Source: Mordavella massiliensis (GTDB taxonomy: Bacteria > Bacillota > Clostridia > Lachnospirales > Lachnospiraceae). From it: DNA of 64,000 nucleotides. The stretch spans positions 1-64,000 of the forward strand of contig NZ_JACJLV010000002.1 of assembly GCF_016902415.1 (NCBI RefSeq), in the 5' to 3' direction. Each line of letters begins with the position of its first letter. The stretch's first letter is position 1. The notes beneath the pieces are model-generated. The model was given only the letters and a program-made list of their open reading frames with translations. It had not been told where the DNA came from and made no database searches. A program made the position numbers and the translations under genes. Shown piece by piece: positions 1 through 64,000 of this stretch.

Positions 1-417
1 AGAGTGATTGATTCCAGACCTGCCGATGACGGCAGTTCCATCAGACGCCGCCGTTCCTGCGACGTGTGCGGCAAGAGATTTACGACCTATGAAAAAGTAG
101 AGACGATCCCGATGATCGTCATTAAAAAAGACAGTACAAGAGAACAGTACCGCAGGGACAAGATTGAAAATGGCGTGCTGCGGGCATGTTATAAAAGACC
201 GGTATCCGCAGAGGATATCCAGGCGGCGGTAGACCGGATTGAGACCAAGATATTCAGTATGGAGGCAAAAGAGATCCCCAGCAGCCAGATCGGTGAGATC
301 GTAATGGAAGAGCTTAAGGGGCTGGACGAGGTGGCCTACGTCAGATTTGCATCGGTATACAGAGAGTTCAAAGATGTGAATACGTTTATGGACGAGTTGA
401 AAAAAATACTGAAGTAA
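1..417 (+). CDS. nrdR: Transcriptional repressor NrdR (5' end cut off by window edge)
   Basis: NrdR is a zinc-ribbon/ATP-cone repressor that senses ATP/dATP and shuts off ribonucleotide reductase genes. The reading frame is open from base 1, so the first roughly ten residues, including the first CxxC of the zinc ribbon, lie outside the window. Visible are the end of the ribbon ([15 protein letters not shown]) and then an ATP-cone domain filling the rest. Family members are about 150 residues, so only a short N-terminal piece is missing. The stop codon abuts the region leading into truA, suggesting co-transcription. Two palindromes matching the NrdR-box pattern lie upstream of nrdD at 6343-6390, so the regulator and a probable target are both in this window. 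Identification is firm; the target link is inferred. Confidence 0.95.
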
Positions 418-441
418 ATGAAATTGGGTGAGATATCAAAG

Positions 442-1176
442 ATGAGAACATACAAGTTAACCATTTCCTATGATGGCAGCAGATACCAGGGATGGCAGCG
501 TCAGGCAACCACTGACAACACCATCCAGTTTGTGCTGGAATGGAGCATTGGAAAACTGGTGGGATACAGAGTGCACGTGGACGGCGCCGGGCGGACCGAT
601 GCGGGCGTGCATGCCAGAGGGCAGGTGGCAAGTGTGAAGCTGTCCAAGCTCTATGACACCAAAGAACTGAAGGATTCCCTGAACCGTTATCTGCCGGAGG
701 ATATCCGCATCGTTAAGGCGGAACTGGTAAAGAATGGATTCCACGCGAGAAAGAGCGCCAAAGGGAAGAAGTATGAATACTATATTGACTGCCGGGAAAA
801 GCCGGATGTATTTTCCCGCAGACACTGCTATCATTATCCCCACAAGCTGGATATCGAGGCCATGCGAAATGCCGCGGATTATCTGATCGGGCCCAAGAAC
901 TTTACCAGCTTTACGGACGATAAGGACTGTAAAGATCCGGTCCGCCGGGTTACGAATATCAAGATCGTGCGCAACGGAGAAAAGGTACGGATCACTTATT
1001 ACGGAACCGGATTTTTGTACCACATGGTCCGGATCATGACGGGAACGCTTCTGGAAGTCGGGACCGGGAAACGGGACGGCGCCATGCTTCCTGTGGTGAT
1101 CGCGGCAGAGGACAGGAGCCTTGCCGGATTTCTTGCGCCGGCCAGGGGACTTTTCCTGCGTAAAGTATACTATTAA
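442..1176 (+). CDS. truA: tRNA pseudouridine(38-40) synthase TruA, first paralogue
   Basis: TruA isomerises uridines 38-40 in the tRNA anticodon stem-loop to pseudouridine. The product of 244 residues has the family catalytic motif GRTDAGVHA, with the catalytic Asp at about residue 53, and the C-terminal GTGFLYHMVR segment. I chose the ATG at 442 because GGTGAGA lies 9 bases upstream; an in-frame ATG at 418, directly after the nrdR stop, would add eight residues and has no clear ribosome site. A second truA lies at 16519-17259 in the ECF operon, where truA is usually found in Bacillota, so this nrdR-linked copy is the extra one. The two proteins are clearly diverged, so this is not a recent duplication; whether both modify the same tRNA positions cannot be told from sequence. 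Confidence 0.93.
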   Translation: MRTYKLTISYDGSRYQGWQRQATTDNTIQFVLEWSIGKLVGYRVHVDGAGRTDAGVHARGQVASVKLSKLYDTKELKDSLNRYLPEDIRIVKAELVKNGFHARKSAKGKKYEYYIDCREKPDVFSRRHCYHYPHKLDIEAMRNAADYLIGPKNFTSFTDDKDCKDPVRRVTNIKIVRNGEKVRITYYGTGFLYHMVRIMTGTLLEVGTGKRDGAMLPVVIAAEDRSLAGFLAPARGLFLRKVYY

Positions 1177-1228
1177 AGAGTGAAAGAAAACGGATTCGGA
1201 TAAATGGCATGGATCCGGAGGAGGACCA

Positions 1229-1990
1229 ATGAAGTTTGTTTCTTGGAATGTAAATGGACTGCGCGCCTGCGTGCAGAAGGGATTTCTGGAAGTGTTCCGG
1301 GAACTGGACGCAGATATTTTCTGTATCCAGGAGTCAAAGATGCAGGCAGGTCAGCTGGAGCTGGATACGCCCGGATATTTTCAGTACTGGAACTATGCGG
1401 AGCGCAAAGGATATTCCGGAACCGCCATCTTTACAAAAAAGGAACCGATGGACGTATCTTACGGCATCGGGATCGAAGAGCACGATAAAGAAGGGCGTGT
1501 GATCACGCTGGAATATGAAGATTTTTACTTTGTCACCGTCTATACGCCCAACTCCCAGAACGAGCTGGCAAGACTGCCGTATCGCATGGAGTGGGAGGAT
1601 GCATTTCTTGCATATCTGAAGAAATTAGAAGAAAAGAAACCGGTAGTGTTCTGCGGAGACCTGAATGTGGCGCACCGGGAGATCGACCTGAAGAATCCAA
1701 AGACAAACCGGAAAAATGCAGGATTTACGGACGAAGAGAGAGGAAAATTTACCCGGCTTCTGGAGGCAGGGTTTATTGATACGTTCCGCTATTTCTATCC
1801 GGATGTGGAGGGGATCTACTCCTGGTGGTCCTACCGTTTCCGCGCAAGAGAAAAGAACGCCGGGTGGCGGATTGATTATTTTTGCGTGTCCGAAGGTCTC
1901 AAAGACCGTCTGATCGACGCAAAGATCCTGACAGATATCTATGGATCGGACCATTGTCCGGTTGTGCTGGAGATGAAAGAGGAGGCTTAA
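1229..1990 (+). CDS. exoA: Exodeoxyribonuclease III / AP endonuclease
   Basis: This Mg2+-dependent endonuclease/exonuclease/phosphatase-fold enzyme cuts DNA at abasic sites in base excision repair and removes 3' blocks. The 253-residue product is full length. Landmarks are WNVNGLRA at the N-terminus, the metal-binding Glu in IQESK (E35), the YTPNSQ segment, GDLNVAH with the catalytic Asp and Asn, and SDHCPV with the active-site His near the C-terminus. The start is fixed by GGAGGAGG 5-6 bases before the ATG. A 12-bp inverted repeat starts inside the last codons and spans the stop codon, acting as terminator. It probably forms its own transcription unit or ends the nrdR-truA one. Confidence 0.96.
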
Positions 1991-2007
1991 GTTAAGCCTC
2001 CTCTTTG
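1979..2007 (+). terminator. Terminator overlapping the exoA stop codon
   Basis: GAGGAGGCTTAA and its exact complement are separated by one base and followed by CTTTG. The left arm is coding sequence, so the stop codon TAA lies in the stem. The hairpin sits between convergent exoA and the SDR gene and may serve both. Confidence 0.6.
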
Positions 2008-2029
2008 TGATGATTTGGATTGTTATTGC

Positions 2030-2764
2030 TTAAAGAAATCCGCCGTCCATGCGGATGATCTGTCCGGTCAGATACAACGGGGACAGGGCGGTCTGATAGA
2101 TTAGTTCGGCCGCTTCTTCGGGGGTCCCAAATCGTCCGGCAGGGATCTCCTGACAGAGGGCTTCTCTTTCTTCCGAAGAGAGCTGGGCGTTCATACGGGT
2201 GTCAATGACGCCAAGGGCAATGGCGTTGACCGGGATGCCGCTGGGCGCAAGCTCTTTGGCCAGGGCTTTGGTCAGTCCGTCCACGCCGGCCTTTGTGGCG
2301 GAATAAGCGGCTTCACAGGAAGCGCCTGCCGATCCCCACATGGAAGAGATGTTGATGATCCGTCCGGAATGTCTGGAAACCATGTAGGGAATGGCTTCCC
2401 GGCAGCAGTAGAAGACGGAAGACAGATTGGCAGAGAGGATCCCGTCCCACTGGGCATCCGTCATATCCATCAAAAGACCGATGTGCGAGATGCCGGCATT
2501 ATTGATCAGGATATCGATGCCGCCGCAGATCTCACGGATTTCCTTGAAAATCTGCCGGATAGCCTGTGGATCGCCTGCATCGCCCGGCACCAGATGGCAC
2601 GGCGCGCCGCAGGTATCCTGAATTTCCTTTTTTACCTCTGCAAGATCTGCAAGAGAAGATTTACAATTTAAAAACACACGGAAGCCGCGGGAAGCAAAGG
2701 CAAGAGCCGTACTTTTGCCAACGCCTCTGGAAGCTCCGGTGATCAGTACATTTTGCATGGACAT
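2030..2764 (-). CDS. Short-chain dehydrogenase/reductase (FabG/YmfI-like)
   Basis: This is a classical NAD(P)-dependent SDR oxidoreductase of 244 residues. It shows the Rossmann motif TGASRGVG (9-16), NNAG (88-91), the catalytic Ser in NISS, and the YxxxK pair in YSATK (154-158), ending in the usual TGQIIRMDGGF. The ATG is preceded by AGGAGT at 6 bases. It is monocistronic and convergent with exoA. Sequence style fits 3-oxoacyl-ACP reductase FabG and also YmfI, which in Bacillus reduces the 5-aminopentanone modification on elongation factor P. No fatty-acid gene is adjacent, so a YmfI-like or other role is possible; the substrate cannot be assigned from sequence. Confidence 0.88.
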   Translation of the reverse strand: MSMQNVLITGASRGVGKSTALAFASRGFRVFLNCKSSLADLAEVKKEIQDTCGAPCHLVPGDAGDPQAIRQIFKEIREICGGIDILINNAGISHIGLLMDMTDAQWDGILSANLSSVFYCCREAIPYMVSRHSGRIINISSMWGSAGASCEAAYSATKAGVDGLTKALAKELAPSGIPVNAIALGVIDTRMNAQLSSEEREALCQEIPAGRFGTPEEAAELIYQTALSPLYLTGQIIRMDGGFL

Positions 2765-2843
2765 ACCAGGACTCCTGTTCTTTCGTTATTTGATAGCGGG
2801 AGACGGCCCGCCATAAGGATAGTAAGATTATACTCCGGAATCA

Positions 2844-2872
2844 TTGCGAAGAAAAGTCCCAGGTGTTAAAAT
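2844..2872 (+). promoter_or_regulatory. Predicted sigma-A promoter for the HD-domain gene
   Basis: TTGCGA and TAAAAT are separated by 17 bases and lie 30 bases ahead of the start codon at 2902. Confidence 0.45.
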
Positions 2873-2901
2873 TTACTATGTAAAAGAGAAAGAGGTGCAG
2901 T

Positions 2902-3438
2902 ATGATCGACAGAGCGATCGAGTTTGCGACAAAGGCCCATGCGGGCCAGTTCCGGAAAGGAACAAAGAGGCCCTATATCGTACATCCCATAGAGGTGGGG
3001 GATATCGTGTCTACCATGACTACGGATGAGGAAGTGATCAGCGCCGCCATTCTCCACGACACCATTGAGGACTGCTCCGGGGTCAGCCAGAGAATCCTGG
3101 CCCAGACATTTTCCGAGAGAGTGGCTTCCATGGTGGCGCAGGAAAGCGAGGACAAGTCCAGAACCTGGATGGAAAGAAAGACGGCTACGATCGAACACTT
3201 ACGGACGGCGCCCCGGGAGGTCCAGATGATCGGTCTTGCAGACAAGCTGTCCAATATGCGGGACATTGACAGGGATTATCCCATTGCGGGCGAAGAACTG
3301 TGGAACCGCTTCCGCATGAAAGACAAAGAAACGATCGGCTGGTATTATAAAGGCGTCCGGGACGCGCTGAAGGATAGCTTTGCAGGCGTCGGAGCCTATG
3401 AGGAATACTGCAGGCTGATCCGGAAAAATTTCGGCTAG
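2902..3438 (+). CDS. HD-domain protein, MESH1/SpoT-hydrolase-like
   Basis: This is a 178-residue stand-alone HD phosphohydrolase of the type found in the hydrolase half of RelA/SpoT and in small alarmone hydrolases. The N-terminal motif HAGQFRKGTKRPYIVHP is typical of that branch. The metal ligands expected for the family are all present: H28, H52-D53 in LHDTIED, and D114 in GLADKLSNMRD. There is no synthetase or TGS domain, so the predicted activity is hydrolysis of (p)ppGpp or a related nucleotide in the cytoplasm. GAGGTG precedes the start. The 3' end of the gene is the first unit of a threefold tandem repeat running into the intergenic space. Confidence 0.85.
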   Translation: MIDRAIEFATKAHAGQFRKGTKRPYIVHPIEVGDIVSTMTTDEEVISAAILHDTIEDCSGVSQRILAQTFSERVASMVAQESEDKSRTWMERKTATIEHLRTAPREVQMIGLADKLSNMRDIDRDYPIAGEELWNRFRMKDKETIGWYYKGVRDALKDSFAGVGAYEEYCRLIRKNFG

Positions 3439-3540
3439 AGGGTCGGCGGATAGCAGGCCGATCCGGGAAAATCCGGTTAGAAGACCGGCGTACTGCAGGC
3501 CGATCCGGGGAAATCCAGTTTAAAGACTGGCGGGAAGACG
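3411..3540. repeat. Three degenerate tandem repeats of about 43 bp at the end of the HD gene
   Basis: Units begin at 3411, 3454 and 3496, each opening with CAGGCYGATCCGG and continuing with a GGTTAGAAGACCGGCG-like segment. The first unit contains the last nine codons and the stop codon of the HD gene; the other two are non-coding, as if the gene's 3' end had been duplicated twice. Units 1 and 2 differ by several substitutions and one indel; the third is the most degraded. Confidence 0.7.
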
Positions 3541-3575
3541 CCGGAAAAACAGGAAGATAAAAGGAAACATGTAGG

Positions 3576-4496
3576 ATGATTATCAGTGCAAGCAGGAGAA
3601 CGGACATTCCGGCCAGATATCCGGAATGGTTCATAAATCGTTTAAGAGAAGGGGAAGTGCTGGTGCAAAACCCCTACAATCGAAAAAAGATACAGCGCAT
3701 CACTCTTTCGCCGGATGTGGTGGACAGCATCGTATTCTGGAGCAAGAATCCAGAACCGATGCGCCCGTATCTGCGGGAAATTGACGAGATGGGATACCGG
3801 TACTATTTTCAGATGACCATCACAGATTATGGCCCCGATCTGGAGCCGGAAGCGCCGGATATCTCCGACGCGATGGCTACCTTCCTGCTGATGAGCGCAC
3901 AACTGGGGAAAGAGCGGATGGACTGGAGGTTCGATCCCATACTCCTGACAGAAAAATACACAAAAGATTATCATCTGGAGAAATTTGAAATGATGTGCGA
4001 GTGGCTTCATCGGGCCACAACCCGCTGCATCGTAAGTTTCGTAGATGCATACCGGAACAGCCCGTTCCAGGAACTGGAGCAGGAAGAAATCGAAGAACTG
4101 GCGGAAGGCCTGGGAAAAATCGCCGGGAAATATCAGCTCCCATTATACAGCTGTGCGGAAAAACTGGATCTGAAACGGTTCGGGATCCGCCACGGCGCCT
4201 GCATTGACGGGGAAAAGATCCGGAAAATCGCAGGCTATAAACTGGATGCCAGAAAAGATCCGGGCCAGCGCAAAGAATGCCGGTGCATAGAGAGCATAGA
4301 TATCGGTTCCTACGATACCTGCATCAACGGATGCGCTTACTGCTACGCAGTACACAGCCCGGCAAGCGCCAGAAAAAAATACGAACAACACGACCCGGCT
4401 TCGCCGTTATTGGTGGGCAGGCTGCGGGGCGACGAAACAATCACAGAAAAAGAAATACATTCGCTTAGAGATAATCAGCTGTCGCTGTTCGATTAA
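3576..4496 (+). CDS. DUF1848 family protein with C-terminal cysteine cluster
   Basis: This 306-residue protein starts with the family hallmark MIISASRRTDIPARYPEWF and ends in a cysteine-rich segment, with CRCIESIDIG followed by CINGCAYCYA near residues 235-265. That CxxxCxYC-like pattern resembles Fe-S/radical-SAM clusters but stands at the C-terminus rather than the N-terminus; the family's biochemical function is not known to me. The middle contains SIVFWSKNP, also typical of the family. The stop codon is followed at once by a 38-bp perfect palindrome. No neighbour gives a clear functional hint. Confidence 0.8.
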   Translation: MIISASRRTDIPARYPEWFINRLREGEVLVQNPYNRKKIQRITLSPDVVDSIVFWSKNPEPMRPYLREIDEMGYRYYFQMTITDYGPDLEPEAPDISDAMATFLLMSAQLGKERMDWRFDPILLTEKYTKDYHLEKFEMMCEWLHRATTRCIVSFVDAYRNSPFQELEQEEIEELAEGLGKIAGKYQLPLYSCAEKLDLKRFGIRHGACIDGEKIRKIAGYKLDARKDPGQRKECRCIESIDIGSYDTCINGCAYCYAVHSPASARKKYEQHDPASPLLVGRLRGDETITEKEIHSLRDNQLSLFD

Positions 4497-4534
4497 TGGG
4501 GGACGGGGGATTTCCGGAAATCCCCCGTCCCCCA
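4497..4534. repeat. Palindrome A1 (perfect, 38 bp)
   Basis: TGGGGGACGGGGGATTTCC is followed directly by its exact reverse complement. It begins on the base after the DUF1848 stop codon. There is no U-tract, so it is not a standard terminator. It is a member of the dispersed family A (see 4885, 5553 and 19375). Confidence 0.9.
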
Positions 4535-4541
4535 TTTGCAT

Positions 4542-4550
4542 TTATCCACA
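4542..4550 (+). promoter_or_regulatory. Perfect DnaA-box consensus
   Basis: TTATCCACA is present exactly, 8 bases after palindrome A1. Near-matches (TGTGGARAA on the + strand) follow at 4575 and 4587. Confidence 0.4.
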
Positions 4551-4614
4551 TTTTCATATACAATAAAAATCAGATGTGGAGAAAAATGTGGAAAACGGAA
4601 AAAGGATAAATCAC

Positions 4615-4884
4615 ATGGAAGAAGTAAGAAAAAGAATGACTTTTTATGGCCGGGTGCAGGGAGTGGGATTTCGATATACTGCAAAGCATCTGGCCCACTC
4701 TCTCGGGCTGACAGGATGGGTAGAAAACGAGTATGACGGAACAGTCACGCTGGAAATTCAGGGTAGAGAGGCGTTGATCCATAAATTGATGGAGGGATTG
4801 AATCATAATCCATTTATTACCATAGATTGGATTGATACAAAGGATATTCCACTGGAGAACGAAAAAAGTTTTTATGTAAAATAA
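4615..4884 (+). CDS. acyP: Acylphosphatase
   Basis: This small enzyme hydrolyses acyl phosphates such as acetyl or carbamoyl phosphate. The 89 residues match the family length. The phosphate-binding loop GRVQGVGFRY carries the catalytic Arg (R20), and GWVEN carries the catalytic Asn (N38). I prefer the ATG at 4615, preceded by AAAGGAT; an in-frame ATG at 4576 would add 13 non-conserved residues (MEKNVENGKRINH). That stretch resembles the start of the TetR protein at 4933, hinting that part of the upstream DNA is repeated. The stop codon directly abuts palindrome A2. Confidence 0.92.
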   Translation: MEEVRKRMTFYGRVQGVGFRYTAKHLAHSLGLTGWVENEYDGTVTLEIQGREALIHKLMEGLNHNPFITIDWIDTKDIPLENEKSFYVK

Positions 4885-4922
4885 TTGGGGACGGGGGATT
4901 TTCGAAAATCCCCCGTCCCCAA
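4885..4922. repeat. Palindrome A2 (perfect, 38 bp)
   Basis: TTGGGGACGGGGGATTTTC is followed by its exact reverse complement. It starts on the base after the acylphosphatase stop, and its last two bases lead into the AAAGGAGG ribosome site of the TetR gene. Confidence 0.9.
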
Positions 4923-4932
4923 AGGAGGAACG

Positions 4933-5523
4933 ATGGAAAAAAATGTGGAAAACAAAGATGTAAAAAGCAGAATTGCTGCAGCAGCATGGCGGCTGTTTTA
5001 CGAAAAAGGATATAATGGGACTACAGTTGATGAAATTATCGAACTATCCGGGACATCGAAAGGTTCATTTTACTATTATTTCAATACGAAAGATGAACTC
5101 CTAAGTACGTTGTCTCTGATCCTGGACGATTATTATACAGAACTGGAAGAAACAATGGATCCGGACATGAATAGTTTTGAAAAATTATTGTATCTGAATT
5201 ATAAGACACATTCTATGATGGAAGAAAAAATCAGCATTGATCTGCTTGCATCCTTGTATTCGACCCAGCTTGTTTCGCAGGGACAGAGAAATCTGCTGGA
5301 TCATAACAGAAAATACTACAAACTTGTAGTAAAAATTGTGGAAGAAGGGCAGAAAAGAGGAGAATTATCTTCTGATATGAGCGCAAGTGAGATCACTAAC
5401 TATTACTCAATGTGTGAAAGAGCTTTGGTAACAGACTGGTGTCTGAATCGTGGCACGTATTCTTTGGAGGAGCGAAGCAAAAAATACATGCCGGTCATGC
5501 TGGAACACTTTAAATGTGGATAA
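4933..5523 (+). CDS. TetR/AcrR family transcriptional regulator
   Basis: This is a 196-residue repressor with an N-terminal TetR DNA-binding domain: helix 1 in RIAAAAWRLFYEKGYNGT, then the helix-turn-helix TTVDEIIELSGTSKGSFYYYF at about 29-49. The C-terminal half is the variable ligand-binding domain, so the inducer is unknown. The start at 4933 is preceded by AAAGGAGG; an upstream in-frame ATG at 4885 would translate palindrome A2 and is rejected. It sits between acylphosphatase and nrdG in the same orientation, with palindromes on both sides. No efflux pump, the commonest partner of such regulators, is adjacent. Confidence 0.9.
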   Translation: MEKNVENKDVKSRIAAAAWRLFYEKGYNGTTVDEIIELSGTSKGSFYYYFNTKDELLSTLSLILDDYYTELEETMDPDMNSFEKLLYLNYKTHSMMEEKISIDLLASLYSTQLVSQGQRNLLDHNRKYYKLVVKIVEEGQKRGELSSDMSASEITNYYSMCERALVTDWCLNRGTYSLEERSKKYMPVMLEHFKCG

Positions 5524-5546
5524 ATGTGTGGATAAAATGTGGAAAA
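5515..5546 (-). promoter_or_regulatory. Two perfect DnaA-box sequences plus one near-match
   Basis: On the minus strand TTATCCACA occurs exactly at 5515-5523 and 5527-5535, followed by TTTTCCACA at 5538-5546. They overlap the tetR stop codon and precede palindrome A3. Confidence 0.4.
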
Positions 5547-5552
5547 AAACGA

Positions 5553-5590
5553 TTGGGGACGGGGGATTTCTGGAAATCCCCCGTCCCCAA
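5553..5590. repeat. Palindrome A3 (38 bp, one central mismatch)
   Basis: TTGGGGACGGGGGATTTCT pairs with the following arm except at the central T/G. It runs directly into the AAAGGAGG ribosome site of nrdG. Confidence 0.9.
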
Positions 5591-5603
5591 AGGAGGAAGG
5601 TTT

Positions 5604-6296
5604 ATGATCATTCAAGGGCTGCAAAAGCTGACGTTGCTGGATTTCCCGGGGAAGGTGGCCTGCACGGTTTTTACGGCGGGTTGTAATTTCCGGTGTCCTT
5701 TCTGCCATAACGCGCCGCTTGTGCTGGACACCCACCAGAACCCGGAAATCCCTCAGGAGGATATTTTTTCGTTTCTGCAGAAGAGACAGGGGGTTCTGGA
5801 CGGTGTGTGTGTGACTGGCGGGGAACCGCTGATCCAGCACGGGATCGAGGAGTTTCTTGCGGGCATCAAGAGGCTTGGCTATCTGGTGAAGCTGGATACG
5901 AACGGGAGTTTTCCGGAGAAGCTGCGCAGGATCGTAGAAGAGGGACTGGCGGACTATGTGGCAATGGATATTAAGAATTCCCGCGAGCATTATGGGCGGA
6001 CCATCGGGATTGAAGGCTATGACACCGGAAATGTGGAGCAGAGTGTTGCATATCTGATGGAAAGACACGTGCCCTATGAATTTCGTACTACGGTGGTGCA
6101 GGAGTACCACCAGCGTTCGGATTTTGAGGCGATCGGCCGGTGGATCCGCGGAGCGGACCGCTATTTTCTGCAGCAGTTTCAGGATTCGGGCGATCTGATC
6201 CAGCCCGGGCTCCACGCTTATAATGAAAATATTATGCGGCAGGCGCTGGACGTAGTGAAGGAATATGTTCCGGCGGCGGAAATCAGGGGCCTGTAA
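5604..6296 (+). CDS. nrdG: Anaerobic ribonucleoside-triphosphate reductase activating protein (radical SAM)
   Basis: This radical-SAM activase uses S-adenosylmethionine and a 4Fe-4S cluster to generate the glycyl radical on NrdD. The 230-residue form with the opening IQGLQKLTLLDFPGKVACTVF and the cluster motif CNFRCPFC (C27, C31, C34) matches the longer clostridial type of activase. GGEPL and LDTNGS are SAM-binding landmarks. The start is set by GGAGG 7 bases upstream; the longer frame back to 5514 would translate palindrome A3. It lies 168 bases before nrdD in the same orientation. The NrdR boxes and promoter lie between them, so nrdD can be transcribed separately from nrdG. Confidence 0.93.
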   Translation: MIIQGLQKLTLLDFPGKVACTVFTAGCNFRCPFCHNAPLVLDTHQNPEIPQEDIFSFLQKRQGVLDGVCVTGGEPLIQHGIEEFLAGIKRLGYLVKLDTNGSFPEKLRRIVEEGLADYVAMDIKNSREHYGRTIGIEGYDTGNVEQSVAYLMERHVPYEFRTTVVQEYHQRSDFEAIGRWIRGADRYFLQQFQDSGDLIQPGLHAYNENIMRQALDVVKEYVPAAEIRGL

Positions 6297-6342
6297 GAGG
6301 CGGTCAAGTATACGTTTTAAATTGAAAAACACTTTCCTGGAA

Positions 6343-6390
6343 TAACAATATATTGTGAAAGGTACAAAAACTTAACACAATATATTGTTA
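6343..6390. promoter_or_regulatory. Two NrdR boxes upstream of nrdD
   Basis: Two copies of a palindrome with core CAATATATTG occur at 6346-6355 and 6378-6387, 32 bases centre to centre, i.e. three helical turns. Both the sequence and the spacing match the tandem NrdR-box pattern known upstream of ribonucleotide reductase genes. Box 2 ends 7 bases before the -35 element. Confidence 0.88.
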
Positions 6391-6397
6391 TTTTTTA

Positions 6398-6427
6398 TTG
6401 ACTTCTGAATGGCGGCGGTGGTATGAT
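6398..6427 (+). promoter_or_regulatory. Predicted promoter of nrdD
   Basis: TTGACT and TATGAT are separated by 18 bases, directly downstream of the NrdR boxes. Confidence 0.6.
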
Positions 6428-6464
6428 ATAAGAACCGACGAAGATAGAAATGGAGGAAAGAGGA

Positions 6465-8855
6465 ATGTACCAGGTAATGAAGCGCGACGGACAGGTCGCA
6501 AAATTTGATCTTTCAAAAATATGTGTCGCCATTGAGAAGGCGTTTAAAGCGCAGGAAAAGGATTATAACCAGGATATTATCGATCTGCTGGCTCTGAAAG
6601 TGACTGCGGATTTTGAGCCGAAGATCAAGGACGGGCTGATCCAGGTGGAGGATATCCAGGACAGTGTGGAAAATATCCTGATCAAGGCCGGATATGCCGA
6701 CGTGGCGAAGGGCTACATCTTGTACCGCAAACAGCGGGAGAAGATCCGGAATCTGAAGTCCACCATGCTGGACTACAAAGAGATCGTGGACAGCTATGTC
6801 AAGGTGATGGACTGGCGTGTAAAGGAAAATTCCACGGTTACCTATTCTGTCGGCGGACTGATCCTCAGCAACTCCGGCGCCATTACGGCCAACTACTGGC
6901 TCTCCGAGATCTATGACGAAGAGATCGGCCAGGCACACCGCAACGCCGACATCCATATCCATGATCTGTCCATGCTGACCGGCTACTGTGCAGGCTGGTC
7001 CTTAAAGCAGCTGATCCAGGAAGGACTGGGCGGGATTCCGGGGAAAATCTCCTCCTCTCCGGCAAAGCATCTGAGCGTTCTGTGCAATCAGATGGTAAAC
7101 TTCCTTGGAATCATGCAGAATGAGTGGGCCGGCGCCCAGGCATTTTCCTCCTTTGATACATACCTGGCTCCTTTCGTAAAAACAGACGGCCTGACCTACC
7201 CGGAAGTAAAGAAATGCATCGAGTCCTTTATTTACGGTGTGAACACACCATCCCGGTGGGGTACTCAGGCGCCGTTCTCCAATATTACCCTGGACTGGAC
7301 GGTTCCGGCAGACCTGGCAAATCTCCCGGCCATCGTAGGCGGCAAAGAGATGGACTTCACCTACGGCGACTGCAAAAAAGAGATGGATATGGTCAACAAG
7401 GCATTTATCGAGATCATGATCGAAGGCGACGCCCACGGAAGAGGCTTCCAGTATCCGATCCCGACCTATTCCATTACCAGAGATTTTGACTGGTCCGATA
7501 CAGAAAATAACCGTCTGCTCTTTGAGATGACGGCAAAATACGGCACACCATATTTCTCAAACTATATCAACAGCGACATGGAGCCCAGCGACGTGCGGAG
7601 CATGTGCTGCCGCCTGCGTCTGGATCTGCGGGAGCTGCGTAAGAAATCCGGCGGCTTCTTTGGCAGCGGCGAGAGTACCGGATCAGTAGGCGTGGTTACC
7701 ATCAATATGCCAAGGATCGCCTACCAGTCAGAGAATGAAGAAATGTTTTTTGCCAGACTGGACCGGCTGATGGACATTTCCGCCCGTTCCCTGCATGTAA
7801 AACGTACGGTTATCACAAAGCTTCTGGATGAAGGGCTTTATCCGTATACCAAACGCTATCTGGGCACTTTTGAGAATCATTTCTCCACCATTGGACTGGT
7901 GGGCATGAATGAGGCCGGATTAAATGCGAAGTGGATCCGCAAGGATATGACGCATAAGGAAACCCAGGAATTTTCCCAGAAGGTGCTGAACCACATGCGG
8001 GAGCGCCTGTCCTCCTATCAGGAAGAGTACGGCGATCTCTACAATCTGGAGGCGACTCCTGCAGAGTCTACTGCTTACCGTTTTGCAAAGCACGACAGAG
8101 AACAGTTCCCGGATATTATCACTGCGGCAGAAGGAGACGGAACACCTTACTACACGAACAGCACACATCTGCCGGTGGGTTATACAGAAGATATCTTCGA
8201 AGCGCTGGATATCCAGGATGAATTGCAGACTCTCTATACATCCGGAACCGTATTCCATGCGTTCCTGGGAGAAAAGCTTCCAAGCTGGAAATCAGCGGCG
8301 GCCCTGGTGCGGAAGATTGCGGAAAATTACCGGCTTCCATATTACACCATGTCACCGACTTACTCGATCTGCAGAAACCATGGTTATCTGAACGGCGAAC
8401 AGTATGTATGCCCGGAATGCGGAGAGACCACGGAAGTTTACAGCCGGATCACCGGTTACTATCGTCCGGTGCAGAACTGGAACGATGGAAAGGCTCAGGA
8501 ATTTAAGGACCGTAAGGTTTATGACGTTGTTCATTCCAAATTCCATGGAAAAGCCTTTACAACCGGCGAAAAGACAGAGGGAGAAGCAGTCTGCGAAGCG
8601 GCGGACGGCGAAGAGCGCAATCTGTTGTTTACCACAAAGACCTGCCCAAACTGTGCGGTAGCAAAGCGGGCTCTGGAAGAGGCGGGGATCGCCTATAAAG
8701 TGATCGATGCTGAAAGCAATAAAGATCTGGTGAAAAAATATGGCGTTATGCAGGCGCCTACACTGGTGGCGGTAGGAGACGGTAAAGTCGAAAAGATGGC
8801 AAATGCATCCAATATCGCTCAGTACGCAAAAGAACATGGCGTACAGGTTTCTTAG
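6465..8855 (+). CDS. nrdD: Anaerobic ribonucleoside-triphosphate reductase with C-terminal redoxin domain
   Basis: This class III glycyl-radical enzyme makes deoxynucleotides without oxygen. The 796-residue product has an N-terminal ATP-cone (about 1-90), the catalytic barrel, a zinc-ribbon motif (CPECGE at about 649-654) and the glycyl-radical motif RITGYYRP with the radical Gly near 663. Unlike the shorter classic form, it continues into an 80-residue glutaredoxin/thioredoxin-like domain with an active-site CPNC (about 726-729) in TTKTCPNCAVAKRAL and a cis-Pro loop (MQAPTLV). This suggests that electrons come from a fused NrdH-like redoxin rather than from formate. The ATG at 6465 is preferred because GGAGGAAAGAGG precedes it; the ATG at 6450 lies inside that site. 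Two NrdR boxes precede the gene. Confidence 0.95.
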   Translation: MYQVMKRDGQVAKFDLSKICVAIEKAFKAQEKDYNQDIIDLLALKVTADFEPKIKDGLIQVEDIQDSVENILIKAGYADVAKGYILYRKQREKIRNLKSTMLDYKEIVDSYVKVMDWRVKENSTVTYSVGGLILSNSGAITANYWLSEIYDEEIGQAHRNADIHIHDLSMLTGYCAGWSLKQLIQEGLGGIPGKISSSPAKHLSVLCNQMVNFLGIMQNEWAGAQAFSSFDTYLAPFVKTDGLTYPEVKKCIESFIYGVNTPSRWGTQAPFSNITLDWTVPADLANLPAIVGGKEMDFTYGDCKKEMDMVNKAFIEIMIEGDAHGRGFQYPIPTYSITRDFDWSDTENNRLLFEMTAKYGTPYFSNYINSDMEPSDVRSMCCRLRLDLRELRKKSGGFFGSGESTGSVGVVTINMPRIAYQSENEEMFFARLDRLMDISARSLHVKRTVITKLLDEGLYPYTKRYLGTFENHFSTIGLVGMNEAGLNAKWIRKDMTHKETQEFSQKVLNHMRERLSSYQEEYGDLYNLEATPAESTAYRFAKHDREQFPDIITAAEGDGTPYYTNSTHLPVGYTEDIFEALDIQDELQTLYTSGTVFHAFLGEKLPSWKSAAALVRKIAENYRLPYYTMSPTYSICRNHGYLNGEQYVCPECGETTEVYSRITGYYRPVQNWNDGKAQEFKDRKVYDVVHSKFHGKAFTTGEKTEGEAVCEAADGEERNLLFTTKTCPNCAVAKRALEEAGIAYKVIDAESNKDLVKKYGVMQAPTLVAVGDGKVEKMANASNIAQYAKEHGVQVS

Positions 8856-8872
8856 AAACAGAGAAATAATAA

Positions 8873-8917
8873 AAAAGATCCCGGAAGAAGTCGAAAGACG
8901 CTTCCGGGATCTTTTGT
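8873..8917. terminator. Bidirectional terminator between nrdD and gntR
   Basis: AAAAGATCCCGGAAG and its complement enclose a short loop and are flanked by A-runs and T-runs on both sides, suiting both convergent genes. Confidence 0.85.
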
Positions 8918-8925
8918 TTTGCTGA

Positions 8926-9567
8926 TTATTTCCGGCGGAGGGCGGAATCCCTTCCCAGCATGAAATGATCGTCCCGCAGGATCTCATAGGCATGTTCATA
9001 ATCCCCTTTACGCATATAGCGGACCATCTTTTTCAGCCGCTCATTGGTCTGGGGGATCCGCATGCCGTGACGAACAGAATACTGGCCGATGCGGATCTGC
9101 TCGGAGAGGTTGTTTTCGTAGATCCGGTTGATGCGGTCGTTGTCCAGGATCCCGATGATCTCCATGTGCATGTCAGTGTCTGCGACCTCCCAGGCGTAAG
9201 GGTCGGAAGCGGCGGCGCACATCCGCACTACCTTCTCCTCGATCCGGTAGGAGTATTCTTCATGGCGCCCGGAGGTGAAGATCAGCTGAAATGCGGCGCC
9301 CTCCAGCAGTTCCCGGAGCTGATAGATGTCCCGGATATCCTTGTCCGTAATTTCTCTTACTGTGATAGACCGGTAATAATCCGAGACCAGAAGGCCTTCC
9401 GCCTGCAGCATCTGGATCGCTGCGCGGACGGGGCTGCGACTCATGCCAAGATCTTCTGTCAGCATGGCTTCTGTCAGGGACATGCCTGGAGCATAAGTCA
9501 GGTCCAGGATTCGGTTTTTGATCGTCTGATAGGCCTGTTCGGCCAGAGACGTTGTCTTTCTTGCCAT
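8926..9567 (-). CDS. GntR family regulator (FCD/FadR subgroup)
   Basis: This 213-residue regulator has an N-terminal winged helix-turn-helix (LAEQAYQTIKNRIL, then LTEAMLTEDLGMSRSPVRAAI) and an all-helical FCD effector domain, with the metal-binding type Asp/His pattern in DTDMHMEII. FCD regulators usually sense small carboxylic acids or amino-acid-related ligands. The gene is divergent from proC, and the shared 196-bp interval holds four TGTATACA-cored palindromes arranged around both promoters. Autoregulation and control of proC are therefore likely, though not shown. Its 3' end shares a terminator with nrdD. Confidence 0.92.
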   Translation of the reverse strand: MARKTTSLAEQAYQTIKNRILDLTYAPGMSLTEAMLTEDLGMSRSPVRAAIQMLQAEGLLVSDYYRSITVREITDKDIRDIYQLRELLEGAAFQLIFTSGRHEEYSYRIEEKVVRMCAAASDPYAWEVADTDMHMEIIGILDNDRINRIYENNLSEQIRIGQYSVRHGMRIPQTNERLKKMVRYMRKGDYEHAYEILRDDHFMLGRDSALRRK

Positions 9568-9580
9568 ATGATCACCCTAA

Positions 9581-9609
9581 ATGTATACATAAAATTTATT
9601 TGTATACAA
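9581..9609. promoter_or_regulatory. GntR-type operators O1/O2 at the gntR promoter
   Basis: ATGTATACAT (9581-9590) and TTGTATACAA (9600-9609) are perfect palindromes. O2 directly follows the minus-strand -10 TATAAT of gntR (-35 TTGCGC, spacer 17), placing it at the transcription start. Confidence 0.7.
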
Positions 9610-9660
9610 ATTATAACGAGTTTTCAAGGATTGCGCAAGAGAAAAAAGTGAAAAAAAGAG

Positions 9661-9689
9661 TTGACTTCTAGTTATGGGAGTGTTATAGT
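9661..9689 (+). promoter_or_regulatory. Predicted promoter of proC
   Basis: TTGACT and TATAGT are separated by 17 bases. Confidence 0.65.
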
Positions 9690-9703
9690 CGCATTAGAAA
9701 GAA

Positions 9704-9732
9704 TTGTATACAAATTATAAAAATGTATACAT
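9704..9732. promoter_or_regulatory. GntR-type operators O3/O4 downstream of the proC promoter
   Basis: TTGTATACAA (9704-9713) and ATGTATACAT (9723-9732) repeat the O1/O2 pair in mirror order, just after the proC -10 element. Binding there would block transcription. Confidence 0.7.
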
Positions 9733-9763
9733 CACAAAAAACAAGAAAAGGATGGGGAAAACA

Positions 9764-10558
9764 ATGAAATTAGGATTTATCGGAACAGGCAACATGGCAT
9801 CTGCGATTATGGGCGGAATCATCAGCAACAACGTGATCCCGGCAGACGAGATCATCGGCGCTGATTTATTTGCACCGGGAAGAGAACGCGTGCAGAAGCA
9901 GTTTGGTATTCATGTAACCGACAGTAATATAGAAGTAGCACAGAAGGCGGAAGTGATCATTCTGTCCGTAAAACCGCAGTTTTACGCAGATGTGATCAAA
10001 GAGATCGCAGGAGAGATCAAGGATTCCCAGATCATCATCACGATCGCGCCGGGCAAGACTCTTGCATGGCTGGAAGAGCAGTTTGGAAAACAGGTGAAGA
10101 TCGTTCGTACCATGCCGAATACTCCGGCTATGGTAGGAGCCGGGATGACAGCTGCAAGCCCCAACGCTTATCTGTCCGAAGAAGAGATTTCTTATGTAAA
10201 AACACTGCTGGAGAGCTTCAGCCGTGTTGAGATCATTCCGGAGCGCCTGATGGACGTAGTCGTTTCCACCAGCGGAAGCTCACCGGCCTATGTATTTATG
10301 ATGATCGAAGCAATGGCAGACGCTGCCGTTTCCGGCGGAATGCCAAGACCGCAGGCTTATCAGTTCGCTGCACAGGCAGTTCTGGGAAGCGCCAAGATGG
10401 TGCTGGATACAGGAAAGCATCCTGGAGAACTCAAAGACATGGTATGCTCACCGGCCGGAACGACCATCGAAGCGGTACGCGTTCTGGAAGAGAGAGGTTT
10501 CAGAAGCGCCATCATCGAAGCGATGAAGGTTTGCGAGGAAATCTCCAAAAATATGTAA
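9764..10558 (+). CDS. proC: Pyrroline-5-carboxylate reductase
   Basis: ProC reduces 1-pyrroline-5-carboxylate to L-proline with NAD(P)H, the last step of proline synthesis. The 264-residue product has the Rossmann start MKLGFIGTGNMASAIMGG, the RTMPNTPAMVGAG segment and the C-terminal DMVCSPAGTTIEA motif typical of the family. The ATG at 9764 is preceded by AAGGATGGGG; a longer frame from 9704 would run through operators O3 and O4 and is rejected. The divergent GntR regulator and mirrored operators suggest dedicated control. proA and proB are not nearby, so the gene may serve ornithine- or arginine-derived proline as well as synthesis from glutamate. Confidence 0.96.
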   Translation: MKLGFIGTGNMASAIMGGIISNNVIPADEIIGADLFAPGRERVQKQFGIHVTDSNIEVAQKAEVIILSVKPQFYADVIKEIAGEIKDSQIIITIAPGKTLAWLEEQFGKQVKIVRTMPNTPAMVGAGMTAASPNAYLSEEEISYVKTLLESFSRVEIIPERLMDVVVSTSGSSPAYVFMMIEAMADAAVSGGMPRPQAYQFAAQAVLGSAKMVLDTGKHPGELKDMVCSPAGTTIEAVRVLEERGFRSAIIEAMKVCEEISKNM

Positions 10559-10605
10559 TCAAAGATCATTGCCAAAAACACCCCGAAAGTTTTGTTTATG
10601 GATCC

Positions 10606-10634
10606 GGGCAGGACATATTGTGTCCTGCCCATTT
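10606..10634 (+). terminator. Probable terminator after proC
   Basis: GGGCAGGACA and its complement enclose a 5-base loop and are followed by ATTTTCG, a weak T-run. Confidence 0.6.
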
Positions 10635-10737
10635 TCGCGTAAATAACATGCAGATCGGAAAAAAATCATAAAATCTTCACACAGATTCCGGCTGTAGTTT
10701 GTTATAATAGAAAAAACGCCCGGAAAGGATGAAAGAC

Positions 10738-12414
10738 GTGAAAAGAAAGATCATCACGATTGTCTGCGCGGTACTGGCCATTGCGATCGGAGGGATTGCA
10801 GCGGCAGAGGAGATAAAGGAAAGCCGCCAGGCAAAAGAAGAAAAACAACAGGAAGAGACGGCCAAAGAGGAGACTGCGGCAAATCCGGATGCAGAGGTAA
10901 AAAGCGGTCTTACAAAAGAGCAGGAAGAGATCCAGGAAAAGATCAAGGCAACCTATCAGGTGGACAATCAGCAGGCCATCGCGGACAGGCTGGAAGAGGA
11001 GAAGGCATCCGGAGAGTATACGGCAAGCGATATGCTGATCGAATATAATCCCTTTGGAACGAACACCCAGTCTCTCTACGTTTATTTTGAGACCGAAGAA
11101 CCGGCGGCCATTTCTTACAATGTCCATGTCAGCGATTCTGATATCGGGGATTTCCGCAGAGACGTCTGGCAGGAAGAGGAGTATACGACAGAGCATGAAT
11201 TTCAGATGATCGGCCTGATCCCGGATACGGACAATACCATTACTTTTTATATAACAGAAGAAGACGGATCCACCGATACCAAAGAAATCGTCTATGAGAT
11301 GGGAAGCCTTCTGGGAGAAGAAGAAACGGTTCTGAAAACAAAAATGGACGGAGAGGAAGAGGAACTTTCCAATGGACTCTATGTGATCCTTGGCAATGAC
11401 AGCGATGCTCTGGACTTTATGTACTATTATGACAATCAGGGCGTGCTGCGGGGCGAGGTGCCTGTCATCGGCTACCGGAGCCACAGGCTTTTGTTCCGGG
11501 ATCAGTCCATGTACTATAGCATTTCCGAAACCCAGATGGCGCGGATGAATCCGCTGGGACAGATCACGGCGGTATATGATCTTGGAACTTATAAACTGCA
11601 CCATGATTATGTCTTTGATGATAACGGAAATATGCTGATCCTTGCCACCGATACCACGCAGGACAGCGTGGAGGACATTATCCTTCGGCTGGATGTGAAC
11701 AGCGGCGCGGTCAGCGAGGTACTGGATCTGGGAGACCTCTTTGGCAGGTTCAAAGAAGAACGGGTAAAGAATGACAGCGGGGAGCTGGACTGGATCCATA
11801 TCAACACGATCCAGTGGATCGGAGACGGCTCGGTTCTGTTAAGTTCCAGGGAGACGTCCTCGATCATCAAGATCGACCATATCTATGACGGTCCGGCAGT
11901 GGCTTATATCATAGCAGAAAAAGCCGTATGGGCAGATACAGAGTATGAAAACCAGGTGCTTAGTAAAGAAGGCGATTTTACCATTCAGGGCGGCCAGCAT
12001 TCCATCACCTATGTGGACGATCCTTCCCTTGCGGACGGCCAGTATTATCTGTATATGTTCAATAATAACATCGGCTACAGCGCCACCAGGCCGGATTTTG
12101 ACTGGAGCGCCCTTGGACTGACAGAAACTTCCGCTACAGAAGGCGATACTTCCTATTATTACGAATATCTGGTGGATGAAAATACCGGAACATTTCAACT
12201 GACAGATTCCTTTGAACTTCCTTATTCCGGGTATTTCAGCAGCGTGCAGAACCTGGACGGCAATACCATTGCGGACTCCGGAACTGCGGGAACTTTTGGG
12301 GAATACGATGAAGACCACCATCTGATCGCCCAGTTTGAGATGCAGGTAGAAAAGTATATTTACCGGGTATACAAGTATGATTTTGACGGTTTTTATTTCC
12401 GGGCAGGCAAATAA
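10738..12414 (+). CDS. Aryl-sulfate sulfotransferase (ASST), membrane-anchored
   Basis: This PAPS-independent sulfotransferase moves sulfate from one phenolic sulfate ester to another phenol. It has about 558 residues with an N-terminal signal anchor (IITIVCAVLAIAIGG), a charged linker (EEKQQEETAKEE), an N-terminal beta domain and a propeller. Conserved catalytic-type residues are seen in LHHDYVFDD, DWIHINTIQW, LLSSRETSS and GGQHSITY, the last probably holding the His that is sulfated. I prefer the GTG at 10738, nine bases after GGAAAGG; the ATG at 10729 abuts that site. In gut anaerobes such enzymes act on host, dietary and drug phenols. The protein should sit outside the membrane. No partner gene is adjacent, and the acceptor cannot be predicted. 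Confidence 0.88.
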   Translation: MKRKIITIVCAVLAIAIGGIAAAEEIKESRQAKEEKQQEETAKEETAANPDAEVKSGLTKEQEEIQEKIKATYQVDNQQAIADRLEEEKASGEYTASDMLIEYNPFGTNTQSLYVYFETEEPAAISYNVHVSDSDIGDFRRDVWQEEEYTTEHEFQMIGLIPDTDNTITFYITEEDGSTDTKEIVYEMGSLLGEEETVLKTKMDGEEEELSNGLYVILGNDSDALDFMYYYDNQGVLRGEVPVIGYRSHRLLFRDQSMYYSISETQMARMNPLGQITAVYDLGTYKLHHDYVFDDNGNMLILATDTTQDSVEDIILRLDVNSGAVSEVLDLGDLFGRFKEERVKNDSGELDWIHINTIQWIGDGSVLLSSRETSSIIKIDHIYDGPAVAYIIAEKAVWADTEYENQVLSKEGDFTIQGGQHSITYVDDPSLADGQYYLYMFNNNIGYSATRPDFDWSALGLTETSATEGDTSYYYEYLVDENTGTFQLTDSFELPYSGYFSSVQNLDGNTIADSGTAGTFGEYDEDHHLIAQFEMQVEKYIYRVYKYDFDGFYFRAGK

Positions 12415-12429
12415 AACACAATCTTTCCC

Positions 12430-12458
12430 TTTACGAAAGCAGAAGGATTCGTTACAAT
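12430..12458 (+). promoter_or_regulatory. Predicted promoter of the cyclophilin gene
   Basis: TTTACG and TACAAT are separated by 17 bases and lie 32 bases before the start codon. Confidence 0.5.
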
Positions 12459-12490
12459 AAAGAGACCATTACGAAAAGGAGCAGATAAAT

Positions 12491-13009
12491 ATGGAAAATC
12501 CAGTTATTACAATTGAGATGGAAAATGGAGATGTGATCAAAGCGGAACTTTATCCGGAGATCGCGCCAAATACAGTGAACAATTTTATTTCTCTGGTGAA
12601 CAAAGGGTTCTATGACGGCCTGATCTTTCACCGTGTGATCCGGGGCTTCATGATCCAGGGCGGATGCCCGCAGGGAATCGGCATCGGCGGACCGGGCTAT
12701 CAGATCAAAGGAGAATTCCTGCAGAATGGATTTCCGAATTCTCTGGCACATACCAAGGGCGTGCTTTCCATGGCAAGAGCCATGCATCCGGATTCCGCAG
12801 GTTCTCAGTTCTTTATCATGCATGAAAATGCGCCCCATCTGGACGGCGCTTATGCGGCGTTTGGAAAAGTGATCGAGGGGCTGGACGTGGTAGACAAGAT
12901 CGCCTGTGTGGACACCGACTATAACGACAAACCGCTGGAAGAGCAGAAAATGAAGAAGGTTACGGTGGATACCAAAGGGACAGACTATCCGGAGCCGGAA
13001 AAAGTATAA
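12491..13009 (+). CDS. Peptidyl-prolyl cis-trans isomerase, cyclophilin type
   Basis: This 172-residue single-domain cyclophilin catalyses proline isomerisation during folding. Active-site landmarks are FHRVIRGFMIQGG (catalytic Arg), LSMARAMHPDSAGSQFFIM and the His/Leu segment HLDGAYAAFGKVIEG. There is no signal peptide or lipobox, so it is cytoplasmic. AAAGGAG precedes the ATG. The stop codon shares one base with the ATG of the following EamA permease, so the two are probably translationally coupled, although their functions are unrelated as far as I can see. Confidence 0.93.
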   Translation: MENPVITIEMENGDVIKAELYPEIAPNTVNNFISLVNKGFYDGLIFHRVIRGFMIQGGCPQGIGIGGPGYQIKGEFLQNGFPNSLAHTKGVLSMARAMHPDSAGSQFFIMHENAPHLDGAYAAFGKVIEGLDVVDKIACVDTDYNDKPLEEQKMKKVTVDTKGTDYPEPEKV

Positions 13010-13941
13010 TGGAACGGTTTTATCAGAATACGGCAGTCAGGACTTTCCTGGCACTGGTGTGCTGCGCCTTATGGGGCAGCGCATTTCCCTGCATAAAAAT
13101 CGGCTATGAGATGCTGGAGATCCACGGGGAGGGCAGCGAGATCCTTTTTGCAGGATACCGGTTCTTCATGGCAGGAGTACTGGCTTATCTTGCAGCCTGC
13201 GCTGCCGGCCGGCAGCTGGTGAAAATGAAGAGGTCCTCCATACCATATGTCTTTGGACAGGGACTTTTGCAGACAACCGTACAGTATGTCTGCTTTTATA
13301 TCGGCCTTGCCTATACGACCGGAGCCAAGGGATCGGTCATCAACGGATCCAATGCCTTCTTTTCCATCATTGCAGCCCATTTTCTTTTGAAGGATGAGAA
13401 ACTGACCTGGAAGAAGATCGCAGGCTGCCTGATCGGCTTCGCAGGAGTCGTTGTGATCAATCTGTCTCCGGGCGGGATGGGGGACGGTTTCCGTCTGGCC
13501 GGAGAGGGGCTGATCCTCGTATGTGCCTGTGCCTACGGCATCAGTTCTGTCACGCTGAAAATGATAGAAGACAGGGAGTCGCCCATGACCATCACTGCCT
13601 TCCAGCTGCTGATGGGCGGCGCAGTGCTGATCCTGATCGGCCTTGCGGCAGGAGGAAGGATCGGACGGATCACGCCTGCGGGGCTGGCGCTTCTTTTGTA
13701 TATGGCGCTGCTCTCAACGGTGTCCTTTATCCTGTGGGCAGAACTTCTGAAATACAATCCGGTAGGAAAGGTGGCTATTTTCGGGTTCAGCATCCCGGTG
13801 TTCGGGGTCGTGCTGTCAGCCATCTTTTTAGAGGAACAGGTTTTCCGGTTCCAGAACCTTATGGCCCTTTTGCTGGTCAGCCTGGGAATCTTTCTGGTCA
13901 ACATGGTTCCTTCCGGGAAAGCGGCGGATGACGCGTGTTAA
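13009..13941 (+). CDS. EamA/DMT family transporter
   Basis: This is a 310-residue, roughly ten-helix permease of the drug/metabolite superfamily with two EamA repeats (about 13-150 and 165-300). The N-terminal ALVCCALWGSAFPCIKIGYE and the second-repeat LVCACAYGISSVTLKMIE are typical. Members export amino acids or other small metabolites, but the substrate cannot be read from sequence. Its ATG overlaps the cyclophilin stop by one base. It is followed after 38 bases by the ECF operon, which has its own strong ribosome site. Confidence 0.88.
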   Translation: MERFYQNTAVRTFLALVCCALWGSAFPCIKIGYEMLEIHGEGSEILFAGYRFFMAGVLAYLAACAAGRQLVKMKRSSIPYVFGQGLLQTTVQYVCFYIGLAYTTGAKGSVINGSNAFFSIIAAHFLLKDEKLTWKKIAGCLIGFAGVVVINLSPGGMGDGFRLAGEGLILVCACAYGISSVTLKMIEDRESPMTITAFQLLMGGAVLILIGLAAGGRIGRITPAGLALLLYMALLSTVSFILWAELLKYNPVGKVAIFGFSIPVFGVVLSAIFLEEQVFRFQNLMALLLVSLGIFLVNMVPSGKAADDAC

Positions 13942-13979
13942 GAGGCAGGAACGGCTGATAAAAAGGGAGGCAGAAACGA

Positions 13980-14846
13980 TTGGAGACTAGATCCATGGAT
14001 ATTATAAAGACAGAACATCTGGTATATGAATATGAAAAAAGAGACGAAGAAGGCAATGTGATCGGCGTATCCAGGGCCATAGACGGCGTGGATGTGGACG
14101 TGACGCCCGGACAGTTCGTGGCGGTTCTCGGCCACAACGGATCCGGGAAATCTACATTTGCCAAACATCTGAATGCGATCCTGGTGCCGACCGAAGGGAC
14201 GGTCTGGGTGGATGGGAAAAATACCAGAGATCCCGGAGAACTTCTGCCTGTGCGGCAGACGGCAGGCATGGTCTTTCAGAATCCGGATAACCAGATCATC
14301 GGAACCGTGGTGGAAGAAGATGTGGGATTTGGGCCGGAAAATCTCGGCGTGCCCACGGAGGATATCTGGAAACGCGTGGAAGAAAGCCTGAAAGCCGTGG
14401 GGATGCTGGAGTACCGGCATCATTCCCCCAACAAGCTTTCCGGAGGACAGAAGCAGCGGGTGGCGATCGCAGGCGTGGTGGCCATGGAACCCAAGTGTAT
14501 TGTGCTGGACGAGCCCACGGCCATGCTGGATCCTTCCGGCAGAAAAGAAGTGTTGCGAACGCTCAAAAAACTGCGGGAAAAGAAGAAGGTCACGGTGATC
14601 CTGATCACCCATTATATGGAAGAAGTGATCGACGCGGACAAGATCTATGTGATGGATCACGGCCATGTGGTGATGGAGGGGACGCCCCGGGAGATTTTCT
14701 CACAGGTGGACACCCTGAAAAAGTACCGGCTGGATGTTCCCCAGGTAACCATCCTGGCGGACGAACTGAAAAAGAGGGGGCTTGAGATCCCGGATGGGAT
14801 CTTAAGGAAAGAAGAATTGGTGGAGGCGCTATGTCGATTAAATTAG
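13980..14846 (+). CDS. ecfA1: ECF transporter ATPase A1
   Basis: This is one of two ATPases that energise vitamin-uptake ECF transporters. The 288 residues carry Walker A GHNGSGKST (51-59), Q-loop VFQNPDNQI, signature LSGGQKQR, Walker B CIVLDEPTAMLDP and a His switch (LITHYMEE). I take the TTG at 13980 as the start, because GGGAGG lies 9 bases upstream; the first in-frame ATG (13995) is 25 bases away from it. The 3' end overlaps ecfA2 by 16 bases. The order A1-A2-T-truA is the standard Bacillota arrangement of the shared energizing module, which pairs with S components encoded elsewhere; one candidate is at 47426. Confidence 0.95.
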   Translation: METRSMDIIKTEHLVYEYEKRDEEGNVIGVSRAIDGVDVDVTPGQFVAVLGHNGSGKSTFAKHLNAILVPTEGTVWVDGKNTRDPGELLPVRQTAGMVFQNPDNQIIGTVVEEDVGFGPENLGVPTEDIWKRVEESLKAVGMLEYRHHSPNKLSGGQKQRVAIAGVVAMEPKCIVLDEPTAMLDPSGRKEVLRTLKKLREKKKVTVILITHYMEEVIDADKIYVMDHGHVVMEGTPREIFSQVDTLKKYRLDVPQVTILADELKKRGLEIPDGILRKEELVEALCRLN

Positions 14847-15685
14847 ACCATATCAATTATGTTTACAGCGAAGGCACGGCATATGAAAAGCATGCCTTAA
14901 AAGATGTCTGCCTGGAGATCCCCCATGGAGAGTTTGTGGGGATCATCGGGCACACCGGTTCCGGGAAGTCGACGCTGATCCAGCATCTGAACGGGCTTTT
15001 GAAAGCCAGCAGCGGAGCCCTCTACTATAACGGGAGAAACATTTACGAAGAGGGATATCCCATGAAGGAGCTGCGGACGCAGGTGGGACTGGTGTTCCAG
15101 TATCCGGAGTATCAGCTTTTTGAGGTGGATGTGCTGACTGATGTGTGCTTCGGGCCGAAAAATCAGGGACTTTCACCGGAAGAATGTAAGGAGCGCGCGC
15201 TGGAGGCGCTGAAACTGGTGGGATTAAAAGAGAAATATTATCAGGTCTCGCCCTTTGAACTTTCCGGCGGGCAGAAGCGAAGAGCCGCCATTGCCGGCGT
15301 TCTTGCCATGCGGCCGAAAGTGCTGGTACTAGATGAGCCGACGGCAGGGCTGGACCCCAAAGGAAGAGACGATATCCTGGACCAGATCGCATATCTTCAT
15401 AAAGTCAGCGATATGACCGTGATCCTGGTGTCCCACAGTATGGAGGACATTGCGAAATACGCGGACCGGATCATTGTGATGGATCATGGACAGGTAAAAT
15501 ATAACGACACCCCAAGAGCGGTATTTGCCCATTATCTGGAACTGGAAAAAATCGGCCTTGCGGCGCCCCAGGTGACCTATATCATGCATGATCTGAGGGA
15601 ACACGGCCTTGCGGTGGATCCCCGGGTGACCACTGTAAAGGAAGCGGCAGATGAGATCATGAGAGCATTGGAGAAGAGGAAATGA
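14831..15685 (+). CDS. ecfA2: ECF transporter ATPase A2
   Basis: This is the second ATPase of the ECF energizing module, with 284 residues. Walker A is GHTGSGKST (40-48), followed by VFQYPEYQLF, signature LSGGQKRR, Walker B VLVLDEPTAGLDP and switch VSHSMED. GGTGGAGG precedes the ATG inside the end of ecfA1. The gene overlaps ecfT by four bases (ATGA). Together A1 and A2 form the heterodimeric ATPase that drives toppling of the S component through EcfT. Confidence 0.95.
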   Translation: MSIKLDHINYVYSEGTAYEKHALKDVCLEIPHGEFVGIIGHTGSGKSTLIQHLNGLLKASSGALYYNGRNIYEEGYPMKELRTQVGLVFQYPEYQLFEVDVLTDVCFGPKNQGLSPEECKERALEALKLVGLKEKYYQVSPFELSGGQKRRAAIAGVLAMRPKVLVLDEPTAGLDPKGRDDILDQIAYLHKVSDMTVILVSHSMEDIAKYADRIIVMDHGQVKYNDTPRAVFAHYLELEKIGLAAPQVTYIMHDLREHGLAVDPRVTTVKEAADEIMRALEKRK

Positions 15686-16506
15686 TTCGAGACATTACGA
15701 TTGGACAATATTATCCCGCAAAGAGTCTTCTGCACAGGCTGGACCCAAGAGTGAAACTGGTGTCCACCCTCCTGTACCTGATCTCTTTATTTCTGTTTAA
15801 AAGCATTTCCGGGTACCTGGTCGCCACCATCTTTCTGGTCAGCATCATCCGGCTGTCCAAAGTGCCTTTGTCGTATATCGTAAAAGGGCTGAAACCGATC
15901 GTGATGCTTCTGATGATCACGGTGCTTTTCAACCTGTTTCTGACAAGAGAGGGCGAGGTGCTGGTCCATGTCTGGATCTTCACAGTAACGGAAGGCGGTC
16001 TTCGGACGGCGGTGTTTATGGCGATCCGGCTGATCTACCTGATCATCGGTTCCTCGCTTATGACCTTTACCACCACGCCCAATGAACTGACAGACGGACT
16101 GGAGGAGCTTCTGAAGCCGTTGTCAAAACTGCGGGTGCCGGTGCATGAGGTGGCTATGATGATGTCGATCGCGCTCCGGTTTATCCCCATCCTTCTGGAA
16201 GAGACGGATAAGATCATGAAAGCGCAGATTGCAAGAGGCGCAGACCTGGAAAGCGGCAATATGATCCAGCGGGCCAGAAATATGATCCCGATCCTGGTGC
16301 CTTTGTTTGTGTCGGCATTCCGCCGGGCCAATGATCTTGCCATGGCCATGGAAGCGCGGTGCTATCACGGAGGAGAGGGACGGACCAAAATGAAGCCGCT
16401 CCATTACCGCGGCAGGGATTATGTCACCTATGTGGTCGTGATCTGTTACGTAGTGGCGGTATTTGTGATCGGGCGGTATCTGCCCCTTCATGTGTGGATC
16501 TTTTAG
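15682..16506 (+). CDS. ecfT: ECF transporter transmembrane protein T
   Basis: EcfT is the 274-residue membrane scaffold that couples the two ATPases to interchangeable substrate-binding S components. It has an N-terminal cluster of helices (STLLYLISLFLFKSISGYLV onward), a central cytoplasmic coupling region containing the Ala-Arg-Gly motif in QIARGADLESG and a second basic segment RARNMIPILVP, and a final helix near the C-terminus. It overlaps ecfA2 by four bases and is followed after 12 bases by truA2. Confidence 0.94.
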   Translation: MIRDITIGQYYPAKSLLHRLDPRVKLVSTLLYLISLFLFKSISGYLVATIFLVSIIRLSKVPLSYIVKGLKPIVMLLMITVLFNLFLTREGEVLVHVWIFTVTEGGLRTAVFMAIRLIYLIIGSSLMTFTTTPNELTDGLEELLKPLSKLRVPVHEVAMMMSIALRFIPILLEETDKIMKAQIARGADLESGNMIQRARNMIPILVPLFVSAFRRANDLAMAMEARCYHGGEGRTKMKPLHYRGRDYVTYVVVICYVVAVFVIGRYLPLHVWIF

Positions 16507-16518
16507 CGTGGAGATACT

Positions 16519-17259
16519 ATGAAAAGAATCAGACTGACGGTGGCCTATGACGGCACCGATTACTGCGGCTGGCAGATCCAGCCGAACGGCATTACAATTG
16601 AAGAAATGCTAAACCGGGCGATCAGGAACCTTACCGGGGAAGAGATCCGGGTGATTGGCGCAAGCCGTACAGATTCCGGCGTTCACGCCCTGGGAAATGT
16701 GGCGGTGTTTGACACAGAGTCTGCCATCCCGCCGGAGCGGATGAGTTATGCGTTAAACCAGAGGCTGCCGGGGGATATTGTGGTGGTCCGTTCAGAAGAA
16801 GTGGCGCCGGACTGGCATCCCAGGTATCAGGATCATATCCGGAAAACCTACGAATATCACATTTACAATGGGGAAGCGCCCAATCCTCTGCGTAAGAGAT
16901 ATTCGGCGTATCTTTCCTATCCCCTGGACATTGAACGCATGCGGGAGGGAGCCGCTTATCTTGTCGGCGAGCATGATTTTGCCAGCTTCTGCTGTGTGAG
17001 AAGCCAGGTGGAACATACGGTCCGCACCATAGAGGAACTGACCATTACCCGGGAAGGCCCGGAGATCGTGATCCGTGTCAGCGGGAACGGCTTTCTTTAT
17101 AACATGGTGCGCATCATTGCGGGAACGCTGATCCGGGTCGGAAGAGGATTTTACGGACCGGAGAAATTAAAAGAGATCCTGGAAGAAAAGAAGCGGACGA
17201 ATGCGGGGGTGACGGCCCCGCCGGAAGGCCTGGTTTTAACAGAGATTTTATATTTCTGA
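16519..17259 (+). CDS. truA: tRNA pseudouridine(38-40) synthase TruA, second paralogue
   Basis: This 246-residue TruA has the catalytic motif ASRTDSGVHALG, where Ser replaces the more usual Ala of GRTDAGVHA, and GNGFLYNMVR near the C-terminus. It is the last gene of the ECF operon, the position where truA is usually found in Bacillota. The expected next genes rplM and rpsI are absent; a membrane pyrophosphatase follows. GTGGAGA precedes the ATG. With the nrdR-linked copy at 442-1176 the genome has at least two TruA proteins. Confidence 0.93.
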   Translation: MKRIRLTVAYDGTDYCGWQIQPNGITIEEMLNRAIRNLTGEEIRVIGASRTDSGVHALGNVAVFDTESAIPPERMSYALNQRLPGDIVVVRSEEVAPDWHPRYQDHIRKTYEYHIYNGEAPNPLRKRYSAYLSYPLDIERMREGAAYLVGEHDFASFCCVRSQVEHTVRTIEELTITREGPEIVIRVSGNGFLYNMVRIIAGTLIRVGRGFYGPEKLKEILEEKKRTNAGVTAPPEGLVLTEILYF

Positions 17260-17277
17260 CAAAAAAGGGTATACAAA

Positions 17278-17293
17278 TGCCCATCAAATGGGC
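17278..17293. other. Short hairpin in the hppA leader
   Basis: GCCCAT and ATGGGC enclose CAA, about 50 bases before the hppA start. The role is unknown. Confidence 0.3.
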
Positions 17294-17340
17294 TAAGATA
17301 GAACTAACAAGCAAAACAAGTCAATGGGAGGAAAAAGAAA

Positions 17341-19323
<1,983 letters not shown>

Positions 19324-19336
19324 GAAAAGACGGACA

Positions 19337-19368
19337 AAAGGCGCACACAGAAGTGTGCGTCTTTTTTT
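19337..19368 (+). terminator. Terminator of hppA
   Basis: GCGCACAC-AGAA-GTGTGCGT is followed by CTTTTTTT. Confidence 0.9.
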
Positions 19369-19374
19369 ATGAGT

Positions 19375-19416
19375 GATCGGGGACGGGGGATTTTCAGAAA
19401 TCCCCCGTCCCCGATC
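19375..19416. repeat. Palindrome A4 (42 bp)
   Basis: GATCGGGGACGGGGGATTT has a matching right arm ending CCCCGATC, with a short TCAG centre. The ends differ from copies A1-A3, but still pair. Confidence 0.88.
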
Positions 19417-19534
19417 GATGAGCCAATTGCTGAAAGGGAAAAACTGGAATCAGCTGATATTTTGTGTTAAGATAGACTGCGAGATAACTGGAGTTTGATT
19501 CATAAAAATGATAGAAGAAAAGAGGCTGAGCAAC

Positions 19535-20605
19535 ATGACAAAAGTAGACATTATTTCAGGGTTCCTTGGCGCGGGAAAGACCACCTTCATCAAGCAGATG
19601 ATCGATCAGGTGTTTCAGGGCCAGAAGCTGGTGCTGATCGAGAATGAATTTGGTGAGATCGGGATTGACGGTGGGTTTCTAAAAGATGCCGGGATCGAGA
19701 TCACGGAAATGAATTCGGGCTGCATCTGCTGTACACTGGTGGGAGATTTCAGCATTGCTCTGAAAAAGGTTCTGGACGAGTATACGCCGGACCGGGTGCT
19801 GATCGAACCCTCCGGAGTCGGAAAACTCTCCGATATCGTGCGCGCGGTGGAAGCAGTGAAAAAGGATGCGCCGATCGAGATTGAAGGCCGGATTGCCGTG
19901 GTGGATGGGAAAAAGGCAAAAATGTACCTGAAAAATTTCGGGGAATTTTATAAAGACCAGGTGGCAAGCGCTTCTACGATCGTCATCAGCCGGACGCAGA
20001 TGATGAAGCCGGAAGCCGTGGAAGAGTGCGTTTCCCTCCTGCGCGGGGAGAACGATCAGGCGGCGATCATCACCACGCCATGGGAGCAGCTTGACGCAGA
20101 TGCCATCCGCCGCGCTCTGGAACATAAGACCGGCATGGAAGATCTGCTGGAAGATGTACACGATCATGAGCACTGCCATCATGACCATGAACACCACGAC
20201 CATGAGCACCATGATCATGAACATTGCTGTCATGACCATGAACACCACGATCATGAGCACTGCCATCACGACCATGAGCACCATGATCATGAACACTGCT
20301 GTCATGACCATCATCATCACCATGCGGACGAGATTTTTACCAGCTGGGGTAGAGAAACTGCCCATCAGTACACAGAAGAAGAACTGGAGAAGATCCTGCA
20401 GACACTGTCCGGAGAAACCGGCTGCGGCACGGTACTCCGGGCCAAAGGAATCCTCTGTATGGCGGACGGTACCTGGAAGCAATTTGACCTGGTGCCTGGA
20501 GAGTATGAGGTGCGGGAAGGCCGGGCGGATTACACCGGACGCCTGTGCGTGATCGGAACCGATCTGGCACAAGATCAGCTGGCAGAGCTGTTTCATCTTG
20601 TCTGA
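19535..20605 (+). CDS. G3E-family (CobW/COG0523) GTPase with long His-rich loop
   Basis: This 356-residue protein belongs to the metallochaperone GTPase family that delivers or handles Zn, Co or Ni. Walker A is GFLGAGKTT (9-17), the metal-binding CxCC motif is in NSGCICCTL, and EPSGVG is the switch region. Between the GTPase and the C-terminal CobW domain, at about residues 209-263, is a run of His, Asp, Glu and Cys built from HDHEHH- and HEHCCHDHEHH-type units, which should bind many metal ions. The ATG at 19535 is preceded by AGAGG; an ATG at 19508 lacks a good site. It pairs with a second, divergent G3E GTPase 33 bases downstream. The metal is unknown, with zinc a common case. Confidence 0.9.
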   Translation: MTKVDIISGFLGAGKTTFIKQMIDQVFQGQKLVLIENEFGEIGIDGGFLKDAGIEITEMNSGCICCTLVGDFSIALKKVLDEYTPDRVLIEPSGVGKLSDIVRAVEAVKKDAPIEIEGRIAVVDGKKAKMYLKNFGEFYKDQVASASTIVISRTQMMKPEAVEECVSLLRGENDQAAIITTPWEQLDADAIRRALEHKTGMEDLLEDVHDHEHCHHDHEHHDHEHHDHEHCCHDHEHHDHEHCHHDHEHHDHEHCCHDHHHHHADEIFTSWGRETAHQYTEEELEKILQTLSGETGCGTVLRAKGILCMADGTWKQFDLVPGEYEVREGRADYTGRLCVIGTDLAQDQLAELFHLV

Positions 20606-20638
20606 TCGGACAAAAAGGAAGCGGGAGGAGGATGAACA

Positions 20639-21580
20639 ATGAGAGTCATACCGGTATTTGTTGTAACCGGGTTTCTGGACAGCGGCAAGACCACTCTGGT
20701 CCGGGAGACGCTGATGGAGCAGGAGTGGATCGAGCCGGGGCGCACGCTTTTGATCTGCTGCGAAGAAGGAGAGATCCCGTACACGGAAGAATATTTACAG
20801 GAAAAGGATATGGTCCTGGAGCAGGTGACAGAAATGGAGACCCTTACGCCGGCCTATTTTAAGGATCTGACGAAAAAATACCATCCGGTGCAGGTGGTGA
20901 TCGAGTATAACGGCATGTGGAAGCTTTCGGACCTTTTGAGCATTCAGTATCCGCGAAGCTGGGAACTGCAGGGTGTTTACTCGACGGTCAACGGCCAGAC
21001 TCTGGACATGTATCTGAAAAACATGCGCAACATGCTGATGGAACAGCTGACAGAATCCGAGCTGATCGTGATCAACCGGTGCGCGCCGGAGGTAGACCGC
21101 TCCGGGTTCCGCCGGGCTTTAAAGGTACAAAACCCCATGGCCCAGCTGATCTTTGAGGATACGGAAGGCCGGATCATACAGCCGTCGCAGGAGGATCTTC
21201 CCTACGATGTGGAACAAGACGTCATCGAAGTGGCGGATGAAGATTTCGGGATCTGGTATGTGGATGCCTATGATCATCCGGACCGCTACCTGGATAAAGA
21301 GATCCTGTTTAAGGCGCAGATCTTCCGCCCGAAGGGGATGGAGGACCATATGTTTGTGCCGGTGCGTAAGATCATGACCTGCTGCGCGGCTGATATGCGG
21401 TATTACGGATATCCCTGCAGATCTGCAGAAAAGATCGAAGGAGACAAGAAGAAATATTATATGGTCAGGGCCAGATTCGCGTATGAACCGGTTGGATTTG
21501 GAAATGAGCAGCCGGTGCTTTATCTGAAGGAACTCCGCGAGGCCAGGAAGCCGGCGGAAGACGTGGTATATCTGGGGTAA
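20639..21580 (+). CDS. Divergent G3E GTPase fused to a YcgQ/TIGR03943-like C-terminal domain
   Basis: This 313-residue protein starts as a CobW-type GTPase with Walker A GFLDSGKTT. It lacks the CxCC metal motif of its neighbour (EMETLTP stands there instead) and has EYNGMW in place of EPSG. From about residue 215 the sequence (KEILFKAQIFRPKGMEDHMF, then VPVRKIMTCCAADMRYYGYP) resembles the C-terminal domain of YcgQ-type proteins, with a CCAAD motif in place of the usual CobW C-terminal domain. In other Bacillota such proteins accompany metal-regulated permeases. GGAGGAGG lies ahead of the start. I infer a role with the upstream GTPase in metal handling; the fusion assignment rests on motif memory and needs a profile search. 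Confidence 0.7.
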   Translation: MRVIPVFVVTGFLDSGKTTLVRETLMEQEWIEPGRTLLICCEEGEIPYTEEYLQEKDMVLEQVTEMETLTPAYFKDLTKKYHPVQVVIEYNGMWKLSDLLSIQYPRSWELQGVYSTVNGQTLDMYLKNMRNMLMEQLTESELIVINRCAPEVDRSGFRRALKVQNPMAQLIFEDTEGRIIQPSQEDLPYDVEQDVIEVADEDFGIWYVDAYDHPDRYLDKEILFKAQIFRPKGMEDHMFVPVRKIMTCCAADMRYYGYPCRSAEKIEGDKKKYYMVRARFAYEPVGFGNEQPVLYLKELREARKPAEDVVYLG

Positions 21581-21619
21581 AATGTACCGAAAAAGGAACA
21601 AAATAAGGACAAGATGCAC

Positions 21620-21648
21620 TAGACTTTTAAAATGCCTGGGGCTATAAT
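21620..21648 (+). promoter_or_regulatory. Predicted promoter of the pyruvate:ferredoxin oxidoreductase gene
   Basis: TAGACT and TATAAT are separated by 17 bases, about 60 bases before the start codon. Confidence 0.6.
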
Positions 21649-21706
21649 AATTATATATGCCAAATTATTTCTAATTTGTACAATTTTTGAAGGAGGAACA
21701 ACGAAA

Positions 21707-24700
21707 ATGGCGAGAAAAATGAAGACCATGGATGGTAATCAGGCTGCGGCTCATGTAGCATATGCTTACACTGAAGTTGCTACTATTTACCCGATTACTC
21801 CATCATCTGTTATGCCAGAACATGTAGATGAGTGGGCAACCGAGGGAAGAAAAAATATCTTTGGACAGACTGTCCAGGTTACTGAGATGCAGTCAGAGGC
21901 CGGAGCTGCAGGTGCAGTACACGGATCCCTGGCAGCAGGCGCCCTTACCACTACATTTACAGCTTCACAGGGTCTGCTCCTGATGATCCCGAACCTGTAC
22001 AAGGTAGCAGGTGAGCAGCTTCCGGGTGTATTCCACGTATCCGCACGTGCCCTGGCAAGCCATGCACTTTCTATCTTCGGCGATCACTCTGACGTATATG
22101 CATGCCGTCAGACCGGAGCTGCCATGCTCTGCGAGTCCAGCGTTCAGGAAGTTATGGACTTAAGCCCGGTTGCACACTGTGCAGCGCTCAAAGGCAAGCT
22201 TCCGTTCATCAACTTCTTCGACGGATTCCGTACTTCTCATGAGATCCAGAAGATCGAGACATGGGATTATGAGGATCTGAAGGACATGGTAGACATGGAT
22301 GCCATTGATGCATTCAGAAATCATGCACTGAACCCGAATCATCCGTGCCAGAGAGGATCCGCGCAGAACCCGGATATCTTCTTCCAGGCAAGAGAGGCAT
22401 GCAATCCTTACTATGATGCTATGCCGGGAATCGTTCAGGAATACATGGACAAGGTGAATGCAAAGATCGGAACCAACTACAAGCTGTTTAACTACTATGG
22501 AGCAGAGGATGCCGAGAAGGTAATCGTAGCAATGGGATCTGCCTGTGATACCATCGAGGAGACTATCGACTATCTGCTGGCAGCAGGCGAGAAGGTGGGC
22601 GTTGTAAAAGTACGTCTGTATCGTCCGTTCTGTGCGCAGGCTCTGATCGACGCAATTCCGGATACTGTAAAATACATCAATGTTCTTGACAGAACCAAAG
22701 AGCCGGGAGCACAGGGCGAGCCTCTGTACCTGGATGTTGTATCCGCACTGAAAGGATCCAAATTTGACAGCGTTCCGGTATTCAGCGGACGTTACGGACT
22801 GGGATCCAAGGACACCACACCTGCACAGATCGTTGCAGTATTTAACAACACAGAGAAAGAAAGATACACCATCGGTATCGAGGATGATGTAACACACCTG
22901 TCTCTGGAAGTGGGACCGGCTCTGGTTACCACACCGGAGGGAACCATCAACTGTAAATTCTGGGGTCTTGGCGCTGACGGTACTGTCGGAGCAAACAAGA
23001 ACTCCATTAAGATCATCGGCGACAACACAGACATGTACGCACAGGCTTACTTTGATTATGACTCCAAGAAGTCCGGCGGTGTTACCATGTCTCACCTGCG
23101 TTTTGGTAAGTCACCGATCAAGTCCACATACCTGATCCACCAGGCAAACTTTGTTGCCTGCCACAATCCGTCCTATGTGAACAAATATAACATGGTTCAG
23201 GAACTGGTAGACGGAGGAACCTTCCTTCTGAACTGCCCGTGGGATATGGAAGGTCTTGAGAAGCATCTGCCGGGACAGGTAAAAGCTTACATCGCTGACC
23301 ACAACATCAAGTTCTACACCATCGACGGTATCAAGATCGGTAAAGAGATCGGACTTGGCGGACGTATCAACACTGTTCTTCAGTCTGCATTCTTCAAACT
23401 GGCAGCCATTATTCCGGAAGAGGAAGCGATCGACCTGATGAAGAAGGCTGCAAAAGCTACCTATGGAAGAAAGGGCGACAAGATCGTTCAGATGAACTAT
23501 GACGCCATCGACGCAGGAGCAAAACAGGTACACGAAGTAGAAGTTCCGGAGTCCTGGAAGTCCTGTCCGGATGAAGGCCTCTTCGCACCGGAAGTAAAGG
23601 GCGGAAGAGACGACGTTGTAAGCTTTGTAAAGAACATCCAGACCAAGGTAAATTCCCAGGAAGGAAACAGCCTGCCTGTATCTGCATTTAATGATTATGT
23701 AGACGGCTCCACACCGTCCGGATCTTCTGCATATGAGAAACGTGGTATCGCAGTAGATATCCCGGTATGGAAGGCAGAGAACTGTATCCAGTGTAACCGC
23801 TGTGCATATGTATGTCCGCACGCTGTTATCCGTCCGGTAGCCCTGACAGAGGAAGAGCTTGCAAAAGCACCGGAAGGAACACAGGCTATCGACATGATCG
23901 GTATGCCGGGAATGAAGTTCACCATGACAGTATCCGCTTACGACTGTACCGGATGCGGTTCCTGTGCAAATGTCTGCCCGGGCAAGAAGGGCGAGAAGGC
24001 TCTCGTTATGGAGAACATGGAAGCAAACGTAGCTTCTCAGGAAGTATTTGATTTCGGAAGAGAGATTGAAGTAAAACCGGAAGTTGTTGCCAAGTTCAAA
24101 CCTGAGACTGTAAAGGGCAGCCAGTTCAAACAGCCGCTCCTTGAGTTCTCCGGCGCATGTGCAGGCTGCGGCGAGACACCGTACGCAAAACTGGTAACAC
24201 AGCTGTTTGGCGACAGAATGTATATTGCAAACGCAACAGGATGTTCCTCTATCTGGGGTAACTCCTCACCGTCCACACCTTACACTGTAAACTCCAAGGG
24301 ACAGGGTCCGGCATGGTCCAACTCTCTGTTCGAGGATAACGCAGAGTTTGGTTACGGTATGCTGCTTGCCCAGAAGGCAATCCGCAAGAGATTAAAAGCA
24401 GAAGTAGAAGAGATCGCTGCATCTGACAAGGCATCCGCAGAAGTAAAAGAAGCATGCCAGGCATACCTGGATACCTTCAACTGCGGCGCAAGCAACGGGG
24501 ATGCAACAGACAAACTGGTATCCGTTCTGGACGGATGCGACTGCGACCTTTGCAAGGATGTTGTAAAGAACAAAGACTTCCTGGCTAAGAAGTCCCAGTG
24601 GATCTTCGGTGGTGACGGATGGGCTTACGATATCGGATTCGGCGGCGTTGACCACGTACTCGCAAGCGGCGAGGATATCAACATCATGGTATTCGATACC

Positions 24701-25243
24701 GAAGTTTACTCCAACACAGGCGGACAGTCCTCCAAGGCTACCAAGACAGGTGCAACCGCACAGTTCGCTGCAAACGGTAAAGAGACCAAGAAGAAAGACC
24801 TGGCAGGCATCGCTATGAGCTACGGTTATGTATATGTAGCACAGATCGCCATGGGTGCTGACTTCAACCAGACCGTAAAAGCCATCGCAGAGGCAGAGGC
24901 ATATCCGGGACCGTCCCTGATCATCGCATACGCTCCGTGTATCAACCACGGTATCAAGAAAGGTATGAGCAAAGCTCAGACCGAAGAGCAGCTTGCGGTA
25001 GAATGCGGTTACTGGAATAACTTCCGCTTCAACCCGGCAGCAGAAGGCGCGAAATTCACGCTGGACAGCAAAGAGCCGAAGGAAGAAGGATATCAGGAAT
25101 TCCTGAACGGCGAAGTTCGTTACAACGCTCTGAAGAGATCCAATCCGGAAAGAGCAGAAAAACTCTTCGCAAAGAACGAGCAGGAAGCAATGGAAAGATA
25201 TTCCTATCTGAAGAAACTGGTAACTCTGTACGGAGAAGAATAA
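21707..25243 (+). CDS. nifJ: Pyruvate:ferredoxin (flavodoxin) oxidoreductase
   Basis: This homodimeric enzyme oxidises pyruvate to acetyl-CoA and CO2 and reduces ferredoxin, a central step of anaerobic fermentation. The 1178-residue single-chain form has, in order, the pyrimidine-binding domain (YPITPSSVMPEHVDEWA), transketolase-like and linker domains, two 4Fe-4S motifs (CIQCNRCAYVCP and CTGCGSCANVCP), and the thiamine-diphosphate domain with an additional proximal-cluster Cys pair (CAGCGETPYAKL) and GDGWAYDIGFGG. AAGGAGG precedes the ATG at 21707. Codon use is strongly biased, consistent with very high expression, and this produces long antisense shadow frames. Two family-B palindromes follow. 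Confidence 0.98.
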   Translation: MARKMKTMDGNQAAAHVAYAYTEVATIYPITPSSVMPEHVDEWATEGRKNIFGQTVQVTEMQSEAGAAGAVHGSLAAGALTTTFTASQGLLLMIPNLYKVAGEQLPGVFHVSARALASHALSIFGDHSDVYACRQTGAAMLCESSVQEVMDLSPVAHCAALKGKLPFINFFDGFRTSHEIQKIETWDYEDLKDMVDMDAIDAFRNHALNPNHPCQRGSAQNPDIFFQAREACNPYYDAMPGIVQEYMDKVNAKIGTNYKLFNYYGAEDAEKVIVAMGSACDTIEETIDYLLAAGEKVGVVKVRLYRPFCAQALIDAIPDTVKYINVLDRTKEPGAQGEPLYLDVVSALKGSKFDSVPVFSGRYGLGSKDTTPAQIVAVFNNTEKERYTIGIEDDVTHLSLEVGPALVTTPEGTINCKFWGLGADGTVGANKNSIKIIGDNTDMYAQAYFDYDSKKSGGVTMSHLRFGKSPIKSTYLIHQANFVACHNPSYVNKYNMVQELVDGGTFLLNCPWDMEGLEKHLPGQVKAYIADHNIKFYTIDGIKIGKEIGLGGRINTVLQSAFFKLAAIIPEEEAIDLMKKAAKATYGRKGDKIVQMNYDAIDAGAKQVHEVEVPESWKSCPDEGLFAPEVKGGRDDVVSFVKNIQTKVNSQEGNSLPVSAFNDYVDGSTPSGSSAYEKRGIAVDIPVWKAENCIQCNRCAYVCPHAVIRPVALTEEELAKAPEGTQAIDMIGMPGMKFTMTVSAYDCTGCGSCANVCPGKKGEKALVMENMEANVASQEVFDFGREIEVKPEVVAKFKPETVKGSQFKQPLLEFSGACAGCGETPYAKLVTQLFGDRMYIANATGCSSIWGNSSPSTPYTVNSKGQGPAWSNSLFEDNAEFGYGMLLAQKAIRKRLKAEVEEIAASDKASAEVKEACQAYLDTFNCGASNGDATDKLVSVLDGCDCDLCKDVVKNKDFLAKKSQWIFGGDGWAYDIGFGGVDHVLASGEDINIMVFDTEVYSNTGGQSSKATKTGATAQFAANGKETKKKDLAGIAMSYGYVYVAQIAMGADFNQTVKAIAEAEAYPGPSLIIAYAPCINHGIKKGMSKAQTEEQLAVECGYWNNFRFNPAAEGAKFTLDSKEPKEEGYQEFLNGEVRYNALKRSNPERAEKLFAKNEQEAMERYSYLKKLVTLYGEE

Positions 25244-25250
25244 ACGGAAA

Positions 25251-25305
25251 AAATGGAAAAGGGGACGTAGACCTTTGCAAAAGGTCTACGTCCCCTTTTC
25301 CATTT
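25251..25305. repeat. Palindrome B1 (55 bp)
   Basis: The left arm AAATGGAAAAGGGGACGTAG continues ACCTTT and pairs over 26 bases around a TGCA-type loop. It starts 7 bases after the nifJ stop and may also act as its terminator, since CCCCTTTTCC follows the stem core. Confidence 0.9.
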
Positions 25306-25334
25306 CCGGCAATGTGGGAAGTGATCTGGCGGCT

Positions 25335-25387
25335 AATGGAAAACGAGACGTAGCCCTTTGCAAAAGGGCTACGTCTCGTTTGCCATT
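25335..25387. repeat. Palindrome B2 (53 bp)
   Basis: AATGGAAAACGAGACGTAGC continues CCTTT and pairs with the right arm with a single mismatch. It lies 29 bases after B1 and differs from it at three positions, each with the matching change on the opposite arm. Confidence 0.9.
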
Positions 25388-25390
25388 GCT

Positions 25391-25430
25391 TGCCATATTA
25401 TTGCCAAATATGGCATGAACATGGTATATT
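25391..25430 (+). promoter_or_regulatory. Promoter and candidate operator of the HTH-Uma2 gene
   Basis: The inverted repeat TGCCATATT/AATATGGCA (25391-25415) overlaps a -35 TTGCCA (25401), followed after 18 bases by TATATT (25425). This is a natural site for autoregulation by the gene's own helix-turn-helix. Confidence 0.5.
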
Positions 25431-25471
25431 AGAAACAGGCCAAATGGAAATGAGGAGAAAGGAGGCCGGCT

Positions 25472-26332
25472 ATGACGCTTGAGGAGATGCGGGAGAAGAA
25501 GAGGGAGTACGGGCTTACGAATGAGCAGATTTCCGATTACACAGGGGTTCCGCTTGCGACGGTGCAGAAGATCTTTGCGGGGGTGACGGAGTCGCCCAGA
25601 TATACTACGATGCAGGCGCTGGAGACAGTGTTCCGTTCAGTGGAAAGAGAAGGGGAGGAGAGAAGTCCGCGACCGGACCGGGTGGCGGAAAGCCTGGCTT
25701 ATATGGCGGATGATTCGAAGGCCCAGGGGGAATATACGCTGGCAGACTATTATGCTCTGCCGGATGACAGGCGGGTAGAGCTGATCGACGGTGTGATCTA
25801 TGATATGTCATCGCCGGAGTCTATCCATCAGATCTTGATCACGTCGATATGGAAGGATCTGTTCAATTATATCAGTGACGGGAAGGGGAACTGCCTGCCG
25901 ATGATCGCTCCGCTGGATGTGCAGCTTGACCGGGATGACCGGACGATGGTGCAGCCGGACGTGCTGGTGGTGTGCGACCGCAGCAAGGTGGTGCGGCGGT
26001 GCGTTTACGGGGCGCCGGATTTTGTGGTGGAGATCCTTTCCCCATCCACATGGGAAAAGGATATGTACGTGAAGCTTGGTAAATATGAGTCGGCCGGAGT
26101 CCGGGAATACTGGATCGTTGATCCGAAGAAGAAACGGGTGCTGGTTTATGATTTTGAGCACACGGATTTTCCGGTGCTGTATACATTTACGGATCAGATA
26201 CCGGTGGGGATTTTTGACGGAGAGTGCAGGGTGGACTTTGCATCAATCTATGAATATGTCCGCTTCCTTTATGAGAGAGAGGACTCTGAAAGAGAGGATG
26301 ATGAAAGGGAGAAAAGAGAGGACGAGGATTGA
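25472..26332 (+). CDS. HTH (XRE-like) fused to a Uma2-family PD-(D/E)XK nuclease domain
   Basis: The first 60 or so residues form a helix-turn-helix (LTNEQISDYTGVPLATVQKI). From about residue 88 (YTLADYYALPDDRRVELIDG) to 265 there is a Uma2/DUF820 domain with VQPDVLVV, the PDFVVEILSPST segment carrying the predicted metal-binding acidic residues, a following Lys (KLGKYESAGV) and REYWIVDP. The C-terminus is a highly acidic, charged tail (REDSEREDDEREKREDED). The length is 286 residues. Uma2 proteins are predicted nucleases of unknown biological role. Fusion to an HTH suggests a DNA-directed or self-regulating protein. AGAAAGGAGG precedes the ATG. Confidence 0.85.
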   Translation: MTLEEMREKKREYGLTNEQISDYTGVPLATVQKIFAGVTESPRYTTMQALETVFRSVEREGEERSPRPDRVAESLAYMADDSKAQGEYTLADYYALPDDRRVELIDGVIYDMSSPESIHQILITSIWKDLFNYISDGKGNCLPMIAPLDVQLDRDDRTMVQPDVLVVCDRSKVVRRCVYGAPDFVVEILSPSTWEKDMYVKLGKYESAGVREYWIVDPKKKRVLVYDFEHTDFPVLYTFTDQIPVGIFDGECRVDFASIYEYVRFLYEREDSEREDDEREKREDED

Positions 26333-26376
26333 GAAGCTGCGGGTCCGTATATGATAGAAAGAATGAGGAGTTTGGT

Positions 26377-27300
26377 ATGAAGGTGACAGAGGATTTATTA
26401 AAAGATGCGTTGCGATATGGAAAGGCTTTTACAAAATTTGGGAAAACGGCGCAGTATATTCCGGAGCTGCGGGCGGTGAACCAGTATTATCTGGGCGTGT
26501 GTACCATCGATCTGGAGGGAAATGTGCTGGAGGCGGGGGATACCCGTATTCCCTTTACGATACAGAGTATTTCGAAGCTGGCGTCCCTGATCCTGGCAAT
26601 CCGGGACTGCGGGGCGGACCATCTGTTTCATGAAAAGGTGGGGGTGGAACCGACAGGCGATCCCTTTAATTCCATTATCAAACTGGAAACGAAGACAAGG
26701 CCCTTCAATCCCTTTATCAATGCGGGGGCAATCGCGGTGGCCAGCTGTATTAAGGGGGCGGATGCGGACGAGAAGTTTGAACGCTTCCTGACATTTACCA
26801 GAAAGCTTTGCGATAACGATGAGATTGCGTTAAATCAGGCGGTATATGAGTCGGAACGGGACACCGGAGACCGGAACCGGGCGCTGGCCTATTACCTGAA
26901 GGCGTCCGGGATCCTGGAGGGGGACGTGGAAGAGTGCCTGGACTTTTATTTCCGCATGTGTTCTGTCAATGTGACAGCCCACGATATCGCCTACATGAGC
27001 CTGGTGCTGGCGAATCACGGGATCGATCCCAGGGACGGGGAAGAATTGATCGAACCCCAGAACGCCAAGGCCATCCGGGCGCTGATGCTGACCTGCGGGA
27101 TGTATGACGGCTCCGGTGAATTTGCCATGACCGTTGGATTTCCGGCAAAGAGCGGCGTGGGCGGCGGGATTGCGGCGTCTCTGGTAGACCGGATGGGCAT
27201 CGGGGTCTTTGGCCCTGCCCTGGATGAAAAAGGAAACAGCGCCGGCGGGATCAAGATCCTGGAGTATCTTTCCGAGAAGATGGGTGTTTCTCTCTTCTAG
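26377..27300 (+). CDS. glsA: Glutaminase A
   Basis: This serine-dependent glutaminase hydrolyses L-glutamine to glutamate and ammonia. The 307-residue product has the beta-lactamase-like SxxK motif in IQSISKLASL, the segments FNPFINAGAIAVAS and MTVGFPAKSGVGGGI, and the typical C-terminus. The ATG at 26377 is preceded by GAGGAG; a frame opening at 26329 overlaps the Uma2 stop region and is not needed. In gut bacteria glutaminase with an antiporter often supports acid resistance. The NhaC-type antiporter follows 413 bases later, but a functional link is only an inference. Confidence 0.95.
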   Translation: MKVTEDLLKDALRYGKAFTKFGKTAQYIPELRAVNQYYLGVCTIDLEGNVLEAGDTRIPFTIQSISKLASLILAIRDCGADHLFHEKVGVEPTGDPFNSIIKLETKTRPFNPFINAGAIAVASCIKGADADEKFERFLTFTRKLCDNDEIALNQAVYESERDTGDRNRALAYYLKASGILEGDVEECLDFYFRMCSVNVTAHDIAYMSLVLANHGIDPRDGEELIEPQNAKAIRALMLTCGMYDGSGEFAMTVGFPAKSGVGGGIAASLVDRMGIGVFGPALDEKGNSAGGIKILEYLSEKMGVSLF

Positions 27301-27590
27301 GCACGCTCCCGGACTTTGCCGGCTTTCTCCGGACCGGAGTATTTCTGGTTGACATTTCAGGGGATTAATGCAAAAATATAAGAAATGAATCATGAACCGG
27401 ATAGAGGCGCAGGCTTCATCAGTATTTTTCAGACATAAGCACCGGAATGGCTGTCTGAGGAAGAAAGGGGAGGCTGCCGAAGAGAAAGGGAGGTTTTCCG
27501 GCCCCTTTTCTCTGGGACGTATGCAGAAGATGCTGCGGACTGTCACTTTTTGTGGAGCACTATCAGGGATAAGGATCAGGAGAAATGATA
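27301..27590. other. Non-coding stretch between glsA and the nhaC leader hairpin
   Basis: I see no gene here. A 100-codon frame starting at 27392 has no ribosome site and no recognisable composition. The stretch is probably the upstream part of a long leader or promoter region for the NhaC gene. Confidence 0.4.
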
Positions 27591-27591
27591 A

Positions 27592-27640
27592 TTATGCCAT
27601 GAATGTGCGCTGTAAGACGCAAGTTCATGGCATTTTTGAT
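27592..27640 (+). promoter_or_regulatory. Terminator-like hairpin in the nhaC leader
   Basis: ATGCCATGAA pairs with TTCATGGCAT around an inner TGCG/CGCA stem and is followed by TTTTTG. It lies about 80 bases before the start codon and could work as an attenuator. Confidence 0.55.
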
Positions 27641-27713
27641 GTGACAAGGCGGTTCCGGCGTCTGGCCGGGACTTTGCCGCAAACGAAAGAATGATAAGAG
27701 AGGAAGAAAGAGT

Positions 27714-29318
27714 ATGAGTGGAAAGAGAAGATTTGTGTGGGGAACCACTGTGTTTCTGCTGATCCTGGCATGCAGCGCCGTGACGGTATTTGCGGCGGAT
27801 GCAGAGACGGAGTATGTACCGGGAATGTACGCCACCTTCTGGTCGCTGATCCCGCCGGTGGTGGCTATTGTGCTGGCGCTGATCACAAAAGAGGTCTATA
27901 GTTCCCTGTTTATCGGAATCCTGATCGGCGGTGTATTTTATGCGGGATTTGATTTTGAACGAACAGTAACCCATGTCTTCCAGGACGGGATCGTGGGAGT
28001 GCTTTCAGACAGCTACAATGTGGGGATCCTGGTGTTCCTGGTGATCCTTGGGATTATGGTCTGTATGATGAATAAGGCCGGAGGATCGGCCGCTTTCGGC
28101 CGCTGGGCCAGCGAGCATATCAAGAGCCGGGCAGGCGCGCAGCTTGCCACCATCCTGCTTGGAGTGCTGATCTTTATTGACGATTATTTCAACTGTCTGA
28201 CTGTGGGAAGCGTGATGCGGCCTGTGACAGACAAACACAACGTATCCAGGGCAAAGCTTGCCTATCTGATCGACGCCACAGCCGCGCCGGTATGTATTAT
28301 CGCGCCGATTTCTTCCTGGGCTGCGGCAGTTACGGGATTTGTAGAGGGAGAGGATGGATTTTCTATCTTTATCCGGGCCATTCCTTATAACTATTATGCG
28401 CTTCTGACGATCACCATGATGCTGGCGCTGGTGCTTCTGAAGGTGGATTACGGCCCGATGAAGCTGCACGAAGAAAATGCCAGAAAGGGCGACCTTTATA
28501 CCACGCCGGACAGACCTTATGCGGGAATGGAAGAAGAGATCAATGAATCAAAGGGAAAGGTGATCGACCTGGTATTCCCGATCCTGGTGCTGATCGTCTG
28601 CTGTGTCATCGGCATGATCTATACCGGCGGCTTTTTCTCCGGCGCCGGCATTGTAGAGGCGTTCTCCGGAAGCGATGCTTCGGTGGGACTGATGTTTGGA
28701 AGCTTTTTTGCATTTGTGATCGTGACCGTGTTCTATGCGCTCCGCAGGGTGTTGAGTTTCGGAGAGACCATGGTCTGCGTGCCGGAAGGATTTAAGGCCA
28801 TGGTGCCGGCGATCCTGATCCTGACCTTTGCCTGGACGCTGAAAGCCATGACAGACAGCCTGGGAGCGGCGGATTATGTAGCCGGGGTTGTGGAGTCTGC
28901 GGCAGGAGGATTCCTGCATCTTCTGCCGGCCATTATTTTCCTGGTAGGCTGCCTTCTGTCCTTTGCCACCGGAACCTCCTGGGGAACCTTTGGCATCCTG
29001 ATCCCTATCGTGGTAGCGGTGTTCCAGGGAACCAACGAGACCATGATGATCATCTCCATTTCCGCCTGCATGGCGGGCGCGGTCTGCGGCGATCACTGCT
29101 CGCCCATATCGGATACGACGATCATGTCCTCGGCGGGCGCACAGTGTAATCACGTAAATCATGTGACGACCCAGCTTCCCTATGCGGTGACCTGTGCGGC
29201 GGTATCTTTTGTGACATACATCATCGCCGGATTTGTGCAAAATCCATTTATCTGTCTGCCAGTGGGAATCCTTCTGATGGTCGGAACCCTTGCGGTGATC
29301 AGAAAAATCAATGCATAA
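27714..29318 (+). CDS. NhaC-family Na+/H+ antiporter
   Basis: This 534-residue, roughly twelve-helix secondary transporter has an unusual signal-like N-terminal helix (FLLILACSAVTVFAADAET) before the first core segment WSLIPPVVAIVLALITKEV. Core landmarks are IDDYFNCLTVGSVMRPVTD and CGDHCSPISDTTIMSSAGA, both typical of NhaC/YfkE-type antiporters, which exchange Na+ (or an organic cation or acid) for protons. GAGAGGAAGAAAGAGT precedes the ATG. The long leader contains a terminator-like hairpin. Its position after glutaminase raises the possibility of a role in pH balance or amine/acid exchange. The substrate is not certain. Confidence 0.9.
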   Translation: MSGKRRFVWGTTVFLLILACSAVTVFAADAETEYVPGMYATFWSLIPPVVAIVLALITKEVYSSLFIGILIGGVFYAGFDFERTVTHVFQDGIVGVLSDSYNVGILVFLVILGIMVCMMNKAGGSAAFGRWASEHIKSRAGAQLATILLGVLIFIDDYFNCLTVGSVMRPVTDKHNVSRAKLAYLIDATAAPVCIIAPISSWAAAVTGFVEGEDGFSIFIRAIPYNYYALLTITMMLALVLLKVDYGPMKLHEENARKGDLYTTPDRPYAGMEEEINESKGKVIDLVFPILVLIVCCVIGMIYTGGFFSGAGIVEAFSGSDASVGLMFGSFFAFVIVTVFYALRRVLSFGETMVCVPEGFKAMVPAILILTFAWTLKAMTDSLGAADYVAGVVESAAGGFLHLLPAIIFLVGCLLSFATGTSWGTFGILIPIVVAVFQGTNETMMIISISACMAGAVCGDHCSPISDTTIMSSAGAQCNHVNHVTTQLPYAVTCAAVSFVTYIIAGFVQNPFICLPVGILLMVGTLAVIRKINA

Positions 29319-29356
29319 CCACCGGACAGACTGCAGAAAATAAAGAAAATGAGACA

Positions 29357-29388
29357 GGACGGCATGGATACACTGTGCCGTTCTTTTC
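29357..29388 (+). terminator. Terminator after the NhaC gene
   Basis: GGACGGCA and TGCCGTTC enclose a short loop and are followed by TTTTCTTT. Confidence 0.7.
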
Positions 29389-29463
29389 TTTGCAGTGGTG
29401 ATTGCAGCAGCAGCCAAAAAGCGTTATAATATGTGGAAATGAAAGGAGTCAGAGGACAGACAT

Positions 29464-32385
29464 ATGAATGAGGCAAATATCAAGGCTTATGAAGTCTTAC
29501 AGAAGGAAGAACTGACAGGGATCCGCTCCCGCGGGTATCTTTGCCGCCACAAAAAGAGCGGAGCCAGGGTGCTTCTGATAGAAAATGATGATGAAAATAA
29601 AGTGTTCAGTATCGGGTTTCGCACGCCTCCCAAGGACAGCACCGGCGTGCCCCACATCATGGAACACTCGGTGCTGTGCGGATCCAGGAATTTTCCGGCC
29701 AAGGATCCGTTTGTAGAACTGGTAAAAGGATCGCTCAATACATTTTTAAATGCCATGACTTACCCGGATAAGACGGTATATCCGGTGGCAAGCTGCAATG
29801 ACAAGGATTTTCAGAACCTGATGCACGTCTACATGGACGCTGTGCTGTATCCGAACATTTATCAGCATGAGGAAATCTTCCGCCAGGAAGGGTGGAGTTA
29901 TAGGCTGGATACGCCGGACGGCGAACTCGGGTATAACGGAGTCGTATACAATGAGATGAAAGGAGCGTTCTCCTCGCCGGAGAGCGTGCTGGACCGGGTG
30001 GTGTTAAATACCCTTTTCCCGGACACGCCTTACGCCAATGAATCCGGCGGCGACCCGGAGCATATTCCGGAACTGACCTACGAACAGTTCCTGGCGTTCC
30101 ACCAGACCTATTACCATCCCGCTAACAGCTATATTTACCTGTATGGAAATATGGATATGGAAGAAAAGCTAAACTGGCTGGATCAGGAATATCTCTGCCA
30201 TTTTGATAAGATCCAGGTGGATTCCCGGATCCCGATGCAGAAGGCTTTTGACCATATGATAGAAAAAGAGCTTCCATATTCCATAGCAAGCGATGAATCA
30301 GAAGCCGATAATACGTATTTATCTTATAATAAAGTGATCGGTACCAGCCTGGACCGGGAGCTTTACCTGGCATTCCAGATCCTGGATTATGCTCTTTTGT
30401 CTGCGCCGGGAGCGCCGCTAAAAAAAGCGCTGACAGATGCGGGTATAGGAAAAGACATTATGGGATCTTATGACAACGGGATCTGCCAGCCGGTATTTTC
30501 TGTGGTGTCAAAGAATGCAAATGTAGATCAGAAGGATGCATTTGTCCGGAAGATCGAAGAGGTGTTAAGCGGGATCGTAGAAAAAGGAATGGATCCCAAA
30601 GCCCTGGAGGCCGGGATCAATTATCATGAATTCCGGTACAGGGAAGCGGATTTTGGCAGTTATCCCAAGGGGCTGATGTACGGCCTTCAGATCATGGACA
30701 GCTGGCTCTATGACGATGAAAAGCCGTTTATCCACATTGAGGCGCTGGATACCTTCGCATTTTTAAAGAAGCAGATCGGCACCGGCTATTACGAAGATCT
30801 GATCCGCAGATATCTTCTGGAGAATCCTCATGGAGCCATTGTGGTGGTGAAACCGGAAAAGGGACGGACCGCCAGGATGGACCGGGAGCTTCGGGAAAAG
30901 CTTGCGGCCTACAAGGACGGATTGAGCCCGGAAGAAAGAGAAGAACTGGTAACGAAGACCCGCGAGCTGGAGGAGTACCAGTCCAAAGAGGACAGGCCGG
31001 AGGATCTGGAGAAAATCCCGGTTCTGAAACGAGAAGACATTTCCCGTAAGATCGCGCCTGTATTCAATGAAGAAAAACAGGCGGCAGGAGTTCCCATGAT
31101 CTTTCATGAGATAGAGACCAATGGCATCGGATATCTGGATCTGCTGTTCGATATGTCCGGCGTTCCGGAAGAGCTGCTGCCTTATGTGGGGATCCTGCAG
31201 GCGACGCTTGGAGTTATCGATACCACGCATTATGAATACGGAGAATTATTTAATGAGATCAACGTGCACACCGGCGGCATCGGCACTTCGCTGGAACTGT
31301 ATCCGGATGTGACGAAAGTAAAAGAAAAAGCATTTAGGGCGACATTTGAGATCAAAACCAAGGCGCTCTATGAGAAGCTGCCGGTGGCATTTGCCATGAT
31401 GGCGGAGATCCTGACCGAGTCAAAGCTTACAGATGAAAAGCGGCTTCTGGAGATCCTGGAAATGCTGAAATCCAGACTTCTGATGCGCTTCCAGTCTGCG
31501 GGACACACCACCGCAGTATTACGGGCCATGGCTTATGCGTCTCCGTCGGCCAGATTAAAAGACCTGACAGGCGGCATAGAATTTTACCGGGTTGTTTCCA
31601 GGATCACAGATCACTATGAAGAAGAAAAAGAAGATCTGGTCCGGAAGCTTGGCGCTCTGGCAAAACGGCTGTTCCGCGCGGACAATCTGATGATCAGCTA
31701 CACAGCGGCGGCGGAAGGACTGGCGGGGATCGAAGAACAGGTAAAAGGCCTTAAAGAAAAGCTTTTTACAGAACCGGTGGAACCCCAGGCCTGCATCCTG
31801 CACTGCGAGAAAAAGAACGAAGGGTTCAAAACCGCTTCCAAAGTGCAGTACGTGGCAAGGGCCGGTAACTTTATCGATCAGGGCGCTTCCTATACCGGGG
31901 CGCTGCAGATCCTGAAAGTGATCATGAGCTACGAATACCTGTGGCAGAATATCCGCGTCAAAGGCGGGGCTTACGGCTGCATGAGCAATTTCAACCGGAT
32001 CGGAGAAGGGTTTTTTGTCTCCTACCGGGATCCCAACCTGAAACGGACCATGGAAGTCTACGAAGGCGTTCCGGAATACCTCCGGAACTTCACCGTCAGC
32101 GAGAGGGATATGACCAAATACATCATCGGCACCATCAGCAATATCGACCAGCCCATGACGCCGGCGGCCAAAGGAGACCGCTCCATGAACCTCTACATGA
32201 ATCATGTCAGTGAAGAGATGATCCGCAAAGAGAGGGAAGAGATCCTGGAAGCAGGACAGGAAGACATCCGGGCGCTGGCAGACGTGGCGGAAGCCGTGCT
32301 GGCTGCCGGGCAGGTGTGCGTCATCGGCAGCGAAGAGGCCATAGACGCGGAAAAAGAAATGTTCGGGACAGTGACAAGGTTTTAA
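29464..32385 (+). CDS. M16C-family zinc metallopeptidase (presequence-protease-like)
   Basis: This 973-residue peptidase of the insulinase superfamily, PreP/M16C type, degrades peptides in a closed chamber. The inverted zinc motif HIMEH (HxxEH, residues 64-68) and the downstream third-ligand region (NEMKGAFSSPESV, about 160-175) are present. The full length implies four homologous halves on one chain, with only the N-terminal one catalytic. It has no signal peptide, so it is cytoplasmic. GAAAGGAG precedes the start. The stop codon is followed 2 bases later by the rearranged palindrome B3, which lies between this gene and era. Confidence 0.93.
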   Translation: MNEANIKAYEVLQKEELTGIRSRGYLCRHKKSGARVLLIENDDENKVFSIGFRTPPKDSTGVPHIMEHSVLCGSRNFPAKDPFVELVKGSLNTFLNAMTYPDKTVYPVASCNDKDFQNLMHVYMDAVLYPNIYQHEEIFRQEGWSYRLDTPDGELGYNGVVYNEMKGAFSSPESVLDRVVLNTLFPDTPYANESGGDPEHIPELTYEQFLAFHQTYYHPANSYIYLYGNMDMEEKLNWLDQEYLCHFDKIQVDSRIPMQKAFDHMIEKELPYSIASDESEADNTYLSYNKVIGTSLDRELYLAFQILDYALLSAPGAPLKKALTDAGIGKDIMGSYDNGICQPVFSVVSKNANVDQKDAFVRKIEEVLSGIVEKGMDPKALEAGINYHEFRYREADFGSYPKGLMYGLQIMDSWLYDDEKPFIHIEALDTFAFLKKQIGTGYYEDLIRRYLLENPHGAIVVVKPEKGRTARMDRELREKLAAYKDGLSPEEREELVTKTRELEEYQSKEDRPEDLEKIPVLKREDISRKIAPVFNEEKQAAGVPMIFHEIETNGIGYLDLLFDMSGVPEELLPYVGILQATLGVIDTTHYEYGELFNEINVHTGGIGTSLELYPDVTKVKEKAFRATFEIKTKALYEKLPVAFAMMAEILTESKLTDEKRLLEILEMLKSRLLMRFQSAGHTTAVLRAMAYASPSARLKDLTGGIEFYRVVSRITDHYEEEKEDLVRKLGALAKRLFRADNLMISYTAAAEGLAGIEEQVKGLKEKLFTEPVEPQACILHCEKKNEGFKTASKVQYVARAGNFIDQGASYTGALQILKVIMSYEYLWQNIRVKGGAYGCMSNFNRIGEGFFVSYRDPNLKRTMEVYEGVPEYLRNFTVSERDMTKYIIGTISNIDQPMTPAAKGDRSMNLYMNHVSEEMIRKEREEILEAGQEDIRALADVAEAVLAAGQVCVIGSEEAIDAEKEMFGTVTRF

Positions 32386-32387
32386 CA

Positions 32388-32444
32388 GGGGACGTAGACC
32401 TTTTGCACTTTACCCTGTCCCCTTTTGCAAATGACTACGTCCCC
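32388..32444. repeat. Palindrome B3 (rearranged family-B copy)
   Basis: It begins GGGGACGTAGACCTTTTGCA, then carries CTTTACCCTGTCCCC where the loop would be, then TTTTGCAAATGACTACGTCCCC-like closing sequence with two arm changes. CAGGG at the left also pairs with CCCTG inside. It ends 15 bases before era. Confidence 0.8.
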
Positions 32445-32459
32445 ATTGGGAGGAAAAGC

Positions 32460-33356
32460 ATGAATAATCATTATAAATCTGGCTTTGTGACGTTGATCGG
32501 CCGGCCGAATGTGGGGAAATCTACACTGATGAACCAGCTGATCGGCCAGAAGATCGCGATTACGTCCAACAAGCCGCAGACGACGAGGAACCGGATCCAG
32601 ACGATCCTGACTACCGAAGAGGGGCAGATCGTGTTTGTGGACACGCCGGGGATCCACAAGGCGAAGAATAAGCTGGGCGAGTATATGGTAAATGTGGCGG
32701 AGCGGACGCTGAAAGAAGTGGACGTGATCCTCTGGCTGGTAGAGCCTGCTACGTTTATCGGCGCCGGCGAGCAGCATATCGCAGACCAGCTCCGCCGGGT
32801 GAACACGCCGGTGATCCTGGTGATCAATAAGATCGACAGTGTGAAGAAGGAGGAGATCCTTCCGGTGATCGCGGCGTACAAGGATGTCTGCGATTTCGCG
32901 GAGATCGTGCCGGTTTCGGCGAGAAACGGGGATAATACGGATGAGCTGGTGCGGGAGATTTTCAAATATCTGCCTTATGGTCCGCAGTTTTATGATGAGG
33001 ACACAGTGACCGACCAGCCGGAGCGCCAGATCGTGGCGGAACTGATCCGCGAAAAGGCTCTCCACAGCCTGCAGGAAGAGATCCCTCACGGCATTGCCGT
33101 GGCCATTGACCGGATGCAGAAAAAGAACAAGATCATGCATATCGACGCGACGATCATCTGCGAGCGGGATTCCCACAAGGGGATTATTATTGGTAAACAA
33201 GGAAATATGTTGAAAAAAATCGGCAGCACGGCCCGGTATGAGATTGAAAAAATGCTGGATTGCCAGGTAAATCTCAAGCTTTGGGTTAAGGTGAAGAAGG
33301 ACTGGAGAGACAGCGAATTCCTGATGAAAAATTTTGGATATCGGGAAGAAGAATAA
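32460..33356 (+). CDS. era: GTPase Era
   Basis: Era is an essential GTPase that binds 16S rRNA 3' ends during 30S maturation. The 298 residues have G1 GRPNVGKST (14-22), G3 DTPG in FVDTPGIHKAKN, G4 NKID, and a C-terminal KH domain with HKGIIIGKQGNMLKKIG. GGGAGG precedes the ATG at 32460; a longer frame back to 32316 would translate the palindrome. It is followed by yqzL and recO, the usual Bacillota order. Confidence 0.97.
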   Translation: MNNHYKSGFVTLIGRPNVGKSTLMNQLIGQKIAITSNKPQTTRNRIQTILTTEEGQIVFVDTPGIHKAKNKLGEYMVNVAERTLKEVDVILWLVEPATFIGAGEQHIADQLRRVNTPVILVINKIDSVKKEEILPVIAAYKDVCDFAEIVPVSARNGDNTDELVREIFKYLPYGPQFYDEDTVTDQPERQIVAELIREKALHSLQEEIPHGIAVAIDRMQKKNKIMHIDATIICERDSHKGIIIGKQGNMLKKIGSTARYEIEKMLDCQVNLKLWVKVKKDWRDSEFLMKNFGYREEE

Positions 33357-33417
33357 AGAAGTGGTTTTCCGGGAGAACCTATCCTCAGAAGAGTAACAGA
33401 GGATGAGGTGATCAAAA

Positions 33418-33594
33418 GTGGAAGAAAATTACTGGAACCAATTTCTTAAGACCGGCAGCATAAAGGACTATCTCAGCTATAGAAATGCGGCCGGCTGCGG
33501 GCGGGAGCAAAGGTCCCGCAAAGGAGAAAGGGAAGTTGAATCAGATCACGGTGACTGGCATGGTGCTGTCGGCGGCGCCGATAGGAGAGTATGA
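33418..33594 (+). CDS. yqzL: YqzL-like small protein
   Basis: This 58-codon gene starts with GTG and is preceded at 7 bases by GAGGTG. The product opens MEENYWNQFLKTGSIKDYLS, which resembles YqzL, a tiny protein of unknown function that sits between era and recO in Bacillus and relatives. Its 3' half overlaps recO in another frame and ends in low-complexity charged residues, so the conserved part is only the first 25 residues or so. The position, the strong ribosome site and the N-terminal pattern (aromatic-rich, then GSIxxYL) support it; the function is unknown. Confidence 0.72.
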   Translation: MEENYWNQFLKTGSIKDYLSYRNAAGCGREQRSRKGEREVESDHGDWHGAVGGADRRV

Positions 33595-34279
33595 TAAACG
33601 GATCGTGATCCTGACAAGGGAGAGGGGCAAGATCTCCGCCTTTGCCAGGGGAGCCAGAAGAGCGGGAAATGCGCTGATGGGCGTTACAGAACCCTTTGCT
33701 TTCGGCACATTTGCGATCTACGAGGGGCGGACATCCTATACATTGATGTCGGCCTCTATTTCCAATTATTTTTCCGAGCTCCGCCAGGATATGGAGGGGG
33801 CGTACTATGGCTTCTACTTCATGGATCTGGCCGGCTATTACGCCAGAGAAGGAAATGATGAGACGCAGCTTCTGGGGCTTCTTTACCAGACCCTGCGGGC
33901 GCTTTTGAATCCCCATATCCCCAACCGGCTGGTGCGCTGCATTTACGAACTCAAGGCCGTGACGGTAAATGGAGAAGGCCCCCAGGTATTTTCCTGCATG
34001 GCCTGCGGGCGCAAGGAAGGACCCTGGCGCTTCAGCGTCCGGCGGGGCGGATTTCTCTGCGAGGACTGCGGCCGCCTGGAAAACGGAGCCGGAACCATCC
34101 TTCCCTCCACGGTCTACACCCTGCAGTACATTGTATCCTCCCCGGTGGAAAAGCTGTACACCTTCGTGGTAAAAGAAGAGGTGCTGGACGAACTGGAAAA
34201 GATCGTTGCAGATTATCTGGAAAAGTATGTGGACAGACATTTTAAATCTCTGGAAATCCTGAAAATGATCGTAGAATAA
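33536..34279 (+). CDS. recO: DNA repair protein RecO
   Basis: RecO helps load RecA onto SSB-coated DNA in the RecFOR pathway. The product has an N-terminal OB fold (VTGMVLSAAPIGEYDKRIVI), a helical core and a zinc finger of two CxxC pairs (CMACGRKEG and LCEDCGR). The best start is TTG at 33536, with AAGGAG 9 bases upstream, giving 247 residues, the normal length; an ATG at 33485 would add 17 unconserved residues. The start overlaps yqzL. Confidence 0.93.
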   Translation: MNQITVTGMVLSAAPIGEYDKRIVILTRERGKISAFARGARRAGNALMGVTEPFAFGTFAIYEGRTSYTLMSASISNYFSELRQDMEGAYYGFYFMDLAGYYAREGNDETQLLGLLYQTLRALLNPHIPNRLVRCIYELKAVTVNGEGPQVFSCMACGRKEGPWRFSVRRGGFLCEDCGRLENGAGTILPSTVYTLQYIVSSPVEKLYTFVVKEEVLDELEKIVADYLEKYVDRHFKSLEILKMIVE

Positions 34280-34306
34280 ATCCTGAAAACAAATGTGGAA
34301 TAAGGC

Positions 34307-34335
34307 TTGAAAACACGGGCCGCAAACTGTATAAT
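34307..34335 (+). promoter_or_regulatory. Predicted promoter of glyQS
   Basis: TTGAAA, 17 bases, then TATAAT with an upstream TG. No T-box leader follows it. Confidence 0.65.
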
Positions 34336-34396
34336 TATTAACAATCATTGTATTTATAGAAAATACAGATAAACATATGGAAGAGAGGAATAGGGC

Positions 34397-35788
34397 ATGG
34401 TAGAAAAGACAATGGACAAAATCGTTGCGCTGGCGAAATCAAGAGGATTCGTTTATCCGGGATCTGAGATCTACGGCGGGCTGGCAAATACATGGGACTA
34501 TGGAAACCTGGGCGTTGAGCTGAAGAATAACGTAAAAAGAGCCTGGTGGCAGAAATTCGTACAGGAGTCTCCCTACAACGTAGGCGTGGACTGTGCGATC
34601 CTGATGAACCCACAGACCTGGGTGGCCAGCGGACATCTGGGCGGATTCAGCGATCCTCTGATGGACTGTAAAGAGTGCCATGAGCGTTTCCGCGCTGACA
34701 AGATGATCGAGGATTATGCAAAAGAAAATGACCTGGAGCTTCCGGACAGCATCGACGGCTGGAGCCACGAGCAGATGGAGCAGTATATCGAGGAGCATCA
34801 GATCCCCTGCCCTACCTGCGGCAAACACAATTTCACCGAGATCCGTGAATTTAACCTGATGTTCAAGACCTTCCAGGGTGTAACAGAAGACGCCAAGAGC
34901 GTGGTTTACCTTCGCCCGGAGACGGCACAGGGTATTTTCGTAAACTTTAAAAATGTACAGCGTACCTCCAGAAAGAAGATCCCCTTTGGAATCTGCCAGA
35001 TCGGTAAATCCTTCCGAAATGAGATCACACCTGGAAACTTTACGTTCCGTACCAGAGAGTTTGAGCAGATGGAGCTGGAGTTCTTCTGCGAGCCGGATAC
35101 GGATCTGGAATGGCACGCATACTGGAAAAAATTCTGTCTGGACTGGCTGAAGACCCTGGGCATCAAGGATGAGGAAATGCGCTACCGCGATCACTCTCCG
35201 GAAGAACTGAGCCATTACAGCAAGGCAACCACAGACGTGGAATTCCTCTTCCCCTTTGGATGGGGCGAACTGTGGGGAATCGCAGACCGTACAGACTTTG
35301 ACCTGACCCAGCATCAGAACGTGTCCAAACAGGATCTGTCTTATTTTGATGATGAGAAGAAGATCAAATACATTCCTTACGTGATCGAGCCGTCACTGGG
35401 AGCGGACCGTATGGTCCTTGCCTTCCTGTGCAGCGCTTATGATGAGGAAGAGCTGGAAGGCGGAGACATGCGTACGGTTCTCCATTTCCATCCGGCGCTG
35501 GCTCCGGTCAAGATCGGCGTGCTGCCGCTGTCCAAGAAGCTGAGCGAGGGCGCAGAGAAGATTTACGCAAAACTGTCCAAAAAGTACAACTGTGAGTTCG
35601 ATGAGCGCGGCAATATCGGAAAACGCTACCGCCGCCAGGACGAGATCGGAACACCGTTCTGCATTACCTATGACTTCGAGTCTGAGGAAGACGGCGCGGT
35701 GACCGTTCGTGACAGAGATACCATGGAGCAGGAGAGAGTAAAGATCGAAGATCTGGAGAGCTATTTCGAGAAGAAATTCGAGTGGTAA
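34397..35788 (+). CDS. glyS: Glycyl-tRNA synthetase, dimeric (alpha2) type
   Basis: This class II synthetase charges tRNA-Gly. The 463 residues are of the eukaryote/archaea-like alpha2 type, not the tetrameric GlyQ/GlyS pair. Motif 2 is in [20 protein letters not shown], motif 3 in [14 protein letters not shown], and the C-terminal anticodon-binding domain starts around [22 protein letters not shown] segment lies in the insertion domain. GAGAGGAATAGGGC precedes the ATG. It has its own promoter and terminator. Other bacterial members of this type are known in Bacillota and Actinobacteria. Confidence 0.97.
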
Positions 35789-35821
35789 AAAGTGCTGAAA
35801 ATATTCAGAGAGTAAAATAGA

Positions 35822-35856
35822 GAAGGCGTCCGCCGGTTGGAGGGCGCCTTCTTTTG
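35822..35856 (+). terminator. Terminator of glyS
   Basis: GAAGGCG and CGCCTTC flank a GC-rich inner stem and are followed by TTTTG. Confidence 0.8.
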
Positions 35857-35902
35857 TGAAAGTATGACAACCAAAAAGGGGCATATTTTCTTTTTACACG
35901 TT

Positions 35903-37171
35903 TTATAAAATCTTGATCTCCGGATCAAACGGCTTGTCCGCATAGCGTTCCGGATGGATCCGGCGATCACGGAAGTCTGCGATGGCGGTGTAAAGTACGT
36001 CCGTAGAGGAGTTGATACCAGTCTCGCAGGAATCCTGGATAACGCCGATGATAAATCCGACACCTACCACCTGCATGGAGATATCGTTGGGGATACCAAA
36101 CAGGCTGCAGGCCAGCGGGATCAGAAGCAGAGATCCGCCTGCCACGCCGGAGGCTCCTGCCGCACTGGCAGCCGCCAGTACACACATGATCAGCGCGCTG
36201 GGGATCGATACTTCAATACCCAGAGTATTCGCCGCTGCAAGGGCCATCGTAGAAATGGTGATGGCTGCGCCGGCCATATTTACGGTTGCTCCAAGCGGAA
36301 TGGAGATGGAGTAAGTGTCTTCGTCCAGTCCCAGCCGCTCGCACAGTCCCATATTTACCGGGATATTTGCCGCAGAACTTCTGGTGAAGAATGCGGTGAT
36401 AAAGCTTTCCTTCAGGCAGGTGAATACCAGCTTGTAAGGATTTTTGCGGATGAACAAAAATACGATGATCGGATTGATGATCAGCGCTACCGCCGCCATG
36501 GTTCCGACCAGTACCAGGATCAGACGTCCGTATCCAAGGAGGACAGACAGACCCTGTTCGGAAATGGTAGTAAAGATCAGTCCCATGATACCGAAGGGAG
36601 CGCAGTTGATGACCCATCTGACTGCAGTGGAAACTGCGTCAGAGATATTGTCCAGCGCATTTTTGGTTCCTTCGCTGGCGCCTTTGAGCGCGATACCAAA
36701 GATAATGGCCCATGCAAGGATGCCGATGAAGTTGGCGTTGATCAGGGCGTTGACCGGATTATCCACCAGGTTCATCAGAAGATTGGTGATGACCTCTGTA
36801 ACTCCGCTGGGCGGGGTAACGTCGCTGGTGTCCGTGCTCTCAGAAAAGGTAAGAACGATCGGAAACAGCCGGCTTGCCACTACGGCACAGGCTGCAGCCA
36901 CCACATTGCCCGCCATATAAAGGATGACGATTACCTTTAAGTTGGTTTTCTGTCCTTCGCCCATACGGCACAGAGAACTCATGATCAGGAAAAATACCAG
37001 AATCGGTGCAACTCCGCGCAGAGCTCCGACAAATAAATCCCCCAGAATAGAGATCGCGCTTGCCTGCGGTACGACCAGACCGAGAATGATACCGATGATC
37101 AGTCCGCAGATGATCCGTTTCACCAAACTGATGCTGTCCCATTTTTGAATGATGCCTTTGAGTTTTTCCAT
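35903..37171 (-). CDS. sstT: Serine/threonine:Na+ symporter SstT, copy 1
   Basis: SstT is a DAACS-family sodium symporter for serine and threonine. The 422-residue protein carries the substrate-binding serine-rich loop [13 protein letters not shown] and the motif [14 protein letters not shown]. It closely matches the other copy at 37526 along the whole length, so the two arose by tandem duplication. GAGAGGG lies 5 bases before the ATG. It has its own predicted promoter, separate from copy 2. Immediately beyond copy 2 lie tdh and kbl, which degrade threonine, so uptake and catabolism are linked. Confidence 0.93.
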
Positions 37172-37201
37172 ATTTTCCCTCTCTTTCTTCTTGACACGTT
37201 A

Positions 37202-37225
37202 CCTGTAGCGTGTTAAGATAACGCT
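37202..37225. promoter_or_regulatory. Inverted repeat in the sstT copy 1 leader
   Basis: TAGCGT and ACGCTA are separated by 9 bases, between the predicted start of transcription and the ribosome site. A related GCGCTAATGGCACGCTAAG stretch lies at about 37327. It may be an operator; the factor is unknown. Confidence 0.3.
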
Positions 37226-37242
37226 AAAATAATGATGTTTTT

Positions 37243-37271
37243 AATATACTAGATTTTGGATGATTTGTAAA
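37243..37271 (-). promoter_or_regulatory. Predicted promoter of sstT copy 1
   Basis: On the minus strand, TTTACA (37271-37266), 17 bases, then TATATT (37248-37243). Confidence 0.55.
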
Positions 37272-37443
37272 TGATGACGATGGAAAATATTGAAAAAACA
37301 TGTTTTTCGTCGAAATGCACAAAGAGCGCTAATGGCACGCTAAGAAGTTGTTTGCGCACCTGTATGTGTTTTTTGCATCTTTCGCATACAGGCAGGCGTA
37401 GGTAAAGACGGCGTGTTACTGGCAGGACTGACAGGTATAGGGA

Positions 37444-37476
37444 CAAAAAAAGACAGGCAGAAGATCTGCCTGTCTT
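37444..37476 (-). terminator. Terminator of sstT copy 2
   Basis: AAGACAGGCAG and CTGCCTGTCTT flank AAGAT. On the minus strand the stem is followed by a run of T, ending copy 2 before copy 1. Confidence 0.85.
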
Positions 37477-37525
37477 GAAACCGTATGTAATTGTAAGTCT
37501 TTTGTGTACGCGTGTAATCTGAAAA

Positions 37526-38794
37526 TTACAGAATCTTGATCTCCGGATCAAACGGCTTGTTTGCGTAGTGTTCCGGATGGATCCGGCGGTCGCGGAAGTC
37601 TGCGATCGCTGTATACAGAACGTCTGTAGAAGAGTTAACGCCTGTCTCACAGGAATCCTGGATTACACCGATGATGAATCCGACACCGACTACCTGCATG
37701 GAGATGTCATTCGGGATACCGAACAGACTACATGCCAGCGGGATCAGAAGCAGGGAACCGCCTGCAACACCGGAAGCTCCGGCTGCACTGGCTGCTGCCA
37801 GTACGCACATGATCAGTGCACTGCCGACGGAAACGTGGATATCCAGGGTGTTGGCTGCTGCCAGTGCCATGGTAGAAATGGTGATTGCCGCACCAGCCAT
37901 GTTTACGGTAGCGCCAAGAGGAATGGAGATAGAGTAGGTATCTTCATCCAGGCCAAGTCTTTCGCAAAGCTTCATGTTAACAGGAATGTTCGCAGCGGAG
38001 CTTCTGGTGAAGAACGCAGTGATAAAGCTTTCCTTCAGACAGGTAAAGATCAGTTTGAACGGGTTCTTGCGGATAAACAGGAACACGATGATCGGGTTTA
38101 CAATGAATACAACAGCGGCCATGGTTCCAACCAGTACCAGGATCAGACGTCCGTATCCAAGGAGAACGGAAAGTCCCTGCTCGGAAATGGTGGTGAAAAT
38201 CAGACCCATGATACCGAACGGTGCACAGCTGATGACCCACTGTACGGCGATGGATACTGCATCGGAGATGTGTTCCAGAGCATTTTTGGTTCCTTCGCCC
38301 GCCCCTTTCAGAGCAACACCAAAGATGATGGCCCAGAACAGGATACCAATGTAGTTTGCCTGTACGATGGCATTTACCGGGTTGTCAACCAGGTTCATCA
38401 GAAGGTTGGTTAAGACTTCGGTCACGCCGCTCGGAGGAGCAACATCACTGGTGTCTGTATTCTCGGTAAAGGTCAGGGTGATCGGGAAAATGTAGCTTGC
38501 TGCTACGGCACAGGCTGCTGCAAGAATATTGCCGGCCATGTACAGGATTACGATCACTTTCATATTGGTCTTCTGTCCCTTCCCCATGTGGCAGAGCGAG
38601 CTCATAACCAGGAAGAATACCAGTACGGGAGCGATGCCTCGAAGGGCGCCTACGAACAGGTCTCCGAGAATCGAAATTCCGGATGCCTGCGGAACAACAA
38701 GTCCAAGGATGATACCAATGATCAATCCACAAATGATACGTTTGACCAGACTGATGCTGTTCCATTTGCTAATGATGTTTTTAACTGTTTGCAT
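37526..38794 (-). CDS. sstT: Serine/threonine:Na+ symporter SstT, copy 2
   Basis: This is a second SstT of 422 residues, nearly identical in layout and most of its sequence to copy 1 (same [13 protein letters not shown] and [10 protein letters not shown] motifs, same C-terminus [11 protein letters not shown] apart from one residue). The start is taken as ATG at 38794 (MQTVKNII) by alignment with copy 1; only GAGAAAAG precedes it directly. The good GAGAGG site seen in copy 1 is here about 35 bases further upstream, separated by a hairpin-forming stretch. It is divergent from tdh, with its own promoter and terminator. Confidence 0.92.
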   Translation of the reverse strand: MQTVKNIISKWNSISLVKRIICGLIIGIILGLVVPQASGISILGDLFVGALRGIAPVLVFFLVMSSLCHMGKGQKTNMKVIVILYMAGNILAAACAVAASYIFPITLTFTENTDTSDVAPPSGVTEVLTNLLMNLVDNPVNAIVQANYIGILFWAIIFGVALKGAGEGTKNALEHISDAVSIAVQWVISCAPFGIMGLIFTTISEQGLSVLLGYGRLILVLVGTMAAVVFIVNPIIVFLFIRKNPFKLIFTCLKESFITAFFTRSSAANIPVNMKLCERLGLDEDTYSISIPLGATVNMAGAAITISTMALAAANTLDIHVSVGSALIMCVLAAASAAGASGVAGGSLLLIPLACSLFGIPNDISMQVVGVGFIIGVIQDSCETGVNSSTDVLYTAIADFRDRRIHPEHYANKPFDPEIKIL

Positions 38795-38887
38795 CTTTTC
38801 TCGCAGATATTTCGCATCACAATATCTGCATCCTCTCTTTCTTCTAGATTTCGGATTATGGTCCCCCAATAATAATGCTAAATATCA

Positions 38888-38916
38888 TTATAAAAGAAAT
38901 GCACGGATTTGTAAAT
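38888..38916 (-). promoter_or_regulatory. Predicted promoter of sstT copy 2
   Basis: On the minus strand, TTTACA, 17 bases, then TATAAT (complement at 38893-38888). Confidence 0.7.
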
Positions 38917-38936
38917 ATTAACTTATTATTCGGGCC

Positions 38937-38970
38937 TTGTGTACAAAAAAATGAACAAATTGTACACATG
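38937..38970. promoter_or_regulatory. Inverted repeat between sstT2 and tdh
   Basis: GTGTACAA and TTGTACAC are separated by about 13 bases, between the two divergent promoters. It is a candidate site for a shared regulator. Confidence 0.45.
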
Positions 38971-38987
38971 AAACTCATGAATATCCA

Positions 38988-39016
38988 TTGTGTGTCGTGA
39001 AAATGAATGATATAAT
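38988..39016 (+). promoter_or_regulatory. Predicted promoter of tdh
   Basis: TTGTGT, 17 bases, then TATAAT. Confidence 0.6.
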
Positions 39017-39069
39017 AGTAACGAAATACAAGAATCGTCTGGGGAGACGAAGATATGGGAGGTATCAAC

Positions 39070-40131
39070 ATGAGTGAAAAAAATGATGGAATGATGTGGG
39101 CGCTCGTCAAAGAGAAGCCGGAAGAAGGCTTGTGGATGAAACGGGTTCCGATCCCGGAAGTGGGACCTAACGACGTCAAGATCAAGATCCACAAGACCGC
39201 GATCTGCGGAACAGACGTACATATCTGGCAGTGGAATGACTGGGCACAGCACACTATTCCGATCGGCCTGACAGCAGGACATGAGTATGTTGGCGAGGTT
39301 GTTGAGGTTGGATCCGGAGTGAAGGGCTTCAATATCGGAGACCTGGTATCCGGTGAAGGACACATCACCTGCGGAAAATGCCGCAACTGTCTGGAAGGAC
39401 ACAAAGAAAACTGTAAGGATGCCAAAGGTGTGGGCGTAAACCGCAACGGTGCATTTGCGGAATACCTGGTAATCCCTGCCTCCAACGTATGGCCCTGCAA
39501 CCCGAACATCCCGGAAGAGATGTACGCGATCTTTGATCCGTTTGGAAATGCAACTCACACCGCACTTTCCTACGATGTATTAGGCGAGGACGTGCTGGTG
39601 GCAGGCGCAGGCCCCATCGGTATCATGGCAGCGGCTATCGTTAAATTCGCAGGCGCAAGACACGTTGTAGTGACAGACTTTAACGAGTATCGTCTGGAAC
39701 TGGCTAAGAAGCTGGGCGCTACCAGAGTTGTGAACCTTGCAAAAGAGAAACTGCCGGATGTAATGAACGAGATCGGCATGACCGAAGGATTCGACGTAGG
39801 TCTTGAGATGTCCGGTTCCCAGGCTGCTCTTCATGACATGATCCACAACATGAAGCACGGCGGAAAGATCGCTCTTCTGGGACTGCAGAGAACAGACGCT
39901 ACCGTAGACCTTGAGACAGTGATCTTCAACGGACTGAACCTGCGCGGTATCTATGGAAGAAAGGTATGGGATACCTGGTACAAGATGTCTACCATGCTGC
40001 AGGCAGGACTGGACATTTCCGAGATTATCACACATCACTTCGACATCAAAGACTTTGCGAAGGGATTTGAGGCTATGATCTCCGGAGAGTCCGGAAAAGT
40101 TATCCTTGACTGGTCTCACATCAACGACTAA
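39070..40131 (+). CDS. tdh: L-threonine 3-dehydrogenase
   Basis: This zinc-dependent medium-chain dehydrogenase oxidises L-threonine to 2-amino-3-ketobutyrate with NAD+. The 353-residue product has the catalytic Cys in [20 protein letters not shown], the structural four-Cys lobe (CGKCRNC and ENC) and a Rossmann [10 protein letters not shown]. The ATG at 39070 follows GGGAGGT; an ATG at 39055 overlaps that site. It lies upstream of kbl, whose product uses the unstable product of this step, and divergent from the SstT symporter. Related sorbitol/alcohol dehydrogenases look similar, but the pairing with kbl supports this identity. Confidence 0.95.
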
Positions 40132-40215
40132 AACGATCAGGTCAGGACAGGCTGCGTTTAAAAGACGCGGCAGAAAATTACTACTTATTTAATAAGAAAG
40201 AAGGATTTGAACGAA

Positions 40216-41415
40216 ATGGCTCGTAAAAACGATATTTTGGACATTTACGCAAAAGAAGTAGAGGGAATTAAGGAAGCCGGACTTTTTAAAGGCGAGGCTC
40301 CGTTTGTATCTCCCCAGGGCGCAAAAGTAAAGATGGAAGACGGAAGAGAACTTCTTTGCATGTGCGCAAACAACTATCTGGGTCTTGGCGACAGCCCGCG
40401 TCTGATCGAGGCTGCAAAGAAAACCTATGACCAGAAAGGATTTGGTGTTGCTTCCGTACGTTTCATCTGCGGAACCCAGGATATCCACAAACAGCTGGAG
40501 AAAAAGATCTCCAACTTCCTGGGAACAGACGACACGATTCTTTACTCCTCCTGCTTCGATGCGAACGGCGGTCTGTTTGAGACGATCCTGACAGCAGACG
40601 ATGCAGTTATCAGTGATGAACTGAACCACGCATCCATCATCGATGGCGTTCGTCTTTGCAAGGCAAAGAGATTCCGTTACAAAAACAATAATATGGAAGA
40701 TCTGGAAGCGAAATTAAAAGAGGCTGATGAAGCCGGCGCAAGAATCAAACTGATCGCAACAGACGGTGTATTCTCCATGGATGGTATCATCTGCAACCTG
40801 CAGGGCGTATGCGACCTGGCAGATAAATACAATGCACTGGTAATGGTAGACGACAGCCATGCAGTTGGATTCGTAGGAAAAACAGGACGTGGAACTCCGG
40901 AGTACTGCGGCGTACAGGGACGTGTTGACATCATCACAGGAACCCTGGGCAAAGCGCTCGGCGGAGCTTCCGGCGGATATACATCCGGACGTAAAGAGAT
41001 CATTGATCTTCTTCGTCAGAGAAGCCGTCCGTACCTCTTCTCCAACTCCCTGGCACCGGCGATCGTCGGCGCAAGCCTGGAGCTCTTTGACATGCTGGAC
41101 GAGAGCACAGAGCTTCGCGATCACCTGGAGGAAGTAACCGCATACTACCGTCAGAAACTGGTAGACAACGGATTCGACATCATTCCGGGAACACATCCCT
41201 GCGTACCGGTTATGCTGTACGATGAGAAGACAGCAGCAGAGTTCGCAAGCCGCATGATGGACAAGGGTGTGTATGTCGTAGCATTCTCCTATCCGGTAGT
41301 ACCGAAGGGAAAAGCAAGAATCCGTACACAGGTATGCGCAAGCCATACCAAAGAAGATATCGATTTCATCGTAAAATGCTTCATCGAAGTAAGAGAAGAG
41401 ATGGGATTGAAATAA
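40216..41415 (+). CDS. kbl: Glycine C-acetyltransferase (2-amino-3-ketobutyrate CoA ligase)
   Basis: This PLP enzyme splits 2-amino-3-ketobutyrate with CoA into glycine and acetyl-CoA. The 399 residues match the family length. Landmarks are [31 protein letters not shown] and the PLP-lysine motif [21 protein letters not shown] lies 9 bases before the ATG at 40216; a TTG at 40207 is less likely. With tdh it completes threonine breakdown to glycine and acetyl-CoA. Palindrome B4 begins 7 bases after the stop. Confidence 0.95.
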
Positions 41416-41422
41416 CAACAAA

Positions 41423-41467
41423 CAATTTGGGACGTAGACCTTTTGCAAAGGTCTACGTCCCAAATTG
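41423..41467. repeat. Palindrome B4 (45 bp, left of the RAYT gene)
   Basis: Perfect 21-base arms with the core GGGACGTAGACCTTT enclose the loop TGC, flanked by CAATTT/AAATTG. It is 72 bases before the transposase gene. Confidence 0.92.
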
Positions 41468-41471
41468 AAAA

Positions 41472-41510
41472 TCAGGGTGTACCCAAATGACATTTACCCT
41501 GTACCTGAAT
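41472..41510. repeat. Motif C pair left of the RAYT gene
   Basis: TCAGGGTGTACCC and CATTTACCCTGTACC form an imperfect palindrome around AAATGACATTT, with outer TCAGG/CCTGA pairing. Confidence 0.65.
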
Positions 41511-41539
41511 GGAGTTCAGCATCCGAAAGGAGGAGCTGA

Positions 41540-42307
41540 ATGCCAACAAAAAGAAGACAAAAAAGTTTTACAGATTTTTACCATGTTATCGTTAAGGGAA
41601 TCAATAAAGAGAAAATCTATAATCAGCAAAGAGAAAAGATTTATTTCAAAAAAATCATTCTAAAATATCTAAAGAAATATGACGTAGAAATTTACGCATA
41701 TTGTATCATGTCAAATCACGCACATCTGATTATCAAAGCTGAACTCCAGGTTTTATCATTATTTATGGCAGTCGTTTTGGCCGAGTATGCGAATTATTAC
41801 AATTACAAGCATTACAGAAATGGCCATGTATTTCAAAACAGATTTATTAGTGAATGCATTGAAACAGATGCATACTATTGGAATTGTATGCGGTATATCC
41901 ATCTGAATCCTGTAAAGGCGGGAATGGTAAGGCGTCCGGAGCGGTACAAATACAGCAGCATGGCTGAATACATGCTGGAAATGCCCGGGATCATCCATTC
42001 CAATGCAATAAAAAAATATACAAGTACTTTTACAGAATATGAAGAGTTCGAAAAATTTCACGGGGTCAGAGACGTACAGGTCTTTGCGGATATAAAAGAA
42101 GAAATGATGGCAAAGCAGAAAGATGCGGCATTACTGATCGCTGAAGAAATCTGTGAGGAGCGGAATCTCATGACGCTCCTCCAGGTATTTGAGGAAAGCG
42201 AACTTCAGGACTCGTATATCTCGCGCCTAGTAAAAACACTAAAAATCTCAAAAAAGATTGCAAAGAAACTCTGCAATACATTGATGAATGAACTGCAGAA
42301 CAAGTAG
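41540..42307 (+). CDS. REP-associated-type tyrosine (HUH, Y1) transposase (RAYT/TnpA-REP)
   Basis: This 255-residue single-copy transposase-like protein of the IS200/Y1 superfamily resembles the RAYT branch, which mobilises REP palindromes in other bacteria. The HUH motif is in MSNHAHLII (H60, H62). Candidate catalytic Tyr residues lie in AEYANYYNYKHYRNGHVFQN (83-87), followed by the family block RYIHLNPVKAGMV (118-130). A lysine-rich C-terminal part (about 200-250) has a helical SRLVKTLKISKKIAKKL segment suited to DNA binding. GGAGGAGC precedes the ATG. There is no TnpB, no passenger gene, and no target duplication that I can see. It lies between palindromes B4 and B5 and motif-C copies, as expected for a RAYT at home among its repeats. 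Confidence 0.88.
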   Translation: MPTKRRQKSFTDFYHVIVKGINKEKIYNQQREKIYFKKIILKYLKKYDVEIYAYCIMSNHAHLIIKAELQVLSLFMAVVLAEYANYYNYKHYRNGHVFQNRFISECIETDAYYWNCMRYIHLNPVKAGMVRRPERYKYSSMAEYMLEMPGIIHSNAIKKYTSTFTEYEEFEKFHGVRDVQVFADIKEEMMAKQKDAALLIAEEICEERNLMTLLQVFEESELQDSYISRLVKTLKISKKIAKKLCNTLMNELQNK

Positions 42308-42326
42308 TATGAAAAAGAAAATGAGT

Positions 42327-42365
42327 CGGGTACACCCTGATTTACAAAAAGGTACAGGGTAAAAT
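42327..42365. repeat. Motif C pair right of the RAYT gene
   Basis: GGGTACACCCTGA is the complement of the left C1 motif, and GGTACAGGGTAAAATG is the complement of the left C2 motif, so both motifs recur inverted relative to the left side. Confidence 0.65.
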
Positions 42366-42372
42366 GCAAATT

Positions 42373-42406
42373 GGGACGTAGACCTTTTGCAAAAGTCTAC
42401 GTCTCC
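42373..42406. repeat. Palindrome B5 (slightly degenerate, right of the RAYT gene)
   Basis: GGGACGTAGACCTTTTGC pairs with AAAAGTCTACGTCTCC with one missing and one changed base. It precedes the M18 peptidase gene. Confidence 0.85.
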
Positions 42407-42440
42407 TGTTATACTATTGTCAAAGAAAGGAGTTGGAAAC

Positions 42441-43829
42441 ATGGACAGAAAAAATGTTTGGAAAACCTACACGCCTGCCCAGAAGGCAGAGCTTGACCAG
42501 GTGAATGAACGGTACAAGGCGTGCCTGGACGCCGGCAAGACAGAGAGGGAATGTGTTGCGATTACCGTGGAGGAGGCAAAGAAGGCGGGCTATGTCAGCC
42601 TGGCTGAAGCGAAGGCGCCGCTGAAAGCGGGCGACAAGATCTATGCGGTATGCATGGACAAGAGTATTGTGCTGTTTCAGATCGGCAGACAGCCGCTGGA
42701 AAAGGGCATGAACATCCTGGGAGCCCACATCGATTCCCCGAGGATCGACGTGAAGCAGAATCCTCTCTATGAAAGCGATGAGTTCGCGTACCTGGACACT
42801 CATTATTATGGGGGCATTAAGAAGTATCAGTGGCTTACGATCCCGCTGGCGCTGCACGGTGTTGTGGCAAAAAAAGACGGAACGGTGATCAATGTCAGCA
42901 TTGGGGAAAAGGACGATGATCCGGTATTCGTGATCTCTGATCTTCTGGTGCACCTGGCCGCCAAGCAGATGGAGCAGAAGGCCAGCGCGGTGATCGAAGG
43001 AGAGAAGCTGGATCTGATCCTTGCAAGCTGCCCGCTTGAAGAGGCAGAGGGCCTGGACAAGGAGGAGAAGGACGCTGTCAAGGCAAATGTAGTGAAGATC
43101 CTCAAAGAATCCTATAATATTGAAGAGGAAGACTTTGTTTCTGCAGAACTGGAGATCGTGCCGGCAGGCAAGGCAAGAGATTGCGGAATCGACCGCAGCA
43201 TGATCCTGGCTTACGGGCAGGACGACCGTGTCTGCGGCTTTACCTCTCTTTTTGCAATGCTGGATGCGGATGTGCCGGAGCGTACCGCGTGCTGTATCCT
43301 GGTAGACAAAGAAGAGATCGGAAGTGTCGGCGCTACCGGCATGCAGTCCCGCTTCTTTGAAAATGTAGTGGCAGAGCTGATCGCTATGGAGTCCGGTGAA
43401 TCTGAACTGAAGGTAAGAAGAGCCCTGCAGAACTCTAAAATGCTGTCTTCCGATGTCAGCGCAGCCTACGACCCCATGTTCGCGGACGCATTTGAGAAGA
43501 GAAGCTCCGCATTCTTCGGTAAAGGGCTGGTGTTCAATAAATTTACAGGCAGCAGAGGAAAGAACGGCTCCAACGATGCAAATGCAGAATATCTTGCGCA
43601 GATCCGCCGGGCTATGGACGAAGAGCAGGTGGCATACCAGTTCGCGGAACTTGGAAAAGTAGACGTGGGCGGCGGCGGAACTATCGCCTATATCATGGCC
43701 AATTACGGCATGGAAGTGATCGACAGCGGCGTGCCGGTACTGTCCATGCATGCACCCTGGGAGACGACCAGTAAGGCAGATGTTTACGAGGCTTACAAAG
43801 GATACCTGGCATTCCTGAAAAATATGTAA
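42441..43829 (+). CDS. M18-family aspartyl-type aminopeptidase
   Basis: This 462-residue zinc aminopeptidase of the M18 (ApeA/aminopeptidase I) family forms large homo-oligomers and removes N-terminal residues. Metal-site motifs are GAHIDSPRIDVK, DKEEIGSVGATG (catalytic Glu pair) and the final SMHAPWE. GVGGGGTIAYIMANYG is also typical. AAAGGAGTTGGAAAC precedes the ATG at 42441; the frame back to 42387 overlaps palindrome B5 and is rejected. It is cytoplasmic and likely acts on peptides made by proteases such as the M16 enzyme nearby. Confidence 0.94.
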   Translation: MDRKNVWKTYTPAQKAELDQVNERYKACLDAGKTERECVAITVEEAKKAGYVSLAEAKAPLKAGDKIYAVCMDKSIVLFQIGRQPLEKGMNILGAHIDSPRIDVKQNPLYESDEFAYLDTHYYGGIKKYQWLTIPLALHGVVAKKDGTVINVSIGEKDDDPVFVISDLLVHLAAKQMEQKASAVIEGEKLDLILASCPLEEAEGLDKEEKDAVKANVVKILKESYNIEEEDFVSAELEIVPAGKARDCGIDRSMILAYGQDDRVCGFTSLFAMLDADVPERTACCILVDKEEIGSVGATGMQSRFFENVVAELIAMESGESELKVRRALQNSKMLSSDVSAAYDPMFADAFEKRSSAFFGKGLVFNKFTGSRGKNGSNDANAEYLAQIRRAMDEEQVAYQFAELGKVDVGGGGTIAYIMANYGMEVIDSGVPVLSMHAPWETTSKADVYEAYKGYLAFLKNM

Positions 43830-43930
43830 ATACAGGTGTTTCAAGATTGTTAAAACTCTTGACGAATATTGGTAAAACCAGTAAAATAGATGTGCGACTT
43901 AGAAAAATTTAGTTTAGGAGGTCATGACAA

Positions 43931-46555
43931 ATGGCAAAATGGGTGTATATGTTCACCGAAGGTAATGCGAACATGAGAAACCTTCTCGGTGGCAAGGGTG
44001 CCAACCTGGCTGAGATGACAAGCTTAGGCCTGCCGGTTCCGCAGGGATTCACTGTAACAACAGAAGCTTGTACTCAGTACTATGAGGATGGCAGACAGAT
44101 CAACGATGAGATCATGGGACAGATCATGGAGGCTATGACAAAGCTGGAAGAGATCACAGGAAAGAAGTTCGGAGATAAGGAAAATCCGCTGCTTGTATCC
44201 GTTCGTTCCGGTGCAAGAGCTTCTATGCCTGGTATGATGGATACCATCCTGAACCTTGGTCTGAATGAAGAAGTAGTAGAGACACTTGCTGCAGCATCCG
44301 GCAATCCGCGCTGGGCATGGGACTGCTACAGAAGATTTATCCAGATGTATTCCGACGTTGTTATGGAAGTCGGCAAGAAATATTTCGAAGAACTCATCGA
44401 CAAGATGAAAGAAGAAAAAGGCGTAAAACAGGACGTTGAGCTTACAGCAGAAGATCTGAAGACTCTGGCAGGACAGTTCAAGGCAGAGTACAAAGAGAAG
44501 ATCGGAACAGATTTCCCGGCTGACGCAAAAGAGCAGCTGATGGGCGCTGTAAAGGCTGTATTCCGTTCCTGGGACAACCCGAGAGCCAATGTATACCGTC
44601 GTGACAACGATATTCCGTACTCCTGGGGAACTGCTGTCAACGTACAGATGATGGCATTTGGTAACATGGGAGACGACTGTGGTACAGGTGTTGCATTTAC
44701 CCGTGACCCGGCTACAGGAGAAAACGGTCTGTTCGGAGAATTCCTTACCAATGCACAGGGCGAGGACGTTGTTGCCGGAGTTCGTACTCCGATGCACATT
44801 TCCGAAATGGAAGAAAAATTCCCGGAGGCATTTGCACAGTTCAAAGATGTATGCAAGACTCTGGAGACTCACTACAGAGACATGCAGGACATGGAGTTTA
44901 CCGTAGAGCACGGCAAACTGTACATGCTGCAGACACGTAATGGTAAGAGAACTGCAAAGGCTGCTCTGAAGATCGCATGCGACCTGGTTGACGAGGGCAT
45001 GAGAACGGAAGAAGAAGCTGTAGCAATGATCGATCCGAGAAACTTAGACTCTCTGCTTCATCCGCAGTTCGACGCAGACGCACTGAAGAAAGCTACCCCG
45101 ATGGGCAAGGCTCTTGGCGCTTCTCCTGGAGCTGCATGTGGTAAGATCGTATTTACCGCTGACGATGCTGTAGAGTGGGCAGAAAGAGGAGAGAAGGTTG
45201 TTCTGGTTCGTCTGGAGACCTCTCCGGAAGATATCACCGGTATGAAGAGCGCGCAGGGTATCCTGACTGTTCGTGGTGGTATGACCTCTCACGCAGCTGT
45301 TGTTGCACGTGGTATGGGTACCTGCTGTGTATCCGGATGCGGCGACATCGTTATGGACGAGGCAAATAAGAAATTTACACTGGGCGGAAAAGAATTCCAC
45401 GAAGGAGATCCGATCTCCCTGGATGGATCCACAGGATGCATTTATGATGGAATCATCCCGACCGTAGACGCTACAATCGCAGGCGAGTTCGGACGTATCA
45501 TGGGATGGGCTGACAAGTACAGAAGACTGAAAGTCCGCACCAATGCAGATACACCGGCAGACGCTAAGAAGGCAGTAGAGCTTGGCGCAGAGGGTATCGG
45601 CCTTTGCCGTACCGAGCACATGTTCTTCGGAGAAGGCAGAATTGACGCATTCCGCGAGATGATCTGCTCTGAGACCGAAGAAGAAAGAGAAAAGGCTCTG
45701 GAGAAAGTCCTGCCGTATCAGCAGGGAGACTTCGAAGAGCTGTACGAGGCTCTGGAAGGAAATCCGGTAACCATCCGTTTCCTGGATCCGCCGCTTCATG
45801 AGTTCGTTCCGACTGAGGAAGAGGATATCAAGAAACTGGCTGAGGCTCAGGGCAAGACTGTTGAGCAGATCAAAGCCGTAATCGACAGCCTGCACGAGTT
45901 CAACCCGATGATGGGTCACCGTGGATGCCGTCTGGCAGTTACTTATCCGGAGATCGCAAAGATGCAGACAAGAGCTGTCATCCGCGCAGCCATCAAAGTA
46001 CAGAAGGCTCATCCGGACTGGACCATCAAGCCGGAGATCATGATCCCGCTGGTTGGAGAGATCAAAGAGCTGAAATACGTAAAGAAATTCGTAGTTGAGA
46101 CTGCTGACGCAGAGATCGCTGCAGCAGGCATCGACCTGAAGTACGAAGTAGGTACCATGATCGAGATCCCGAGAGCTGCTCTTACCGCTGACGAGATCGC
46201 AAAAGAAGCTGACTTCTTCTGCTTCGGTACCAACGACCTGACACAGATGACCTTCGGATTCTCCCGTGATGACGCAGGAAAATTCCTGAATGCATACTAT
46301 GATGCTAAGATTTACGAGAACGATCCGTTTGCAAAACTGGATCAGGTAGGTGTTGGCAAGCTGATGAAGATGGCGATCGAGCTTGGAAAATCCAGCAACC
46401 CGAACATGCACCTTGGTATCTGCGGCGAGCACGGCGGAGATCCGTCCTCTGTTGAATTCTGCGACAGCCTTGGACTGGATTATGTATCCTGCTCACCGTT
46501 CCGTGTACCGATCGCAAGACTGGCAGCAGCTCAGGCAGCGATCGCTCACAAATAA
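43931..46555 (+). CDS. ppdK: Pyruvate, phosphate dikinase
   Basis: PPDK interconverts pyruvate, ATP and phosphate with PEP, AMP and pyrophosphate. The 874-residue chain has the N-terminal nucleotide-binding domain (KGANLAEMTSLGLPVPQGFT), the phosphohistidine domain with catalytic His in GGMTSHAAVVARGMG, and the PEP/pyruvate barrel with CGEHGGDPSSVEF. TTAGGAGGTCATGACAA leads into the ATG. Codon bias is strong, like nifJ. In anaerobes it can run in the glycolytic direction, using pyrophosphate. A strong terminator follows, ahead of the cobalamin riboswitch. Confidence 0.97.
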   Translation: MAKWVYMFTEGNANMRNLLGGKGANLAEMTSLGLPVPQGFTVTTEACTQYYEDGRQINDEIMGQIMEAMTKLEEITGKKFGDKENPLLVSVRSGARASMPGMMDTILNLGLNEEVVETLAAASGNPRWAWDCYRRFIQMYSDVVMEVGKKYFEELIDKMKEEKGVKQDVELTAEDLKTLAGQFKAEYKEKIGTDFPADAKEQLMGAVKAVFRSWDNPRANVYRRDNDIPYSWGTAVNVQMMAFGNMGDDCGTGVAFTRDPATGENGLFGEFLTNAQGEDVVAGVRTPMHISEMEEKFPEAFAQFKDVCKTLETHYRDMQDMEFTVEHGKLYMLQTRNGKRTAKAALKIACDLVDEGMRTEEEAVAMIDPRNLDSLLHPQFDADALKKATPMGKALGASPGAACGKIVFTADDAVEWAERGEKVVLVRLETSPEDITGMKSAQGILTVRGGMTSHAAVVARGMGTCCVSGCGDIVMDEANKKFTLGGKEFHEGDPISLDGSTGCIYDGIIPTVDATIAGEFGRIMGWADKYRRLKVRTNADTPADAKKAVELGAEGIGLCRTEHMFFGEGRIDAFREMICSETEEEREKALEKVLPYQQGDFEELYEALEGNPVTIRFLDPPLHEFVPTEEEDIKKLAEAQGKTVEQIKAVIDSLHEFNPMMGHRGCRLAVTYPEIAKMQTRAVIRAAIKVQKAHPDWTIKPEIMIPLVGEIKELKYVKKFVVETADAEIAAAGIDLKYEVGTMIEIPRAALTADEIAKEADFFCFGTNDLTQMTFGFSRDDAGKFLNAYYDAKIYENDPFAKLDQVGVGKLMKMAIELGKSSNPNMHLGICGEHGGDPSSVEFCDSLGLDYVSCSPFRVPIARLAAAQAAIAHK

Positions 46556-46589
46556 GCGGAAGCGATATCGAATCACAAATGATCCGCAG

Positions 46590-46622
46590 CGCCCTGTTCT
46601 TTTGAACAGGGCGTTGTTTTTT
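46590..46622 (+). terminator. Terminator of ppdK
   Basis: CGCCCTGTTC and GAACAGGGCG enclose TTTT and are followed by TTGTTTTTT. Confidence 0.92.
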
Positions 46623-46661
46623 CTGGAAAAATATGTTATAACTGAACATAGTTGAATGAAA

Positions 46662-46835
46662 GAAGCGACAGGTGTCAATTCAGGAAGCTGATTTGGTGAA
46701 AAGGGAAACAGGTGCAAATCCTGTGCGAACTCGTCACTGTAATCAGGGAGTGCGTAACCGGCAATGCCACTGAGAGATCGGGAAGGCGGATACGCATGAT
46801 GATCTGTGAGCCAGGAGACCTGCCTGTTGCTGTAC
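46662..46835 (+). ncRNA. Cobalamin riboswitch
   Basis: The element shows the ordered conserved segments of the B12 riboswitch: an ACAGGTGT opening, GGGAAACAGGTGCAAATCC, CGTCACTGTAATC, GCCACTGAGAGATCGGGAAGG and, at the 3' side, the B12-box GAGCCAGGAGACCTGCC at 46808-46824. It lies downstream of the ppdK terminator and upstream of a terminator hairpin and the DUF4430-ECF S component pair, so high cobalamin should stop expression of those genes. Confidence 0.93.
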
Positions 46836-46905
46836 AGGATCTTTTCCAAACCACGAGTAACTGGTTGTACATCCGCCGCAAACTGCGGTAATCATGCGTG
46901 AAGTA

Positions 46906-46936
46906 CGCCCGTTTCCCTGTGGAAGCGGGCGTTTTT
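46906..46936 (+). terminator. Riboswitch-controlled terminator
   Basis: CGCCCGTTTCC and GGAAGCGGGCG enclose CTGT and are followed by TTTTT, about 60 bases before the next gene. This is the expected expression platform. Confidence 0.8.
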
Positions 46937-46996
46937 GCTAAATGGAAATGGATTAGTACCTTTCAACTTCATCAAAGAAGAAAAGGAGAAAAGAAG

Positions 46997-47419
46997 ATGC
47001 AGAAAAGCAAAAAGAAAATCTGGATTGCCCTGGCGGCAGTGATTGTGATCGCAGTTATTTTCGCAGTCGTTTATTTTGTTGCAGGGCCAAAGACAAAAGA
47101 AGGCTCCAAGACCTGTACCCTGGAGGTCATGGATGACGCCGGAGAGGTGACGTCTTATGAACTTTCCACTGATGTGGAGACGCTGCGTGAACTTATGGAT
47201 GAAGCGGCGGAAAGCGAAGACTTCTCTTACGAGGGCGACGAGGATGATTACGGGCTGTACATCAATACCGTAAATGGCCTGACCGCAGATTATGATACGG
47301 ACGGCGCATACTGGGCAATCTATGTCGACGGCGAGTACGGCCAGTACAGCGCGGACACCCAGCCGGTAGAGGACGGCGGAACATACCGTCTGGCTTACGA
47401 GGTTGCTGCCGGAGAGTAA
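46997..47419 (+). CDS. Membrane-anchored DUF4430 protein (transcobalamin-like fold)
   Basis: This 140-residue protein has one N-terminal helix (IWIALAAVIVIAVIFAVVYF), no lipobox Cys, and an extracellular DUF4430 domain ending in GAYWAIYVDGEYGQYSAD and DGGTYRLAYE. DUF4430 resembles the C-terminal domain of transcobalamin and intrinsic factor and is often found next to ECF S components. The gene starts at 46997 with AAAAGGAG upstream; a frame back to 46898 would translate the terminator region. It lies under a cobalamin riboswitch and 6 bases before an S component. I infer an outward-facing binding or capture protein for a corrinoid. Confidence 0.82.
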   Translation: MQKSKKKIWIALAAVIVIAVIFAVVYFVAGPKTKEGSKTCTLEVMDDAGEVTSYELSTDVETLRELMDEAAESEDFSYEGDEDDYGLYINTVNGLTADYDTDGAYWAIYVDGEYGQYSADTQPVEDGGTYRLAYEVAAGE

Positions 47420-47425
47420 TGTCTT

Positions 47426-47941
47426 ATGAATAGCAGGACGAAATGGAAAGCAAAAGATATTGTTCTGATCGGAATGATGACGGCCACAGTGGAAGCGGCA
47501 AAAACTGCGCTGGCATTTTTGCCCAATATCGAACTGGTGAGTTTTCTGTTTATTATTTACACCATCGTATTCGGTAAAAAGGCGCTCCCCGCCGTATTTG
47601 CATTCGTAGGCGTGGAATGCCTGGTGTGGGGGATGAACCTGTGGGTCATCAACTATCTGTATGTGTGGCCCCTGCTGGTGGTGATCACGCTGATCATGCA
47701 AAAAAGCGGATGCCGGCAGGCCCTTGTCTACGCAGTAATGAGCGGGGCCTTCGGCCTGGGATTTGGCGCGCTGTGCGCGATCCCCTACCTGTTTATCGGA
47801 GGGCCGGGGATGATGGTGTCCTGGTGGGTGGCAGGGATCCCCTATGACCTGATCCACGGAGCCGGGAACTTTGTCCTGTGCCTGGTCCTGTTCCATCCGA
47901 TCCTGCGTGTCCTGGAAAAATGCAGCCGGATGCTGGACTAA
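47426..47941 (+). CDS. ECF transporter S component, probably for cobalamin
   Basis: This 171-residue integral membrane protein has about six helices. The opening KAKDIVLIGMMTATVEAAKTAL has the small-residue pattern (GMMTA) that S components use to contact EcfT. FVGVECLVWGMN and the membrane-embedded GPGMMVSWWVAGIPYDLIHG follow. It is co-transcribed with the DUF4430 gene under a cobalamin riboswitch, so the likely substrate is vitamin B12 or a precursor. It has no ATPase of its own and should share EcfA1-A2-T, encoded at 13980-16506. The substrate is inferred from regulation, not from binding residues. Confidence 0.85.
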   Translation: MNSRTKWKAKDIVLIGMMTATVEAAKTALAFLPNIELVSFLFIIYTIVFGKKALPAVFAFVGVECLVWGMNLWVINYLYVWPLLVVITLIMQKSGCRQALVYAVMSGAFGLGFGALCAIPYLFIGGPGMMVSWWVAGIPYDLIHGAGNFVLCLVLFHPILRVLEKCSRMLD

Positions 47942-47951
47942 AAAAGAGAAG

Positions 47952-47998
47952 AAAGCCTCATGGATGGCAGATGTATGCTGGTGTCCATGAGGCTTTTT
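47952..47998 (+). terminator. Terminator of the DUF4430-S component operon
   Basis: AAAGCCTCATGGA and TCCATGAGGCTTTTT enclose a 19-base loop. Confidence 0.88.
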
Positions 47999-48105
47999 GG
48001 CAATTCCGGCAGAAAAAAGAAAGATTCATATTGTATCCCGCAGCCATCTGCGATAATATTTGGAGTGGAGTTATCATTTTTACAATGAAAGAAGGAAAAT
48101 CATTC

Positions 48106-48618
48106 ATGAACCATATTATTTTGGGAAATATCATATCTTTTGCAGCGGCGGTGATGCTGCTACTGGGGTGCTGCACCACAGACACCCGCAAGATCTATAC
48201 ATATCAGATTGCGGAAAACGGGATTCTCTGCCTGTCGTCTGTAGTGTTTGGATCGTATTCGGGACTTGTGACCCTGTCTCTGGCGATCTTCCGGAATGTA
48301 TTGATCATGGAAAATAAATATACCAGAAACTGGATGATTGGCCTGAGCATCGTGATCACGGCAGGCGGCGTGCTTTTGAACACCAAGGGGCTGGCAGGGC
48401 TTTTTCCGGTGCTGGCCACCCTGATCTGGACAGTTGCCAATTATTATTTCCGGGATGTATTTTGCGTGAAGATCTTTCTGCTGATCAATATTGCCCTGTG
48501 GACCATTTATTTCTTTGTGATCTGGGACTTTTCTTCCGGGATCGCCCAGGTGGTCATGGGTATCCTCTGCGTGATCTCCCTGTACCGGATTTCGGCGAGG
48601 AGGGTCCGGGAATCCTAG
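48106..48618 (+). CDS. YgjV-family inner membrane protein
   Basis: This 170-residue protein has about five to six predicted helices (MNHIILGNIISFAAAVMLLL, SVVFGSYSGLVTLSLAIFRN, IGLSIVITAGGVLL and others). The pattern with N-terminal glycine-rich helix, FRN and GLFPVLATLIWTVANYY resembles the YgjV/Imp family, whose function is unknown. The ATG at 48106 follows GAAGGA at about 9 bases; a longer frame from 47878 is an overlap with the S component. The gene stands alone between a terminator and a decayed response-regulator fragment. Confidence 0.75.
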   Translation: MNHIILGNIISFAAAVMLLLGCCTTDTRKIYTYQIAENGILCLSSVVFGSYSGLVTLSLAIFRNVLIMENKYTRNWMIGLSIVITAGGVLLNTKGLAGLFPVLATLIWTVANYYFRDVFCVKIFLLINIALWTIYFFVIWDFSSGIAQVVMGILCVISLYRISARRVRES

Positions 48619-48734
48619 ATTGTCAGAAAACGATAAAACTCAAGGTCAATTATACAACCAGTGGTGGCCAAAGGGGTGACATTACAGAAATCGGGGAGTA
48701 TAATATCTTCAAATGAGTTTTACGGCAGAGGGGT

Positions 48735-48950
48735 ATGGTCAGGACGATGATCGAAATGAGTCCGGTAAACGGGATAGAGATCGGACGGAAGCTTCTGCGT
48801 GCGGATCCGGACGTCTATCTTGTCTATCTGGCAGCCCACCCGGAGTATGAATTTGAAAGTTATAAGCTGGAAGTCGATCAGTATATTCTGAAGGAAGAAT
48901 TCTGGCATCTTTGGGAATGTGTTTCGGAGTCTGGCAAAAAAATATGCTGC
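48735..48950 (+). pseudogene. Remnant of a response-regulator receiver domain (LytTR type)
   Basis: The translation contains PVNGIEIGRKLL, DPDVYLVYLAAHPEYEFES and YKLEVDQYILKEE, matching the second half of a receiver domain (MNGIE loop, beta-4, alpha-4 and the conserved Lys of YILK). The phospho-acceptor Asp region is missing or degraded, and no LytTR DNA-binding domain follows. After about 70 codons the frame runs antisense into fprA. It is therefore a truncated remnant. The 100 bases before it (48619-48734) hold nothing I can recognise. Confidence 0.65.
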
Positions 48951-48991
48951 ACGGCGCGAAGGTCAGTGCAGCATATTTCTTATCTTCTCAA

Positions 48992-50152
48992 TTACTCCCG
49001 GCACAGTTCGTCTGCCATGGCTTCGATCTGTGCGCTGCTTTCAGCGTTCAGAGCGGATTTGATGGTGACTTCTGTCTCCAGCCAGGTGATGTTTTTGCTC
49101 TTTTCGAATTTCCCTTTCATGATCTTGTTAGCCAGAGGCGCCCAGGAGCCGTTCTCAATCAGGCCGATGGTGCGGTTCTGGTAGTTGCGTTCGGTCAGGT
49201 GATCGATAAAGTGCTTCATGAACGGGAAGATGTCGGCATTGTAGGTGGTGGTGGCAAGCACCAGTTTGCCGTAGCGGAAAGCGTCTTCTACCGCTTCGGT
49301 CATCTCGTCTCTTGCCAGGTCGCATACCACAACCTTGGGGCAGCCCTTTTCCCTCAGCTTGTCTGCCAGAAGTTCTACAGCAGCTTTGGTGTGGCCGTAC
49401 ACGGAGGTATAGGCGATCATGACGCCTTCGGACTCTGCCCGGTAGGAGGACCAGATGTCGTATTTCTCCAGATAATGAGCAAGATTTTCCTTTAATACTG
49501 GTCCGTGGAGCGGGCAGATGATCTGGATGTCCAGGTCTGCGGCTTTCTTTAATACGTTCTGTACCTGTGCGCCGTATTTGCCTACGATACCGATATAGTA
49601 GCGTCTGGCTTCGCAGTCCCAGTCTTCTTCTGTGTCCAGGGCGCCGAATTTACCGAATCCGTCTGCAGAGAAGAGGACTTTGTCAGTGCTTTCATAGGTC
49701 ATCATAACCTCCGGCCAGTGTACCATGGGCGCAAAGACGAAGTGGAGTTCATGGGAACCCAGAGACAGGGAAGCGCCGTTTTCTGCCACCAGTTTTCTGC
49801 CTTCCAGATCCAGGTCAAAGAACTGGCCGATCATGGCAAATGCTTTGGCGGTTGCCACTACGGTGGTATCCGGATAAACCTTTAAGAAGGCTTCGATGCT
49901 GGCGGAGTGGTCCGGCTCCATGTGCTGGATCACCAGATAGTCGGGTTTGCGTCCGCCGAGTGCTTCGGCTACATTTTTCAGCCATTCTTCTGTAAAGAGG
50001 ATATCTACGGTGTCCATGACTGCGGTCTTTTCGTCCAGGATCACATAGGAGTTGTAGGCCATTCCGTTGGGAACGGGATACTGTCCTTCAAAGAGGTCTA
50101 CATGGTGGTCGTTGACACCCACATAGCGGATTGCTTCTGTTACTGTTGTCAT
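48992..50152 (-). CDS. fprA: Flavodiiron protein (FprA-type A flavoprotein)
   Basis: This enzyme reduces O2 to water or NO to N2O to protect anaerobes. The 386-residue chain has an N-terminal metallo-beta-lactamase domain with the diiron ligands in IQHMEPDHSASIE, PMVHWPEVM, SADGFGKFG and CPLHGPV, then a flavodoxin domain from about residue 240 (MIAYTSVYGHTKAAVELLA binds FMN). The ATG at 50152 follows AAGGGAG; a longer frame to 50182 lacks a site. No rubredoxin is adjacent. It is a monocistronic gene, convergent with the receiver remnant. Confidence 0.95.
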   Translation of the reverse strand: MTTVTEAIRYVGVNDHHVDLFEGQYPVPNGMAYNSYVILDEKTAVMDTVDILFTEEWLKNVAEALGGRKPDYLVIQHMEPDHSASIEAFLKVYPDTTVVATAKAFAMIGQFFDLDLEGRKLVAENGASLSLGSHELHFVFAPMVHWPEVMMTYESTDKVLFSADGFGKFGALDTEEDWDCEARRYYIGIVGKYGAQVQNVLKKAADLDIQIICPLHGPVLKENLAHYLEKYDIWSSYRAESEGVMIAYTSVYGHTKAAVELLADKLREKGCPKVVVCDLARDEMTEAVEDAFRYGKLVLATTTYNADIFPFMKHFIDHLTERNYQNRTIGLIENGSWAPLANKIMKGKFEKSKNITWLETEVTIKSALNAESSAQIEAMADELCRE

Positions 50153-50271
50153 ATCGTAAGATCTCCCTTCATTTATGTCCATTCATTATAGAAAAGTTTC
50201 TGGTAACATTATAGGCGATAAACGCCGGAAAACCAAGTACAATATTAGAAACATTCTGTCCGGTCTTTTGC

Positions 50272-50592
50272 TTACGCGGCTGAGGTGGCCTTTAGCCCGA
50301 TGATCCCGATGAGCAAAAGAGCCACGAAGAAGAGCCTCACCGGAGAGACGGATTCGTGAAAAAGGACGATACCTGCGATCACGGCGCCCAGGGCTCCGAT
50401 GCCGGTCCAGACGGCGTAAGCAGTGCCAAGGGGCAGGACTTTGGTGGCCTGGGACAGAAACACAAAGCTGAAGATCATGCCGATCACGGTGAGGATCGTG
50501 AATTTCAGGACAGTAAATCCTTCGGAAAATTTCAGACAGGTGGACCAGAAGACTTCCAGCCCTCCGGCGATGACAAGATAAAACCATTCCAT
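50272..50592 (-). CDS. SMR-family guanidinium exporter (Gdx/SugE-type)
   Basis: This 106-residue, four-helix small multidrug resistance protein follows the SugE/Gdx pattern: MEWFYLVIAGGLEVFWSTCLK (essential Glu in GLEV), LSQATKVLPLGTAYAVWTGI and LLLIGIIGLK. Gdx-type members export guanidinium in exchange for protons, whereas EmrE-type members export polyaromatic cations. AAAGGAG precedes the ATG. The leader between the predicted promoter and the gene holds a terminator-like hairpin, which suggests transcription attenuation, as guanidine riboswitches do for such genes. The gene is divergent from the cysK-like gene. Confidence 0.87.
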   Translation of the reverse strand: MEWFYLVIAGGLEVFWSTCLKFSEGFTVLKFTILTVIGMIFSFVFLSQATKVLPLGTAYAVWTGIGALGAVIAGIVLFHESVSPVRLFFVALLLIGIIGLKATSAA

Positions 50593-50639
50593 ATTTTTTT
50601 CTCCTTTCAGATGGCAGAAAAGCCTGCCGGGAATATGAA

Positions 50640-50705
50640 TTTTGCAAAAAGAAAAAGCGTCTGGACTGTATCTTCTATGGCCTAACGATACAGAGCAAGC
50701 GCTTC
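50640..50705 (-). promoter_or_regulatory. Attenuator-like leader of the SMR gene (possible guanidine riboswitch)
   Basis: On the minus strand the leader has CTGTATC/GATACAG enclosing a loop with TTAGGCC, inside an outer AAGCG/CGCTT stem that is followed by TTTTCTTTTT. A GCCGCCGGGTAATC segment lies just upstream. This has the geometry of a riboswitch with a terminator, but I cannot match it with certainty to a known class. Confidence 0.5.
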
Positions 50706-50744
50706 GATTACCCGGCGGCAAATAAACATTTTGTGAACTTTCGA

Positions 50745-50776
50745 ATATAATTTAACAAATGGAATTGCCTTTGTCA
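50745..50776 (-). promoter_or_regulatory. Predicted promoter of the SMR gene
   Basis: On the minus strand, TTGACA, 17 bases, then TAAATT, placing the start of transcription ahead of the attenuator-like leader. Confidence 0.5.
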
Positions 50777-50847
50777 ATGATTTGGTCTATTATTTTAGGA
50801 AGAAGCAACGTGTTAAAAGGTATTTTTTCAGTAAGGAAGGTAAGACT

Positions 50848-51777
50848 ATGATATATCACGACGTTTTGGAAGCTGTAGGAAATACACCCCTGATCCGGCT
50901 GAACCGGATGACAGATCCTGAGGATGCGGAAGTGCTGGTGAAGTTTGAGGCGGTGAATATCGGCGGTTCTGTGAAGACCCGCACGGCCCTGAATATGATT
51001 CAGGCGGCTGAGAAGGACGGCAGGATCGGGCCGGATACGATCATCGTGGAGCCGACAAGCGGCAACCAGGGGATCGGCCTTGCGCTGATCGGCGCGGTGA
51101 AGGGATATAAGACCCGGATCATTATGCCAGATTCTGTCAGTGAGGAACGGCGTAAGCTGGTGAAGAACTATGGGGCGGAAGTGGTGCTGATCCATGACGA
51201 GGGAAATATCGGCGCATGCATTGAGAAGTGTATGCAGACGGCCCTTCAGATGGCGAAAGACGATCCGAATGTCTTTGTGCCGCAGCAGTTTGAAAATGAG
51301 GCTAACAGCCAGGCGCACAGGGAACAGACCGGACAGGAGATTCTAAAGCAGGCAGGTAAGCCGATCCACGGATTCTGCTCCGGTATTGGCACCGGCGGCA
51401 CCATCACCGGCGTGGGCGAGGCTTTGCGGGAGCAAAATCCGGATATCCTGATCTGGGCGATCGAACCGGAGCATGCGGCGATCCTCTCCGGTAAGGAAGT
51501 GGGAAGCCATATCCAGATGGGAATCGGAGACGGCGTGATCCCGAAGATCCTGCATCAGGATGTGTACCAGGACATCGTGATCGTGACCGATGAGGAGGCG
51601 CTTGCCACGGCAAGAGAGCTGGCGGCAAAAGAGGGCCTGATGTGCGGCATCACCGGCGGCACCAATGTGGCGGCGGCTCTTCGGATGGCGAAGAAACTGG
51701 GAAAGGGCAAGACGGTGGTTACCATCCTGCCGGATACGGCAGAACGCTATTTTTCTACCGAGCTGTTTGACGCGTAG
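50848..51777 (+). CDS. Cysteine synthase-like PLP enzyme (variant active-site motifs)
   Basis: This 309-residue fold-type II PLP enzyme is close in design to O-acetylserine sulfhydrylase. The PLP Lys lies in GGSVKTRTALN (usual CysK: SVKDR), the substrate loop is EPTSGNQGIGLA (usual SGNTG), and the phosphate loop is GIGTGGTITGVGE. The Thr-to-Gln change in the substrate loop and the Asp-to-Thr change after the Lys argue for a subfamily distinct from classic CysK. It may still make cysteine, or may use another beta-substituted serine. GTAAGGAAGG lies ahead of the ATG. dgkA follows 20 bases later. No cysE is adjacent. Confidence 0.82.
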   Translation: MIYHDVLEAVGNTPLIRLNRMTDPEDAEVLVKFEAVNIGGSVKTRTALNMIQAAEKDGRIGPDTIIVEPTSGNQGIGLALIGAVKGYKTRIIMPDSVSEERRKLVKNYGAEVVLIHDEGNIGACIEKCMQTALQMAKDDPNVFVPQQFENEANSQAHREQTGQEILKQAGKPIHGFCSGIGTGGTITGVGEALREQNPDILIWAIEPEHAAILSGKEVGSHIQMGIGDGVIPKILHQDVYQDIVIVTDEEALATARELAAKEGLMCGITGGTNVAAALRMAKKLGKGKTVVTILPDTAERYFSTELFDA

Positions 51778-51797
51778 GGAAAGTTAAGGTGACGGAT

Positions 51798-52190
51798 ATG
51801 AAACGAGAGAAAAAACCGCCGCTTCGCAAGACCTTTGGCTATGCTTTTGAGGGAATCCTGACCGGGATCCGCAAAGAACGCAACATGCGGATCCACACGG
51901 CGGCCATGATCCTGGTGGTGTTTTTCGGCACGGTTCTGGGGCTTTCTGCCACGGAGTGGTGTATCTGCCTGGTCCTTTTCGGACTGGTGATGGCGCTGGA
52001 GCTGGTGAATACGGCGGTGGAAGCGGTGGTGGATCTGGTAACGGAGGAGCGAAAGCCTCTGGCTAAGATCGCCAAAGATACGGCGGCAGGGGCGGTGCTG
52101 ATCGCGGCCATCATGGCGGCGGTCAGCGGATGCATCATTTTTCTGCCGAAAATCTTAGAATTTGTTGAGGCTCTTGGGATCATCGGATGA
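51798..52190 (+). CDS. dgkA: Diacylglycerol/undecaprenol kinase (DgkA family)
   Basis: This 130-residue membrane enzyme is the small DgkA type, which in Gram-positives phosphorylates undecaprenol, a lipid carrier for wall synthesis. It has a cytoplasmic N-terminus (FGYAFEGILTGIRKERNMRIH), three helices and the catalytic motif ALELVNTAVEAVVDLV. AAGGTGA lies 5 bases before the ATG at 51798, and I prefer it over the GTG at 51789. A C-terminal helix ends the protein. Confidence 0.92.
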   Translation: MKREKKPPLRKTFGYAFEGILTGIRKERNMRIHTAAMILVVFFGTVLGLSATEWCICLVLFGLVMALELVNTAVEAVVDLVTEERKPLAKIAKDTAAGAVLIAAIMAAVSGCIIFLPKILEFVEALGIIG

Positions 52191-52240
52191 TTTCCCGGGC
52201 ATCATGTAAAGGATAAAGCAAGTAGAAAGGAGAAAATCAT

Positions 52241-52564
52241 ATGGAAAACTTTGGCGATAACATTAAGAAAGTGATCCTTGCAGGGATCGGAGCGGTAGCA
52301 GTTACAGGAGAAAAGTCCAAAGAACTGTTGGACGAGATGGTGAAAAAGGGTGAACTGACCGTAGAGCAGGGGAAGGCCCTGAATGAAGAGTTGAAGCATA
52401 ACATTAAGAAGACCATGAAAGATAAGGTAAATTTGTCTGTAAAGGCTTCTTCTCCCGAAGACCTGGATACTCTGCTGGATGAGATGACGCCGGAGCAGAT
52501 CGCGCTGTTAAAGGAGCGGATCCAGGCAAAAGAAGAGTGTAAAGAAGAGGGTATGGATGAGTAA
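52241..52564 (+). CDS. Phasin-like small protein
   Basis: This 107-residue, largely helical protein starts with a short hydrophobic segment (IKKVILAGIGAVAVTGEKSK), continues with an amphipathic region (ELLDEMVKKGELTVEQGKAL) and ends in a charged tail. This resembles phasin-type polyhydroxyalkanoate granule proteins. It overlaps the following ABC1 kinase gene by 8 bases, so they are probably translated together. No PHA synthase is present, so granule binding is doubtful; a membrane- or lipid-associated partner of the kinase is more likely. GAAAGGAG precedes the ATG. Confidence 0.75.
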   Translation: MENFGDNIKKVILAGIGAVAVTGEKSKELLDEMVKKGELTVEQGKALNEELKHNIKKTMKDKVNLSVKASSPEDLDTLLDEMTPEQIALLKERIQAKEECKEEGMDE

Positions 52565-54140
52565 AGAACCAGCGACAGAGCAAAAAGGAAGGCTGCGGGA
52601 AATTACCGCGGTCCTGCGCAGGCACAGTATTACAAAGGGCGTGACGCCGGAAAAGCTGCGGCTGATCCTGGAGGATCTGGGACCAACCTTTATTAAGATC
52701 GGCCAGATTATGTCCATGCATTCGGACATTTTGCCCAAGCGGTACTGTGACGAGCTGATGCGGCTGTGTTATGATGTGGCTCCCATGCCGTTCCCGGAAG
52801 TGGCGGAGGTGATCGAGACCGCTTATGGCTGCCCCTTCTATGAGGTGTTTGCGGAGATCGATGAGACGCCGCTTGGTTCGGCGTCGATCGCCCAGGTGCA
52901 CCGGGCGGTGCTGCTGGATGGAAGCCCTGTGGTGGTGAAGGTCCAGAGAAAAGGGATCTATGAGACCATGGCCAGGGATATTGCGCTTCTTCATAAGGCG
53001 GTGAAGCTGGTGCCGCCGGTGAGCATCAAGGGCATGGTGGACCTGAACATGGTGCTGGATGAACTGTGGAGCGTGACCAGGGAAGAGATGAACTTCCTGA
53101 CGGAAGCGGCCAATATGGAAGAATTCCGCAAGAATAACCAGGATGTGGCTTATGTGGATACGCCCAGGATCTATCAGGAGTATACCACCATGCAGGTCCT
53201 GGTGATGGAGTTTGTCGAAGGCTGCGGCGTCAATGATAAGGAATATCTGCTGGAAAATGGGTACGATCTCCAGGAGATCGGCAGCAAGCTGGTGGATAAT
53301 TATATCAAGCAGGTCATGGAGGACGGATTCTTCCATGCGGATCCCCATCCGGGCAATGTAAAGATCCGGGAAGGTAAGATCGTCTGGATGGACATGGGCA
53401 TGATGGGGCGCCTCACCGACCGGGACAGGGAACTGATCGGGCGTGCGGTGGAAGGCATAGCCATGAACGATATCGGCGTCATCCAGGATGTGGTGATGGA
53501 GCTGGGAGAGTTTAAGGAAAAGCCGGATCCCAGCGTATTGTATGAAGGGATCAGTGAGCTGATGAGCAAGTACGGTTCCCTGGATCTCGGGCAGATCGAT
53601 ATCGCGGAAGTGATGATGGATCTGATGGAGGTCATGAAGGAGAATAAGATCATCATGCCGCACGGGCTGACGATGCTGGCCCGGGGACTGACGCACATGG
53701 AAGGTGTGCTGGCGGATATTGCCCCGGACATTAATATGATCGAGATCGCCTCCCGGCGGATGGCGGGCAGGTATCTTCTGGGAAGGGACTGGAAGAAGGA
53801 GCTGAAAAACAGCGGCAAGACCATTTTCCGGTCCATACATAAGGCGCTGGATATCCCTGCGCTTGTGTCAGATATGCTGCACGGATATATGAAAGGACAG
53901 ACCAAAGTGAATCTGGACCTTCATGCGTCTGTGGAACTGGAGCGGCTTTTGCGCCGGATGGTCCGGAATATTGTGATGGGCCTGTGGGTGATGGCCCTTC
54001 TGATCAGCTCCAGTATTATCTGTACGACAGATATGAAGCCGAAGATCATGGGGATCCCGGCTCTGGGAGCTTTTGGGTATGTGATCGCATTTTGTATCGT
54101 CATGTACGTATTTCTCAAGCATATATTTTCGCGGAAATAA
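52557..54140 (+). CDS. ABC1/AarF/UbiB-family atypical kinase
   Basis: This 527-residue protein kinase-like protein has the family's N-terminal extension with GPTFIKIGQIMS (KxGQ motif), the Ala-rich nucleotide loop PLGSASIAQVHR, the invariant Lys in VVVKVQRKG, the catalytic segment FHADPHPGNV, metal-binding DMGMMG, and two C-terminal helices (IVMGLWVMALLISSSIICT, then a second). UbiB-type proteins support isoprenoid lipid (quinone) metabolism as ATPases. Anaerobes of this kind lack ubiquinone, so the substrate is unclear. It overlaps the phasin-like gene. Confidence 0.9.
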   Translation: MSKEPATEQKGRLREITAVLRRHSITKGVTPEKLRLILEDLGPTFIKIGQIMSMHSDILPKRYCDELMRLCYDVAPMPFPEVAEVIETAYGCPFYEVFAEIDETPLGSASIAQVHRAVLLDGSPVVVKVQRKGIYETMARDIALLHKAVKLVPPVSIKGMVDLNMVLDELWSVTREEMNFLTEAANMEEFRKNNQDVAYVDTPRIYQEYTTMQVLVMEFVEGCGVNDKEYLLENGYDLQEIGSKLVDNYIKQVMEDGFFHADPHPGNVKIREGKIVWMDMGMMGRLTDRDRELIGRAVEGIAMNDIGVIQDVVMELGEFKEKPDPSVLYEGISELMSKYGSLDLGQIDIAEVMMDLMEVMKENKIIMPHGLTMLARGLTHMEGVLADIAPDINMIEIASRRMAGRYLLGRDWKKELKNSGKTIFRSIHKALDIPALVSDMLHGYMKGQTKVNLDLHASVELERLLRRMVRNIVMGLWVMALLISSSIICTTDMKPKIMGIPALGAFGYVIAFCIVMYVFLKHIFSRK

Positions 54141-54158
54141 CGGGAGATGGATTTGGGT

Positions 54159-54674
54159 ATGACAGGAACAGACAGAAGAAATGATATGATCCGGCGGATC
54201 CGGGAAAGCAACAGCCCGGTCTCCGGCGCTGCGCTGGCGGCCTGTTATCAGGTGAGCCGGCAGGTGATCGTGCAGGATATCGCGCTTTTGCGGGCGGCCG
54301 GTTATGAGGTGATCTCCACCAACCGGGGATATGTGCTGGCCGGGACCGGGGAGGTATCCCGGCTTTTGAAGGTGTGCCATACGGACGACCAGCTGGAGGC
54401 GGAGCTGTGCGCGGTGGTGGATCTGGGCGGCTGCGTGAAAAATGTGGTGGTGCAGCACCGGGTGTATGGGCGTCTGGAAGCGGACTTGAATATTCGGTCC
54501 CGGAGAGATGTGGGGCGGTTTCTGGAGGATATGCGAAGCGGCAGGTCCAGTCCGCTTAAGAATATCACTTCCAATTATCATTACCACCTGATCACGGCAG
54601 ACAGCGAGGAGACGCTGGATCTGATCGAGCAGGTGTTGAAAGAAAAGAAGATACTGGTAACGGTTGACGGCTAG
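54159..54674 (+). CDS. Niacin-responsive repressor NiaR-like (HTH plus 3H domain)
   Basis: This 171-residue regulator has an N-terminal biotin-repressor-type helix-turn-helix (VSGAALAACYQVSRQVIVQD) and a C-terminal 3H domain named for its three conserved His residues; here His occur in KVCHTDD, VVQHRVYG and SNYHYHLI. NiaR represses NAD synthesis and niacin uptake genes when niacin is present. None of those genes is in this window, so targets must lie elsewhere. The ATG at 54159 is chosen with GGGAG upstream; the ATG at 54147 is a close alternative. The metal permease follows after 11 bases. Confidence 0.88.
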   Translation: MTGTDRRNDMIRRIRESNSPVSGAALAACYQVSRQVIVQDIALLRAAGYEVISTNRGYVLAGTGEVSRLLKVCHTDDQLEAELCAVVDLGGCVKNVVVQHRVYGRLEADLNIRSRRDVGRFLEDMRSGRSSPLKNITSNYHYHLITADSEETLDLIEQVLKEKKILVTVDG

Positions 54675-54685
54675 AAAGGAATCGA

Positions 54686-55534
54686 ATGGAAATTTTATTG
54701 CATACATTAGAGCACGCATGCGCGGACTGTCTGCGCATGCTGCCGTTTTTATTTGCGGCTTTTTTGCTGATCGAGGGCCTGGAGCATTACTCGGGAAAGC
54801 ACAGCGCAAGAATCATGGAAAAAGTAGGGAAGGCGGGGCCTGTTGTGGGCGCGGCTGCAGGCTGCGTGCCGCAATGCGGGTTTTCCGTTATGGCGGCGAA
54901 TCTGTACGCAGGCGGGGTCATTTCCGTGGGAACCCTTCTGGCGGTGTTCCTCGCCACTTCCGATGAGGCGGTGCTGATCCTCCTTGGGAATCCGCAGTAT
55001 GCCCCGGAGGTGGGGCGTCTCCTGGCGGTCAAGGTGGTGATCGCCATTGCAGGCGGGTATGTGGCGGATCTGTGCCTGAAAGACCGGCTGTCCGGGAAAA
55101 AGGAAGAGGGCATCCTGTGCGTAAACTGCGGCTGCCATGCAGATCACGCGGGGATCCTGATGCCGGCCTGGAGACATACCTTTCGATTGTTCCTCTATCT
55201 TTTTCTTTTTACCTGGATCCTGGATCTGTGCGTGGAGATCTTTGGCATACAGGGGCTTTCCGAATTTCTGCTGGGAGATACGGTATTCCAGCCAGTGATC
55301 GCCGCGGTGATCGGACTGATCCCCAACTGCGCGGCTTCGGTGATCTTAACAGAGCTTTATCTTAGCGGGGCGATCTCCTTTGCTTCTGTGGTGTCCGGGT
55401 TGTGTACCGGGGCGGGGGCCGGGCTGATCGTGCTCTTTAAAGTGAACCGGAACCGGAAAGAAAACGTAAAAATCATGATTATGCTGTATATTGTGGCTGT
55501 TGCGGCAGGATTGTTGTTGCAGTTTGTCAATTGA
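54686..55534 (+). CDS. Putative heavy-metal/manganese permease (ArsP_2-like)
   Basis: This 282-residue protein is a two-repeat, roughly ten-helix permease. The paired motifs GCVPQCGFSVMAANLYAGG and GLIPNCAASVILTELYLSG are at equivalent points of the two halves. A Cys/His cytoplasmic loop (CVNCGCHADHAG) between the halves looks metal-binding. The family is often annotated as putative manganese or arsenic-type exporter, but the substrate is unproven. It follows niaR by 11 bases and may share its transcript, although no functional tie is known. Confidence 0.82.
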   Translation: MEILLHTLEHACADCLRMLPFLFAAFLLIEGLEHYSGKHSARIMEKVGKAGPVVGAAAGCVPQCGFSVMAANLYAGGVISVGTLLAVFLATSDEAVLILLGNPQYAPEVGRLLAVKVVIAIAGGYVADLCLKDRLSGKKEEGILCVNCGCHADHAGILMPAWRHTFRLFLYLFLFTWILDLCVEIFGIQGLSEFLLGDTVFQPVIAAVIGLIPNCAASVILTELYLSGAISFASVVSGLCTGAGAGLIVLFKVNRNRKENVKIMIMLYIVAVAAGLLLQFVN

Positions 55535-55541
55535 TTCACAA

Positions 55542-55569
55542 TTGCTTTTTTTTTACAATGTGTTATAAT
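55542..55569 (+). promoter_or_regulatory. Predicted promoter of the DUF6465 gene
   Basis: TTGCTT, 16 bases (mostly T), then TATAAT. Confidence 0.55.
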
Positions 55570-55614
55570 AATTCATGGTCAGGCAGAAACCTGGCAAATT
55601 GAGGAGGAATTATC

Positions 55615-56040
55615 ATGGCTACAAAAAAAGCAAGTACAAGTACAGAAACAAAGAAAACAGCGACTGTGACAAAGGCTGCAGAGCCAGCTAAGACTCCCGC
55701 GGCAAAGACAACGACCGAGAAGGCAGCAGTAAAGACAGAAGAGAAGAAGACTACAGTAAAAGCGGCGGAAGAGAAGAAAGCGCCGGCTAAGGCTGCTGCA
55801 AAGAAGACGACAGCGAAGAAGACCACAGCAAAGAAAGACATCAAGGTAAATGCGATTGTGGAATATTACGGACAGCAGATGGATGAAAAAACGATTGTTG
55901 CAAATGTAAAGAAGGCATGGACAAAGTCCGGCAGAAAAGTCGGAGAGATCAAGACCATGGATCTTTATATCAAGCCGGAAGAGAGTGCGGTATACTATGT
56001 GATCAACGGTGTTGATACAGGAGCGGTTGCACTGTTCTAA
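55615..56040 (+). CDS. Lys/Ala/Thr-rich protein with DUF6465-like C-terminal domain
   Basis: The first 75 residues are almost only Lys, Ala, Thr, Glu and Pro (for example AAKKTTAKKTTAKKD), much like histone H1 or bacterial HU tails. Residues 76-141 form a compact domain beginning IKVNAIVEYYGQQMDEKTIV and ending YYVINGVDTGAVALF, which resembles DUF6465 of Clostridia. The function is not known. The basic tail suggests nucleic-acid or envelope-polymer binding. GAGGAGG precedes the ATG, and it has its own promoter and terminator, so it is probably well expressed. Confidence 0.8.
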   Translation: MATKKASTSTETKKTATVTKAAEPAKTPAAKTTTEKAAVKTEEKKTTVKAAEEKKAPAKAAAKKTTAKKTTAKKDIKVNAIVEYYGQQMDEKTIVANVKKAWTKSGRKVGEIKTMDLYIKPEESAVYYVINGVDTGAVALF

Positions 56041-56054
56041 AAGGTGTACATGCG

Positions 56055-56086
56055 GAGCGCCCGGATCTGGGGCGCTCTTTTTTTTC
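56055..56086 (+). terminator. Terminator of the DUF6465 gene
   Basis: GAGCGCCC and GGGCGCTC are followed by eight T. Confidence 0.93.
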
Positions 56087-56186
56087 GGAAAACTTTACTG
56101 ATCGGGGATTTACTGGTATAATAAGGGAAATAAAAATTGGAGTATACAAAGCGAGATAAGAATAAGGGACAAAGGAGAATAAAAAG

Positions 56187-56915
56187 ATGGAACAGTTAAG
56201 TGGAATTCAGGAGCAGCTGAACCAGATCGTGGAGGGGCAGCAGCTGAATGTATTCGCGGAAGGCGGAGCGGCAGTCGGCGTAGGAGCCGCGGCGGCGGGT
56301 ATCGTGGTCGGACTGCTGATCTGTTTCTTTGGATTGAAGCTTGTGAAGTTTCTGGGAGCCCTGGTGGGCTTCTTTGTGGGCGCTCTGATCGGAGCGGTCA
56401 TTGCCCTGGTGGCCGGGCTGGACGGGCTGGCCTTTGCAGGAGTCGTAGTGGCGGCCGGTGTAATCCTGGCGGTGCTTTCCTGGTTTTTGTACCGGATCGG
56501 CGTATTTTTCCTGGTGTTTCTCCAGGTGCTGGGAATCGCTTCTTCCATCCTTCAGCCCCAGTCGGTGGTGCTGACAGGGGTATGTGCCGTGGCGGCTCTG
56601 GTGGTTGCGATCCTGGCTGTGATCTATGTGGAGCCGTTTGTGATCATCGTGACCGGGCTGAGCGGAGGCGTGACAGCGGGAACCAATATCGCGGTCCTGG
56701 CCGGACTTGGGGAAAACGTCTGGATCGGTATTGGAATCGGCGCAGTCATTGCGGTGATAGGAATAATCGTTCAATTTATGATGCATTCCAGAAGGGTTGG
56801 AAAGAAGGAGAAAAATTTCTCCGAACAGGTGAAAGAGCAGGATTCTATGGAGTCTGAGGTGGAAAAGATGCGTCATCTTCTGGATGACGATGAAGACGAC
56901 GATTTGCAAGATTAG
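56187..56915 (+). CDS. DUF4203/TMEM198-like membrane protein
   Basis: This 242-residue protein has about seven Gly/Ala/Val-rich helices from residue 25 to 205 (VGAAAAGIVVGLLICFFGLK and LVGFFVGALIGAVIALVAG among them), preceded by a short soluble N-terminus and ending in an acidic tail (DDDEDDDLQD). The layout fits DUF4203/TM7-type proteins of unknown function. AAAGGAG precedes the start. It stands alone with no obvious partner. Confidence 0.7.
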   Translation: MEQLSGIQEQLNQIVEGQQLNVFAEGGAAVGVGAAAAGIVVGLLICFFGLKLVKFLGALVGFFVGALIGAVIALVAGLDGLAFAGVVVAAGVILAVLSWFLYRIGVFFLVFLQVLGIASSILQPQSVVLTGVCAVAALVVAILAVIYVEPFVIIVTGLSGGVTAGTNIAVLAGLGENVWIGIGIGAVIAVIGIIVQFMMHSRRVGKKEKNFSEQVKEQDSMESEVEKMRHLLDDDEDDDLQD

Positions 56916-56947
56916 AGTTAAAAACTTGCAAAATGAAAGTTTACTTG

Positions 56948-56976
56948 TTGATTTTTTGTCAATCATCCTGTATAAT
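56948..56976 (+). promoter_or_regulatory. Predicted promoter of pckA
   Basis: TTGATT, 17 bases, then an extended -10 TGTATAAT (hexamer 56971-56976). Confidence 0.6.
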
Positions 56977-57023
56977 GTGAGACGAATGAACTATAATAAA
57001 GAAAGAAAGAGGTAGAGCGAATC

Positions 57024-58628
57024 ATGTCAAAGATCGATTTAACACAGTACGGTATCACCGGAACAACAGAAATTGTTCACAATCCTTCTTACGAAATGCT
57101 GTTCGAGGAAGAGACGAACCCGAATCTGGAAGGTTTTGACAAGGGACAGGTCAGCGAGCTTGGCGCGGTCAATGTTATGACCGGTATTTACACAGGCCGT
57201 TCTCCGAAAGACAAATACATTGTGATGGATGAAAATTCCAAAGACACTGTATGGTGGCCGACAGAGGAGTATCCCAATGACAACCATCCGGCAACCCAGG
57301 AAGCATGGGACGCAGTAAAGAAAATTGCCCAGGAAGAGCTTTCCGGCAAACGCCTTTTTGTAGTTGACGCATTCTGCGGCGCCAACAAAGATACACGTAT
57401 GGCGATCCGTTTCATTATGGAAGTTGCATGGCAGGCTCACTTCGTTAAGAATATGTTCATCCGCCCCACAGAGGAGGAGCTGGAGAACTTTGAGCCGGAC
57501 TTCATTGTATACAATGCGTCCAAAGCGAAAGTGGAGAATTACAAAGAGCTTGGCTTAAGATCCGAGACTGCGGCGATGTTTAATATCACAAGCCGCGAGC
57601 AGGTGATCGTGAATACCTGGTACGGCGGAGAGATGAAGAAAGGTATGTTCTCCATGATGAACTATTATCTGCCGCTGAAGGGCATTGCTTCCATGCACTG
57701 CTCTGCCAATACAGATATGAACGGCGAGAATACCGCGATCTTCTTCGGACTTTCCGGAACAGGCAAGACCACCCTTTCCACAGATCCGAAGAGACTGCTG
57801 ATCGGCGATGACGAGCATGGCTGGGACGACAACGGCGTATTTAACTTCGAGGGCGGCTGCTATGCGAAGGTAATTGATCTTGACAAAGATTCTGAGCCTG
57901 ACATTTACAATGCGATCAAGAGAAACGCGCTGCTTGAGAATGTCACCCTTGATGCAGAGGGACACATTGATTTCCATGATAAGAGCGTGACAGAGAATAC
58001 CCGTGTTTCCTATCCGATCGACCATATTGAAAAAATCGTGCGTCCGGTATCCGCAGCTCCGGCAGCGAAGAACGTGATCTTCCTGTCTGCAGATGCGTTC
58101 GGCGTACTTCCTCCGGTATCTGTACTGACTCCGGAGCAGACAGAATATTATTTCCTGTCCGGCTTTACAGCAAAGCTTGCAGGAACAGAGCGCGGCATCA
58201 CAGAGCCGACACCGACCTTCTCCGCATGTTTCGGACAGGCGTTCCTGGAACTGCATCCGACCAAGTATGCAGAAGAGCTGGTAAAGAGAATGAAAGAAAG
58301 CGGAGCCAAGGCTTATCTGGTGAACACCGGATGGAATGGAACCGGCAAGCGTATTTCCATTAAGGATACCCGCGGCATCATTGACGCGATCCTGAATGGA
58401 GCGATCCTGACAGCGCCGACCAAGAAGATTCCTTACTTCAACTTTGAAGTGCCCACAGAGCTTCCGGGAGTTGATCCTGCGATCCTGGATCCGCGCGATA
58501 CTTATGCAGATGCTTCTGAATGGGAAGCAAAAGCAAAAGATCTGGCAGCAAGATTTATCAAGAATTTCAAGAAATACGAAAGCAACGAGCTTGGCAAGGC
58601 TCTGGTTGCTGCCGGCCCACAGGAATAA
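57024..58628 (+). CDS. pckA: Phosphoenolpyruvate carboxykinase (ATP)
   Basis: PckA interconverts oxaloacetate plus ATP and PEP plus CO2 plus ADP. The 534-residue product has [14 protein letters not shown], the P-loop in [12 protein letters not shown], metal and substrate residues in MHCSANTD and [11 protein letters not shown], and [18 protein letters not shown] precedes the ATG. It has its own promoter and a strong terminator. In gut anaerobes it often runs towards oxaloacetate, fixing CO2 for succinate or biosynthesis; with ppdK and POR it sits at the PEP-pyruvate-oxaloacetate node. Confidence 0.97.
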
Positions 58629-58636
58629 AACAGATT

Positions 58637-58663
58637 TCCCCGGCGTAATGCCGGGGATTTTTG
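58637..58663 (+). terminator. Terminator of pckA
   Basis: TCCCCGGC and GCCGGGGA enclose GTAAT and are followed by TTTTT. Confidence 0.9.
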
Positions 58664-58714
58664 CCCTGTAAAATGATTTAGAGCGCTTGGAGCTTGAGTA
58701 AAGGAGGCATACCT

Positions 58715-59542
58715 ATGAAGCTGGATATGCATTGTCACATTAAAGAAGGCTCTCCTGACAGCAAAGTATCACTGGACGAGTATATTACGAAGCTGAAGGA
58801 GCATGGATTTGACGGGATGCTGATCACGGATCACGACACCTATAAGGGCTACCGTCACTGGAAATATGATATGAAGGGAAAGGTCCATGAAGATTTTGTG
58901 GTTTTAAAAGGGATCGAGTACGATACCTGCGACGGAGGCCACATTATCTGCATTATGCCGGAAGGGGTGAAGATGCGCTTGCTGGAGCTTCGCGGGCTGC
59001 CGGTGGCGGCGCTGATCGATTTTGTGCACCGTCACGGCGGGATCCTTGGCCCGGCACATCCCTGCGGGGAGAAATATCTGAGCTTTACCAATACCAAGAA
59101 ATATTATCAGGCTCCGGAGATCATGAAACGGTTTGATTTTATTGAGGCATTTAACGCCTGCGAGCAGGAAGATTCCAATGCCTGCGCCATGAAACTGGCC
59201 AAAAAGTATAAGAAGCCGGGGATCGGCGGAAGCGATGCCCATAAGATCGAATGCGTTTCCATGGGATATACGATCCTGCCGGAGTATGTGACCTGCGAGA
59301 CAGAACTGATCTCACTGATCCGGCGGAAAGTGCCGATCGAGGCCGGAGGCACGTACTATGGCAAGACCACCCGGGAGAAAATGGGCAAGGCAGGAAAGCT
59401 TCTGACCTATTCCTTCTGGTTCTACAATAAGGGCGGAGAGCTGCTCCGCAGGAAAAAGCGCAAAGAAAAAGGCGAGGTGGAAAACCCGCCGTCGCCGATC
59501 GATCCGATCGAAATTCCGTATCTGCAGAAACATACGCGGTAG
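58715..59542 (+). CDS. PHP-domain metal-dependent phosphoesterase
   Basis: This 275-residue protein has a PHP fold. MKLDMHCHIKEGSPDS carries the first metal-binding His pair, LITDHDTYKGY the DHD motif, KGIEYDTCDGGHI a Glu, AHPCGEK another His and GGSDAHKIECVSM the final Asp/His. PHP proteins hydrolyse phosphate esters or nucleotides. The C-terminal 50 residues are basic and low in conservation (LLRRKKRKEKGEVENPP). AAAGGAGG lies ahead of the ATG at 58715; the frame back to 58694 contains that site. Palindrome B6 begins on the last base of its stop codon. Confidence 0.9.
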   Translation: MKLDMHCHIKEGSPDSKVSLDEYITKLKEHGFDGMLITDHDTYKGYRHWKYDMKGKVHEDFVVLKGIEYDTCDGGHIICIMPEGVKMRLLELRGLPVAALIDFVHRHGGILGPAHPCGEKYLSFTNTKKYYQAPEIMKRFDFIEAFNACEQEDSNACAMKLAKKYKKPGIGGSDAHKIECVSMGYTILPEYVTCETELISLIRRKVPIEAGGTYYGKTTREKMGKAGKLLTYSFWFYNKGGELLRRKKRKEKGEVENPPSPIDPIEIPYLQKHTR

Positions 59543-59588
59543 CAAATGGGGACGTAGACCTTTTGCAAAGGTCTACGTCCCCATTTGC
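59542..59588. repeat. Palindrome B6 (perfect, 47 bp)
   Basis: GCAAATGGGGACGTAGACCT continues TT and pairs perfectly across 22 bases around loop TGC. It overlaps the last base of the PHP stop codon and lies between that gene and convergent feoB. Confidence 0.93.
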
Positions 59589-59591
59589 ATT

Positions 59592-59624
59592 TTGCCGTGT
59601 ACCTAATCGGCATTCAGGGTGTAC
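59592..59624. repeat. Motif C copy next to B6
   Basis: GCCGTGTACCTAATCGGC can pair GCCG/CGGC, followed by TCAGGGTGTACC, the C1 motif seen beside the RAYT gene. Confidence 0.6.
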
Positions 59625-59628
59625 CGCG

Positions 59629-61680
59629 TTAAATAAATAACAATATCAGATGATAGATGAGTGTGCTCATGATCCATGCGATGCCAAGCTGGAAGAGGAT
59701 AATCCCGATGGTGGACTTCCAGCTGTGGAGTTCCCGGTGCATGGTGCCGATGGTGGCGGTGCAGGGGATGTACAACAGGCAGAATACCATCATTGCATAG
59801 GCGTTTGCGGCGCCGAAGCCCATGGAGGCCAGGGTGGCGGCCATGGCGCTCATGCCGTGGGCGGTGGTGATGTTCTGGATCCCGAAGAGTACGCTGCAGC
59901 TGGAAACGACGACTTCTTTTGCCGCGATTCCGGAGATGAGCGCTACAATGATCTGCCAGTAGCCAAGGCCTGCAGGCCGGAACAGTGGAACCGCCAGTTT
60001 ACCGATCATGGCGCCGAAGCTCTGGGAGATGTCGGTTACGTATCCGGAGGGGCCGAAGTTCAGGATCACCCACAGGATAACGGAAGCTACGAAGATCACA
60101 GTTCCTGCTTTGGTCAGGTAGTCTTTGATCTTCTGCCAGACATAGATGGCGATGGTCCGCGCATTTGGCGATTTATATTCCGGCAGCTCGATTAGCAGGG
60201 AGTGGGACGCCTTGCTCCCGTCTATTTTTGACAGGATAAATGCAGTGGCAATGGCGGTCACGATCCCCAGCAGATACAGGGAATAGCAGACCAGCATGGC
60301 ATTTTTTCCGAAGAACATGGAGGAAAACAGCACGTAGATCGGAAGCCTTGCGCTGCAGGACATAAACGGGGTGACCAGGACGGTTTTGAACCGGTCTTTG
60401 GGGTCTTCCAGGGTCCGGGAGGCCATAACGGCCGGAACGGAGCAGCCAAATCCCAGGAGCAGCGGAAGGAATGCGCGTCCGGACAGCCCCAGTTTGCTCA
60501 TGATGTCGTCCATGACAAAGGCAACCCGGGACATGTAGCCGCTGTCTTCCAGGATGGCAAGCGCCAGGAAGAGAATGAAAATGTTGGGCAGGAAGGTCAG
60601 AATGCCGCCCACGCCGGAGATCACGCCGTCCAGGATCAGGGACTGGAGCATGGCATTGACGTGGATTCCGGTCAGGAAGTTTCCTACTGCGCCGGAGAAC
60701 ATTTCCAGCAGAAGTTCAAAATATCCTTTCAGCCAGTCGCCGATGGCAAAGGTCAGGAAAAAGACCAGCGCCATGATGGCAAGGAAGATGGGAAGTCCAA
60801 GCAGCCGGTGGGTCAGGAAATGATCGATCCTGTCTGTAAAAGCGGCTTTCTGGGATTTGTTGACCAGAACCTCGCCGATGACTTCTTCGATAAAATCATA
60901 TTTCTGATTGATGATTTCTTTTTCATAACTGCGGTCCGCAATGCCGGTAACATCAATGGGATACTGGCTTGTGACGCTCTCGTCCGCCTCCAGGTATTTG
61001 ATGGCGTGCCAGCGTTTATTTTCCAGATCCGGATATGTTTCTTTCAGACGCACGATGATGGCATCGATCTTGTCCTCGATCTCGTCGGTGTATACCATGG
61101 CATACTCGGAATGATGGTCGTGCCTGTGGGAGGAATGAAGGCCGGGATGATGATGGATCAGAGGCCCCTGGGCCTGCATCTCGCTGTGGTGGGCCACCGC
61201 GTGCATCAGGATGGAGAGACCGGATTTTTTTCTGGCGGAAACCGGGATGGCAGGTACGCCAAGCATCTCCGGAAGCCGGTGAAGATCCAGCTCCATGCCC
61301 CGCTCCTCCACGATATCCATCATGTTCAGAGCCAGTACAACTGGTTTCCCGAGTTCCAGAAGCTGCAGCGTCAGATAGAGGTTGCGTTCCAGGCTGGAGG
61401 CGTCGATCACATCTACGATCACGTCCACTTCGTCGCTCATGATGCATTCCCGTGAGACCGTCTCCTCCATGGAATAGGACGTCAAGCTGTAAATGCCGGG
61501 CAGGTCGATGAGACGGAACTCCTGTCCCTGATAGTAGGTGGTGCCTTCTTTTTTTTCTACGGTTACGCCGGGCCAGTTGGCAACCTTCAGGTTTGCCCCG
61601 GTAAATGCGTTGAAAAGCGTGGTTTTTCCACAGTTTGGATTGCCGATAAATCCGACGTTGATGCTCTTTTTGCTATTCAT
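59629..61680 (-). CDS. feoB: Ferrous iron transporter FeoB
   Basis: FeoB imports Fe2+. The 683-residue chain has an N-terminal G domain (GFIGNPNCGKTTLFNAFTG, DLPG in LIDLPGIYSL, NMMD), a linker of about 60 residues rich in His (HHHPGLHSSHRHDHHSEY, about 176-193) and a membrane domain with two Gate regions (GFGCSVPAVMASRTLED and the later KEVVVSSCSVLFG) and C-terminal helices. It overlaps feoA by 8 bases. The His-rich insertion is unusual and could bind iron on the cytoplasmic side. It is convergent with the PHP gene. Confidence 0.96.
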   Translation of the reverse strand: MNSKKSINVGFIGNPNCGKTTLFNAFTGANLKVANWPGVTVEKKEGTTYYQGQEFRLIDLPGIYSLTSYSMEETVSRECIMSDEVDVIVDVIDASSLERNLYLTLQLLELGKPVVLALNMMDIVEERGMELDLHRLPEMLGVPAIPVSARKKSGLSILMHAVAHHSEMQAQGPLIHHHPGLHSSHRHDHHSEYAMVYTDEIEDKIDAIIVRLKETYPDLENKRWHAIKYLEADESVTSQYPIDVTGIADRSYEKEIINQKYDFIEEVIGEVLVNKSQKAAFTDRIDHFLTHRLLGLPIFLAIMALVFFLTFAIGDWLKGYFELLLEMFSGAVGNFLTGIHVNAMLQSLILDGVISGVGGILTFLPNIFILFLALAILEDSGYMSRVAFVMDDIMSKLGLSGRAFLPLLLGFGCSVPAVMASRTLEDPKDRFKTVLVTPFMSCSARLPIYVLFSSMFFGKNAMLVCYSLYLLGIVTAIATAFILSKIDGSKASHSLLIELPEYKSPNARTIAIYVWQKIKDYLTKAGTVIFVASVILWVILNFGPSGYVTDISQSFGAMIGKLAVPLFRPAGLGYWQIIVALISGIAAKEVVVSSCSVLFGIQNITTAHGMSAMAATLASMGFGAANAYAMMVFCLLYIPCTATIGTMHRELHSWKSTIGIILFQLGIAWIMSTLIYHLILLFI

Positions 61681-61906
61681 GGTCTGCAGCCTCCGTTACT
61701 TCAATGTGTTCGGCGATGCTGCGCCCCAGAGCGAACCGCGTTCCCCGGAATCTTGCCGTCATGGCCCCTTTTTTGTCATTATTTATAATGGTGATCAAAG
61801 ACCCCTCTGTCAGCCCCAGGGCTTCCAGCCGCCGTTCCAGATCCAGAGAAGTGTGGATGGATCTGACGCGGTAGGTCTGATTGCTTTTGCCTTGTTTGAG
61901 TGTCAT
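61673..61906 (-). CDS. feoA: FeoA-type SH3 protein
   Basis: FeoA is a small cytoplasmic SH3-like partner needed for FeoB activity. The 77 residues show LGLTEGSLITIINNDKKGAM and FRGTRFALGRSIAEHIEV, the common FeoA pattern. It precedes feoB with an 8-base overlap. AGGAGATGAAAGGAC leads into the ATG. A promoter and a Fur-like inverted repeat lie directly upstream. Confidence 0.92.
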   Translation of the reverse strand: MTLKQGKSNQTYRVRSIHTSLDLERRLEALGLTEGSLITIINNDKKGAMTARFRGTRFALGRSIAEHIEVTEAADHE

Positions 61907-61928
61907 GTCCTTTCATCTCCTGTGATTA

Positions 61929-61945
61929 TTGATAACATTTATCAT
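61929..61945. promoter_or_regulatory. Candidate iron-regulator operator ahead of feoAB
   Basis: On the minus strand, TGATAAATGTTATCA is an inverted repeat (TGATAA/TTATCA) resembling half of a Fur box. It lies about 10-25 bases downstream of the -10 element. The regulator (Fur or DtxR type) is not known. Confidence 0.5.
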
Positions 61946-61955
61946 TAGCAAAATG

Positions 61956-61984
61956 ATTATATCACCAATTGACGGGGATATCAA
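61956..61984 (-). promoter_or_regulatory. Predicted promoter of feoAB
   Basis: On the minus strand, TTGATA, 17 bases, then TATAAT. Confidence 0.65.
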
Positions 61985-62067
61985 TTATGAAGTATACTCT
62001 GGTTTATCAGAAAATGTATGACCGGCGGTGAACGCTGTTTTGCCGGAGCGGGCGGAAAGGAAGACAT

Positions 62068-62901
62068 ATGACATTGTATGAGATGCTGCTGTATTTTTTC
62101 ATCTATGGGATTCTTGGCTGGTGTACAGAGGTGGCATTTGCGGCGGCAAAAGAACGCAGATTTGTAAACCGGGGATTCTTAAACGGGCCCATCTGCCCTA
62201 TCTACGGCGTAGGGGTGGTGACGGTGACGGCGTTTCTGGATCCGTTGAGGGACCAGTGGGTGCTGCTGTATCTGGCGTCCACGATTTTGGTGACTCTGAT
62301 CGAGGGCCTGACAGGCTTTGTGCTGGACCGCCTCTTTCATCATAAATGGTGGGATTATACGGGGATGCCTTTTAATATCGGCGGTTATGTGTGCCTGGTA
62401 TTTTCCCTGGTGTGGGGCGTCGCCTGCGTGACCATTGTAAAGGTGGTCCATCCGGTGGTCCGGGATCTGTGCCTTCTGCTGCCCCATGTCCTGGGGATCC
62501 TGATCCTGACGGGCTGCGTGTGCGCCATGGCGGCGGACCTTCTGGTAACGGTAAACAGTATCCTGAAGTGGAACCGGCAGCTGGATGCCCTGGATAAGGT
62601 CGCTGCGGATCTGCGGGAACTGTCCGGCCGCATGGGTGAGAATATCTATGAAAATGTAATGGACGGCATCGAGATCCACGAGAAGCTGGACGCAGCCAGG
62701 GAGGAGCGCAAAGAGGAGCGCAAAGAACAGCTCACAGAACTTCGCCTGCAGGCGGAAGAACTGCGGGGCAGATACCGGGAACTGGCAGAGAGAAGTATCC
62801 GGGACGGCCGGCGTATCGTCCGGGCCTTCCCTACCATGCAGTCCAGGCGGCATAAAGAACTTCTGGAGCGTATCCGGGCAAGAGTCCACGAAGGAAAATA
62901 G
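62068..62901 (+). CDS. CmpB-type putative ABC-transporter permease-like membrane protein
   Basis: This 277-residue protein has five to six helices in the first 165 residues. The opening YFFIYGILGWCTEVAFAAAK and NRGFLNGPICPIYGVGVV, followed by WWDYTGMPFNIGGYVCL, are typical of the CmpB-like (PF06541) family of unknown function. The C-terminal third is a charged coiled-coil-like region (AREERKEERKEQLTELRLQA). No ATPase is adjacent, so a transport role is doubtful. GCGGAAAGGAAG precedes the ATG. A terminator-like hairpin follows. Confidence 0.85.
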   Translation: MTLYEMLLYFFIYGILGWCTEVAFAAAKERRFVNRGFLNGPICPIYGVGVVTVTAFLDPLRDQWVLLYLASTILVTLIEGLTGFVLDRLFHHKWWDYTGMPFNIGGYVCLVFSLVWGVACVTIVKVVHPVVRDLCLLLPHVLGILILTGCVCAMAADLLVTVNSILKWNRQLDALDKVAADLRELSGRMGENIYENVMDGIEIHEKLDAAREERKEERKEQLTELRLQAEELRGRYRELAERSIRDGRRIVRAFPTMQSRRHKELLERIRARVHEGK

Positions 62902-62934
62902 CCGGAGATTTCCGGTAAAAATTTTGGCTTTGAG

Positions 62935-62974
62935 AAAGGATTTCTGTATTGACAAAATGCAGAAATCCTTTTAT
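62935..62974 (+). terminator. Terminator after the CmpB-type gene
   Basis: AAAGGATTTCTG and CAGAAATCCTTTT enclose a 13-base loop. The rest of the gap up to 63163 holds no gene I can support. Confidence 0.75.
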
Positions 62975-63163
62975 GATAAAGGCACTCGTCTAAGAAAATT
63001 CTTTATTCATTTATTTCAATGGGGATTCCCCCAGAGCAGGAAGTTTCATTCCGGTTTTCCAAAACGAGAAGAACAACACAGAAGGAAAGGAGGGCGGCAG
63101 GTGTTTTTTGTGTACCTTTGATTTGCGGGTACAGATTATTTTTATTGAAAAGGAGATGGATCT

Positions 63164-64000
63164 ATGATTACAGGAAAAAAAGAATATCGCGGCTGGCTGT
63201 TTCTTTTGTGTGCAGTTTTTCTGGCTGTTCTGGCGGCTGTGGCAAGAGGAGGACTGACAGCCGAGGCAGCGGAGGTGTCCCTGGTGCGGGGAGACCGGGT
63301 GGAGTATATCGGGTATTCCACCTATTACTACTACATTGACGGCAATCTGGCTTACTGCCTGGAGCCTGACAAGACTTCGCCGGGGAACGGAACTTATGCT
63401 TCCGGCGAGATGAGCTCCGATGAACTTTTGGCAAAGGCGATGTATTATGTGTACGGCGGCCCCGGGTTTGATACGCATATCAAGCCTTCCCTTACCGGCG
63501 GGTGGGACGCCCCGGACCGGTCCTACTGCCTGTCCCACTGCATTTTGTCTTATATTTATGACGGCTGCGATCCGAACAGCGCAGGATTTATCGGGTTGAA
63601 TGAGGATATCAAAGGGGCGGTGATCACGTTTACGGAGCATATCAGGAACCTTCCGCCTGTGCCGGATCAGGAGTTTTCGCTTTCAGCAGCGGAAGCCACT
63701 GCCTATTATAGCCCGGAGGAAAAATGCCAGAGAACAGATCTGATCACCTGCCAGGGAGATACGTCCAATTCGGTGACCTTCCCGCTGGCGGAAGGGATGA
63801 CACTGGTCAATGTGACCCGCCAGACCAGGGACCAGGGAACTGTGACGGTCTATGGCGGCGACCAGTTCTATCTGGCGGCGGACGTGGCGTATGAAAATGG
63901 CGGCGCCTGGGACAGCGGCCAGATAAAGGCGTCCCTGGATAAAAGCTGGCGGACCCTGATCGTGGAGACCGGCGGCAGCAGTCAGGATATGGGAAGCGGC
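63164..64000 (+). CDS. N-terminal part of a thioester-domain surface protein (3' end beyond the window)
   Basis: The frame is open from the ATG at 63164 to the window edge (279 codons). A signal peptide (GWLFLLCAVFLAVLAAVARG, then TAEAAE) is followed by a domain with YSTYYYYIDGNLAYCLEPD, KAMYYVYGGPGF, DAPDRSYCLSHCILSYIYDG and FTEHIRNLP. The YCLEP segment with later aromatic-Cys motifs resembles the thioester adhesin domain (Cys-Gln bond) of Gram-positive surface proteins, which often continue into isopeptide-forming Spa/VaFE repeats and an LPXTG anchor. AAAAGGAG precedes the ATG. The identity of the rest, and the Gln partner, cannot be seen here. Confidence 0.72.
   Translation, partial: MITGKKEYRGWLFLLCAVFLAVLAAVARGGLTAEAAEVSLVRGDRVEYIGYSTYYYYIDGNLAYCLEPDKTSPGNGTYASGEMSSDELLAKAMYYVYGGPGFDTHIKPSLTGGWDAPDRSYCLSHCILSYIYDGCDPNSAGFIGLNEDIKGAVITFTEHIRNLPPVPDQEFSLSAAEATAYYSPEEKCQRTDLITCQGDTSNSVTFPLAEGMTLVNVTRQTRDQGTVTVYGGDQFYLAADVAYENGGAWDSGQIKASLDKSWRTLIVETGGSSQDMGSG

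Follow-up and report, generated by a model that had tools for sequence, protein, structure and literature searches.

In the literature that we read for comparison, descriptions of palindromic REP repeats and their accompanying RAYT genes come mainly from Proteobacteria, Cyanobacteria and Bacteroidetes. RAYTs co-evolve with the REPs that flank them, and a search made in 2010 met no homologues in other major lineages (Nunvar, 2010; PMC2817692). In orthoswitches, orthologous RAYTs of sister species have different cognate REPs, and the old REPs stay and decay (Nunvar, 2013; PMC3686654). Two further kinds of system were distinguished by Di Nocera (2013; PMC3733652): the TIRYTs, named there, with GGGGWSAS repeats, and CGTC-tagged REPs, which have no dedicated transposase. 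A later classification treats TIRYT, group 1 and TnpA_REP subclass 2.1 as one, and reports that REP-like sequences were not found beside its genes (Quentin, 2018; PMC6006769). Assays of TnpA_REP published in 2021 (PMC8266576) showed cutting at CT dinucleotides, with GTAG guiding the choice of site. A search of papers outside subscription, weak in parts, returned no earlier description of a REP/RAYT system in Clostridia or Bacillota.

Here we describe a locus in the draft genome of Mordavella massiliensis (2.61 Mb; G000) which, we conclude with high confidence, is a REP/RAYT-type system of Lachnospiraceae, made up of a putative Y1 nuclease/strand-transferase and a composite repeat. That such an equivalent exists in this family was the original prediction, and it is supported by the association of gene and palindromes, by separation from IS200, and by a match to TnpA_REP in both sequence and fold. 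We keep to the label RAYT-type because an unpaired GT[AG]G foot is missing and an NCBIfam cut-off is narrowly missed. The locus lies in a stretch of 64,000 nucleotides, the whole of which we call the window, and was compared with two sister species of the same genus (G001 and G002) and with other Lachnospiraceae. Two 3-kb stretches of G002 (L022/L073 and L023/L075) are more than 99% identical to G000, other shared regions being about 78% identical; they reflect either recent transfer or assembly contamination.

A Single-Copy Y1 Transposase at a Fixed Locus

The gene, RAYT-B (41540-42307, plus strand), encodes a Y1/HUH REP-type tyrosine transposase of 255 residues with a Pfam Y1_Tnp domain. As predicted, it has an HUH motif at residues 60-62 (H60-A-H62) and a RYIHLNPVKAG block (residues 118-128), which includes Tyr119; H60, H62 and Y119 are invariant in 13 homologues. 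Its sole NCBIfam family match is REP_Tyr_transpos (NF047646), at 71.6 bits against an equivalog cut-off of 80 bits. By sequence, the best relative of solved structure for a 13-sequence profile is E. coli TnpA_REP (4er8; E 1.1e-4), which was solved bound to a REP hairpin, and the first Tyr of its YIYINP aligns with Tyr119. An AlphaFold2 model of RAYT-B (pLDDT 89) also retrieved 4er8 first (E 2.1e-7), with IS608 behind (E 8.1e-4). RAYT-B resembles E. coli TnpA_REP (rayT/yafM) in being a Y1/HUH protein without TnpB, in being encoded once and in its fold, but the two are only about 20% identical and RAYT-B has an extra C-terminal helical region, a helical bundle in the model. No HTH or DnaA_C domain was detected there by Pfam in any of the 13 homologues.

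The neighbors of RAYT-B are the genes for glycine C-acetyltransferase (kbl) and an M18 aminopeptidase, and the claim that neither TnpB nor a passenger gene accompanies it stands. Orthologues in the genus (68 and 64% identical) occupy the same kbl site, so that three species have one gene each at this position, and each orthologue is adjoined by the palindromes of its own species; a Dorea MAG has an orthologue at the kbl site too. Like RAYT/TnpA_REP genes, RAYT-B is therefore single-copy, vertically inherited and fixed in its locus.

A Composite Repeat with a Covarying Hairpin

RAYT-B is bracketed by inverted palindromes of one family, B, as RAYT/TnpA_REP genes are by inverted REPs. The predicted pair is present: the upstream copy (41423-41467) is a perfect palindrome of 45 bp, in which a 33-bp core (41429-41461) is extended by locus-specific arms, and the downstream copy (42373-42405) has an imperfect stem. 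Four further intergenic copies had been claimed and were all recovered, at 25251-25305 (26-bp perfect arms), beside it at 25335-25387 (a compensated stem, GTAGCCC/GGGCTAC), at 32388-32444 (degenerate, with a long loop) and at 59542-59588, whose orthologous copy in G001 has a core of the G001 type. Matches to the head of the core palindrome (GGGACGTAGACC...GGTCTACGTCCC), allowing at most two mismatches to GGGACGTAGACC, number 14 in the window where 3.2 are expected, and none of 100 shuffles reached 14. In the whole G000 genome a 29-bp version of the core occurs 58 times, 29 on each strand, and a reversed control pattern not once; its two congeners, which carry orthologous genes, contain 45 and 19.

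The palindromes had been described as near-perfect over 45-55 bp. What the copies share is the 33-bp core; the additional length consists of copy-specific arms, which nevertheless pair, over a mean of 6.7-6.9 bp as compared with 1.7-1.95 bp when arms from different copies are combined. As single strands, three perfect copies fold into hairpins of 21-26 bp (-23 to -30 kcal/mol), and the copy downstream of RAYT-B into a weaker one (-9.5). The inner stem covaries: among 26 variants from several genera, 94.5% of cells are paired and 7 of 14 pairs are changed on both sides, giving a score of 0.323 as against 0.088 when shuffled and at most 0.158 when slid. The ends, GGACGTA and TACGTCC, are invariant across the 26 variants, the head being without covariation; this invariance is partly built in, because the variants were picked by a pattern requiring those ends. 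Independent support for the head comes from the genes of the RAYT-B clade, which were found by protein similarity and adjoin GGACGTA palindromes. The GGGACG(TAG) head, proposed as a possible recognition element, is refined to an invariant GGACGTA; one sister species lacks the G of its TAG. Comparison of orthologous copies at L027/L124, L086/L123 and L088/L122 shows an asymmetric loop (TTTTGCAAA) in opposite orientations with respect to its flanks.

Each flank of RAYT-B carries, in inverted orientation, the 33-bp palindrome and then, towards the gene, two 22-bp units that we call C. Upstream these are 41462-41483 and 41484-41505, each with a TGTACC end (plus strand); downstream they occupy 42329-42372 (minus strand), and the C units of the 59.5-kb copy lie at 59582-59625 (plus strand). 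The paired C motifs noticed earlier are thus real: they are exact tandem 22-bp units adjoining most B copies genome-wide, and for this reason we regard them as part of the repeat and not of the gene alone. One to three units stand on one side of 43 of the 55 G000 copies examined. TGTACC boxes in tandem at exactly 22-bp spacing number 36, nearly all of them beside B copies, and those at other spacings three, as if by chance; where the junction is intact, the step from the last CGTCC​C of the palindrome to the first TGTACC keeps the 22-bp period. The three bases after GGTACA or GGGACA are nearly always GGG, CCC or a mixture of G and C (L003, L005 and L101, for example), and this trinucleotide differs between orthologous copies as if it had been flipped. 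Pairing between neighboring C units was considered and rejected, the trinucleotides being mostly GGG, CCC or CGG and not strictly complementary between neighbors. At L087, L098, L103, L019 and L092, 11-bp direct-repeat modules (TTCACATTTTG or TTTCCATTTTG) take the place of C units.

The B repeats can now be set against the described palindromes. They share with the GTAG REPs of E. coli an inverted pair bracketing the gene and dispersal in intergenic DNA. They differ in that the GGACGTA head lies inside the stem, in contrast to the unpaired GTAG foot of E. coli, in that the stem is perfect rather than bulged, and in the addition of 22-bp tandem units. An unpaired 5' GT[AG]G at the foot of the hairpin is absent; GTAG lies within the stem, and most G001 copies have GTAC. 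Like CGTC-tagged REPs, B repeats have CGTC at the end of the palindrome (CTACGTCCC), but in those REPs the tag is unpaired and at one end, the stem is 8-9 bp, a CCA tail follows and no dedicated transposase is present (PMC3733652), whereas B has a paired tag at either end and its copies bracket a transposase. We therefore rejected membership of that class, since B shows neither an unpaired end tag, a short stem and a CCA tail nor the absence of a transposase.

Another possibility is that the locus is a TIRYT (RAYT group 1, TnpA_REP subclass 2.1) in which the terminal inverted repeats became numerous; it would then belong to a named group and have an abundant repeat family. TIRYTs/TIRtrons too have GGGGWSAS-like inverted repeats near the gene, some with moderately abundant families, and the C units of G001 (GGGGACAC/GGGACAGG) fit the GGGGWSAS motif (PMC3733652). 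However, those of G000 have diverged to read GGTACA, and the Pfam searches found no HTH or DnaA_C domain of the TIRYT/subclass 2.1 kind in any of the 13 homologues, though the modeled C-terminal bundle is helical. Subclass 2.1, under the classification that merges it with TIRYT and group 1, was published without REP-like palindromes (PMC6006769), and RAYT-B is accompanied by tens of copies of a hairpin with a covarying stem; this comparison goes by published description. We rate this assignment at a little below an even chance. It is a question of subgroup, and is compatible with a REP/RAYT mechanism.

A Second Transposase and Its Palindromes

Only two Y1 genes occur in the G000 draft genome, and the IS200 model matches neither. 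The other, RAYT-A (G000:C71:14547-15308), is 41% identical to RAYT-B. Reading the DNA, we take its upstream neighbor to be a gene like proS and its downstream neighbor one like that for the CCA-adding enzyme. A second palindrome family, A (GGGACGGGGGATTT), has about 71 copies in the G000 genome, and in the window its palindromes (GGGGACGGGGGATTT...) lie at 4495-4536, 4885-4922, 5553-5590 and 19375-19416. Palindromes of the GGGGACGGGGGATTT type stand on both sides of RAYT-A in G000 and G001; in G002 a family-A palindrome lies upstream of RAYT-A, which is broken there by an in-frame stop. In the three species, family-A half-sites come to about 73, 47 and 48 per strand. Family A is apparently cognate to RAYT-A.

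Palindromes and Transposases across Lachnospiraceae

We counted GGGACGTA...TACGTCCC palindromes and sought relatives of RAYT-B in one genome from each of 299 Lachnospiraceae genera. At least two GGGACGTA palindromes were present in 8 of the 12 genomes with a RAYT-B relative of at least 190 bits and in 2 of the 287 others (p = 1.5e-11). The more cautious figure is that for any GGGACGTA palindrome, found in 14 of 66 genomes with any homologue and 4 of 233 without (p = 2.9e-7), because the 190-bit line was set after seeing the data; neither p value is a strict probability, since the genomes share ancestry. Similarly, a homologue is present in 9 of the 11 genomes with at least 10 GGGACGG palindromes. 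The 29-bp B core itself is absent from 58 other genomes. The palindromes are thus not equally common in relatives without the gene, an outcome in favor of the prediction.

The association has exceptions. G257, which is 82% complete, has 12 GGGACGTA copies and many palindromes of both kinds, and the gene was not detected in it. G217 has 14 GGGACGTA copies with only a relative from the RAYT-A clade and one weaker match; its stems are poorly paired (3.1 of 6 inner pairs, as against 4.7-6 in the other genomes compared), as expected of a family left without its enzyme. G061 has the gene and no exact GGGACGTA match, and there the gene is flanked by a AGGACGTAG palindrome.

In the tree (SH-aLRT support, quick search), palindrome types largely go with transposase clades. 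In the final, smaller version, the RAYT-B clade comprises 12 genes (support 99), all with GGACGTA palindromes, and the RAYT-A group comprises eight (support 94), of which six have GGGACGG-type palindromes, one has GGGACGTGG and one has none that was found nearby. Hespellia (L143), outside the RAYT-B clade, has GGGACGTAGC palindromes too. The IS200 transposases of relatives form a separate branch with 100% support, away from RAYT-B, and the IS200 model NF033573 has no match anywhere in the G000 genome, which bears out the predicted distinction from IS200. Other Y1 genes of Lachnospiraceae (L144, L148, L142, L038 and L236) have their own palindromes, headed GGGGAC or GGGGTC (GGGGACGTTC, GGGGACGTGTTCC, GGGGTCAGACCCC).

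Palindromes at Gene Ends

Gene context was assessed with a simple ORF caller in 3-kb stretches around the palindromes. The median distance to the stop codon of the gene ending towards the palindrome is 32 bp in G000 and 22 bp in G001, and few palindromes lie between divergent genes (4 of 55 and 1 of 44, respectively). A replication-strand bias of repeat orientation was considered and set aside: G000 has none (22 versus 21) and G001 a weak one (25 versus 10, p = 0.017). No clean empty sites for B copies were found; at the 25.25-kb site the sister genomes have other hairpins, an ordinary terminator-like hairpin in G001 and a family-A palindrome in G002, and at 19.4 kb family A in G000 corresponds to B in G001.

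This siting would also suit a different explanation, in which the host uses the palindromes as terminators or 3' mRNA stabilizers, kept alike by selection and ordinary recombination, and the transposase merely lies among them. The position shortly after stop codons, the rarity of copies between divergent genes, the exchange of one hairpin for another at 25.25 and 19.4 kb, and arms that are copy-specific beyond the core and yet pair are all in its favor. It gives no reason, however, for the palindromes to accompany the gene from genus to genus or to be of a separate type for each transposase clade, nor for the inverted bracketing of the gene or the conservation of the head and the 22-bp units outside the hairpin; we consider it improbable. 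Less probable still is a standard IS200/IS605 element accompanied by non-autonomous derivatives (MITEs): the Y1 domain and its catalytic fold, the bracketing inverted repeats and the gene-less dispersed copies would suit it, but the model search and the tree rule out assignment to that family, RAYT-B forming a separate branch, three species keep their one gene copy at the same syntenic locus, and the dispersed B repeats are single ends rather than two-ended deletions.

Species-Specific Cores at Shared Sites

Sixteen B copies of G000 lie at sites whose flanking genes match those of a G001 copy. At all 16 the G000 core has GTAG, and at all 16 the G001 core has GTAC with compensating partners. 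At 11 of these sites the 60 bp next to the core, on one side or both, match more closely than at any non-orthologous site, and at four this holds for both sides. At the L088/L122/L071 site three species have different cores and share a C unit on one side; two of them also share a TTCACATTTTG-like module on the other. The G001 copy downstream of the transposase gene is a hybrid, with GTAGACC in one arm and GTGTAC in the other.

Because each species has its own cores at 16 of 16 shared sites, and adjoining modules are conserved at the best-anchored of them, these alignments imply that the dispersed cores probably changed in place. The conserved adjoining modules make it less likely that separate insertions struck precisely these points each time. 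Possible routes are compensated point mutation at the individual sites, conversion of one copy by another, and replacement driven by the enzyme. An orthoswitch (Nunvar, 2013; PMC3686654) is similar in that orthologous transposases of sister species have different cognate repeats, but it predicts new copies at new sites with the old ones decaying, whereas here the shared sites hold the new core. We entertain, as somewhat less likely than not, that RAYT-B or a process dependent on it rewrites dispersed cores in place: after a shift of the recognized sequence in one species, from GTAG to GTAC plus compensating partner, older copies at conserved sites would have been turned into the new form rather than left to decay.

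Discussion

Overall, the REP/RAYT-type reading suggests the following model. RAYT-B would be a Y1 nuclease and strand-transferase of single-stranded DNA, resident between kbl and the aminopeptidase gene. Its substrate would be the composite repeat, in which the GGACGTA head and the hairpin with its covarying stem are usually joined by between one and three units of 22 bp, headed GGGACA or GGTACA. The protein may bind the folded hairpin on single-stranded DNA through the GGACGTA/GGGAC head; Tyr119 would then cut at the foot of the hairpin, and the repeat would be joined elsewhere. Copies would be tolerated at the 3' ends of genes, where the hairpin could serve as a terminator or mRNA end. RAYT-B, or recombination between copies, may also replace cores in place, which would preserve the similarity of copies in the same genome.

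A single Clostridia genome here carries two transposase/palindrome pairs. The RAYT group that is possibly nearest (2.1/group 1) has been said to lack REP palindromes, and here palindromes are present. As the palindrome differs naturally between close species, substrate specificity can be tested through in vitro exchanges of protein and hairpin, and the set of shared sites allows one to ask how dispersed repeats stay alike. If RAYT-B does rewrite the cores, then a domesticated transposase would be making a genome-wide hairpin family evolve in concert while leaving its copies where they are.
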